From Saccoglossus kowalevskii (lineage: Eukaryota > Hemichordata > Enteropneusta > Harrimaniidae), in the NCBI RefSeq assembly GCF_000003605.2, contig NW_003110477.1:80959-111932 (forward strand): a stretch of 30,974 nucleotides of DNA. Direction: 5' to 3'. Positions 1-30,974 of this stretch are shown in pieces (the stretch's first letter is position 1; each line of letters opens with the position of its first letter). Under the pieces are notes generated by a model. The model had not been told where the DNA came from and made no database searches. It saw nothing but the letters and a program-made list of their open reading frames with translations. A program made the position numbers and the translations under genes.

Positions 1-132
1 TTATAAATGTAACTCAAAACGATTATACAATAAAGGGGAATGGAGCAGACACAAACAGATCTGACGCACTAGATGGAATTAATTCACCACCAAATAAGTA
101 CTTTTATTTTGTTGAAAAAAATATTAACTTAC

Positions 133-375
133 TGACATCTTTTGTAGAGAACCATGGTGATATTGCCTCTGCAAGAATAACAGCAAAAGTACATTATTTA
201 AATATTAAAATGAAAGCCATGTGTTTGAAAAAAGCGTCGAGTAGGACTATTACAGCCCCGTCATTATTTATATTCGGTAAATATTTTATTGTAAACAAAC
301 CCTGTTAGGTCGAGGCAGTGTTGATCCTGTTGCTAATACAATAAGGGCAGTTGAGATATATACAGCAAGTAACAT
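133..375 (-). CDS. Defensin-VWD family copy C, 5' coding exons 1-2 (partial; runs off the left edge)
   Basis: Exon 1 (301-375) opens with ATG directly after an acceptor-like TATTTTAG and encodes 25 residues. They start MLLAVYIS, have a hydrophobic core and end in GSTLPRP, so this is a signal peptide almost identical to that of copy B. The donor is AGG/GTTTGT. Exon 2 ends at 133 with donor GTAAGT. Relative to copies A and B, exon 2 lacks one base at its 5' end, so the usual acceptor (start at 168) would shift the frame. An AG two bases further on starts the exon at 166 and restores the phase, removing one codon. With that start, the exon reads AISPWFSTKDV and leaves one base, as in the other copies. 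The rest of the gene lies beyond base 1. The family role (secreted defensin-VWD protein) is inferred from copy B. Confidence 0.6.
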
Positions 376-1016
376 CTAAAATACAATCAACAACAATGTC
401 ATTTCGAGACTAGATTTGGAATCCGTTGTTACAAAACACATAATAAATTACGCATAAAGACACCAAATATTGAGGTGATAATGTAATAGTCTAAAGTGAC
501 AATAGGCACGAGCTGTGTAATATTGCAGGATATAGCTCATACTAAATTAAAAGTTCAATATCTGAACAATAATGAGCGACCGGCCAAACCAAAATGGACG
601 AAAACTCATTTTGTGCGACATGTGCGAGGTGCGAAGAGTGCATATAAGGAACATAAATTGTGCTTGAGAACATTATGGGTTGGCAGAGAGTTCATTACTG
701 TTATTATTTTGTAGCGTTACCAATACCAGTGGATTTGCTGCCATTATAAATCGGAATATTTGGAATCTACAGTGTGCGGAACAGTTTCACAGTTACTGGC
801 TCTTGAATCTGAATAACATAATATGTTTTTCTGGAAATTGTGTGCACAATTTCATATGGCAAACCATGAAAGAAACTAGTTTTCATCTATCAAATATTTT
901 TGTAATAATATTAATCAGCTCGAAATATATGTTGTGTATATTAAATTTTGTGAAGCTAATTATAAAATAAAATACACATAAAAGTACATGGAATTACTAC
1001 ATCAATCATATCATAC

Positions 1017-1141
1017 CTTATAACTGTAGAATAGAACAGGTTAGATAGTAAACTGGTGTGGTGTTGATTGAGTGTCCCAATACAGTCAAATGATGATGGA
1101 AGTAAAAGCAAAACTAGTCTTAATACATAACGTAGCATATG
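1017..1141 (-). promoter_or_regulatory. Probable 5' untranslated exon/promoter-proximal block of copy C
   Basis: Read on the minus strand, this block ends in AAG/GTATGA, a good splice donor, and lies about 640 bases upstream of the copy C start codon. About 74 bases of it (1068-1141) align closely with 16467-16541 upstream of copy B. No ATG is seen in its 3' part. In both copies the start codon sits immediately after an acceptor-like TATTxTAG, which fits a non-coding first exon spliced to the signal-peptide exon. The transcription start is not visible. The intron between (376-1016) has only homology to the corresponding copy B intron. Confidence 0.5.
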
Positions 1142-2596
1142 TCGATGACTTGTCAATCACTGGTGACTATGTAAATGATACACTGTAAAACGATGAATAC
1201 GATAACTTGTAAAGGGTTTAAACCTGTTCTGTCAAAACAATGTTTGCAACGTGCTTGTAATGAAAAAATATAGCTTTTGTTGGTACACAGATGCTAAACA
1301 GACGTTCTGATACATTGTACTGTCAATTGAAACTAAGGTCACGAAAGGGTTTGTTAGATTATTGACCATGATCGCAACTACATGAACTGAGAGCAAATCA
1401 CAAATTTTAGTTCATACTGCCCGGAGTGTACTGCTCTTAAAAACAAATGAAGAATGAAGGACTACTTGTTAATGCAATTGATAGCCTGAAACTAAGATAT
1501 AAAATAAGTGTTGGCATAATATGCCTAGTATAAAGCATAATATAAAATAAGTAATTGCAGGTAAGAGTATTTTGTTTAAACCAATGTGTATGGAGAGACT
1601 GAGAATAGAAAACTGTATGCAAAGAGATTGGTTGGGGCAAATAAATCCGAATCATCAGAAATAAAACTCCACGAATTTATCAATCTATAATATAAGTGGA
1701 GGGACTATAACTAATGTTGTCACAGTGTCATATTACAAGTTACATTACAAATATTTAAATAGTGTAGCCGGTATCAGGGATGATATAAGTAGGATGTGTG
1801 TGATTTCGAGTATATTGTGTACATTTATTCATAACACCAATGCTGGAGAATTCCATGTGCTCGTGAAATAAAAATGTCAAACTACCTAACAAACTTGTTT
1901 ATAAGCACATTGGTAATTTACTGAGCGAGGCAAGCTTCAAACAGCCTAACATCTACGGATAATATGAAATGTGATTACGTCACGTTTTGTTTATATACTG
2001 GCGGTTAAACAATAAAGTTCCCACGGTATCTTCGTTGGTCTTAGTACATCACCATAATTTTTGATTTTGATAGATTAGATGTCATCCTCATTAAAATATT
2101 AGTTGTCAAACTACAGTATGCTTGCTCGATCTACCCTGTAGGCAGTGGCCGTTCACTATTTTGGGGTAGAGTGACTTGTCACTTTAATAAACTTCCTAAA
2201 GCAAGTTTGACACTTGCACTAGTCTGTGGCACGCATTGGCACTAGCCGTAAACTGGCGTGAAGTGTACATAAACCCGTCGCGACTGCGTGCCATATTGGG
2301 ACGAGAATTTTGAAATTTTAAAAATTGTGGTAACCACAACACCAATCAACACCACAAGAGGCGAATGGGCCAGCACAATATGCTTTAATCGAATTGATTG
2401 AATACATAAAATACTCAAAAAAACGTATCGAGAAATGCAGTGAGTTCTGTTCTGACTTAAAAGTGTTGACATGGTCGCTAAGGCGTCTGCGCATGTCCAC
2501 GGACATCGACAACAAAACAACGGTTCATGTAACAAAGCTAATTTATAAATTCGTAACGCATCTTAAAACGACCGGGCGGCGTTCTACCTTAAACTA
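1142..2596. other. Unassigned intergenic DNA upstream of copy C
   Basis: The first 120 bases or so still resemble the flank of copy B around 16540-16650. After that I see no domain, splice-linked coding exon, RNA gene or clear repeat. Open frames near 2242-2597 overlap on both strands without recognisable protein. They may include the 5' region of the LINE that follows, but no ORF1-type motif is visible. Confidence 0.4.
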
Positions 2597-3443
2597 ATGG
2601 CTTACGTAACCTTTGTTTTGCTATCTATACTGATGGCGAATCTGACTGTAACTTCTTTCAACATACGTTGTGGAATGGATGCACTTAAACGGTATGAACT
2701 TTTTATATATTTAAATATTGATTCGTCTGATGTTTTTTTACAAGAAACGCATACAACTCCTAATGATGAACCATAGTGGCGAATTATTTGGCGAGGTTTC
2801 GCTAAAGTTTCACATCTTGACTCGAATTTTGGAGGAGTTGCGATTTTATTCAATAAGCGTAGTAATGTTGATATTCTACAAACAAATGATATTGTGCCAG
2901 GCAGAGTGCTACACGTTCGAGCAAAATTCGGTGACTACATTTATAACCTCATCAATGTATATGCGGCAGTTAACCCAATGGAACACAGAGAAAACTTCAC
3001 ACAAATTAAGGTATTTCTCAGTAGAATCCATGATGACAATCCTGTAATCTTAGGCGGCTACTTTAACTGCACTACCAATTCCGCCCACGATAGACTTAAC
3101 GCAACTGAACTCGATCGCGCTAGTGCTGAACTTTTATTATCCATTATGAAACGACATAAACTCATAGATGCGTGGCGTCTTTTTCGATGGGGACAGGGTC
3201 AATTATACTTGGTCAAGAAACAACAGTGCAGGACGACTAGATCGTGTCTACATCCCTAAAAATCTGGCCACTCGGGTCCAACTTGTAAAAATCGGCACAG
3301 GTGTTAACTCCGACCACTCACCAGTGACGTTGAAACTGTCGCGTGCGTCAATAAATACTCGCAGTCCCATCTGGTGCCTGAATACTCAACAATTGGAAGA
3401 CGAACAATATCGGGAGTTAATAGCAGTTATATGGAAACAATGA
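2597..3443 (+). pseudogene. LINE endonuclease domain remnant
   Basis: The frame starting at 2597 reads TSFNIRCGMDALKR, then DVFLQETHTT (the catalytic glutamate motif), then GGVAILFNK, NVYAAVNP and ILGGYFNCT. The last should be GDFN, so the catalytic aspartate is replaced by tyrosine. A TAG stop interrupts near 2774. A frameshift near 3178 moves the remainder into the frame that reads YTWSRNNSAGRLDRVYI and ends with the conserved NSDHSPVTL. This is the exonuclease-endonuclease-phosphatase fold that nicks target DNA in LINE retrotransposition. It is inactive here. Confidence 0.85.
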
Positions 3444-3489
3444 CAACAAGAGCAATGTAAATACGATTCGTTACAGACTTGGTGGGACA

Positions 3490-4874
3490 TTGGTGAAGAT
3501 GAAAATCATTTTTTTTTCACAACAATACAGTAATTTCAGAAACTCAACACTTAAAGGAACTAAACATATTCTAGAAAACGAACTGTGTAATCTCGAGAAC
3601 AGCCGATCCACTGAAGCAAATGTAGAAACTCGCATCAAGGAAAAAAAGGAACTGTTAGAGAAACTGATTAAAACACGGGAGCAGGGCGCCATCGTGAGAT
3701 CGAGATTAAAACAACTCAATGGAAGCGATGTAGCAACGTCCTTTTTTTTCGAACTCGAACGTCATAAAGGGAGGAAAAAACTGAGTGTTAACTGGTCAAC
3801 TTACGGAAAACCCAACTGAAATTAGAAAAAAATAGTTAAAGATTTCTATTCACACCTGTATACGCCAGACTCAGTTTCTATAGAAGCGCAAACTAAACTT
3901 TTAGATGACTTACCTCAACTTAGTAATTTGAGTAGAGACAACATTGATATGGAAATACAATTTCATGAACTCACCATAGCTGTTAATAAATTGAATAGTA
4001 ATGCGTCGCCTGGTATTGATGGGCTACCGGGTGAGTTCTACAACACTTTCTGACCGTTAATCGGACGTGATTATTTTAAAGTATTTTTCTGCCTCTATTA
4101 ATGCAGGCAATTTACCACTATCTTGTCGCCGAGCTGTCTTGTCACTATTGCCTAAGAAGAGTAGTACAAACTTGATAAAAAACTGGAGACCAGTCTCATT
4201 TTTATGCAGTGACTACAAAATTCTTACTAAAGCTTTGTCTATGCGGCTGCGTGGTGTTCTTGGGAAAGTAATTCACAAAGATCTAAGTTATTCAATACCA
4301 GGTCGGAATATTTCTGATAACATTAATTTAATACGCGACGCAATTAGTTATGCCAATCAACAAAATATTCCACTCGCGATTCTTTCACTTGATCAGGAGA
4401 AAGCGTTCGGTCGCGTGCATCATAGTTCTTTACTGAATACGTTCGGATTTGGCGACTATTTTATTAAGTGCGTTAATGGCATTGTATACAAACACGCGAA
4501 GTTTAGTGAAAGTTAACGACGCCCTCACTTCGCCTCTTGAGTTCTATCGTGGTATACATTAGGGCTGTTCCCTGTCCGGACAACTTTACTCACTGTGTAT
4601 CGAACCGTTACTCAATACAATTCGTGATAAGAATGGAACACGTTGTCTTGAACTGCCAGGTCCTAGACAAATGAAATCACATTTATCCGTCTATGCAGAT
4701 GATGTTGATGTTTTTATTACGTGTGATAAGGATTTTGAAAGTTTGCTGCACTGGCTGAATACTTATGAACACGCTTTAAATGCTAGAATAAATATGCAGA
4801 AATCGGAAGGTCTCTGGACTGGTAGTTGGAAGTGGCGCAATGATCGACCGTTTGACATGCATTGGAATAAATAA
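3490..4874 (+). pseudogene. LINE linker and reverse transcriptase domain remnant
   Basis: A lysine/glutamate-rich, probably helical linker (3490-3819) precedes the RT. From about 3895 the RT motifs run SNASPGIDGLPGEFY, NWRPVSFLCSDYKIL, SIPGRNISDNINLIRD, then motif A SLDQEKAFGRV (normally FDRV), motif B RGIH-stop-GCSLSG (the usual Gln codon is TAG), and motif C YADDVDVFI, still intact. Stops occur near 4051, 4514 and 4560, and several frames are used. The enzyme would copy LINE RNA into DNA, but it is broken here. Confidence 0.88.
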
Positions 4875-6190
4875 GGGCTAAAGTTTGCGGTACGTATATC
4901 GGAAATTCTGCTGATTTTAACTATAATAACTGGAAAGATACTGTTAACGCCATTGTCTCTAAACTTGACCACTGGCATCAGTTTGCTCGAGCTTTATCGT
5001 ATCGTGGGCGGGTTCCGATTATTAATCAACTATGTGCGTCAAAACTATGGCATCGACTTATTAGTATGTCGCCCTCTATCGACGTACTTGACATGCTGCA
5101 GATTAAATTTAATGATTTCTTGTGGCAATGACGGCATTGGGTCCCACGAGACGTCATATACCAACCTGTTAAAGACGGGAAACAGGGTCTCGTGCACCTA
5201 GTATCGCGTGTTACTGCCTTTGGGCTACAGTTTCTCCAGCGTTACCTGTACTCTGAACTTGAACATCCAAGTTTTTGTTTTGCAGGCTTTAATCTCAAAC
5301 AAATCGGGAATTTGAATTACACTAAACAATTTTTTGCCATTAATTTCCTTGATATTCCTGTTAATACCTACTTGCCAGTCTTTTACCGTGACTTGTTTAA
5401 TGCATGTAAGTCTGTGTATTTCAACCGCCATTCAAAACCTACAGATATTCATGAGTACTTCACCGAGCCATGTTTAATAACCCGTTCGTTTCACACCCTG
5501 TTACTGAGCTCCCCTCTGACTTGGACTGCTTCTCGGAAGCAGGGTTAACTACAATTGTGGATTTGATTGATCAAACTCACCGCCGTTGAAAATTGAAATT
5601 GCGCCCTCAGTGGCTATTTACTCCCGTCGGGTTTTGACATAAAAGTTAAATCTGATTCATAAAGGTATTTTACAAAGTTTTGAAGCTATGGCTCATTTGG
5701 AGTATTTCCGTGAGAAACCGAACCAGCAAAACCGCTTAAAGCAGTTAAACGTCATTTCACTTTACTCTGTAAAACAGAGGTAGAGAATGACGAATCAACT
5801 TGTCTTTACAAATTTGAGAAAGGCGCTATATATCAGTTTTGATTAAGACAATAGCTTTGAATAATGCGAGGTTGGACACAGTATGGAGAGATTATTCAGA
5901 TATACCCGCTGACATCAAACCAAATTTTAATTGTATTTACGATCCTCCCATTTACAAAAAAGAAGATGACATTCAATGGCGCCTACTTAAAGGGGCGATT
6001 TCTACAGGTCAGTTCATTCATGCAGCAGGGTACACCAGTAATGACAGTAATGAATGTCCTTTCTGTCGATAAATTCCAGACGATCTTACGCACTTCTTTC
6101 TTGAATGTCCGCGTCTTGACTCGGTTTTAAAGATTGTGATTGATCTTTCTAAACGCTTGACTGAGAGTGATAGTATTCCTGTATAGTGGT
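4875..6190 (+). pseudogene. LINE ORF2 C-terminal region with zinc-knuckle remnant
   Basis: Successive short frames read LDHWHQFARALSYRGRVPII, then QIKFNDFLW with a stop, then a segment from 5192 to 5548 rich in aromatic residues. From 5839 the frame ends with ECPFCR, a stop, then DDLTHFFLECPRLDS. This C-x2-C...H...C pattern is that of the zinc-binding C-terminus of L1/Tx1-like reverse transcriptases. Stops and frameshifts break it throughout. From 6190 to 6590 there are AT-rich remnants and the presumed 3' UTR. Confidence 0.75.
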
Positions 6191-6590
6191 TTATTTTGGG
6201 ACCACTCCCTGAAAAGGGTTATAAACTACTTCAGCAGTTAATTATTTTTATTATTTATTAATTTATTAATTATTTTTTTAAAATTGTTATCTACACACCA
6301 CATTTTAATAGTTTTAATAGCCTTGCTCGTGCCGAACTATCTGACATTTTTCGTAGTAGGATTAAAAAATGTATTTTAATTTATTTTTTAAATAAATTGA
6401 ATCTATTTCAGAAATGTTGGTGCCATAACGAAGTTTTATGTAAAGTAATGACACTGAGTTACAGTATTTAATATAAAGAGCTGGTCGCTACTTCTTAGTA
6501 ATAAAAAGTGTAGAGTAATATTTCATATGTAAAATGTCTACAAGGTGCATTAAAGTTTATGTTAAAAATAAAATCTTTTTCTTCTTCTTC

Positions 6591-7306
6591 TTGTATGCAA
6601 ATTGTGGGAAATATTGCCAATAGATTGAACACGGGGAACGAGATACTTGAATAAAATGATCATTGAAGTAATGTTACGTATTCAGTAGGGTACGTATTAG
6701 ACATATATATGGAAGCTTCTTGTTTGACAAAACAACGTAAACAAATATCTCGTTATAAGTTGTTTTTAAAGAAATGATAAAATCCCATATAACTCTGCAA
6801 CTGTTATGGTCACAAGTTTTGTGTTGTGTGCATTGTATTCTTGCACGTGTTACAAATTACTATTGACATCGCTGTGTTATAATTAATACAGATGTACTGT
6901 TTTCCAATAGTGATACGCAGACACTTTTAAGTGCCGATACATATTAATCATATCGGGTCATAGTTCACTTTATGATTATTAGGGTTCCGAATGCATTGTT
7001 ATTTTAATCATCCGATCTCTCCCTGTCATTTTCTGACATTTTTGATTAAAACAATGGTGGTGAGTTTGGAGTTTTTTTTCCTATTTTTTTTAAAAAAGAA
7101 AATAAACCATTGTGGTAAACGATGAAGGTGTCAGTGTTCGGATGGATTCTAGTAGATGGTGTCAGAGTTCTAAAAACAGCATACATAACAATGTGTGCAT
7201 TGAGACTTTGAGCCATATAACTAAAAGTAGTTTTGGTTCGGCATGTTTTGGCATGAGATATTAAATACGAATAAATAAAATACATAGCATCTTAATTTTC
7301 TCAAAC
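6591..7306. other. Unassigned spacer between the LINE and copy B 3' end
   Basis: No domain, RNA gene or repeat family was recognised. A minus-strand open frame at 7046-7285 has no recognisable motif and is probably chance. Confidence 0.4.
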
Positions 7307-7312
7307 TTTATT
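7307..7312 (-). terminator. Candidate polyadenylation signal AATAAA for copy B
   Basis: The minus strand reads AATAAA 137 bases after the predicted TAA stop of copy B (7449-7451). That gives a short 3' UTR of ordinary length. There is no competing downstream exon. Confidence 0.55.
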
Positions 7313-7448
7313 TTTTATACCACCCCGTATTGAATCACCCGAAAACTAAATACAGCGTTGGTTTTTTGCTGAGCACTGCATACTTTAGCGTCTACATCAT
7401 GCAAGTTCCGTCGTATTCTTCTTCTGAGAGCGTCTCATCAGACCATGC

Positions 7449-7455
7449 TTAGCAG
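7449..7455 (-). CDS. Copy B exon 7: last codons and stop
   Basis: After the acceptor CCTATTTGCAG, the first C completes AGC (Ser), followed by TGC (Cys) and TAA. The protein thus ends PGSC, supplying the final cysteine that VWD domains usually have at this place. Copy A ends the same way (PGSC, then TGA) after an intron of nearly equal size (113 versus 118 bases), which strongly supports this tiny coding tail. Confidence 0.65.
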
Positions 7456-10400
7456 CTGCAAATAGGATAATCCAGAAAAATATTTTATTAATTTGAGTAA
7501 TTTTACAATTTTGAATCATTCCTGAACAGTATGTTCAGAAGTCTAAACTAAAAAATCAGGTTTACATAATTACCTGCCAGGAACGAGCCAGCTTTCTCCA
7601 AATTTGTTTACGTCATTAGTTAATTTCAGTGTTCCATCTGACACTCTCATTAGCATATCATTATCTGGATTGCCATCGGCGTTGCCCATTAATCCACAAA
7701 CTTTACCAAACATAGGTGCTTCAAGGGTTGGTGCCACGCGTCCTTTGCCATTCCACATTAAAGAGAATTTGGAGTCCATGGTAATTTTCACATATTCTGT
7801 ATACTTGTGAACTTTTAAATGGCCATTTCTCCAGGGAAATGGTTCGGTTATATTTCGGTTGTTCAACTGTCAATAACAAAAATCGCTATGTAATACAGGC
7901 ATGATAGTAAACTAAATATAGAAGGGAAAACCACTGTATAGTTAAACACAGGAAGACGCGTGCTGTTTTTCGTATAACAGCCACACTTATGACTATTATT
8001 CTATATTGATCTTGTCAATTACACTGTTCTATGCATGTAACAGCTGATATTCGCCCATTTGTCATTAAAACTTGCCAAATATACCCCAAAGCAGGTACTG
8101 ACTTGTAATACTGTATTGATGGTTTGAATACAGCTTTGTTAATTTTTTAAATATTTAAGGTAAACTTCTATTCACTTTTAAAGGACAATTAACAAAGCTT
8201 TAGGTTTCGAAGTGACAGACAATGAATAGAATAATGGTTATGGTTGCTACCGATGTGTAAATGAAAACAAAGAACTTCGTTGATTGGCAGAAATAAACAC
8301 AGCAGCTAAGTCAATAGGGGTATTATTACAAACAGTGTTATTAGTCTAGATAACACAAAAGACCCGAGGTGTGTTGTGAAGGCATAGGCCGAAACAAGAC
8401 TGCAGTATACCGTGGTGTTGCCAACTTACTAACATAAATCCTCATCAACAATTATTTGAATGTATTCTATTAAATGTGCATGTTACAATGAACAAACTTG
8501 TAAAACTACAAAAAATAACGCCCGGTTGTTGTCGGAATCTGATTTATAAGTAAAAGTAAATATGACAGAAAACTGTTGAATGAAATATAATCAGGGGATG
8601 ACAGATTGCCTGTTTATAAAATCTTTTGAAATTAGTTGAAAGGTGAAAGTTAGTTTGTTGAATTACATATCAAACCTTGTAATACAATGTACAGCATAGG
8701 GATTAATAACTAGAAAATAATATTTATGTAAATTTAACCAGCTGCTCGTTATTAAAACACATTCCAGTCATTTATTATTACAATGCCATACATGGTCTGT
8801 TTAGATTGTTTCAAATTTAGAAGAATATGAGAAGAATAATCAATACCCATAATTTCTAGCTTGTGTGAATGTAATATGTATTGATGTATGAATTTCATTA
8901 GAATTTAGGCATAGTACTCGGTTCGACATGGGGTTGCCACGAGGCGGCATGATCGGAAGACTAATTTGGTGCATATATATTTTGTATAATGTACAATTCA
9001 AAAGAAAAACAATGTAGAAAAAATATCGATGACAAAACAATCCAAAGAATTAACTTTAATTAGCAGAATTACGTATTGAAATTAGTTATTTAGTAATTGC
9101 AGTGGCAAATTATGTCCAACACAGCAGTTACATCATGTGCCGTATAATAATTCAAATGGGGGACATACATGGTGCAAATGAATTATATGATAGTATGTTT
9201 CAACCTACGCAATATCGTCAACTTATCCTTAGGAGAGAGATGAGCTTTAACTCATTGCAAGTTTAGATATAAATTACTATCATTGTCTATGAGTTTATTT
9301 TATAAGTTGACGGTATATGAAACACAGATACTTCTAGCCAGTGATAACGTTGATAAAATATACATATACATAGCAGCCAATGAGAAAATATTATTTCATG
9401 ACCAAGGCCTGTTATCTTTGGTTTGACAATATACAATTAACTTTACAATTCATTTTACTTACATACACATCCCTACCAAGGTTTGTTGTGACGGAATTTC
9501 CATCTGCATATACTGTCACTTCAGAAACACCAGTTTTGTTGGCGATTTCAACATAGCGATGTCTAACAGCAACGACAAATGTAGGCACATGAATGCACTC
9601 TTGAAATAACACATAAGAACAGCCATCATGTCCATCGAACTTGAATTTTTTTCCATCGAGTGTCTGGAATTGAGGATCGCCTAATTCTGCACTCCGGGAG
9701 TCTAAGGACAAATAACAAAATTAGTAGTTACGCATGCACCTTTATTACAAGCCCATAGTGTGTGTGTGGTCAGCTGGCAGCCTGATTTAAATGCTTACAC
9801 AAAAATATTATTGGCCAAAGGAAAACTAAATTCTTGGATATAAGAGAGTGTATTATTAAACATGTATGGTACAAGTACAAACTTTAAAACTTACCTTGTT
9901 TTATAGTATTTCGATATCCTGTAGATAGTATAAACAATTTCACAAATATGTTTAATATTTGGTTCACACATGCATTTTTCAGACTAAACAACTAAGATGT
10001 TTACAGGTTGTAGTGCGAGAAGGAATTCACTAAGTTAAAATAATGTTACGAACCATGTATCAATAAATACAACGTGGTCTATTGCTACTCTATATCAATG
10101 TCACGTCAGTCAATAAGGCAGTTACAATAGAATTACTATATTAATCGCATAGCATGAAATAATTACGCGTCAAAATACATATATAAACAATGTCTGGCAA
10201 TCCCTGAATTGCTAAAACAAAATATTGAACACTTTCACATAATAAAGGCTGATCATTGCGAATATTCACATTGTAAATGTTTGATATCATAATGCATTAA
10301 AGTGTTAAAAAAATAACCAGTTTGAAGATGTCTGTTTAGACAAACAGGGCATCTATATCACTAGAATATTCTATTTTGCTTTCATGCATCTAATATATAA

Positions 10401-12428
10401 TATCACAAACCTTTGCAGCATACATAATTGCCCGTACATAAGCCAAGCTTTCCTTGGCGTTCTATTTCGGTATTGCAAAATGGTCGGCATACTCCACCCA
10501 ATAAGGCACATGCTTTGTCTGTATAGGAACGAATACTTAATTATATTTATTTATTTATGCAACTGCTTATTTCATATTTCCTTGTCTGCATAATGTACTT
10601 ATCATATTCAGTCGTTGTAAAAATAAATAAATAATAAATAAATAATCACATCTTATGCAGCTATTTTTTTTTTAAATAGTTATTGCCACTTGTTCACATC
10701 GCGTTAATCATCACGTCTGCTTGTATTCGTTCTTGTACCTGTTTTTTCCAGTCATAGATAACATTATGTTGTTGTTTATATGTATGTATCACCTTACATA
10801 TAAACTGTCGATACCGAAAAATTGAACCTTTTGATGCATCGACATTTGTGGCAATTATGAATAATACATTTGTTTTGATTTGGGAAACGATTCAGACCAG
10901 CAATTATCTAACAAAAAAGGTGTAATAATCACGCCGTACAGCTGTACTATTTATCTACAATTTTAACAAAAGAACCCAATATAATTTTTATCATTTTAGT
11001 GAATTATTGGTGATGGAAATCATAGAAATTCAGTGTGTGTTTTTCTGATAAGTAATGGCAAAATTTTTTTATGCTGAAATATATATACAAAACTTGATTT
11101 TGACAACTTAGTTATAAATATATTCGTTTAACTCGTTTCAAAAGAACTTTTTTTATTGATATATGACACGTCAACTCACCTCCCGCATCTCTATTATCTT
11201 GTATCTCTACAGGGATGAAAACAAATTTTTACTAGTTTATTTATATTTATCTTACACAATGTAGTAGAAAACGAAACAGTATATTCGCAATGATTGATCC
11301 CGTGTATGTTGTTTACAATCCTATGGTGCAAACTGTTTGCCTGCAAATAGTGTAAATGTTTAATGTAAACATATGTAGTGATCAAACTTTGAGTTTATTT
11401 CAAACAAGATGCATTTTGAGCCCCAGTCTTCCGGAGTAAATTAGTGTTTACGTCGTATTGTTATAATGGCTGCAAAATATAACCCGATTAGAAAACAGTG
11501 CAATTATATTCTTGAGGCAAGCAATTCTGTATTCTAAATAATGTTAGAGCAGTTAATATTTGTAAGAATTTCTTAGACCACAGTTATTGCGTTATGTAGA
11601 TATATAAAAAAATAGTCAGTTACAGAAATATATTTACAGAATTGTTACCGCATTCAGAATATTGTTTGATTATACTATTTAATATGTTTGGAAAATTTCG
11701 TCACCGATTGTACGAGCATCATACATTTTCAGCATTAATATATCAATCCACATTGTGATTGTTTGCTTTGAATAAAAATGACATAATATAACTGGTATAA
11801 ACACCGGTATCTTCAAACAAATGTACATGTAGCAAATGTATGAATGTATATATTTTTACTCGAATGAAAATGAAAGTAATTAACTCTTAATTAATATTAA
11901 TATATAAGTTAACTTTTCATTTTACATATTCCATACTGTATGCTTACGCGTTGAAGAATATTTCAAACATGTAAAATCTATTGAAGCCATGTCGACCCAT
12001 TAAATATTATCGAAACATACAAACAGCATGGCAAGCATTGGAAATTGCATTAACAACATATTTACACAAATATGTAGCGAATGACAGCCACCACAAGTAA
12101 ATCCTGACATCCTGAGTAAATTGCTTTTCAAATGAGTACTTATATTACGTACATACTACACACATAAAAATGTCAAAAAAGCATTAACTTACTGACATCG
12201 TTTGGAGAGCTCCAGAGTGATCTTTCCTCCTGCAAGAATAACAACAGTTTTCAATATTGAATTGGAAGCCATGTGTGTGGAAAATGCGTCGAGTACGACT
12301 GCTTTGACGACTACATGTAGACATTTTACTGGTATGTGTATACACACCTGCTTGGGCCGAGGCAGTGTTGATCCTGTTGCTGATACAACAAGGGCAGCTG
12401 ATATTGAAATATACACAGCTAGTAACAT
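7449..12428 (-). CDS. Copy B: secreted big-defensin-like/VWD fusion protein, 7 coding exons, 263 aa
   Basis: Seven exons (12348-12428, 12193-12229, 11180-11206, 10411-10518, 9463-9701, 7574-7866, 7449-7455) join with GT-AG sites and consistent phases into 792 coding bases with no stop. Residues 1-20 or so are a signal peptide. Residues 22-49 are a short linker. C52, C59, C63, C76, C82 and C83 form C-x6-C-x3-C-x12-C-x5-CC with GGVCRPFC, very close to the big-defensin C-terminal domain. Residues 86-263 are one VWD domain: GDPQF at 92-96, CGLMGN at 221-226, and a final Cys at 263. NIT at 169 is a possible glycosylation site. Inference: a secreted protein carrying an antimicrobial-type module on an adhesion-type module. 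Signal peptide, VWD and splice phases are seen directly; defensin homology rests on spacing and the CRP motif. No close match to this fusion is known to me. Confidence 0.78.
7574..7866 (-). CDS. Copy B exon 6: C-terminal half of the VWD domain
   Basis: The acceptor is TTATTGACAG and the donor AG/GTAATT. The 97 codons include FPWRNGHLKV, MDSKFSLMWNG, FGKVCGLMGNADGNPDND and NKFGESWLVPG, all in VWD order. The family CGLCG motif is CGLMG here, so the second cysteine of the pair is missing. The exon is 293 bases, exactly as in copy A. Confidence 0.88.
9463..9701 (-). CDS. Copy B exon 5: N-terminal half of the VWD domain
   Basis: The acceptor is TTTGTCCTTAG and the donor TAT/GTAAGT. It encodes 79 codons after the phase 1 split. 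It has ELGDPQFQTLDGKKFKFDG (usual family motif GDPHF-x-TFDG; here His is Gln) and GCSYVLFQEC with two VWD cysteines, then beta-strand-rich sequence with TVYADGNSV. The first VWD cysteine normally found just before GDPH is absent. The phase 0 end joins exon 6. Confidence 0.85.
10411..10518 (-). CDS. Copy B exon 4: big-defensin-like six-cysteine domain
   Basis: The acceptor is CCTATACAG and the donor AAAG/GTTTGT. The 108 bases encode 35 whole codons flanked by phase 1 splits. They include CALLGGVCRPFC and end in YVCCK. The cysteine spacing is 6, 3, 12, 5, 0. From family knowledge, big defensins show about 6, 3, 13-14, 4, 0 with a similar CRxxC, and vertebrate beta-defensins 6, 4, 9, 6, 0. Expected disulfides are 1-5, 2-4 and 3-6. 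Net charge is about +3. The hydrophobic N-terminal domain of true big defensins is not seen. Confidence 0.72.
11180..11206 (-). CDS. Copy B exon 3: 27-nt microexon, phase 1-1
   Basis: It lies between TCATCCCTGTAG and GTGAGT. The split codon AAG is followed by IQDNRDAG and one spare base. Copy A has an exon of exactly 27 bases with IQDSRDLG. The other two frames contain stops in at least one copy, so the frame is well supported. Confidence 0.68.
12193..12229 (-). CDS. Copy B exon 2: 37-nt linker exon
   Basis: The acceptor TTATTCTTGCAG and donor GTAAGT flank 37 bases that read EERSLWSSPNDV plus one base. Copy A has the same length and phase (EAKSPWISQKDV), and copy C has AISPWFSTKDV. The shared S-x-W-x-S-x-x-DV pattern supports the frame. 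Confidence 0.7.
12348..12428 (-). CDS. Copy B exon 1: signal peptide
   Basis: The exon encodes 27 residues beginning MLLAVYISISAALVV and ending TLPRPKQ. It is a hydrophobic core followed by a small-residue cleavage zone near SATGS. The donor CAG/GTGTGT is in phase 0. The ATG follows an acceptor-like TATTATAG, so a 5' untranslated exon probably precedes it. The open frame runs on through the 118-base intron, but that read-through is not conserved in copy C, where the intron has a stop soon after the donor. Confidence 0.72.
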
Positions 12429-12980
12429 CTATAATACAATCACATAAATAAAATGCCATAAAACAAACCAAAACAATGAAACTGTACCCTGCAAAAAACA
12501 CATTTATGTAGGTTATAGATGCGCCCGGGTGTCATCTTGAGACTAGATAAGACACAAATTGAATGAATATTATTGAATGATGCAGAGTTATAATGCAATG
12601 TAGCATTAGACGCAAGCTGTAGAATATTGGATTAAATTACCCCATAAGCTAAATTAAAAGTTACATGTTAAAGAATACACGTTCGGGGGGGGGGGATAAA
12701 TATATTATACATGCAAATAGATACAACGTACCGATATGGATTAATTGTTAAGCAGTCTGAAAAGGTTTGATAAAGAGACGAAATATTGCATTAGTATAAG
12801 ACTACTTTGTTTTACTTCCTATTAACGCCTTAAATGGCAGCCAAACCACATGGTCAACCATGATACTTTGGCAAATTTCTGATAACTGCTTTTGATGGTT
12901 CTGAAAAAGAAGATTTTCAAGCATTTCTTGCCGTTTTTTTGGGAAGAAGATGTGGCGGAAAAAGTTGCCTAGACCCTTAG

Positions 12981-13038
12981 AAAGTAGTCAAATAAACACT
13001 ATCGGTTTAATGTCAATTCGATATAGCAGTCGAACCAT
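12981..13038 (+). repeat. Direct repeat pair 1 (partner 14731-14788)
   Basis: Both copies run from AAAGTAGT through AATAAACACT to a shared CCAACCAT/CGAACCAT end, with scattered substitutions. The partners are about 1.75 kb apart, in the same orientation, within the copy B 5' intron. Element type is unknown. Confidence 0.55.
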
Positions 13039-14190
13039 TTGTGAGAAGTGGATTATGAGAAGATGTGAGAAGTGAATTGAGCTCCCGACATTCTGAAAAC
13101 ATATGTCATTGTGAATAGATTTTTACATTGGCCATTCACCTATATTGTAACTGGAATAGTCTGCAAAAGTAAATGAATAAAATGTAGATATGACTCATTA
13201 AACAGACTCCATTGTATGTCACCTTGTTCTTTTAACGAGCAGGGAATTGTAAATATATTTAAAACTGGGTTAACTATTCCTTGGTATACTAAGAATGTTC
13301 TTCCATACAGTATCGAAACTTCTGTTATTGATATCAAGTTAACTAACTTGATGATTAACTTTGTTCTCAAACTTATACAGTCCTACAGACTTCGTATTCA
13401 ATAGATAGTTGTAGCGTACTTTCTTGTTTTTATTTCAGACACTGGGGATAGTACGACCTGTAGTATCGAAGCACTAGGCCAGTCTTTCCGATTTAGTAAT
13501 GTTAAACTTTTTCACTTGAATTTTTGATAAAATTGTAACTAGTACTCCAGTCTTTCAACGTCCCGTACACTATATTGAATTCCGCATTTTCTATCGTTGC
13601 GTCTTATTAAAGAAAATACAACAATGCCACTTTTAGAGCATATTTTCTGTAACAGGAGTTCGTTACATATTGCATATAGTTGCCCTGAGAGAGAGAGCAT
13701 CCTTGTTGTATGCCTTGATTAAAATTAAAAGAAGATGTAAATTTTCATCATGCTGAATGAGTTAGGATATATTCTACTAATACATTTAATGAAAGTTTCT
13801 CAAAACCTCCGAAACAAATATTGAAAGGATACGTATGGTAAACAAGATCAATTGCTTCTTTGTGATCAATTGAGATGATTGTTAACAGACTGATTTGTTG
13901 ATTGGCGTAAACAACGACTCACGTAATAAATTAATATTGTCGGTAATGTTCCTACCGAATATCATCATTATGCAATATAAGTTACATTCTCTATATGCAA
14001 TTTTACAATTAAAAGAAGTTGATTTAAATTATATAGCATATGAAAGTTAGAGTTTGAAGCTTTTTTAGTTAATATTAATGTGCGGATCATCACACACACA
14101 TAACACGTTGTTGACCAGAATAAGGTTGTTAAACTTAGAATCATAAAGTGGACTGGGATTTAAAACAATATAACGGAAAGTTGTTTTAAA

Positions 14191-14350
14191 CATGCATGGA
14201 ACAGCTGACTATTTATTCCCATGAAAAGTGTCTACATCACTATGGGATCAACGCCAGCTGTAAGCGAGCTTGAAACGATTAGTTATGCTGTTGAGATCAT
14301 GTGGCCATTCTGTCACCAAGGTCTGAGTTTGTTTACTAGAAAGTATGAAA
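14191..14350 (+). repeat. Direct repeat pair 2 (partner 16771-17020)
   Basis: Shared blocks in the same order are AACAGCTGACT, AAAAGTGTCTA, GAAACGATTAGTTATGCTGTT, GTCACCAAGGTCTGA and AGTATGAAA. The partner has about 90 extra bases in two internal insertions, including the GC-rich stretch 16845-16980. Together they suggest a dispersed non-coding repeat family. Confidence 0.65.
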
Positions 14351-14730
14351 AAAGCAAGTCTTTGTTGGCTGAACACTAAGTTAGTGGTATATTACCCATT
14401 CACGAAGACATGTTCTCAACTTAAATGTGGTTCACATACAGATACAACAGATTTCTGATTACTATGTCTTGTGCTTTTATTGCATGGCGGAAACATCACG
14501 TGATCGTTATGATTTCTTATGTAACGACCTCGCATGCCCACATTATGGACGTCTTTTAAGGTGAAGTCTAGTGAGAAGGGGCTAGACAGTTTTTGCGGCT
14601 AGACAGTATAGAAGGGCGCGATTTGTGATGTACATAAAAGCATGATCAAAACGTTTTGGTAAAGTGGCTTGCACGATGTGCAATGAAGACAGTCCATGCG
14701 CACATTTCCAATACAAATAAGGTCGTTGAG

Positions 14731-14788
14731 AAAGTAGTTTAATAAACACTTTCAATTTAGTTTCAATCTAATGTAGCTGTCCAACCAT
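14731..14788 (+). repeat. Direct repeat pair 1 (partner 12981-13038)
   Basis: This is the second copy of the repeat described at 12981. Confidence 0.55.
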
Positions 14789-15349
14789 GTCCTGTCGGAA
14801 TCGTGAAGGATATGTGCATTAGTTCACATTACAGAGTATCATGATGGAACATTTTAATTGAAAAAAACACAATAGTGAAATATAAACATGAAGTCAAATA
14901 AACCAAAAAAATCTAGAGAACGACCGAAATACAAAATACAAACTACAAAATATGTTGGTAGCAGCGTATATAAACAGGAATCTGAAACGAATACATTGGA
15001 TGTTGTGAAGCAAAAGTTTTGCCAGGCCAATATATTTTGAAGCATTTTGTTTAAAAACATTTTGCTAAAAATAAGCACATTGTGAACACAGAAGAAAACT
15101 GTTTTACAGATAATTAAATGTGTAATTAAATTGTTTATTTATAATATATTTATGAACGCATGCGCCTTATGCAAGCAGTATTAACGAAATTGAGTGATAA
15201 GTTTGGGGTCTCTTAATAAACATTTTGGGATCACCGAAGGTGACGTAATTCAAAGCATAATTAGAATGTCATTACCTCAAGAAAATAGTTTCATGCCAAG
15301 CACTAGGTTGTGGAGGAAATAATTGTATTCACGCTTATATGGTCTTACA

Positions 15350-15900
15350 AACTTATATATATACAACCGGAAATCTTGATAAGTGGTGCATTCCCGAAAA
15401 CTGTTCAATGTGAGATCCTTCAGATCGCCAACGATGTTTGAAACAAAGACACCATATACTAAACGTTTCGCAAAGTGTTAATGTACAAGACAAATTTCTT
15501 TCATGCGTGTAACTAAACACTTTTCATTCAAATTGTTTATCTTGAAACACTCACCTCTAAAACAAACACACATGTAATGTTTCAGGGTAAAACACCTGAA
15601 TATGCATGTTTTATAAATGTTTATGTATACGACAAACAAACAATTTCACAAGAGTAACTCAAACACTTTTCTGCCAAATTATTTTGGAATACTTCACAAA
15701 ACAAACACACATACAATTTTTCATTCCAAAACACCAGACACTGCATGTTTTTTTTTACTGTTTATGTATACGACATTTAAACATGTTCTTAAGATTAACA
15801 AAAATATTTTTCTTTCAAACTGTTTTATTTTGTGGCGCCTTCTAAAAAAGCACATACGATGTTCCAATCTCAAACACCCGCCTATATAAATGACCATATC
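15350..15900. repeat. Imperfect tandem repeat, period about 141 bp, three to four units
   Basis: The motif GTTTATGTATACGAC recurs with its end at 15633 and 15774, and a diverged form GTTAATGTACAAGAC ends at 15491. The spacing is 142 and 141 bases. Around each copy come similar runs such as CACTTTTC/TTTCTGCC and AAACAAACACACAT. The outer units are more decayed, so the ends are approximate. Open frames within it come from the repeat and are not genes. Confidence 0.65.
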
Positions 15901-16018
15901 AACTTTCGTATGCCGTCAACCGTACACATCTATATTGGACACATTCTCTATTGACCACTATATGCACCATATTTGTTAGAACAACAGATGTATCGATTTT
16001 AGTATTTTCATAACAAAC

Positions 16019-16019
<1 letters not shown>

Positions 16020-16083
<64 letters not shown>
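16020..16083. repeat. (AT)n microsatellite
   Basis: It is an uninterrupted run of alternating A and T for about 64 bases inside the copy B 5' intron. It creates an artificial open frame of Tyr-Ile repeats on the minus strand. Confidence 0.97.
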
Positions 16084-16084
<1 letters not shown>

Positions 16085-16420
16085 CCCATCGAATTAAATA
16101 TGTGTTGTTACCAATGCTCGAAAATGTAAGCTGGACGACACAGCGCTTGGCAGGCGTAATACCCTGTGTTATAATGATTAGATACGTTTTCGTAATAGTT
16201 GTTACTCTTATTAATGGCAGTATTAATCTGAATATATATCTTAAATCATAATAACGCATATACGCACACAATTTTTAAATTGTAGCATTTACTCACAATC
16301 ACAGAATTACATCACCAGTTCCTAATATATGTTGCGTATATTAAATTTAGTGGACTCTACCCAATAATAACATACCATACATATACAAGCAATTACTACA
16401 TACATTATATCTTATCATAC

Positions 16421-16541
16421 CTTACAGCAGTAGGCTAGAACAGAGTATGAGTAAACTTTCGTGGTCTTGAGTGTACCAATACAGTCAAATGACGAAGGAA
16501 GTGAAAGCCCAAACTAGTATTAATACACAATGTGACGTATG
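16421..16541 (-). promoter_or_regulatory. Probable 5' untranslated exon/promoter-proximal block of copy B
   Basis: On the minus strand it ends in GTAAG/GTATGATAAG, a strong donor. The stretch 16467-16541 is close to 1068-1141 upstream of copy C, a level of conservation greater than that of the surrounding intron DNA. No TATA box could be placed with confidence. Confidence 0.5.
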
Positions 16542-16770
16542 TTAATCACCGGTAACAGTTGTAAAATGCATAATACTGATGGGGAATATGATGTAAAATA
16601 TTTTACGTTTTGACTTAAACAATTATATCGTGTTTGTAAGAACAGAAAATTGCATCAACAATCTTGCTGTTAAACTGGTTATCAAAGCGCCGTAAAGGAA
16701 AGCGGTTATTGGCTTGGCTTAATTTTCTAACCAGCTTATAGTCGGAGTAATGTAAAAACGGGATAATAGA

Positions 16771-17020
16771 TATGCGTGTAACAGCTGACTAAAACGGTTT
16801 ATTTCCATTAAAAGTGTCTAGCCAAGAACCATTGTTCCTCTTGGCCCAGTTAAAATTGCGCCACCCTGGAACGAACGCCGGCTGTCTGCGAGTTTGAAAC
16901 GATTAGTTATGCTGTTCAGAAAATTTTCCGATTCTGGACGCGGCCGGGTGCATTTGTCAAATCGAGCAATTAATAGGGTTGTCACCAAGGTCTGATTTGG
17001 TTTTCTCGAGAGTATGAAAG
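16771..17020 (+). repeat. Direct repeat pair 2 (partner 14191-14350)
   Basis: This is the longer partner of the repeat described at 14191. It lies upstream of the presumed first exon of copy B. Confidence 0.65.
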
Positions 17021-19060
17021 AATGCTTTGCTGGGATGAATACATTAAGTCGTGGTTTGGCATCTTATTCACAGAGACATCGAAAGATCGAAATTACATTA
17101 TTTCTGAATTAATATTGTGTAATGCAAATAAAAAAAAATAATACATACTGCTCAGAATACATAACACTCAAGAACACATAAACGATTTTGCACTACTATT
17201 GAATTATTGATACAATTGATTTTCAAAGTGGAGTAGCTAAAATTAGTATCTGCATAGTGTACCCAGAAACGGGCGTACTATGAAATAAGGATTTACATGT
17301 TTGCAAATAAGAATTCGCTCGTTTTTAAGACCATTCGCCGAAAAACAACGCAATTCGAACTTCATTCCAACCCCGTATGCGTACACCCGTTTCTAAGTAG
17401 ACGTGTATTCAGGGAAGCGCCACGGATATACATGATACCATCCGTCATAGCTAAACATAGTCTGTGTCATTTATACATACTGTAACTGATGGTGTCAAAA
17501 ACGGTATGAAAATGTAGAAAGTAGCCTAGTCTCATACAAACATTCATCGCATAGAAACTTCATTCTTTACTCGTTTTACTTTTTAAGTAATTGTATTTAC
17601 AGAAATGAATGATTAAATGCACAGATGCTTCAGTTTTCAGCGGTATATGAAAAGGCTGATACAGATTAAATGTAAAAAGCCAAATCAGTCGCCGACTAGG
17701 AGTAGAGCTCATATTTCCTATAAACCCATATCGTAAAAACAGCATTAAGAAGCATCAAACAAAAATAATGTACTATCACTGAGAATAAATTGTTTGCTGA
17801 TGTGGTGATTTAACAACACAACAAAATACAACAACAATTGCATAAGTTTGTGTCCAGCGTTTTCATAGAAAACTGTGATCGTGAGGAAGCTTATGTAATC
17901 AGTTGGACCTTCATGAAAGCTGAACTGAAACATACGATGGTGTTTGCTAAATATATTGCAAATAACTTAATTATCGGTGATAATATTTGCAGATCTGTAT
18001 TCAAATTATTTGTTTTATTAAGCTTCTAACAACGGCGATTTAGTAAAAAGGAAAGTCACTAACTGACTAATTGGAGATATAGGCAATACATTAAATGATA
18101 TACATACGTAACAATTTCATCAGACTCGTCTTAATATTTTAAAAAAAATATACAGGATTAACTCGTCGAATTGATTTTATCCACAACATGTGTCACTGTA
18201 TTTGTAAATCTGTGTTTAGATTATATTATATTTCAGAATTCACATGGTAACAAATGTGAGTTACTATTAAAATTTTCTATGCTAAGACAGTCATTCACCT
18301 AGAAACTTTTCGTTCGATAGTTTTGACGAAACAGACAATGTCTGTTTAAAATGTCAATATATGTAACTACAGGCCATGGCATACAGAAATAGATGGCAAA
18401 TAAGTACCATATTGATAGGAGAGGGCAAGCATCAGGTATTGTTGAGAAGGAAAATTGTTGAGAGTAGAATTGCCGTCATGTCGCGAAATAGGCTGCTAGA
18501 AGTGTGCTCCTAAATTTAAGTCAAGGCACAGAGTCAAGTATGAAGCCAAAGAACTACATGATATCTATGGCACAAATACATATGGGGCTGGTGGTGCAGT
18601 GTGCTCAGTACTCCCCATGCAGTAGTTTAATTTTCGCTCTTCAAATCTAACACGCAACGTACTGGATTATTACGTTCACCTATCTAACAGGAGCACACAA
18701 TATCACATTAATAATGAGATATGTACATATAAAATCAGTAATACACAGCTGTGCTAACATAATGCTAGACTGGCATAGTCTGGGCGATTTATTCCTTTTG
18801 AAATTTAAAATTAAATAAAAAAAAATGGAGGTGTTAACGCGAAATCCCCTGTAACCGCGAAATCACCCAGACTGAACGTTTTTGCCGCGCCCTCTGTGGT
18901 GAAAGCAGGAACTAGTGTGTTTTCGTACTAGTTTGTATGTCAATGAGCAGAATGACAGACAAGAACGTTATCCAATCAGAGTAATTTGACTATTAAACTA
19001 CATATAATTAACCTTTGTACCTGAAGACTTTTCTTCAAGTTTCTCGATTATCAATCATAA
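17021..19060. other. Unassigned intergenic DNA
   Basis: I see no protein domain, RNA gene or clear repeat in 17021-18830. From 18830 to 19060 the base composition becomes less AT-rich, with CCGCGAAATC motifs, leading into the RecQ-like reading frame. Short open frames at 17297 and 17838 have no recognisable content. Confidence 0.4.
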
Positions 19061-19088
19061 CAAACGAATTACTATTTTTAACGTTATA

Positions 19089-19355
19089 ATGGCGAGAAGT
19101 AGTCTGCGTGTAGCTGTATCTCGTCTGGGTTACAGTGAAGCGCGATCTGCACAGAAGACAATAATTGATGGTTTTACTTACGGCCACGACGTTTTCGTTA
19201 CCCTTCCGACCGGGAGCGGCAAATCGATTGCATTTGAAGTTGCTCCGTTCTGTTTAGATGAAAAACAGTTTGTAACAGTCGACAAGTTGACCCACAATGT
19301 TTACCTCATTATGCAGCGCGCACGCCCCCGCTCCATTACTGTATCTGTTCAGTGA
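19089..19355 (+). pseudogene. RecQ-like DNA helicase N-terminal fragment
   Basis: The 88-residue frame from ATG 19089 reads VSRLGYSEARSAQKTIIDGF, then HDVFVTLPTGSGKSIAFEV. The SAQKT segment corresponds to the RecQ glutamine motif, and LPTGSGKS is an intact Walker A (motif I). After APFCLDEKQ the similarity fades and the frame stops at 19355. Motifs Ia, II (DEAH) and the rest of the helicase are absent downstream. It could be a first exon whose partners lie elsewhere, but no continuation was found nearby, so a fragment is more likely. RecQ helicases unwind DNA by ATP hydrolysis. Confidence 0.65.
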
Positions 19356-20528
19356 TGTCACTACATATCATGAATAAATAATAGCAACAGATTAGCTGGT
19401 TTCGCGTTCACCGCACTTTTCGCAAAACTATTTTTTCCATTTCTTTTTTTTAAAATCACCACAGCAGAGCCAGTCAAATATAATGGAGTACATACATTTT
19501 AGTAGACCTTGGTGTATCCAAATATATATGTCGATAAACCAAACGCATGGCCTGTATGTTTCAATTTCTGAACACAGCCGAATATAAAGTGTTTGAAAAT
19601 GTATTAACAATTTATTTAAATACACAAAAGTGAACCTAATGATTGATATATTCTATTATTATATAAGTAGGTGTGTGTGATCTGAATGATTGACTTTGGG
19701 CAACAGAGAACTGTAGACCAGTATGTACACCAGTTTTGACAGGCTATTGTTTATGACCTCATACCTGTAATAATGCTTTGAAAATAACTAAGCTACTTGT
19801 TATCTTTTTGCAATAAAACGAGGCTTTGGGGACTTGTGCGATGCACATCAACCCACACATGCCGAGTACAGAGAAAGTTCAGCAGTCAGTAATCCATATA
19901 GAGCATCTGTATTGCTAAGCAAGCCATTGCTGATAAAATATAAATTGATGGTTTTGTAACGCATATGTAAACAACTATTGTTATTTCAGCGGTCATATAT
20001 TAATATTGGAGATTTAATAAAACACTTTCTATTCCAAGACTCTTGTCGAAATATATATTCGTTAGTATTACCTATCACTCACTCACACTGAATATTGACT
20101 ATTACGGGAAGATTGCCAATGTGCAGTTTGTTATTCCGAAATTTATTCCTTGCTTCGTACGAATAATTTCCGCTTTGGTCACTTGTCACATCGGTAGTAT
20201 TCTTATCTCGCTTGGTTCGCCTGATAAGATTGCTGTAAGTTCTGGTTTAATTGATGACAAATATCGATTATTTATATAGTAATTAATGTACACAATGCAG
20301 AACTAATCAAGCCTTCCACCTAAAGAATTATAACCATTGTATTCTCTAATTTTAGGATTATATAATTACATTCAACGCTTCGATATAGCGCGACTGAGTT
20401 AACACGTGTTTCATTGTTATATAATACCTATTTTGGCACTGCGACAAACGTACATGACTTCATGATAACATTAAACACATAATCTAACAATAAACACATA
20501 AACTGTATTCAATATACTAATAGTATTT
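19356..20528. other. Unassigned DNA downstream of the RecQ fragment
   Basis: No domain was recognised. A 78-residue open frame at 20043-20279 shows hydrophobic stretches but no family I recognise. Confidence 0.35.
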
Positions 20529-20935
20529 TAAACGAAGGTCAATACAGTTTAAAATTTACACTACTTTGAGATCATCTAAAAAGCTAATTGAAGCTCAGAT
20601 GTATTTAATATTGTGTCTTCCCAAGTTTATGGGTTATGATTTAGTATTTTATGTTTTGGTTATTTCGCCTCAATTTACACAATTATCGTGCATAAAACTA
20701 TTTAGTTTATGTTTACATTAGCGTCGGTGAAGCATTTCAAACGAAGATCAAGATGAATAATTTGAATTTGAAACTAATTTGAAATCACCTAAAAACTGTC
20801 AGTAAAGGATGGGTGACGAATTTCCATATTTTTGGGGTATTTCAATAACACAACTGTCGAGCATAGTTCTTCTCTGTACATTGATTGTCGTTGTTATATT
20901 TTGTTTATATAATTTACATATTAATATACGTTTAC
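20529..20935 (+). repeat. Old tandem duplication, unit about 210 bp
   Basis: AAACGAAGGTCAA... at 20531 and AAACGAAGATCAA... at 20739 start two similar segments. Both continue with GA(G/A)ATCA(T/C)CTAAAAA, a TTTTGG-TATTTC block and a TTTA-ATTTACAT block. The copies are well diverged. Confidence 0.45.
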
Positions 20936-21760
20936 TATGTCAGAACTTACATTGTTTTATTCACAGGACGTGATATTCCATTGGTCTAGAGTGTGTAGTG
21001 TATTAATGTTCCTCTGAGATTCAGCTTAGCTTTTCATGTTGATCGTCGATTTGATGTACATTGTTTTTAGTTTAGGCACACAGTGGCACATTTCCAGCTT
21101 TAATTTTGTGACGCCAACAATGTGATATACCATGTAATATCCCCTTGGCGGGGAATATGCTATTTAATATCCATTTATATTCAATGTCATGTGACTGACC
21201 CTTAACCAATCACAGGATGTGTAGCAACAATGATAATGTGAGATATGATAAACTTAATTAATATACATAAGCTCATACTACTCATTCAACTAAGGGTGTA
21301 AATCTTTTCATGTTCAAAAACCTGGGTGTGTGCTAAACTCGGAGGTATGTGCTAAATTAGTCACCAAACGTCTTTGCGATTTGCGTATAACATGGAGTTA
21401 CCAATTAAAGTGAGACAGACTTAGTATTAATGGTATTCCAGTAAATTACTTCAGAATTTGTCTTCAAATAAAAACGTTGTTGTAAACATTTCAGGTTTTG
21501 TGCAGTGGTGGTTATTATTATCTAATCAAAGAGCGTTTCTTCTAAGCAAAGGGTCTAATATAAAAAAAATAGATATGACATGCCACCAATTAGGTCTTCA
21601 TTATAAGTAATTATATTATAGCATTATCAATACCAGTGGATTTTATGACGTCATTACAGCAGATTATTTGCGATAATGTATCCCTTTTTTGAGCATCAAG
21701 GCCCCATACCATTGATATGAATACAATGTTGTTTTCGAAAAGGAATCAAATGGAAACTAT

Positions 21761-22221
21761 TTAAAAAGAATAGTTGTTAGATAACAAGAATTTAATACTA
21801 AAATCGGCATCAAATAAATTGATCCATTGCCAATAACATCGGATTTCAATATCTAAATCCGACAATTTTGTTAGGACATCGTCGTCTGCTCTGTAAACTA
21901 AAGCGCGTTCGATCGCAGTGTTCCATGTAGTAGAACGCGCGCTTCTAGATTCCTTGACGGATTCCGTTGTTGTGGTTGTGGCCTCCTGACCAGGTCGCTC
22001 GATCATATCGATGAACTAAGGTTAACCCAGGGTGATTTGTCTGAGCAAATGCGATAAACGAAGTGGGAGTATATCACCAGAGCGCAAATCAACATCATGA
22101 TGATTGGCGATTTAAGGTATTCATGCACTGTTTTCAGGTCATTATGAAAATAATTTTGATCCGCGAAGCTATGATCTATGTCAAAAACATTGTTGGTGAC
22201 CCCACTCATTAACTTGAACAT
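21761..22221 (-). other. Two adjacent unassigned open frames
   Basis: The downstream frame (21761-22006) is charged, with ESVKESRSARSTTWN and RADDDVLTKLSDLDIEIRC. The upstream frame (22003-22221) holds a hydrophobic segment IIMMLICALVIY. They touch at 22003-22006 in different frames. The first has a coding-like composition compared with its AT-rich surroundings, but I recognise no family. They may be remains of the same inserted gene as the RecQ and PHD fragments just upstream on this strand, but nothing in the sequence proves it. Confidence 0.25.
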
Positions 22222-22282
22222 GTTATTTGTACTGGATTATCCTGATAGTGCATTAGTGGTGTTATTCTGTTGTTGGAAAAGT

Positions 22283-22420
22283 GTATACCATATTTGCTCT
22301 ATTAGAGACGCATGAAGAAAACGATGCTTTTAATTGTATATTGTGACTTTGTCTTGTTTAAACCATAAATTCACGTCATTTAGCTTAGTGCATGAACTAC
22401 TAATAGAGCAAATACAGTAC
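22283..22420. repeat. Short element with about 30-bp imperfect inverted ends (MITE-like)
   Basis: The left arm, GTATACCATATTTGCTCTAT onward (22283-22314), is the reverse complement, with a few mismatches, of the right arm 22391-22420, which contains CTAATAGAGCAAATAC. The element would be about 138 bp with an AT-rich centre. A third copy of the right arm occurs at 22731-22760 in direct orientation. Confidence 0.5.
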
Positions 22421-22730
22421 CCGCGTCAACGAAAACCAGTTTTGAGCATACATGTATTATCATTCATGTTGTATATTTGTAGTGGCTAAAATATGAGTTT
22501 ATTAGCTTTCTTGACGAATGGGAAAAAGAGTGTTTGGCAACACCTAAGCTGTCTCTTACTGATAAGAAGAAGATGTGCCTCAGCAGAGAGACTGTGAAAA
22601 GGTACATAATTATATGTTAGTGTTCATATCACATTATATAAGAGAACAATGCTGTAATTTGAGGCATGTCAATGGTGAAAATATGTGATGTTTTGATACT
22701 TGGATTCAGTTCACTACTTTTGGCGATTCA

Positions 22731-22760
22731 CTTCTAATAGAGCAAATACTAGTATAGTAC
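22731..22760 (+). repeat. Extra copy of the inverted-end motif
   Basis: CTAATAGAGCAAATAC is repeated exactly, followed by a similar GTAC end, in the same orientation as 22391-22420. Confidence 0.55.
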
Positions 22761-23099
22761 TGTTCATTGATTGCATATCAAATGAAGTTGGAAATGGTTC
22801 ATATAATTGTTGTCTTTATTAAAGATCGAAAGTTGCGCTGAGATTGTTTACTATGTGTTAATGTTTGTGTCGTATGACAAAATTTGCTTTCCTTACATGA
22901 TTTGAGTCATGTGCTTTAGCCCTTTGACTCTTTTCTTAGGCATTATTAACTATTGAGCAACGGTTTTCAATCAATACACTTAATTATACAATGCCTTCTC
23001 ATTCTTTTATTCTAGTTAATTCTTTTGTATTTTTAAACAAATATAGTTGAAATCGAACTATAATTAGAGGTCCCACTAACAAAATATGTTCATATGTAC

Positions 23100-23408
23100 C
23101 TGAACAAATTCTACAGAACCAGTCACCAGCTGATGCTTCTAAACCCAATCAAACACTTGTAATGAAACCATACAACGCCAGTTTCCTCCATCACACATAA
23201 CCATTTCGCCAGTTTCTTTACCAGAACAATAGAAGTAATGATCTTCATCTAAAACTTCTCCCTCTAAATCTGTGATATCATCTGTAATTACTTTGTTTTG
23301 CGAGAGAAATATCCCCAGAAAAAAACATGCATACCGGACTGCATAGAGGACGCCATGTTGTTTACATACGCACTGGTTGCGTTTACGGAAATTACCGATC
23401 TCGTACAA
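23100..23408 (-). pseudogene. PHD-finger fragment with two frameshifts
   Basis: From 23408 the frame runs into DLEGEVLDEDHYFYCSGKET and GEMVMCDGGN, the start of a PHD zinc finger. The next ligands are in a second frame (VVWFHYKCLIG), and the last pair are in a third (EASAGDWFCRICSG). The segment ends at a possible donor, CAG/GTACAT. Order and spacing fit the C4HC3 PHD fold, which reads histone tails. The first cysteine is Phe (YFYC). Two single-base shifts within 60 bases suggest a pseudogene or low-quality sequence. Confidence 0.6.
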
Positions 23409-23580
23409 ATACGGCCGAAGCCACCTAATTAATTATTCATGTGAGTTAAAACCACGTAATCCTATTACGCTCATCGTCCGCCTGCACGGTGTTGCTCCGT
23501 TCGAACACCCCTCCCTCCACAACACCTTGCGGTAATTCTATCCATAACTGTGTATGTCACGTGGTTGCGCGATAGAAAGT

Positions 23581-23980
23581 TTACCGACCAATAGAAAGTT
23601 TGTTACAATGACTACCAAAAAGCGATTGGGGCTTTGCATTTTTGTTGTCTTCATCTTCGGCTTCGTTTCTGTCAATGTATGTTGCAGTGACACCATGAGC
23701 TTTGAGGAATAACACCTTCTTTTCTATAATACTCAACAGTGGTGACAACACTATTACCACGCACGATGGTCGCAAGGCTGGTAAAGCATAGTAACATAAT
23801 GATTTACCATTTCCAGTACGACTAAAACGAACACATCAGACTCGGAACTAAGTACCCTGAACGGCTTTTGTCCGAATATTGTATTGCCTCGACATCCACT
23901 GCAAGCCAACGCGGCTTCCACTGTGCGAGCATTTTCACCGCCTGGCAACCATGAAAACAAAGGCCAAAACAGTACTTTGG
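23581..23980 (-). pseudogene. RecQ-like helicase fragment with frameshift
   Basis: One frame reads ARTVEAALACSGC and FRVLSSESDVFVL. About one base off, the continuation is RTGNGKSLCYYALPAL (motif I, with Asn for the usual Ser/Tyr before GKS), followed by RPSCVVIVLSPLLSIIEKKV (motif Ia region) and LKAHGVTATYI. It stops at 23581. Motif II and later motifs are missing. It belongs to the same broad family as the fragment at 19089 but on the opposite strand, and the two are different in sequence. The PHD fragment lies about 170 bases downstream on the same strand. Confidence 0.68.
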
Positions 23981-24600
23981 GATGGTTGTTGACACCCACT
24001 GAACCGTGTAACAAGATTACCTCTGCATATGCAACATATTTAAATTTGGTTTAGGATTTCTTTAAAGTTAAGTTTGTGCTTTTTTTTCGATTTTAGCTAT
24101 TTTCAACGGCTTTTCGACAGGCGTTCCACAGCAGCTCGCGCAGAGCCCATAGAAATACATGACAGAGTGGTGCGCGTCTTTAAAGCGTCTTGTGACTTAG
24201 CTCCGCCCCGACAATGTTGATAGCTTGGCCAAGCGCATTGATGAAAGAAGCAATATGATTGGCTGTTGGTAAACTGATTCCAAACTGTAAGGGCATTGTC
24301 ACATACACATATTCCTAATGAAATACTTCAAGGTGATAGTGGAGTGCTTCGCCGGAACATTCACCTTGACAATTCAAGATGAATACGCTAAGCTGGGACT
24401 GCTAATTACAGTGCAAATAGCGGCGATGCACGTTGAAACAATTGGTAAAAGACGGACCTATCTCCATTCTTATTACGTCCATGATAAACCTATTCGTGAA
24501 TATTGTAAAAACAGGTGGTCATACAAGTGCATTGCGGATGTGTAGGACAAGATTTTTGGGAATTATTAACTGTTTTGTAAACTGACAATGTTACCCACAA
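23981..24600. other. Less AT-rich flank of the RecQ fragment, no gene assigned
   Basis: The stretch 24100-24260 is GC-richer than its surroundings and could be the old 5' flank of the minus-strand RecQ fragment. A plus-strand 75-residue frame at 24318-24545 has no family I recognise. Confidence 0.3.
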
Positions 24601-24635
24601 CCCGCCCCCCCCCAAAAAAAAAACAAAAAAAAAAC
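24601..24635. repeat. Poly-C/poly-A low-complexity tract
   Basis: It is a run of C followed by two runs of A, with no further structure. Confidence 0.9.
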
Positions 24636-24886
24636 TGCTCCTTCTCTCTGGCAGTCGTTGAAATTTTGTTGACGTGTGTATTAAATCTATAAATAACAAC
24701 TGGTATGTATTTTTTTTCGATAAGCCATTTAATTTACATTCAACGACATTAAAGCAAATTTGGATAGCATTGTATATAAGAAATCTACAAATTCTCTTTC
24801 TACCAGCGATATCGATTTAACATATATACGTTCACACCATACAATTATAGTTCCCGTCTGGTCATTTAAAGTGTACACTGCCTAGC

Positions 24887-24893
24887 TCAGCAA
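24887..24893 (-). pseudogene. Copy A exon 7: Ser-Cys-stop tail
   Basis: After TTTTTATTGTAG, the first T completes AGT (Ser), then TGC and TGA. The same Ser-Cys end in copy B supports both. A weak ATTAAA polyadenylation signal on the minus strand lies about 160 bases further on. Confidence 0.55.
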
Positions 24894-25006
24894 CTACAAT
24901 AAAAAATAAAAATTAATACATATATGTTATTGTTTTGATATTAAACTATTCTTATTGATGATCGGTGACAGAGTCTTAAATAATTTTATCATGAGTTTAA
25001 CATTAC

Positions 25007-25299
25007 CTTCCAGGAATGATCCAGCTATTCCCGAATTTATTTACGTCACTGGTTGTCTTCATCGTTCCATCTGGCATTCTCATTTGCATATCATTATCTG
25101 GATTTTCATCAGCATTGCCCAATAATCCATATACTTTGCCAAATATGGATGCATCAAGAGTTGGCACCGCGCGTCCTCTGCCATTCCACAATAATGTAAA
25201 TTTGGAGTCAAGGCTGATTTTCACATGTTCATCATATTTGTCAACCTTTATTCTGCCATTTGTCCAAGGGAAGGGCGAGTCTATTTCATTGCCGTTCAC
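25007..25299 (-). pseudogene. Copy A exon 6: VWD C-terminal half
   Basis: Its 97 open codons start VNGNEIDSPFPWTNGRIKV and include LLWNGRGR, FGKVYGLLGNADENPDND and NKFGNSWIIPG. The length is identical to copy B. The conserved Cys before GL is Tyr. It lies downstream of the exon 5 stop, yet the frame is intact. Confidence 0.8.
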
Positions 25300-26503
25300 C
25301 TATGTACCAAAAACACAAATAGAATAAGTAAAGCAACCAATATGGACACACAACAGAGCTTGTTTTACCATGCCATAATTTATATTCAAAATTTAATATC
25401 AATTCATATTTTCCCTGATACTTACGCTGGATCCATTGGCCACCTCTTCAGTGCGATATGTTGATTTAAATTTGCCTTTAAGTTTTACTTGCATTGACAT
25501 TCTGTCTCGGACTTAGATTTGAACTCCCCATTGCATTGAAATTTTGAATATAATTTGCATTGATAGTTTGAGTTAGTTACTTTGTTGAGTGTTTGACTTG
25601 AATAAATTATGTATTGGATTAGAGAAACGAACAACAATTTGATGAACATTATTAGCTTTTTTTGTGTAATTGGATGGATTGATTTCTTGGGCCTTACAAT
25701 ATATTTATGACATTGTGTTTCACGTAATAGTTTTTTTTTACATTTTCTAAATACAAAAAATAATTAATGCAAGATAAAATCTTTGCGAACTGTACGAGAG
25801 ACGTGGATGATAAACATATTATTTTTATGCATATCAATTACTAAAGCCTACTGACTAGAAGTCGTTACATAAAAGCGTACAGTGACTTTCCGACAGAACT
25901 CCTGTCTGTTGTTAAATAAGATCCATTTAATATGTCATTGTACCCAGGGTTTGTCATGCCTGCTAAAAAATGTTCTACATCCGTATTTGTTCCAGATTTG
26001 TAGACATTTTAGTTTACATGACTGTTTAAGTCTTCAGTGCGGTGGCTATATTTCTGACAAGACACACGTCGGTTGTTCTACAATACCGTTCCTGCATGGA
26101 GATTGGCACATTCCATCACATGCAAAAGTGATGGTACTTCAATAGAAACATTTTTAGGCTGACGGTGTGTGGAACTATTTTGTGACAAAAACAGCGCAGG
26201 AGCCCTAATTATCCAATAAAAATATATTCATTTATATATCATATTGTTCACTAATTGCCATTTGTTTTCTACAATTTATTTTTGTATTGATTGTATATTA
26301 ATATATTCTTTAGATTTGTTATGAAATGAGACTATTTCATACTGATCCTTTGATTTCCATATTTTTTGGCAATAAAAGCTGTCATTCATTGATATTGTTA
26401 CATGGTAATACGCGATATAAATAATAATGTTTGGGAGGTTTTAACCTGTGTAACGTTAATAATGATGATTCCTACTACATGCAGTACAATGTATTTCACT
26501 CAC
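25300..26503 (-). other. Intron between VWD exons of copy A
   Basis: No coding domain or known repeat was recognised. Open frames here are short and without motifs. Confidence 0.45.
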
Positions 26504-26742
26504 ATAGACATTTCTACCAATTGTCGTTGTAACCGCATTTCCATCTGCATATACTATTACATCATAAACACCGGTTTTGTTTACGGCTTCAACATAGCGA
26601 TGTCTAACAGCAACAACAAATGTAGGCACATGAATGCACTCTTGAAATAATACATAAGAACAACCTGCATGTCCGTCAAACTAAAATTTCACTCCATCAA
26701 AGCTGTGGTACAGAGGATCGCGAAAAACACCACCAAACAACC
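26504..26742 (-). pseudogene. Copy A exon 5: VWD N-terminal half with in-frame TAG
   Basis: It is 239 bases, equal to copy B. It reads FRDPLYHSFDGVKF, stop, FDGHAGCSYVLFQECIHVP, then VRHRYVEAVNKTGVYDV. About two thirds of its residues match copy B, with a long block identical apart from isolated changes. GDP is RDP here. The open sequence after the stop argues that the stop is recent or a sequence error. Confidence 0.75.
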
Positions 26743-27034
26743 CTAAAGAAAGAAACGGCCATAATATTAATGTAGTGATTTTTATATGCACAATCTGTAT
26801 GTTATACTTATATGGAGCGTGAATGCAAATTTTGTGTTTATTATCCTTCATGATTTCATTAGCTTGGCTTTGTAATATTTGCTTACGATGTATGTTTTGA
26901 TTATTGGCAATTTTAGATACTCCTGCTAGCAGTCTTATGGATTGGTTCCAAGAAAAGTGCAATTTTACTGTGTTTTGAATGTAACTTGGATATTGTAACG
27001 AGGAGGGTTGTACAAGTGGTGATTATTTTCAACG

Positions 27035-27253
27035 GTGCCATGTATAGGAAGATCAGGTAGACGGATAAACCAGAAGATAATGCAACTGGGTGGTGATATT
27101 ATAACAATAACTGGAGTGCAGGATAGAATGGTACACGACGCCAAAAACGTCTTGATCAAACAATTATATTCTAGTAACGTTTCGGGGATGATGAAAATAC
27201 CCCTTCCAGTTAACTTGGCTATGTTTAAACAATTTGGTACCCATATTTTTTAA
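27035..27253 (+). pseudogene. KH-domain-like fragment inside the copy A intron
   Basis: The plus-strand frame reads CIGRSGRRINQKIMQLGGD, then IITITGVQDRMVHDAKNVLI, matching the KH pattern I-G-x2-G-x2-I...G-x-x-I-x-I-x-G-x4-V-x2-A that binds single-stranded nucleic acid. It starts after an in-frame stop at 27020 and ends at 27253, with no splice-linked neighbours noted. It is antisense to copy A. A retro-copied or transposon-borne fragment is plausible. The family call is by motif only. Confidence 0.35.
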
Positions 27254-28502
27254 AGAACATACAACTCCATGGAAGCGTTGATTTCATCATGATGGCTGCA
27301 ATCCTAGCGTTTATTATTGAATTTATGGTTTGTTATGATAGTGTGTTGGATGATTAGTTTCGGAGTGTATAATATGTTTAATAAATATTTCACTTACGGC
27401 TAAAAATATTCCTATTGTGTTCTAAAAAAAAGAAAACACATTTTAATTAAATTTAATTAGCATTTTACTACATGCATCATATACGTAATATTTACCCAGT
27501 ATTGTAACGCTGATAACATTTACTATTCGTTTCGAAATGATTGCCAATCAGAGTGTGCATTACATTACAAATTATACAAAAAACATGACAACATGTTAAC
27601 TGCATTGCGTGTTGTCAGTGGCCTACCGCTGCCGATGATGAATATATCTTTAGAATGTACAGTATAAATATAACCATTTTCATTAGAAAGCACACATCCC
27701 TGCGCGCTCACCAAACAATGTATCAGCCAATCAACAATGTATCAGAGCATGGATGTAATTCTATTGCAATTGCAAATATGTACGTTGTAAAACAGTAAAA
27801 TATATCAACGGTATTAAAAATGTGACAACAACAAAAAAGAAAGAAATACCCATTGTTAACCGATACGCTTGCAAGCAAGGGGAAACAAACCGAACCATTA
27901 GGTAGTGGCAGTGAGAACTTCTTTTTAATTATAATATCAAAACATGACAAATGTAATATTTATACAGTGGTAACTTCACATGACAGACATCGACAGTGTT
28001 GTAAGTGCGTCATAATTGTGTTTATGTTATTAATAATATTTTGGTTTGTTCCAAAATGACGGCCGGTTGATTATTTGCAACGATGCATACAAACGTGAAC
28101 AAAATAAACTTTACATTCCAGAATTGTTTTCGTATACTTGTTCGTTCGTACAGTGGTGTTGTCATATTATAACATACATGTGTAACAAATCGATCAATGA
28201 GAACGTTGCAATTCATCAATTGGTGTTATGTTTCGGAGTAATGTGTATGAAACAATGACAGTACACTAAGAAGGTATTTGAAATACAACTGACGAAAAAC
28301 ATATATACTGAGGGCAATGTTAACGTCACTAAAGTTTAGTTTTTTCTTGAAGGTCAAAGTTTATTATTTGCTTTGGTATTACCTGCCCATGTATGAAATT
28401 ACTCAAGGACATGGTTGTGTCACAATTGGACATTTAAAGTCTAGATTATGTAAAATCTAAAATAATGTAAAATATTCGCATATAGTGTATACTGTTACTC
28501 AC

Positions 28503-28631
28503 TTTTGCAGCATATATCAGTACATGTACATACGCCTGTTCTACGTGGACGTTCCTGAAAAGGGTTGCAAGATGTGATTGGGAAAATAAGCAAAGGTCGG
28601 CATGTTCCACCCATTAAGCCACAGGCCAAAT
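28503..28631 (-). CDS. Copy A exon 4: defensin-like domain, lengthened, seven cysteines
   Basis: Between CTCATCTAG and GTGAGT, 42 whole codons read from LACGLMGGTCRP to CTDICCK in phase 1-1. Spacing is C-x6-C-x10-C-x12-C-x5-CC, with one extra cysteine between the fourth and fifth. The loop between cysteines 2 and 3 carries the added hydrophobic residues (RPLLIFPITSC instead of RPFC). The change is exactly 21 bases, so the frame is kept. Confidence 0.62.
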
Positions 28632-29882
28632 CTAGATGAGACAAAAATGTTATGCTTATTAATAACGAGCAGCCACTTCTGGGCACGTACATATGACATT
28701 TATTAAACACTGATATAAATAATATCAGGCTTTTGGCGTCTGACCTATCATTCTATCCATATTTGCAACTTGTTGGAAATAACAGGAAAAAAAAAAACTT
28801 TTCTAGGTGCAAGAGTCAATCCTAAATATTTAGCTTCATACAAATGCATTGAAGGAAATAATGTGATGGTATAATCATTTGGTCTGATTTTGAGTCACGG
28901 GTGAGGTGTTTTCTGGAAATATATTCAAACCAGAATCAAATACAAATTACTCTTATAAACAATGTTACAAGAAGAAGTGCTTTAGGCCCATCAAAACATA
29001 GCTTAAAGGTTAGCACTGACCACATCTTACGTTCTTCTCGTCATATAAAGTAATTATAATTTTTAATAATCAGTTGCTCACTAAAAAAATGGAAGTATTT
29101 TGTAGTTTGGTTTGAGGTTTTAATCATAATTGTTTTTTATCACTTGATCAGCATGGTGCTAAACTCAAGTCTACATATGTGCATTTGATATGTTTTTGAA
29201 GTAAAAAATAAAATAAACTTTGTAGTTTATATGTATATTTACATACTACAATTGATATAATCACACTTTGCAAGTAACCGACAAATTAAACATTCCAAGA
29301 CATAATCTAAATTGATATATAAAAGTTATTTTTAGTGAACTGTTTGATTTAAAATGTTTATATTTTTAAGATTAAAGCGGGGGTGTCATCACCTGCCCAC
29401 GTCCGGGAATTGAGTCCCAACGATAGCAACGCATGCTAAAAACGCAAAAACTAACGGGTAGACTGTTGCACCGTAAAACAATGATACGTTTTGGCCACCT
29501 GACGCATGCACAGGGGACGACTCCTATTAAATATAATAATGTGATTTCCATTATCGCAAGTGCAATTATGGGGCATTATGAATAACACATTTTTTATTAT
29601 TTTGAGAAATGAAATCCATACACAAGGATTCAGATCAGCCAGAATCTGAAAAATATGGGGGGGGGATCATCACAACGTACAGCTATACTATTAGCCCATA
29701 TGCTAATGACAGAACGATTTCACACACTTTTGATATAAGTAGCATTTAAAAATAGTCAGAAATGGACAGACTGCAAAATCCATGATCACTTATTACACTT
29801 TTTTTTCCAATATATAATCATGAACATTTTATATTGAAACAAACAAACTATTTTTGTGTGAATAAATGGCACATCAACTCAC

Positions 29883-29909
29883 CACCTAAATCTCTACTAT
29901 CTTGGATCT
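29883..29909 (-). CDS. Copy A exon 3: 27-nt microexon
   Basis: It reads IQDSRDLG in the same phase as copy B (IQDNRDAG), between TTATCTTTGTAG and GTGAGT. The flanking intron is also recognisably homologous to copy B (for example CGTACAGCTATACTATT near 29677 and its counterpart near 10934). Confidence 0.62.
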
Positions 29910-30382
29910 CTACAAAGATAAACAGAAATTGTTATAGTTTATTCACTTTATTGTTTTTGTATTAGACTTGTATTCAAAAGCAATACAAACGAAACAGTTC
30001 ATTCCCAATGATTGGGCATATCTCCATATCCTGTTTAAGTCCATGATGCAATATGCTTGCTTACAGTTATTACAAATTATTTAAATGTAAACGCATATAA
30101 CGATCAAACCTTTTAGTTTAGCTTAAGCAATTTAAAACATGCATGTTGAGTCTATCATAACAAATTAGCATATACGTTGAATTCTTCAGTTGACTTCGAA
30201 ATGAAACCAGATTGGAAAACAGTACAATGAAATCAGCAGAAGCAGTTTCAAATTGTATAAATTTAACACCACACGAGTATAAAATAGAGGAAATTACAGC
30301 AGACCCAAAACGATCTGACACACTAGATGGAATTGATTCACCACCAACATATTTTTATTTGTCGAAAAAAACATTAACTTAC

Positions 30383-30419
30383 TGACATCTTTTTGAGAGA
30401 TCCATGGTGATTTTGCCTC
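30383..30419 (-). CDS. Copy A exon 2: 37-nt linker exon
   Basis: It reads EAKSPWISQKDV plus one base, between TTATTCTTGCAG and GTAAGT. Intron sequence on both sides aligns with copy C (1-240). The homology stops near 30510, before any signal-peptide exon. Confidence 0.6.
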
Positions 30420-30509
30420 CTGCAAGAATAATAACAGAACTACATTATTTAAATATTAAATTGGAAGCCATGTGTTTGAAAAAAATCGTTGAGTAAGACT
30501 AGTTTTATG

Positions 30510-30932
30510 ATTAGTTGCCTGATATGAATTAATAATATAACCACATCAATATAACAATTAGAGAAAAAAACAGCCAACAATTTGTTATCCACTATTTTTA
30601 AAGAACTTTATAGAAACCATGGTGATGTTGAAATGTCAGTATTAGTAATATGAATCCAGAAAAATTATGTGTGATATTATTTATCTTATCATTTATAAAT
30701 TACAGGAGGATTTAAAAGAACAGTATAAACAGATGATTTCTTCTTACTGGGGAGAGTAAAATACATCTATCGTGCAAAATGTGCATGGCTAATGTCAAGC
30801 GATCAATTAGTCAGCTTTATCTAAATATCTAAACAACAAATTGCAACACAAAATGTGCTGCATATATGCGCTATATGTAATGCATTCAGTGACATTGGAC
30901 CAACATGCATTAATACAACAAGCTTATCATAC
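30510..30932. other. Region where the copy A signal-peptide exon would be expected
   Basis: After 30510 the alignment with copies B and C is lost. I searched the minus strand for the conserved ATGTTACT...GGATCAACACTGCC wording and did not find it. Confidence 0.45.
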
Positions 30933-30974
30933 CTTGCACCTCACGTACTAACAGGTGATAGAGTAAACGATGGA
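30933..30974 (-). promoter_or_regulatory. Probable 5' untranslated exon end of copy A (cut by the right edge)
   Basis: The minus strand ends GCAAG/GTATGATAAG, the same donor context as the 5' exons of copies B and C, preceded by GTTTACTC like copy B. Only about 42 bases are in the window. Confidence 0.35.

What the first reader, a model, noticed from the sequence alone, without database searches (positions are those of the whole stretch)
7449..12428. A gene that fuses a big-defensin-like domain to a VWD domain
Seven exons with consistent phases give one 263-residue secreted protein. It has a signal peptide, six cysteines spaced 6-3-12-5-0 with GGVCRPFC, and then a complete VWD domain ending in Cys. 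Big defensins are known with a hydrophobic N-terminal partner; VWD is known in mucins, vitellogenins and adhesion proteins. I know of no described defensin-VWD fusion. If real, it may tether or assemble an antimicrobial module on mucus, shell-matrix or microbial surfaces (inference).
Basis: partly seen in the sequence, partly recalled or inferred. Interest (0 to 1): 0.9.

Follow-up and report, generated by a model that had tools for sequence, protein, structure and literature searches.

The report
Defensin-like module fused to mucus-protein domain
An acorn worm genome carries a family of genes for secreted proteins that join a beta-defensin-like disulfide module to a mucin-type VWD domain, a combination that may hold a defence module in the animal's mucus.

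Summary
The gene is real as described: seven GT-AG exons on the minus strand give a 263-residue protein with a signal peptide, six cysteines spaced 6-3-12-5-0 and a complete VWD domain (E 7.9e-22). It is not a one-off: Cys-rich exons lie before VWD exons at 16 loci seen in this genome, including 9 of 9 relatives first fetched for their VWD alone. A profile of 12 Cys exons hits six PDB chains, all beta-defensin-fold (best E 0.015). Reversed and column-shuffled controls hit none; keeping Cys and shuffling the rest still hits hBD3 weakly. So the module is beta-defensin-like, though no single match passes a curated cut-off. It is not a big defensin: the hydrophobic N-terminal domain is missing. 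Mitochondrial order and code point to a Saccoglossus-like hemichordate, in Ambulacraria, where a 2020 review found no big defensins. My searches found no paper describing such a fusion. Best mechanism, inferred: the FCGBP/mucin-like VWD anchors a defensin-like head in mucus. Module charge is -2 to +5, so direct membrane killing is unproven. Expression, folding and function are untested. A new variant of a known kind.

The parts
12348..12428 (-). Exon 1: signal peptide (MLLAVYISISAALVVSATG, cleavage site inferred) and start of mature chain
   Evidence: hydropathy; 26 of 27 residues identical in paralogue D
12193..12229 (-). Exon 2 (37 nt, phase 0 to 1), linker EERSLWSSPNDV
   Evidence: paralogue C844 has a 37-nt exon of the same phases at the same place
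11180..11206 (-). Exon 3 (27 nt, phase 1-1), linker; stands where C844 has its first Cys-rich exon
10411..10518 (-). Exon 4 (108 nt, phase 1-1): beta-defensin-like six-Cys module, gaps 6-3-12-5-0
9463..9701 (-). Exon 5: first half of VWD (GDPQ in place of GDPH), one N-glycosylation sequon
7574..7866 (-). Exon 6: second half of VWD with CGLMGNADGNPDND, one N-glycosylation sequon
7449..7455 (-). Exon 7, coding part: AG|CTGCTAA, adds Ser-Cys-stop
   Evidence: Ser-Cys-stop also readable in paralogues C and D
7307..7312 (-). AATAAA, possible polyadenylation signal about 137 nt past the stop
   Evidence: read; not tested
25009..30419 (-). Gene C, paralogue: exon 2 about 30383-30419, exon 3 about 29884-29910, six-Cys exon 28504-28632, VWD 26504-26719 and 25009-25299; in-frame TAG in VWD1, lost Cys in VWD2, no exon 1 found in the window: probably a pseudogene
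133..375 (-). Gene A, paralogue: exon 1 (301-375) and exon 2 (about 133-169); the rest lies beyond the window and could not be read

Best explanation
The gene codes for a small secreted two-module protein: a beta-defensin-like (trans-defensin) disulfide module followed by a single VWD domain of the FCGBP/mucin type. It is one member of a multigene family in a Saccoglossus-like acorn worm; the more distant members seen carry two or more Cys modules before the VWD. Most likely mechanism (inferred): the protein is secreted onto mucous epithelium, the VWD domain associates with the mucus network, and it displays the defensin-like head there, covalently attached because the autocleavage motif GDPH is GDPQ here. 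The head binds or inhibits microbes or their products. Shown: gene structure, paralogy, VWD identity, a defensin-like sequence profile, dN/dS below 1. Inferred: disulfides 1-5, 2-4, 3-6 in the head; Cys112-Cys263 and Cys120-Cys221 in the VWD; mucus location; defence role.
For: Gene model and VWD. Closest solved structures of the VWD: FCGBP (1.2e-63 over six stretches), then VWF and mucins. Profile of 12 Cys exons against the PDB: 6 hits at E up to 10, five beta-defensins and helianthamide, whose beta-defensin fold is recalled; best E 0.015. Controls: reversed 0 hits, columns shuffled 0 (53), Cys kept and the rest shuffled 3, hBD3 at 0.2 plus two unrelated chains. Pfam: 3 of 12 members touch Defensin_beta_2 and 1 of 12 Defensin_beta (E 0.0061), all under the curated cut-off. 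Phase-1 intron before Cys1 as in big/beta-defensin genes. The fusion recurs: 9 of 9 relatives first fetched by VWD similarity have two Cys exons upstream. Exon order and phases shared with C844 (93). dN/dS of exon 4 is 0.34-0.60 among B, D and E, and 0.17-0.38 for their VWD exons.
Against: Each defensin match is weak on its own: E 0.0061 to 5, no Pfam cut-off passed, and the Pfam scan of the whole 263-residue protein lists VWD only. Gene B exon 4 alone also hits an unrelated exchanger at about the same E as defensins in the PDB. A genome search with PF00711 listed 8 weak places, none of them these loci. Of the 9 dom2 modules outside the B/D/E group, 6 have one extra Cys (CxCC) and 3 have two. 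Net charge of dom2 is -2 to +5 in 12 members, -2 in D, so cationic killing is not a family trait. The dom1 profile finds no PDB chain and the modules of C4555 and C446 match no defensin model.
Confidence: 0.5

Rival explanations
1. Defensin fold, other job: the module is a beta-defensin-like fold used as an enzyme inhibitor, channel or receptor ligand, or gamete factor, presented on a VWD scaffold.
For: The best single-sequence PDB hit is helianthamide (E 0.42), recalled as a beta-defensin-fold amylase inhibitor. Neutral or acidic charge in 6 of 12 members.
Against: The family profile ranks two vertebrate beta-defensins above helianthamide. No direct evidence for any target.
Confidence: 0.25
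2. Structural mucus or secretion protein: the Cys modules are disulfide spacers, comparable to the TIL/E modules of D assemblies, and polymerise or stiffen a secreted gel; the likeness to defensins is incidental to function.
For: Distant members carry 7-8 Cys in dom2, and two have three and four CC-ending modules, which fits a structural array. VWD is a mucus-protein domain.
Against: Gene B has ten Cys in its mature chain, an even number that can pair within the chain, and a single module. dN/dS is higher in the Cys exon than in both VWD exons in 2 of 3 intact pairs (B-D, D-E); in B-E it lies between them.
Confidence: 0.2
3. Convergent Cys-rich module unrelated to trans-defensins by descent, for instance clip-like.
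For: Short domain, weak E-values; other six-Cys folds also end in CC (clip domains, recalled). With only the Cys columns kept, hBD3 is still hit at E 0.2.
Against: Non-Cys residues add to the score (against 89). No CLIP match for 12 dom2, 2 dom1 and 7 array modules scanned. Same exon start and phase as described for big/beta-defensin genes.
Confidence: 0.25
4. Gene prediction artefact: exon 4 belongs to another transcript.
For: No RNA evidence was available.
Against: Cys exons lie before VWD exons at 16 loci seen, and in B, D and C844 the splice phases fit one open frame.
Confidence: 0.03

Closest known systems
Vertebrate beta-defensins (PF00711/PF13841; hBD3, BD106)
   Same: Order of six Cys ending in CC, GGxCR-like and E-x-x-GK-like residues in the profile alignment, phase-1 intron before the Cys exon
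   Different: Cys3-Cys4 gap longer than in vertebrate beta-defensins (their gaps recalled); encoded as a cassette exon before a VWD domain, not as a free peptide; not uniformly cationic
Big defensins (PF14862)
   Same: C-x6-C-x3-C start, CC end, 18 residues from Cys3 to Cys5 (big-defensin spacing recalled)
   Different: No hydrophobic N-terminal domain; gaps 12 and 5, not 13-14 and 4; no PF14862 match in the genome
FCGBP and gel-forming mucin / VWF D assemblies
   Same: VWD domain; best PDB match FCGBP
   Different: Single VWD, protein ends without C8, TIL or E; GDPQ in place of GDPH; CGLM where the aligned FCGBP has CGLC
Helianthamide (beta-defensin-fold inhibitor, recalled)
   Same: Best single-sequence PDB hit of exon 4
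   Different: Free peptide; E 0.42 only
Panusins and non-canonical big defensins
   Same: Beta-defensin-like module without the big-defensin N-terminal domain (PMC7203481 sections 5 and 9)
   Different: Free peptides, no VWD

Membership tests
Big defensin | Hydrophobic N-terminal domain before the Cys domain | tested here: not met
   Residues after the signal peptide up to Cys52 are polar by hydropathy; PF14862 no match in the genome (six-frame search blind to introns)
Big defensin | Six Cys, C-x6-C-x3-C-x13/14-C-x4-CC (recalled) | tested here: not met
   Gaps 6-3-12-5-0; Cys4 shifted by one, Cys3 to Cys5 distance equal
Beta-defensin-like (trans-defensin) module | Six framework Cys ending in CC | tested here: met
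   B and D 6-3-12-5-0; six framework Cys columns invariant in 12 of 12 rows
Beta-defensin-like (trans-defensin) module | Profile similarity | tested here: inconclusive
   6 PDB hits, all beta-defensin fold, but E 0.015-5; no Pfam cut-off reached
Beta-defensin-like (trans-defensin) module | Phase-1 intron at the 5' end of the Cys exon | tested here: met
   against PMC7203481 section 9
Beta-defensin-like (trans-defensin) module | Disulfides 1-5, 2-4, 3-6 and three-stranded sheet | not testable with these tools
   Structure prediction switched off
Beta-defensin-like (trans-defensin) module | Cationic, antimicrobial | tested here: inconclusive
   Charge -2 to +5 in 12 members; activity not testable
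VWD domain | Pfam PF00094 above cut-off | tested here: met
   78.7 bits against cut-off 22.9
D assembly of mucins/FCGBP | VWD followed by C8, TIL, E | tested here: not met
   Protein ends after VWD with Ser-Cys-stop; Pfam lists VWD only
Autocleaving VWD | GDPH | tested here: not met
   GDPQ in gene B; His to Asn inhibits cleavage in FCGBP (passages of PMC10880436)
Clip domain | Pfam CLIP match | tested here: not met
   No CLIP hit in 21 distinct modules scanned at E up to 10

The most novel reading that the evidence does not exclude
Ambulacraria did not lose trans-defensins: they kept them as cassette exons inside secreted VWD proteins, expanded them into one-, two- and multi-module arrays, and use them as mucus-tethered defensins. 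In the few members with an intact GDPH (2 of 15 VWD starts seen, C348 and C446) VWD autocleavage may release the head. This would close the deuterostome gap between big defensins and beta-defensins.
Probability: 0.22. Interest if true: 0.85.

Novelty: new variant of a known kind. Interest (0 to 1): 0.62.

Why it matters
A 2020 review states that big defensins are apparently absent from hemichordates and echinoderms (PMC7203481 section 5). A family of beta-defensin-like modules in a hemichordate, inside proteins that annotation would probably name only for their VWD domain, would bear on whether beta-defensins and big defensins share one origin, and could explain why peptide-based screens missed them. 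The architecture also suggests a way of keeping a defence module in mucus by fusing it to a mucus-protein domain.

Tried and rejected
Big-defensin membership: rejected. Molluscan or brachiopod host: set aside after the mitochondrial contig. A dom1 relic in the window: tblastn of 9 dom1 sequences found nothing convincing (best E 0.10). The PF00711 genome search gave 8 weak places, none at these loci, so that search is too insensitive to count the family; it also weakens the value of the empty PF14862 search. The dom1 profile gave 0 PDB hits, so dom1 is tied to defensins only through its likeness to dom2 (hhalign 78%, pairwise E 1.8e-5); of two dom1 scanned in Pfam one had a chance zf-primase match, neither a defensin. 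The modules of C4555 and C446 (102) matched no defensin model, one had a weak conotoxin match; they are called defensin-like only by Cys pattern. For dN/dS (54) I dropped the seven inserted codons of exon 4 in C and E, the first eight codons of VWD1 in B and D, codons past 96 in VWD2 and the stop codon of C. A promoter/terminator scan is meaningless in an animal genome and was ignored. Rfam and NCBIfam gave nothing. A lancelet paper that names big defensins holds no 'VWD' or 'von Willebrand' (PMC12373286, search inside the text).

Full report
Observation. On the minus strand, seven exons (12428-12348, 12229-12193, 11206-11180, 10518-10411, 9701-9463, 7866-7574, 7455-7449) have GT-AG introns, phases 0,1,1,1,0,2, and one open frame of 263 residues. 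The N-terminus is hydrophobic and then turns polar, as a signal peptide does. Exon 4 has six cysteines with gaps 6-3-12-5-0. Pfam gives VWD at E 7.9e-22 over residues 92-238 and nothing else for the whole protein. The chain has ten cysteines, all after the signal peptide, and two N-glycosylation sequons.

Paralogues. The window holds parts of two more copies: gene A at the left edge (exons 1 and 2; the rest could not be read) and gene C at 25009-30419, which has a stop in its first VWD exon, a lost cysteine in the second and no exon 1 that I could find, so probably a pseudogene. Elsewhere in the same genome, gene D (about C504:44288-37019) is intact with the identical cysteine spacing in exon 4, and gene E (C1255) has exons 3 to 6 open, its exons 1 and 2 not reached and its tail not examined. 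B and D differ at 15 of 36 residues of exon 4 but at none of the six Cys (chance 0.028 if changes fell at random). dN/dS (NG86; exon 4 only 36 codons, so noisy) is 0.55 for B-D, 0.34 for B-E and 0.60 for D-E in exon 4, and 0.17-0.38 in the VWD exons of the same pairs; the pairs with the damaged gene C give 0.38, 0.57 and 0.68 in exon 4.

A family. A search with the VWD of gene B gave 131 matches at E up to 0.001 (150 of 212 candidates scored, so a lower bound). I fetched the upstream DNA of nine of the next-best loci, chosen by VWD alone: C1001, C844, C373, C3953, C1742, C3649, C2892, C2277, C348. Nine of nine carry two Cys-rich exons before the VWD. Two further loci, chosen because a Cys-exon search hit them (a second C373 copy, C1003), also do; the C1003 copy looks degraded. 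A second C348 copy has its Cys exon next to VWD exons. With B, C, D and E this makes 16 loci. The second Cys exon (dom2) is the counterpart of exon 4: in 9 of 9 loci examined it has an acceptor that splits a codon after its first base a few residues before the first Cys, and a donor of the same phase within a few residues after the last Cys. Only C844 was modelled in full: signal exon 66 nt, exon 2 of 37 nt as in gene B, dom1 171 nt, dom2 114 nt, VWD 263 and 296 nt, in one open frame; the DNA beyond holds an AG|TTGC that would give the same Ser-Cys tail, cut by the end of the fetched piece. Gene B has a 27-nt 1-1 exon where C844 has dom1, and no dom1 relic was found in the window. Of six more distant VWD loci that I asked for, two could be fetched: C4555 and C446 have three and four CC-ending Cys modules, which match no defensin model.

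Identity of the module. Single sequences give weak matches: gene B exon 4 reaches Defensin_beta_2 at E 0.075, C844 dom2 reaches Defensin_beta at E 0.0061 over the whole model, all under Pfam's cut-offs; of 12 members 3 touch Defensin_beta_2, 1 Defensin_beta and 1 TSP_3. In the PDB, exon 4 alone hits helianthamide (0.42), a sodium/calcium exchanger (0.48 and 0.55) and RK-1 defensin (0.6). The profile of the 12 dom2 sequences hits 6 PDB chains at E up to 10: beta-defensin 106 (0.015), beta-defensin 3 (0.031), beta-defensin 7, helianthamide (its beta-defensin fold is recalled), bovine neutrophil beta-defensin 12 and beta-defensin 8. The reversed profile gave 0 hits, the column-shuffled profile 0, and the profile with Cys columns kept and the others shuffled gave 3, beta-defensin 3 at 0.2 and two unrelated. 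So both spacing and other residues point to beta-defensins. dom1 resembles dom2 (hhalign 78%, pairwise E 1.8e-5) but finds nothing in the PDB itself. Big and beta-defensin genes share a phase-1 intron at the 5' end of the Cys region (PMC7203481 section 9, read), and exon 4 has it. Against: no hit passes a curated cut-off, and a genome-wide PF00711 search did not list these loci. The big-defensin model finds nothing in this genome, and gene B lacks a hydrophobic N-terminal domain. I therefore call the module beta-defensin-like and not a big defensin.

Host. COX1 was found on contig C4830 (17,037 bp). Its ORFs, named by eye except COX1, have the order ATP6-COX3-ND3-ND4L-ND4-ND5-CYTB-tRNA-Pro(-)-ND6(-)-tRNA-Phe, then after a gap tRNA-Leu-ND2-tRNA-Leu-ND1-COX1(-)-COX2. 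ATA stands at positions where Ile is expected and AAA at a position where Lys is expected (consensus recalled); AGG is absent and AGA nearly so in the five genes counted. Passages of Perseke et al. (PMC3121625) describe this for Saccoglossus kowalevskii: inversion of COX1 and transposition of ND1 or ND2 relative to Balanoglossus, AUA Ile, AAA Lys, AGG missing. Passages of Bourlat et al. (PMC2697986) agree on ATA as Ile in echinoderms and hemichordates and on nd5 next to cob. The host is most likely a Saccoglossus-like acorn worm. Section 5 of PMC7203481 says big defensins are apparently absent from Ambulacraria.

Mechanism. The VWD is closest to FCGBP among solved structures (1.2e-63 summed over six stretches; VWF and MUC5B follow), a protein expressed together with mucins (passages of PMC10880436). 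In FCGBP a disulfide joins a Cys soon after GDPH to one just past the last strand, and changing the motif's His to Asn inhibits cleavage. Gene B has GDPQ, and its terminal Ser-Cys sits where that closing Cys is expected, so I infer that the head stays attached and that the VWD is closed by Cys112-Cys263. Among 15 VWD starts seen, 2 have GDPH (C348, C446) and one LDPH (C1001). Secretion to mucus and a defence role of the head are inferences. Against a simple membrane-active peptide: the net charge of dom2 is -2 to +5 in 12 members, +2 in B and -2 in D. Rivals are another use of the same fold, a structural disulfide spacer, or convergence.

Literature. 'big defensin' with 'VWD': 0 papers. 'defensin' + 'VWD domain' + 'invertebrate': 1, a trout skin transcriptome (listing only). 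Two of 'big defensin', 'domain architecture', 'gene family expansion': 423 papers, 20 listed. 'defensin-like' + 'von Willebrand' + 'gastropod': 2 (listing only). 'beta-defensin-like domain' or 'VWD': 2,488, 15 listed, none with the first term. 'defensin' + 'von Willebrand factor D': 25, of which 20 listed. 'hemichordate' + 'defensin': 11 (listing only). 'Saccoglossus' + 'defensin' + 'antimicrobial peptide': 6 (listing only). 'hemichordate' + 'vWD' + 'mucin' + 'Saccoglossus': 0. No listed title or abstract start is about such a fusion. The library is open-access only, and a hemichordate genome paper that I tried by its DOI is not held, so a description elsewhere cannot be excluded. Of PMC7203481 I read the abstract and sections 5, 9 and 10; of PMC2697986, PMC3121625, PMC10880436 and PMC12373286 only passages.

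Verdict. A real, well-supported gene and gene family; the module is beta-defensin-like with moderate confidence; the fusion is not in the papers that I could search; function is open. New variant of a known kind.

Noticed in passing
window 25009-30419 (-): Paralogue C with an in-frame TAG in VWD1, a seven-residue insert between Cys2 and Cys3 of the six-Cys exon (shared with gene E) and a lost VWD cysteine; probable pseudogene.
   Followed up: partly
window 2242-5548 (+): Broken ORFs that look like a non-LTR retrotransposon between genes A and B; of two ORFs scanned one matches RVT_1 at E 1.7e-14, the other nothing.
   Followed up: partly
window 19008-19355 (+): ORF with the start of a DEAD-box helicase (E 8.3e-6, just at Pfam's cut-off), RecQ-like by eye.
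   Followed up: no
window 14238-14353 and 16862-17022: Two neighbouring direct repeat pairs about 2.6 kb apart (79% and 86% identical), perhaps copies of one mobile element.
   Followed up: no
window 16021-16083: (AT)31 perfect dinucleotide array.
   Followed up: no
G000:C504:28244-28140: Fragment like the six-Cys exon with a stop inside: perhaps a further dead copy.
   Followed up: no
L045 and L046 (C4555, C446): Distant VWD genes with three and four CC-ending Cys modules in tandem before the VWD; C446 keeps GDPH.
   Followed up: partly
L030-L038: In the distant members dom2 has a CxCC end and a seventh (6 of 9) or eighth (3 of 9) Cys; Cys totals look odd in some genes, which may leave one for a bond between chains.
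   Followed up: no
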